Shown: positions 1-8,194 of the stretch, in pieces
Layout: every line of letters begins with the position of its first letter
Position numbering within the stretch: the first letter of the stretch is position 1
Assembly (NCBI GenBank): GCA_025774865.1
Contig: JALGZO010000446.1
Coordinates: 1 to 8,194 of the forward strand
Length of the DNA stretch: 8,194 nucleotides
Direction: 5' to 3'
DNA from: a bacterium
Lineage (GTDB): Bacteria; ARS69
The notes under the pieces: model-generated
What the model was told of the DNA's origin: nothing
The model's database searches: none
What the model saw: the letters and a program-made list of their open reading frames with translations, nothing else
Made by a program: the position numbers and the translations under genes

Positions 1-72
1 TCGGAGCGAGCCTCTTACGTCAACGGCGTGTCGCTGGCCGTCGACGGAGGCGAGTCCCACTCGCTGCTCTGA
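1..72 (+). CDS. C-terminal end of a short-chain dehydrogenase/reductase (partial)
   Basis: Only the last 23 codons and the TGA stop (70-72) are present; the 5' part lies outside the window. The frame reads SERASYVNGVSLAVDGGESH and then SLL. The pattern A-x-Y-V-x-G-x-x-L-x-V-D-G-G is the usual C-terminal signature of classical SDR enzymes such as FabG-like 3-oxoacyl reductases, where it forms the last beta strand of the Rossmann fold near the subunit interface. The substrate cannot be deduced from this fragment. The gene ends 95 bases before the kinase start, so it could share a transcript with it, but nothing links the functions. Another NAD(P)-dependent SDR subfamily is equally possible. Confidence 0.75.
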   Translation, partial: SERASYVNGVSLAVDGGESHSLL

Positions 73-154
73 GTCCCGTTCGCTAAAGCGGCTGCGGCCG
101 GAGACCGTTCATTAGGGCGCGAATCCCGTCCCGCCCGTGGTCACGCGGTCGGAT

Positions 155-161
155 GGAAAGG
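155..161 (+). promoter_or_regulatory. Shine-Dalgarno that decides the kinase start
   Basis: The purine run GGAAAGG lies six bases before the ATG at 168. The alternative in-frame ATG at 153 overlaps this run and has only GCGGTCGG in front of it, a poor ribosome binding site. This favours 168 as the start and makes the first residues MDRCRILVVEDED, which begins the receiver domain at the usual distance. Confidence 0.6.
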
Positions 162-167
162 TCGTTT

Positions 168-2279
168 ATGGATCGCTGCCGCATCCTCGTGGTGGAAGAC
201 GAGGACACGATCGCCCACATCCTCCAAGCCGTCCTCGAAGATCACGAGTGTGAGGTCCACATCGCGAGAACGGCCGAAGACGGGCTCGCGCAAGTCAAGC
301 GGATGTCCTTTGATGTCGCGTTGCTGGACATCGTCCTCCCGGGGATGAATGGCCTTCAGCTCCTCACGAAGATCCGCGAGGAGCGTCCCGACACGGAAGT
401 CTTGATGATGACGAGCCACGCCTCGGTCGAGACGGTCGTGGAGGCGATCCACCACGGGGCCTACGACTACATTCGGAAGCCGTTTCAGGACGTCGAAGAG
501 GTGTGGATCAATGTCCAGAGGGCGATCGAGAAGAAGCGGCTCACCGAGGCCAATCGCTCCCTGATCGTGAATCAGGAGCGGCAGAACCAAGAGCTCGGAG
601 CCTCGGTGAAGCGGCTCTCGTCGTTGATCGAAGCGGGTCGCGCCATGAGCGAGTTCACGTCCCTATCGAAGCTCCTCGACTTCTTCACCGGTCTCGTCGC
701 GAAGGAGCTCGACGTAGAACGAGCCTCTCTCATGCTGCTCGACGACGCGGGTGAAGAGCTCCGGATCGCGGCCGCGCGGGGGCTCGGCGGCCTGGAGCTG
801 GAGAAGATCCGGGTGAAGGTGGGAGAGGGTGTCGCGGGGCGGGTCGCGCGGACCGGTCAGCACATCCTCGTGACCGACGCCAGCTCCGATGCTCGTGCGC
901 GGAAGAGCGCGAATCCGAAGCTCTCGGACTCGTTCATCTCGGCGCCCATCGTGCTGAGCATGCCGATCAAGTCGGCCGAGAAAGTCTCGGGGGTGATCAA
1001 CGTCACGAACCGGATTTCCGGAGTCCCCTTCGACGAAGAGGACGTGGCCTATCTGGCGGGCCTCGCCGGACAGCTCGCGGTCGCCGTCGAGCGGGCGCGG
1101 CACTTCGACGACTTGCAGCGAGCCTACGAGTCCTTGAAGGCGGCGCAGGAGCAGCTCGTGTTCGCAGAGCGACTGAAAGCGATCGGGCAGATGGCTGCGG
1201 GCGTCGCCCACGACTTCAACAACTCGCTCAGTGTGATCCTCGGACGCGCGCAGCTCGTGATTCGACGGATCGATCACGAACCGAGCAACCTCGCGGACAT
1301 TCGAGGCGACCTCGAGGCGATCGAGAAGATCTCTCTACAGGGTGCGGAAACGGTGAAGCGCGTCCAGGAGTACACGCGGATCCGAAAGGACCTGCCGCAC
1401 TCGAAGGTGGACCTGAACGTCGTCGTGCGGGAAGCGGTCGAGATGACGCGCCCCAAATGGAGCGAAGCGAGCAAGGCACAAGGTCGCCGGATCGAGATTC
1501 AGCTCGAGCTGAACGAAATGCCGTACGTCTCCGGCAACCTCTACGAGCTGACCCAGGTCGTCGGGAACTTGATCTTCAACTCCGTCGAGGCCATGCCGAA
1601 CGGCGGGGCCATCCAGTTTCGCACGTACTTCGAGGAGGACACGGTCTGCCTGGAAGTGCGCGACAGCGGCGTGGGCATGGACGAGGAGACGACCTCACGC
1701 CTCTTCGAGCCGTTCTACACCACGAAGGAGACCGGTCAGGGACTGGGGACGAGCATCATCTACGGAATCGTCTCCCGTCATCTCGGCGAGGTGGTCGTCG
1801 ACAGCGCGCCGGAGGACGGCACGAGGGTGACGATCAAGCTCCCGCGCCTGCTGGGGCACGAGCCCACGGCGTCCGCCGCGGACGTCACGGAAGCGGAGGA
1901 GACGAAGGCCAACACCATTCTTCTCGTGGATGACGAAGACATGGTTCGCGAGACCTACGGGACCGCGCTCGCTCTGAGCGGCCACAAGGTCGCGACGGCC
2001 GCCTCGGGAAACGAGGCGCTCGAGGCGCTGGCCAAGGGCTCGTTCGATCTCATGATCACCGACCTCAGCATGGAGGGCATGTCGGGGCTGGAGCTTTCTG
2101 AACGGGTCCGGAAGACGAACTCCGTCATGCCGATCATCCTGCTCAGCGGTTGGGCGATCCAGCAGGACGAGGCGCAAGTGACCGAGGCCGGGATCAACCG
2201 GGTTCTCGCGAAGCCCTGCCCGATCGAAAGGCTCCTCGCGGCGGTGGGCGACATCGGCACCTCTCCCGTCGCGACCTGA
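168..2279 (+). CDS. Soluble hybrid histidine kinase (REC-GAF-HisKA-HATPase-REC)
   Basis: This is a 703-residue signalling protein with two receivers and one kinase core; no transmembrane segment is visible, so it should be cytosolic. Residues are counted from the ATG at 168; an ATG at 153 would add five. Receiver 1 (about 4-115) has acidic D11, phospho-acceptor D54 in LLDIVLPGMNG, T82 and K104. A charged helical linker (about 118-160) leads to a GAF domain (about 160-310). The dimerisation helix carries phosphorylatable H348 in VAHDFNNSLS, the HDFNN subtype shared with NtrB-like kinases. The ATPase has N467 and N471 (N box), DSGVG around D499, LFEPFYTTK, and GQGLGTS where many relatives have GxGLGL. 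Receiver 2 (about 583-700) has D588, D589, D632, S660 and K682. All residues needed for phosphotransfer are present. It has no DNA-binding output, so the signal should pass to an Hpt protein or another regulator not in this window. The architecture call is firm; the stimulus and target are unknown. Confidence 0.95.
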   Translation: MDRCRILVVEDEDTIAHILQAVLEDHECEVHIARTAEDGLAQVKRMSFDVALLDIVLPGMNGLQLLTKIREERPDTEVLMMTSHASVETVVEAIHHGAYDYIRKPFQDVEEVWINVQRAIEKKRLTEANRSLIVNQERQNQELGASVKRLSSLIEAGRAMSEFTSLSKLLDFFTGLVAKELDVERASLMLLDDAGEELRIAAARGLGGLELEKIRVKVGEGVAGRVARTGQHILVTDASSDARARKSANPKLSDSFISAPIVLSMPIKSAEKVSGVINVTNRISGVPFDEEDVAYLAGLAGQLAVAVERARHFDDLQRAYESLKAAQEQLVFAERLKAIGQMAAGVAHDFNNSLSVILGRAQLVIRRIDHEPSNLADIRGDLEAIEKISLQGAETVKRVQEYTRIRKDLPHSKVDLNVVVREAVEMTRPKWSEASKAQGRRIEIQLELNEMPYVSGNLYELTQVVGNLIFNSVEAMPNGGAIQFRTYFEEDTVCLEVRDSGVGMDEETTSRLFEPFYTTKETGQGLGTSIIYGIVSRHLGEVVVDSAPEDGTRVTIKLPRLLGHEPTASAADVTEAEETKANTILLVDDEDMVRETYGTALALSGHKVATAASGNEALEALAKGSFDLMITDLSMEGMSGLELSERVRKTNSVMPIILLSGWAIQQDEAQVTEAGINRVLAKPCPIERLLAAVGDIGTSPVAT

Positions 2280-2404
2280 CGGACGCTTCCACCCCTTCCC
2301 GTCGAGGTCCTCCCGCTCGTCGCCAGGTCCCCCCGGCGGGCGGCCGCGTCCGAGCTCCGAACCGAGTCGCGTGAAGTCTTGGAGATGATGACCGATTCTG
2401 ACGG

Positions 2405-2449
2405 ATCCGGTCGGCCCGGATGACCCCCACCCACCCTCCCTTCTCACTA
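2405..2449 (+). terminator. Possible Rho-dependent termination region (hairpin plus C-rich tract)
   Basis: ATCCGG (2405-2410) and CCGGAT (2416-2421) form a perfect six-base-pair stem with a five-base loop. It is followed at 2423-2449 by 27 bases with no G, of which 17 are C. No T run follows, so this is not a typical intrinsic terminator. A C-rich, G-free, presumably unstructured RNA stretch is what Rho prefers for loading, so I infer possible Rho-dependent termination after the kinase gene. The evidence is composition only. Confidence 0.3.
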
Positions 2450-2651
2450 GGCTCGGAAGCCCTGCCGATCAGGAAGAGAAGTCCTTGGGAGGGTTGGATC
2501 TAGCCCGACCGGCGGCGGCTCGCTCTCGTCTCGTGATGCGGCGGCTCCGTCACCGGTTCGCCTTTGTATCCGACTGACCAAGAGCGAGTGCCACGCGGTC
2601 CGTTGCGGGGCGTCGGCGCACTCGTGCCTTTCGTCCCGGACAGACCGATCG

Positions 2652-2669
2652 CTCGACCCCGTGGTCGGG
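2652..2669 (+). other. Leader hairpin upstream of the first DUF11-like gene
   Basis: CTCGACC (2652-2658) pairs with GGTCGGG (2663-2669) around a CCGT tetraloop, giving seven pairs including one T-G wobble. It lies about 20 bases before the Shine-Dalgarno and would be in the mRNA leader if transcription starts upstream. It could stabilise the leader; short GC stems also arise by chance in such DNA. Confidence 0.3.
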
Positions 2670-2673
2670 TGTC

Positions 2674-2695
2674 TTCCTCGAGAGGAACGGAGGAA
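2674..2695 (+). promoter_or_regulatory. Ribosome binding site with competing anti-SD inverted repeats
   Basis: GGAGGA (2689-2694) is a strong Shine-Dalgarno, six bases before the ATG at 2701, and fixes that start. GAGGAA occurs twice, at 2682-2687 and inside the ribosome binding site at 2690-2695. TTCCTC (2674-2679) is the exact complement of both copies. Pairing with the near copy leaves the ribosome site free; pairing with the far copy would cover it with a ten-base loop. The two pairings are mutually exclusive. The base pairing is read directly from the sequence; a regulatory role is inference. Confidence 0.45.
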
Positions 2696-2700
2696 TCTCG

Positions 2701-3279
2701 ATGCAACCCCGCAGTCACCCGAGCCACGGGCGGCGTCGGCTCACTCGGCCGGCGAGCTTGGCGCTCGCGATGCTTCTGGCGGCGGTACCGCTCCGCGCCA
2801 ACGCGGCGGACAACACCGCCGTCGGCGACATCGCCGGGATCGACGCAGATCTCGGCGACTCCAACACCTTCACCCTGAACGCGATGACGCTCGCGCTCGT
2901 GAAGACCGCGTTTCGCGGCGGTACCGAGCTCACGAGCGGCGCCACTCTGCCTCGCGGCACGCTGGTGCAGTTCATGGTCTACATCGACAACCCGACCGGC
3001 GTCTCCGTCACCGACGTGAACGTTTCCGACGTCCTGGACCCCGGTTTCAGCTACCAGGTGAGCTCGATCAAGGTGGACAACACCGCGGCGACCGGTTCGA
3101 CACCCGCGGACATCTACCTGGCCGTGAGCGCGGCCGCGACGGTCACCGACGCGAACGACGGCGACGTCGCCGGCATTTCCGGAACGACGATCACCGCCGG
3201 TTCGACCGGTGGCAACGGTCAGCTCGACATCGCCGCGAACGCCGTGTGGGCGATCCTGTTCGACGTAACGGTTCAGTAG
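2701..3279 (+). CDS. Small secreted DUF11-like protein, first paralog
   Basis: This is a 192-residue exported protein. The N-terminus is arginine-rich (RRR at 11-13), followed by a hydrophobic stretch (about 18-30, LALAMLLAAV) and a likely signal peptidase I site after A35 (ANA-ADN). The mature part begins with a Gly/Asp-rich stretch (41-55), then FTLNAMTLALVKTA (57-70) and a beta-sandwich-like core around VQFMVYIDNPTG (89-100) and VSVTDVNVSDVLDPGF (101-116). The segment with a hydrophobic strand, an N-P or D-N-P turn and V-T-D-V-x-V-x-D is typical of DUF11, an Ig-like domain of surface and envelope proteins. The whole protein is about one such domain, with no membrane anchor after the signal and no lipobox. 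The start is set by the strong Shine-Dalgarno at 2689. It is followed 47 bases later by a paralog and then by a giant outer-membrane-type protein, so it is probably a periplasmic or surface partner of that protein. No enzyme motif is visible, and its exact role is unknown. Confidence 0.85.
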   Translation: MQPRSHPSHGRRRLTRPASLALAMLLAAVPLRANAADNTAVGDIAGIDADLGDSNTFTLNAMTLALVKTAFRGGTELTSGATLPRGTLVQFMVYIDNPTGVSVTDVNVSDVLDPGFSYQVSSIKVDNTAATGSTPADIYLAVSAAATVTDANDGDVAGISGTTITAGSTGGNGQLDIAANAVWAILFDVTVQ

Positions 3280-3326
3280 GAAGCGCGACGCCTTCAAGGG
3301 CGGCGCGCTTTCGGGTGATACGAGGA

Positions 3327-3932
3327 ATGATTCGAGATCGGCTCGGAATCTTGTGCTGGCTGGCCCTGATCACGTGTACGGAGATCTTTCCGCCTGGATC
3401 GGCCTTCGGCGCCACGAACTCGGCGACCGGGGGGATCGGCGGACTGAACAACGGCACGCTGATCGACGGTGATGGCACGGGGGCAGCCCGGTTCACGATC
3501 AATTCGGTGACGCTCGCGCTGATCAAGCAGGCGAGGGACACCGGTGGCCTCGTGCTGCCAGACGGAGCCGACGTCTATCCCGGTCAAGAGATCTACTTCG
3601 TTCTGTACGTCGACAACCCCACGGCGTTCGTGACCGACGACATCCGGATCTCCGACGCCATCGACGAGTCTCAATTCACCTACGTCACGGACACCCTCGA
3701 GGAGGCGCTCGTCCCGAGCGGCTCCGACGACGGGACGATTTGGGCGGGTCCGTGGACTCCTCTCACCGACCAGCTGGGAGCGCCGGACGACCCGGCGTCC
3801 ATTCTGGATACCGGTGGTCCCTCCTCGCCGGATCTGATCACGGTGGGGATGGAGACGGGCCAGGTGAACCAACGTTTCACTCTGCCCGGCGGCTCCCTGG
3901 GAGCGGTCCGGTTCCGGGTGCGGGTGAATTGA
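3327..3932 (+). CDS. Small secreted DUF11-like protein, second paralog
   Basis: This 201-residue protein is paralogous to the preceding product. It has a signal peptide (MIRDR, a hydrophobic run at about 7-18, probable cleavage after G28 in SAFG-ATN). The mature N-terminus has a Gly/Asp-rich stretch (35-51) with LIDGDGTG at 45-52, then FTINSVTLALIKQA (56-69) and IYFVLYVDNPTA (89-100), which match FTLNAMTLALVKTA and VQFMVYIDNPTG of its neighbour at almost the same positions. A longer acidic loop (about 122-175, with several Asp and Pro) distinguishes it. The C-terminus ends in a beta strand, VRFRVRVN. The start is uncertain: the ATG at 3327 has GAGGA directly against it, too close for a normal ribosome site, and an in-frame GTG at 3315 would add four residues. 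The stop TGA (3930-3932) is followed after one base by the next ATG, so it is almost certainly co-translated with the giant gene. No catalytic motif is seen; a structural or accessory envelope role is inferred. Confidence 0.85.
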   Translation: MIRDRLGILCWLALITCTEIFPPGSAFGATNSATGGIGGLNNGTLIDGDGTGAARFTINSVTLALIKQARDTGGLVLPDGADVYPGQEIYFVLYVDNPTAFVTDDIRISDAIDESQFTYVTDTLEEALVPSGSDDGTIWAGPWTPLTDQLGAPDDPASILDTGGPSSPDLITVGMETGQVNQRFTLPGGSLGAVRFRVRVN

Positions 3933-3933
3933 G

Positions 3934-6900
3934 ATGAGATTCCTCCGCCGATCGGCGCCGACTCGACGAAGCACCCGCGGGAGACCGGGGGGGCAACCGA
4001 CGACGAGATTCGTCGGATGCCTCCTGATCCTGCTCGGGGTCGCGGCGTCCGGAGGTCGAGCCTCGGCTCAGACGATCGAGAACGTCGCGGACGGGACCGC
4101 CAACGGCGTCGCGCTCGACGCCGCCGCGGCGCGGGTCACTCTGACCCGCTTGTCCTCCGTCGCGAGCGACGCGATCGCGGAGATCTCGCCGAACGCAGTA
4201 ACCACGGGGAGCCGGGACAACGCGTTCGTGTACGACATCCGGCCGACCCTGAACGCGGGCGACACGGGTCCGGCCCGGGTGGAGATCACGGCGCCGCCCG
4301 GCTATTCGAACCTCCGGGTCACGGACGTCTTGGTGGGCGGTACGCCTCTCGGGCCGAACTGCTCGAGTCCCGGCGCCGGGGAGTACTGTGTCACGACGGC
4401 GGGACAGACGTTGACCGTCGCGCTCGGAAGCCGGGTCACGACGAGCCAGACGCGTGTCACCGTGCGGTTCACGGCCGACGCGCCGAGCGCCGCCGGCACC
4501 GCGGACTTCACCGCGGCGCTGAGCGACGGCCCGCTGACGCTGGCCGCGCGAGCCGGTGACGCGAACGGAGACGCCTCCGACGCCAACAGCACGACAGTGG
4601 AGGTGTTCGCGAGTCAGGGGGTGGTGCTGAGCCTCGCGAAGAGCGCCGACCGCGACCAGGCCGTCGTCGGCGAGCCGGTCGTCTATCTCGCCGAGATCCG
4701 CAACCTCGGCGGCGGAGACGTCACGGACGTCCGGCTGGAAGACACGATCCCCCCGAATTTCAAGTACATCACCGGCTCGGCGCGGATGAACGGACGCCCG
4801 GTCGCCGATCCCTCGGGCGTGCGGACGCTCCACTTCGCGATCGGAACGGTTCCCGCCTTCGTCGACGAAAACGGAAACGGGACGGCCGATCCCCGCGAAG
4901 CCGGCCATCTGGCGTTGAGCTACCAGGTCGTCGTCGGGGCCGGGGCCAGGCCCGGTGAATACCGGAGCTCGGGCGTGGCCAAGGACCTCTGCGATGTCTG
5001 CGTCATCTCGAACGTGGCCGAGGTCGACGTGGACGTGCGACTCGACGAGCTTCTCGATCTCGGCCTCGTCATCGGCAAGGTGTTCGAGGATCGCGATCGT
5101 GACGGCTGGCAGGGCTCGGAGGAGCCGGGAGTCGCGAACGCCGTCGTCGCGCTCGACGACGGAGCGTACGCGATCACCGACGAGCACGGTCGCTACCACC
5201 TTCCCGCGGTGGTCCCGGGACAACGCTTGGTCAAGCTCGACCTGGCGGCCCTCGGCAGTGGCGCGGTCGCGACGACGGAATCGAGCCGGATCCTCACGCT
5301 GACGCCCGGAATCGCGGCCAAGGCGGACTTCGGCGTCGAACTCGTACGGGTCCCGGAGACGATCGGGACTCCTCCGCGGTCGGGCGTGGCGATGACCGGG
5401 CTGCCCGAGGATCCACTGGTCCTGGTTCTCGGGAGTGCGGAAACGCTGTCCGTTCTCGTGAACGGCGATCAGATCCGGCTCCCGTCTGGGAACGTTCGAC
5501 TGACCGTCGGTGACTTCGAGGAAGTGGTCCACGTCACGGACGAAGGCCTCGTGGATCCCGTCCGGTTCACGTTCGACGTCGACTTCCGAGATAACGTCGG
5601 GGACTGGAAGCTGAGCGTGATGAACAGTCGAGACGCAGTCGTTCACTCGGTCGAAGGCGGGAACGATCTCCCTCACTTCCTCACGTGGGATGGGACGACG
5701 AATGACGGCCGGCTCGTGACGGTGGGGGAGGTCTATCACTACCGCCTCGAAGTCGTGACTCGCGACAATATCCACTGGAAGAGCCCTCGGCGGCTCTTTG
5801 CCGTGAATCGCCGGTCCTTCATCTCGATGCGTCTCACCGGTGATGCGTTCCAGTCGAACGCCGACGTGTTGAGTCCGTTGGCCCGTCAGACCCTCCGCGA
5901 AGCGGGAACGGTGCTACGTCGATTCCCGGAGGAGAAGATCGTCATCGAGGGACACACGGACTCGTCGGGTCCCCGCGAGCACAACCTGGAGCTCTCGCGC
6001 CGGCGAGCCCAGGCCGCGAAGACGTTCCTGACCGAGGAGATGGGAATTCCCTCGGAGCGATTCACTCTCCGCTGGTTCGGCGAGGACCGTCCGGTCGCCT
6101 CGGAGAACGATCCGGGTGGAGCGGCTCTGAACCGCCGGGTGGTGATTCGTGCGGACATGGAGGAAGTCCAGCGTACGAACGTGACGGAGGGGTACTGGTC
6201 GGAGCCGAAGGTGGAGGTCAACGGCCAGTCGGTTCCGATCGGAAAGAGCGGTCGCTTCTCCACCAGTCTGGATGGATCGGAGACCGACGAAGTCGTCGTC
6301 GTCGTCACGAGCCCCGAAGGTCGCACTGCCGCGGCGGGTCTGCGACTTCCCGAGCTGGAGATTCTGGAGCCGGTGGGCGAGCACCGGATTCCTTTCGGGG
6401 AGTCTCGCGGCGGACTCGCGGTCTCCGAGCGCGATGAGCGCGGCGCGTTCGCAGCCACGGCGTCGGTCGTGGGTCGCACCGATCCCGGGGGCACCGTCGA
6501 GCTCGCCGGCGAGCCCGTGCCGACAAGGCCCGACGGGACGTTCGCAACGGTGGTGGAGCTGTCGGTCGGGCACAACCCGTTCGGGGTCGTGGCCCGGAGC
6601 CGGCAGGGTTTCCGCCGCGTCGTGAATCTGGACGTCCGCGTATCGGACCGGGACGAGGACGGCGAGATCATCATCGACGCCGACGTGATTCCGAATCTCA
6701 CCGTGTTCTGGCCGCCGTCGGATGAGCCGTTGCGAACCGCGAAGCTCCGGCTTACGGGGAGCACCGATCCCGAGAACGAGATCCAGGTGAACGGAACGCG
6801 GTGGGAAGTGGACGGCGACGGATCCTTCGTGGGGCTCGTGGAGATGCCGGTGGGAACGAGCCGAATCGAGGTGGTCGTCAGGGATCCGCAGGGTCGTAGA

Positions 6901-8194
6901 GGACGGCTCGAGCGAGAGTACGAGGTCGCCGAGAATCAGCTCTTCCTGGTGGCGATCGCGGACGGAATCGTCGGTCAGCTTCACGGCGACGGTTACCTCG
7001 AGGGCGCGGGCCTGGACGAGGCCGACGAGCTCTACGCGACCGGACGCGTGAGCTACTACCTGCGCGGAATGGTCCTCGGCAAATATCTCGTCAAGTCGGC
7101 GTTCGACTCGGGCGCTCGCGACATCGCACCGATCTTCGGCGATCTGGACGAAATCGAGACCCAGCGGCTCGTGACGAACCTCGATCCCGACAAGTTCTAT
7201 CCGGTGTACGGCGACGAGAGCACCGTGGGTTGGGACGCCGAGACACTCGGACGCTTCTACCTGGCCGTCGACGCCGCGGAGTGGAGCGTTCTCGTCGGAA
7301 ACTATCCGGTCACATTGACCGACACGGAGCTTTCCCAGTACCAGCGCACACTCTACGGTGGGAAGGCCGTCTACCAGCGCGCATCCCGCGAACGAGGCGA
7401 ACCCCCCGACACCGCGGTTCTCGTGTTCGGAGCCGAACTCGAGCAGGTCCGCGTCCGCGACGAGCTTCGCGCGACGGGAGGATCGCTCTACTTCCTCAGC
7501 CACCCGGACGTCGTCGAGGGCAGCGAGCAGGTCACGATCGTCGTGCGAGACAAGGTCACCGGCCTCGAGCTCAGTCGTCGGATCCAGCGGCGGAACTCGG
7601 ACTACTCGATCAAGTACGAGGAAGGCCGCGTCCTCTTCCACCGACCGATCTCGAGCGTCGATCTCGACGACATGGTCGTCGACCCCGACATCCTCTCGGG
7701 GAATCCGGTCACGATTCTGGTCGACTACGAGATCTTCGCCGACTCGTTCGAGGAGACGGCGGCTGGCGTCCGCGTCAAGCAGCGACTGGGGAGCCGCGTG
7801 ACCATCGGAGGCACGTACCTCGACGATCATCCGCAGGCGGGGCCCTACGAGCTCGCCGGCGTCGACGCCGAAGTGGAGACGCATGGCTCTCGACTCGTGG
7901 GCGAGTACGCGCAGAGCGAAGGCACCGAAGCGCTCCTCTTCCGAAGCGAGGACGGTGGACTCTCGTACGCTCCGACCGCCGCCGGCATCGAGCTCGACGG
8001 ATCAGCGTGGCGCGCCGCGGCCGAGCTCGACATCGGTCGACTTTGGGGTGACGAAGGGCGGCTCCGCGTGAGGGGCTATCACAAGAACCTCGACGCCGGG
8101 TTCCTTTCGGCCGGGAGCTTTCTGGAGCGCGGACTGAGGCGGTCCGGAGCCTCGGCGTCGTTCCTCCTGAGCGACGCGAGCCGTCTCATGGTGA
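3934..8194 (+). CDS. Giant exported DUF11/SdrD-B/OmpA envelope protein (3' end outside window)
   Basis: An open frame of 1420 codons runs off the window with no stop. A long arginine-rich N-terminus precedes a hydrophobic signal (30-38) with likely cleavage after A45 (ASA-QT). Domains in order are: an Ig-like domain (about 46-225); DUF11 (230-365); an SdrD-B/prealbumin-like domain (378-445) with a DxDxDG loop (386-391); a FlgD-like Ig domain (545-625) with WDG at 585; OmpA-like (630-740); three Ig-like repeats (about 758-800, 843-895, 932-990); and a segment with KFYPVYGDEST (1087-1097) and YQRTLYGGKAVYQ. After that come GGSLYFLSHPDVVEGSEQV and, from about 1285, alternating strands that look like the start of a beta-barrel. 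The OmpA domain keeps GHTD (D676) and R691 fifteen residues later, the pair that binds diaminopimelate in known OmpA proteins, plus NRRV at 733. The start codon follows the upstream stop by one base with only a weak Shine-Dalgarno, suggesting translational coupling. The protein probably ties the outer membrane to peptidoglycan and displays or guides Ig-like partners. The domain calls are strong; the barrel and function are inferred. Confidence 0.9.
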   Translation, partial: MRFLRRSAPTRRSTRGRPGGQPTTRFVGCLLILLGVAASGGRASAQTIENVADGTANGVALDAAAARVTLTRLSSVASDAIAEISPNAVTTGSRDNAFVYDIRPTLNAGDTGPARVEITAPPGYSNLRVTDVLVGGTPLGPNCSSPGAGEYCVTTAGQTLTVALGSRVTTSQTRVTVRFTADAPSAAGTADFTAALSDGPLTLAARAGDANGDASDANSTTVEVFASQGVVLSLAKSADRDQAVVGEPVVYLAEIRNLGGGDVTDVRLEDTIPPNFKYITGSARMNGRPVADPSGVRTLHFAIGTVPAFVDENGNGTADPREAGHLALSYQVVVGAGARPGEYRSSGVAKDLCDVCVISNVAEVDVDVRLDELLDLGLVIGKVFEDRDRDGWQGSEEPGVANAVVALDDGAYAITDEHGRYHLPAVVPGQRLVKLDLAALGSGAVATTESSRILTLTPGIAAKADFGVELVRVPETIGTPPRSGVAMTGLPEDPLVLVLGSAETLSVLVNGDQIRLPSGNVRLTVGDFEEVVHVTDEGLVDPVRFTFDVDFRDNVGDWKLSVMNSRDAVVHSVEGGNDLPHFLTWDGTTNDGRLVTVGEVYHYRLEVVTRDNIHWKSPRRLFAVNRRSFISMRLTGDAFQSNADVLSPLARQTLREAGTVLRRFPEEKIVIEGHTDSSGPREHNLELSRRRAQAAKTFLTEEMGIPSERFTLRWFGEDRPVASENDPGGAALNRRVVIRADMEEVQRTNVTEGYWSEPKVEVNGQSVPIGKSGRFSTSLDGSETDEVVVVVTSPEGRTAAAGLRLPELEILEPVGEHRIPFGESRGGLAVSERDERGAFAATASVVGRTDPGGTVELAGEPVPTRPDGTFATVVELSVGHNPFGVVARSRQGFRRVVNLDVRVSDRDEDGEIIIDADVIPNLTVFWPPSDEPLRTAKLRLTGSTDPENEIQVNGTRWEVDGDGSFVGLVEMPVGTSRIEVVVRDPQGRRGRLEREYEVAENQLFLVAIADGIVGQLHGDGYLEGAGLDEADELYATGRVSYYLRGMVLGKYLVKSAFDSGARDIAPIFGDLDEIETQRLVTNLDPDKFYPVYGDESTVGWDAETLGRFYLAVDAAEWSVLVGNYPVTLTDTELSQYQRTLYGGKAVYQRASRERGEPPDTAVLVFGAELEQVRVRDELRATGGSLYFLSHPDVVEGSEQVTIVVRDKVTGLELSRRIQRRNSDYSIKYEEGRVLFHRPISSVDLDDMVVDPDILSGNPVTILVDYEIFADSFEETAAGVRVKQRLGSRVTIGGTYLDDHPQAGPYELAGVDAEVETHGSRLVGEYAQSEGTEALLFRSEDGGLSYAPTAAGIELDGSAWRAAAELDIGRLWGDEGRLRVRGYHKNLDAGFLSAGSFLERGLRRSGASASFLLSDASRLMV

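Follow-up and report, generated by a model that had tools for sequence, protein, structure and literature searches.

DUF11 domains have been described in the stalks of fibrillar adhesins (PMC9210967) and as isopeptide-forming domains (PMC12617251). In the solved DUF11, or CLIPPER, domain 9IFR, Lys715 is bonded to Asn806 in the penultimate strand, with Asp748 as the presumed catalyst (PMC12617251). The three-gene module described here resembles such stalks (PF01345; 9IFR, PMC12617251) in belonging to the same family, in having a first-strand lysine and a catalytic aspartate at matching places, and in having an asparagine in the penultimate strand. Known CLIPPER domains are, however, single chains with an intramolecular bond, whereas the asparagine-bearing last hairpin of the module sits on the next gene product.

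In outline, the module also resembles the chaperone-usher pili (type 1 and P pili), with an N-terminal donor, an incomplete Ig-like subunit, a tip combining adhesin and acceptor, and a membrane anchor. It differs from them in that the putative donor is a hairpin rather than a single strand, the domain family is another one, no usher match is found, and the OmpA-barrel anchor would itself donate the last hairpin. Reading the genes of four operons (L036, L038, L083 and L084), we saw none for a PapD-like chaperone. The archaeal threads of Saci_0406 (PMC9715654) are likewise donor-strand fibres with reported intermolecular isopeptide bonds and without chaperone or sortase, but they occur in Archaea only, consist of a single repeated subunit, form their bond via the N-terminal amine two subunits away and have no OmpA or barrel anchor. 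SpyTag/SpyCatcher and DogTag/DogCatcher are split isopeptide domains that link two chains covalently without an enzyme; these were engineered from one protein, whereas the split in the module would be natural. F-ENA endospore appendages (PMC11952670) share N-terminal hook docking, an anchor protein and a tip fibrillum, and one of their anchors has DUF11 domains, but they are DUF4183 trimers on spores of Gram-positive bacteria. A full-text literature search, subscription papers and preprints apart, found nothing on gene-split DUF11 domains or on a family of giant DUF11-OmpA-barrel proteins.

The window, meaning the whole stretch of DNA analysed (8,194 nt), is the entire contig C450 of a fragmented genome. 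It encodes two small secreted proteins, small1 and small2, and the 5' part of a giant protein whose gene runs past the contig end. Positions 1-72 hold the C-terminal piece of an apparent short-chain dehydrogenase gene, cut by the contig start. The features are as follows.

153..2279, forward strand: hybrid kinase, REC-GAF-HisKA-HATPase-REC (Pfam).
2701..3279, forward strand: small1, shaft-like secreted subunit, 192 aa (ORF; paralog of small2).
2806..2880, forward strand: small1 hairpin at the mature N-terminus, residues 36-60, ADNTAVGDIAGIDADLGDSNTFTLN, proposed donor with Asn38.
2881..3276, forward strand: small1 unfinished DUF11-like domain, proposed acceptor, with Lys68 and Asp110, ending ..WAILFDVTVQ.
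3327..3932, forward strand: small2, adaptor-like secreted subunit, 201 aa (ORF).
3411..3506, forward strand: small2 N-terminal hairpin, residues 29-60, ATNSATGG...FTINS, proposed donor with Asn31.
3507..3929, forward strand: small2 unfinished DUF11-like domain, proposed acceptor, with Lys67 and Asp110, ending ..AVRFRVRVN.
3934..8194, forward strand: giant anchor gene, 5' part, 1420 codons (rest on contig C437).
4069..4146, forward strand: giant N-terminal hairpin, residues 46-71, QTIENVADGTANGVALDAAAARVTLT, proposed last donor with Asn50.
4627..5043, forward strand: complete second DUF11 domain of the giant, containing Lys236, Asp270 and a CxxC motif (Pfam, 29.3 bits).
5848..6135, forward strand: giant OmpA peptidoglycan-binding domain (PF00691, 69 bits).
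6691..6897, forward strand: giant Glucodextran_B (Ig-like) domain, best of three matches (Pfam).
6931..7878, forward strand: most conserved core of the giant, NLDPDKFYPVYGD..., immediately ahead of the barrel (alignment).
7879..8194, forward strand: start of the giant's predicted C-terminal beta-barrel, remainder on C437 (AF2 of the L019 homolog).

The three genes of the module run in one direction and, as the preliminary description had stated, the last two are 1 nt apart (TGA g ATG); small1 and small2 are separated by 47 nt. By-eye inspection identified a signal peptide at the N-terminus of all three products. Contig C437 (L024, minus strand) overlaps the end of C450 by 121 nt with 2 mismatches and completes the giant gene. 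The joined protein has ~1872 aa and terminates in ...SVRGWFLRAQGRY, the last residue being aromatic. Its layout from N- to C-terminus is signal peptide, hairpin, DUF11-like domain, DUF11, SdrD_B-like domain, FlgD-type Ig, OmpA, Glucodextran_B Ig, FYPVYGD core and barrel. The DUF11 (29.3 bits), OmpA (69 bits) and Glucodextran_B Ig domains all score above the Pfam cut-offs, bearing out the DUF11, OmpA and Ig-like domains first read from the sequence. The AF2 model of the L019 homolog contains a confident large barrel, with ~26-30 strands counted from the strand list. Having an OmpA domain together with this predicted barrel, the giant can be classed as an OmpA-like peptidoglycan-binding outer-membrane protein. 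A CxxC motif (DLCDVC, window 4987-5010) lies near the end of its second DUF11 domain and recurs as CATC in L020 and CSTC in L044; the last strand of 9IFR has a comparable CTTC disulfide (PMC12617251). At L018, a single in-frame stop (892-897) breaks the giant ORF in that MAG contig.

The small proteins had been described as two DUF11-like paralogs. Searching the genome with small1 retrieved small2 at 38% identity (E=1.1e-11), and on this similarity we regard the two as true paralogs. The domain label held less well: Pfam DUF11 (PF01345) scores 15.8 bits on small1, below the cut-off of 24.6, and does not match small2. By the gathering score of 24.6 bits, we therefore call both proteins DUF11-like and non-members of PF01345. 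No solved structures matching the small-protein profile were found.

Related giants occur in MAGs with the labels Acidobacteria, Gammaproteobacteria, Muproteobacteria and Nitrospirae. For three of these MAGs, sampled relatives have them as well, and so do two of the four other genomes of the window's small phylum. The preliminary description had proposed a joint, usher-like assembly of small subunits and a large protein, a reading that giants generally lacking small upstream genes would contradict. Among window-type giants with visible upstream DNA, 9/10 have a small gene immediately 5' (the window, L025, L036/L019, L038, L042, L043, L046, L083 and L084); the matches were seeded with the giant core, so that these counts describe giants and not small genes generally, and they exclude L082, the giant of which is masked or truncated. 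The exception, L044, is a giant without a small gene and without an N-terminal hairpin; at its start are repeats that are homologous to the L043 and L036 tip proteins (E=6e-20). The pairing is not due to chance, because it recurs in Gammaproteobacteria- and Nitrospirae-labelled MAGs and in a second genome of the window's family. A distant clade with giants of ~2000 aa follows the same logic with different proteins, in the order smallA, B (353-420 aa), giant; canonical 'GTxIxNTAxVxY' hairpins occur on B and on the giant and are absent from smallA. Since 9/10 giants are paired and the distant clade has an analogous gene upstream, the joint assembly is well supported genetically, while the usher half of the analogy is not established: Pfam showed no usher family in the window part of the giant, and the predicted barrel is of a generic kind.

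Other giants are arranged differently. In one clade (L051-L068, L092), the giant starts at the OmpA part and is preceded by a separate protein of 1000-3600 aa, often with a 4-nt overlap, which has DUF11 repeats in several cases and often a 'CCYxLxIExExFWRRG'-type tail. This is a two-gene split of the same machine. The giants of L087, L088 and L090 have ~4000-5700 aa and very long N-terminal regions, with DUF11 repeats where visible; at L087 a small gene upstream was not seen, as if the stalk were built in.

In tandem DUF11 proteins, a domain ends '...vtVn..GtitNTAtVt...tvtV' and the next one starts 'adLsvtK'. The product of small1 starts with such a last hairpin (ADNTAVG...SNTFTLN), continues with LALVK and stops at ...AILFDVTVQ, ahead of the next hairpin. 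Alignment with two natural fusions from relatives in the window's family, L039 (501 aa) and L040 (751 aa), revealed that neither small1 nor small2 has the full strand set, both being without the last DUF11 hairpin (strands 8-9). From hairpin to first strand there are 2-4 residues in the small proteins, the same as in tandem DUF11 arrays. The fusions contain a complete Pfam DUF11 domain (profile 1-113 of 114) at residues 240-356 of L039 (E=6.5e-34) and 490-606 of L040 (E=2.5e-37), and the small-protein profile matches residues 317-501 and 565-751, respectively. In both fusions, the last hairpin of the DUF11 domain thus coincides with the N-terminal hairpin of the small-type part, and the chain terminates at the position where small1 does. 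An unfinished small-like domain also ends a protein with BNR/photosystem-assembly-like repeats (L037 5121-5813, genome G100), away from the giant locus.

When 460 N-termini were searched with a hairpin profile made from the small proteins only, the matches outside the training set were exclusively giants, those of L042 and L043 (E ~5e-8). The N-terminal hairpin is thus a portable module. Among 37 giants, a hairpin motif on the giant is associated with an unfinished domain directly upstream (16/17 vs 3/20; Fisher p=1.3e-6), by motif rules that were set after examples had been seen. Joining the two sides of a junction gave mixed results. In the distant clade, addition of the giant hairpin to B raised the Pfam DUF11 score from 28.0 to 33.3 bits in L069 and from 22.8 to 24.7 bits in L074 (now with a match that spans the junction), and joining smallA to B raised it from 23.0 to 26.9 bits; the match extends over the junction in 2/3 of these joins. 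For small1 of the window, addition of the next hairpin lowered the score from 15.8 to 13.1 bits. In the control, random N-termini equalled the real small1-small2 junction in 89/231 cases and the small2-giant junction in 20/231. Because random N-termini often score as well as the window junctions, much of the junction ranking mirrors the upstream end, and once controls are run the profile test has limited power in the window clade. The donor profile had no significant matches to internal DUF11 hairpins in the window clade, and the probable homology of the two is there one of position and motif, not of statistics. At L079 (12952-16360), two genes (798 and 337 aa) upstream of smallA form a further pair of unfinished end and hairpin, with the top junction score overall (22.5 bits).

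Several operons begin with a further gene. The order large secreted protein, small1, small2, giant is found in L036, L038, L083 and L084, with genes for a membrane protein, a kinase and a REC-GGDEF protein intervening between small1 and small2 in L036, and L043 has the order large protein, small, giant. In all five, the large upstream protein has a C-terminal unfinished domain with no hairpin before it. These tip candidates are large, variable and adhesin-like, with DUF2341 (at the N-terminus in L036 and L038), beta-helix or long repeats, and reach 2350 aa or more. An unfinished domain with no hairpin is what would be expected of a tip adhesin in a pilus layout. A search of the window's own genome, which is fragmented, turned up no tip gene. 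That genome does encode, after the kinase on C437, a secreted-looking large protein of at least 1192 aa (L024 3-3578).

We mapped the isopeptide residues from PMC12617251 and motif spacing, since 9IFR was not returned by the DUF11 structure queries. By motif, the lysine and aspartate of the triad lie in the unfinished domains (Lys68/Asp110 in small1, Lys67/Asp110 in small2) and its asparagine in the hairpin of the next gene (Asn31 of small2, Asn50 of the giant). Lysine and aspartate are both present in 24/25 unfinished domains, and both are gone in the remaining one. Most hairpins have the asparagine, which is missing in small2 of L084 and in the giant of L046. Intermolecular isopeptide bonding is plausible from these positions, though perhaps not universal. 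With Lys/Asp and Asn divided in this way between consecutive gene products, the predicted links would be covalent and sortase-free. We tentatively put forward an enzyme-free natural covalent fibre, in which split CLIPPER domains would exchange hairpins and form Lys-Asn bonds (small1 Lys68-small2 Asn31, small2 Lys67-giant Asn50). An adhesin on the Gram-negative outer membrane would thereby be assembled and anchored by a reaction of the SpyTag/SpyCatcher type.

We consider it probable that the module encodes a surface fibre whose subunits are joined through strand complementation between split DUF11 (CLIPPER) domains. A small subunit would be a DUF11-like domain without its last hairpin, strands 8-9 with the isopeptide asparagine, and would receive this hairpin from the mature N-terminus of the next subunit. 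The chain would run from the tip, which has an unfinished domain only, through small1, perhaps repeated, and small2 to the giant. As the membrane-proximal anchor, the giant would give the final hairpin and hold the chain via its OmpA domain (peptidoglycan) and its large C-terminal barrel (outer membrane). Export may proceed through the giant's own barrel, although this is a guess. Adhesion is the likely role of such a fibre.

An arrangement in which the small proteins are self-complete circular permutants, each folding its own hairpin back, with ordinary contacts or none to the giant or the surface, seems unlikely to us. It would suit the presence of hairpin and unfinished domain on one chain. 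An AF2 model of a chain reading through from small2 into the giant N-terminus at L019, where the two share a frame (TGA read as residue; mean pLDDT 46, 5-row alignment), speaks neither for nor against docking. The spacing of 2-4 residues is, however, that of tandem DUF11 arrays, where the hairpin belongs to the previous domain, as it does in the L039 and L040 fusions. Furthermore, the tips have the same unfinished domain and no hairpin, and the giants bear a hairpin though a different domain comes next. Donation of the missing hairpin by the next gene product is a better-supported mechanism than the usher analogy.

The remaining explanations concern the place of the giant. It could, together with the small proteins, be part of a periplasmic envelope scaffold or sensor that bridges the outer membrane and, at the inner membrane, the FecR-like Ig protein and the kinase. 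The domains ahead of OmpA would indeed be periplasmic unless exported via the barrel, and in many relatives the giant is followed by genes for a membrane-anchored Ig protein, a HAMP kinase and a REC-GGDEF protein. We nevertheless find this improbable: the tips are of the large, variable, adhesin-like sort typical of surface exposure, and giants without small genes can have DUF11 arrays of their own that run to thousands of residues and exceed what the periplasm can hold. Still less probable is that the giant acts as a genuine secretion pore of the usher type, exporting the small proteins while itself staying outside the fibre. The predicted L019 barrel is large and matches the FimD and PapC translocation domains at Z 16-18, but it matches iron-uptake receptors, MtrB and LptD equally well, and among the many outer-membrane barrels that it resembles (Z up to 20) none is singled out. 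A Pfam scan of the window part of the giant gave no usher family up to E=1, and an N-terminal hairpin of its own would be needless for a mere pore. As the barrel matches are generic, we rejected the usher or pore-only reading of the giant. Strand exchange between subunits of a surface fibre remains the reading we prefer.

The neighbourhood of the module is rich in signalling genes. The hybrid kinase at 153..2279 is a probable regulator, and its membership in the module is uncertain; this same REC-GAF hybrid kinase gene is also the immediate upstream neighbour in G002 (L025), a relative from the window's family. After the giant on C437 come a membrane-anchored protein and then a HAMP-type kinase. 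We read an apparent FecR-like region in the former, of which only the C-terminal Ig domain is above the Pfam cut-off. In most complete relatives, the module has a kinase gene and a REC-GGDEF gene as neighbours, and the GGEEF motif is intact in the REC-GGDEF proteins of L019, L020, L021, L045 and L046. Adjoining kinase and REC-GGDEF genes may control the module, and as a matter of neighbourhood they fit a function in c-di-GMP-linked adhesion.

The residue positions suggest that nature builds covalent fibres with split isopeptide domains, and the split pairs could yield new protein-ligation pairs. If the fibre reading is correct, several phyla would possess a strand-exchange DUF11 surface fibre with its own outer-membrane anchor and no recognised usher or sortase, and a function would be assigned to the giant DUF11-OmpA-barrel family.
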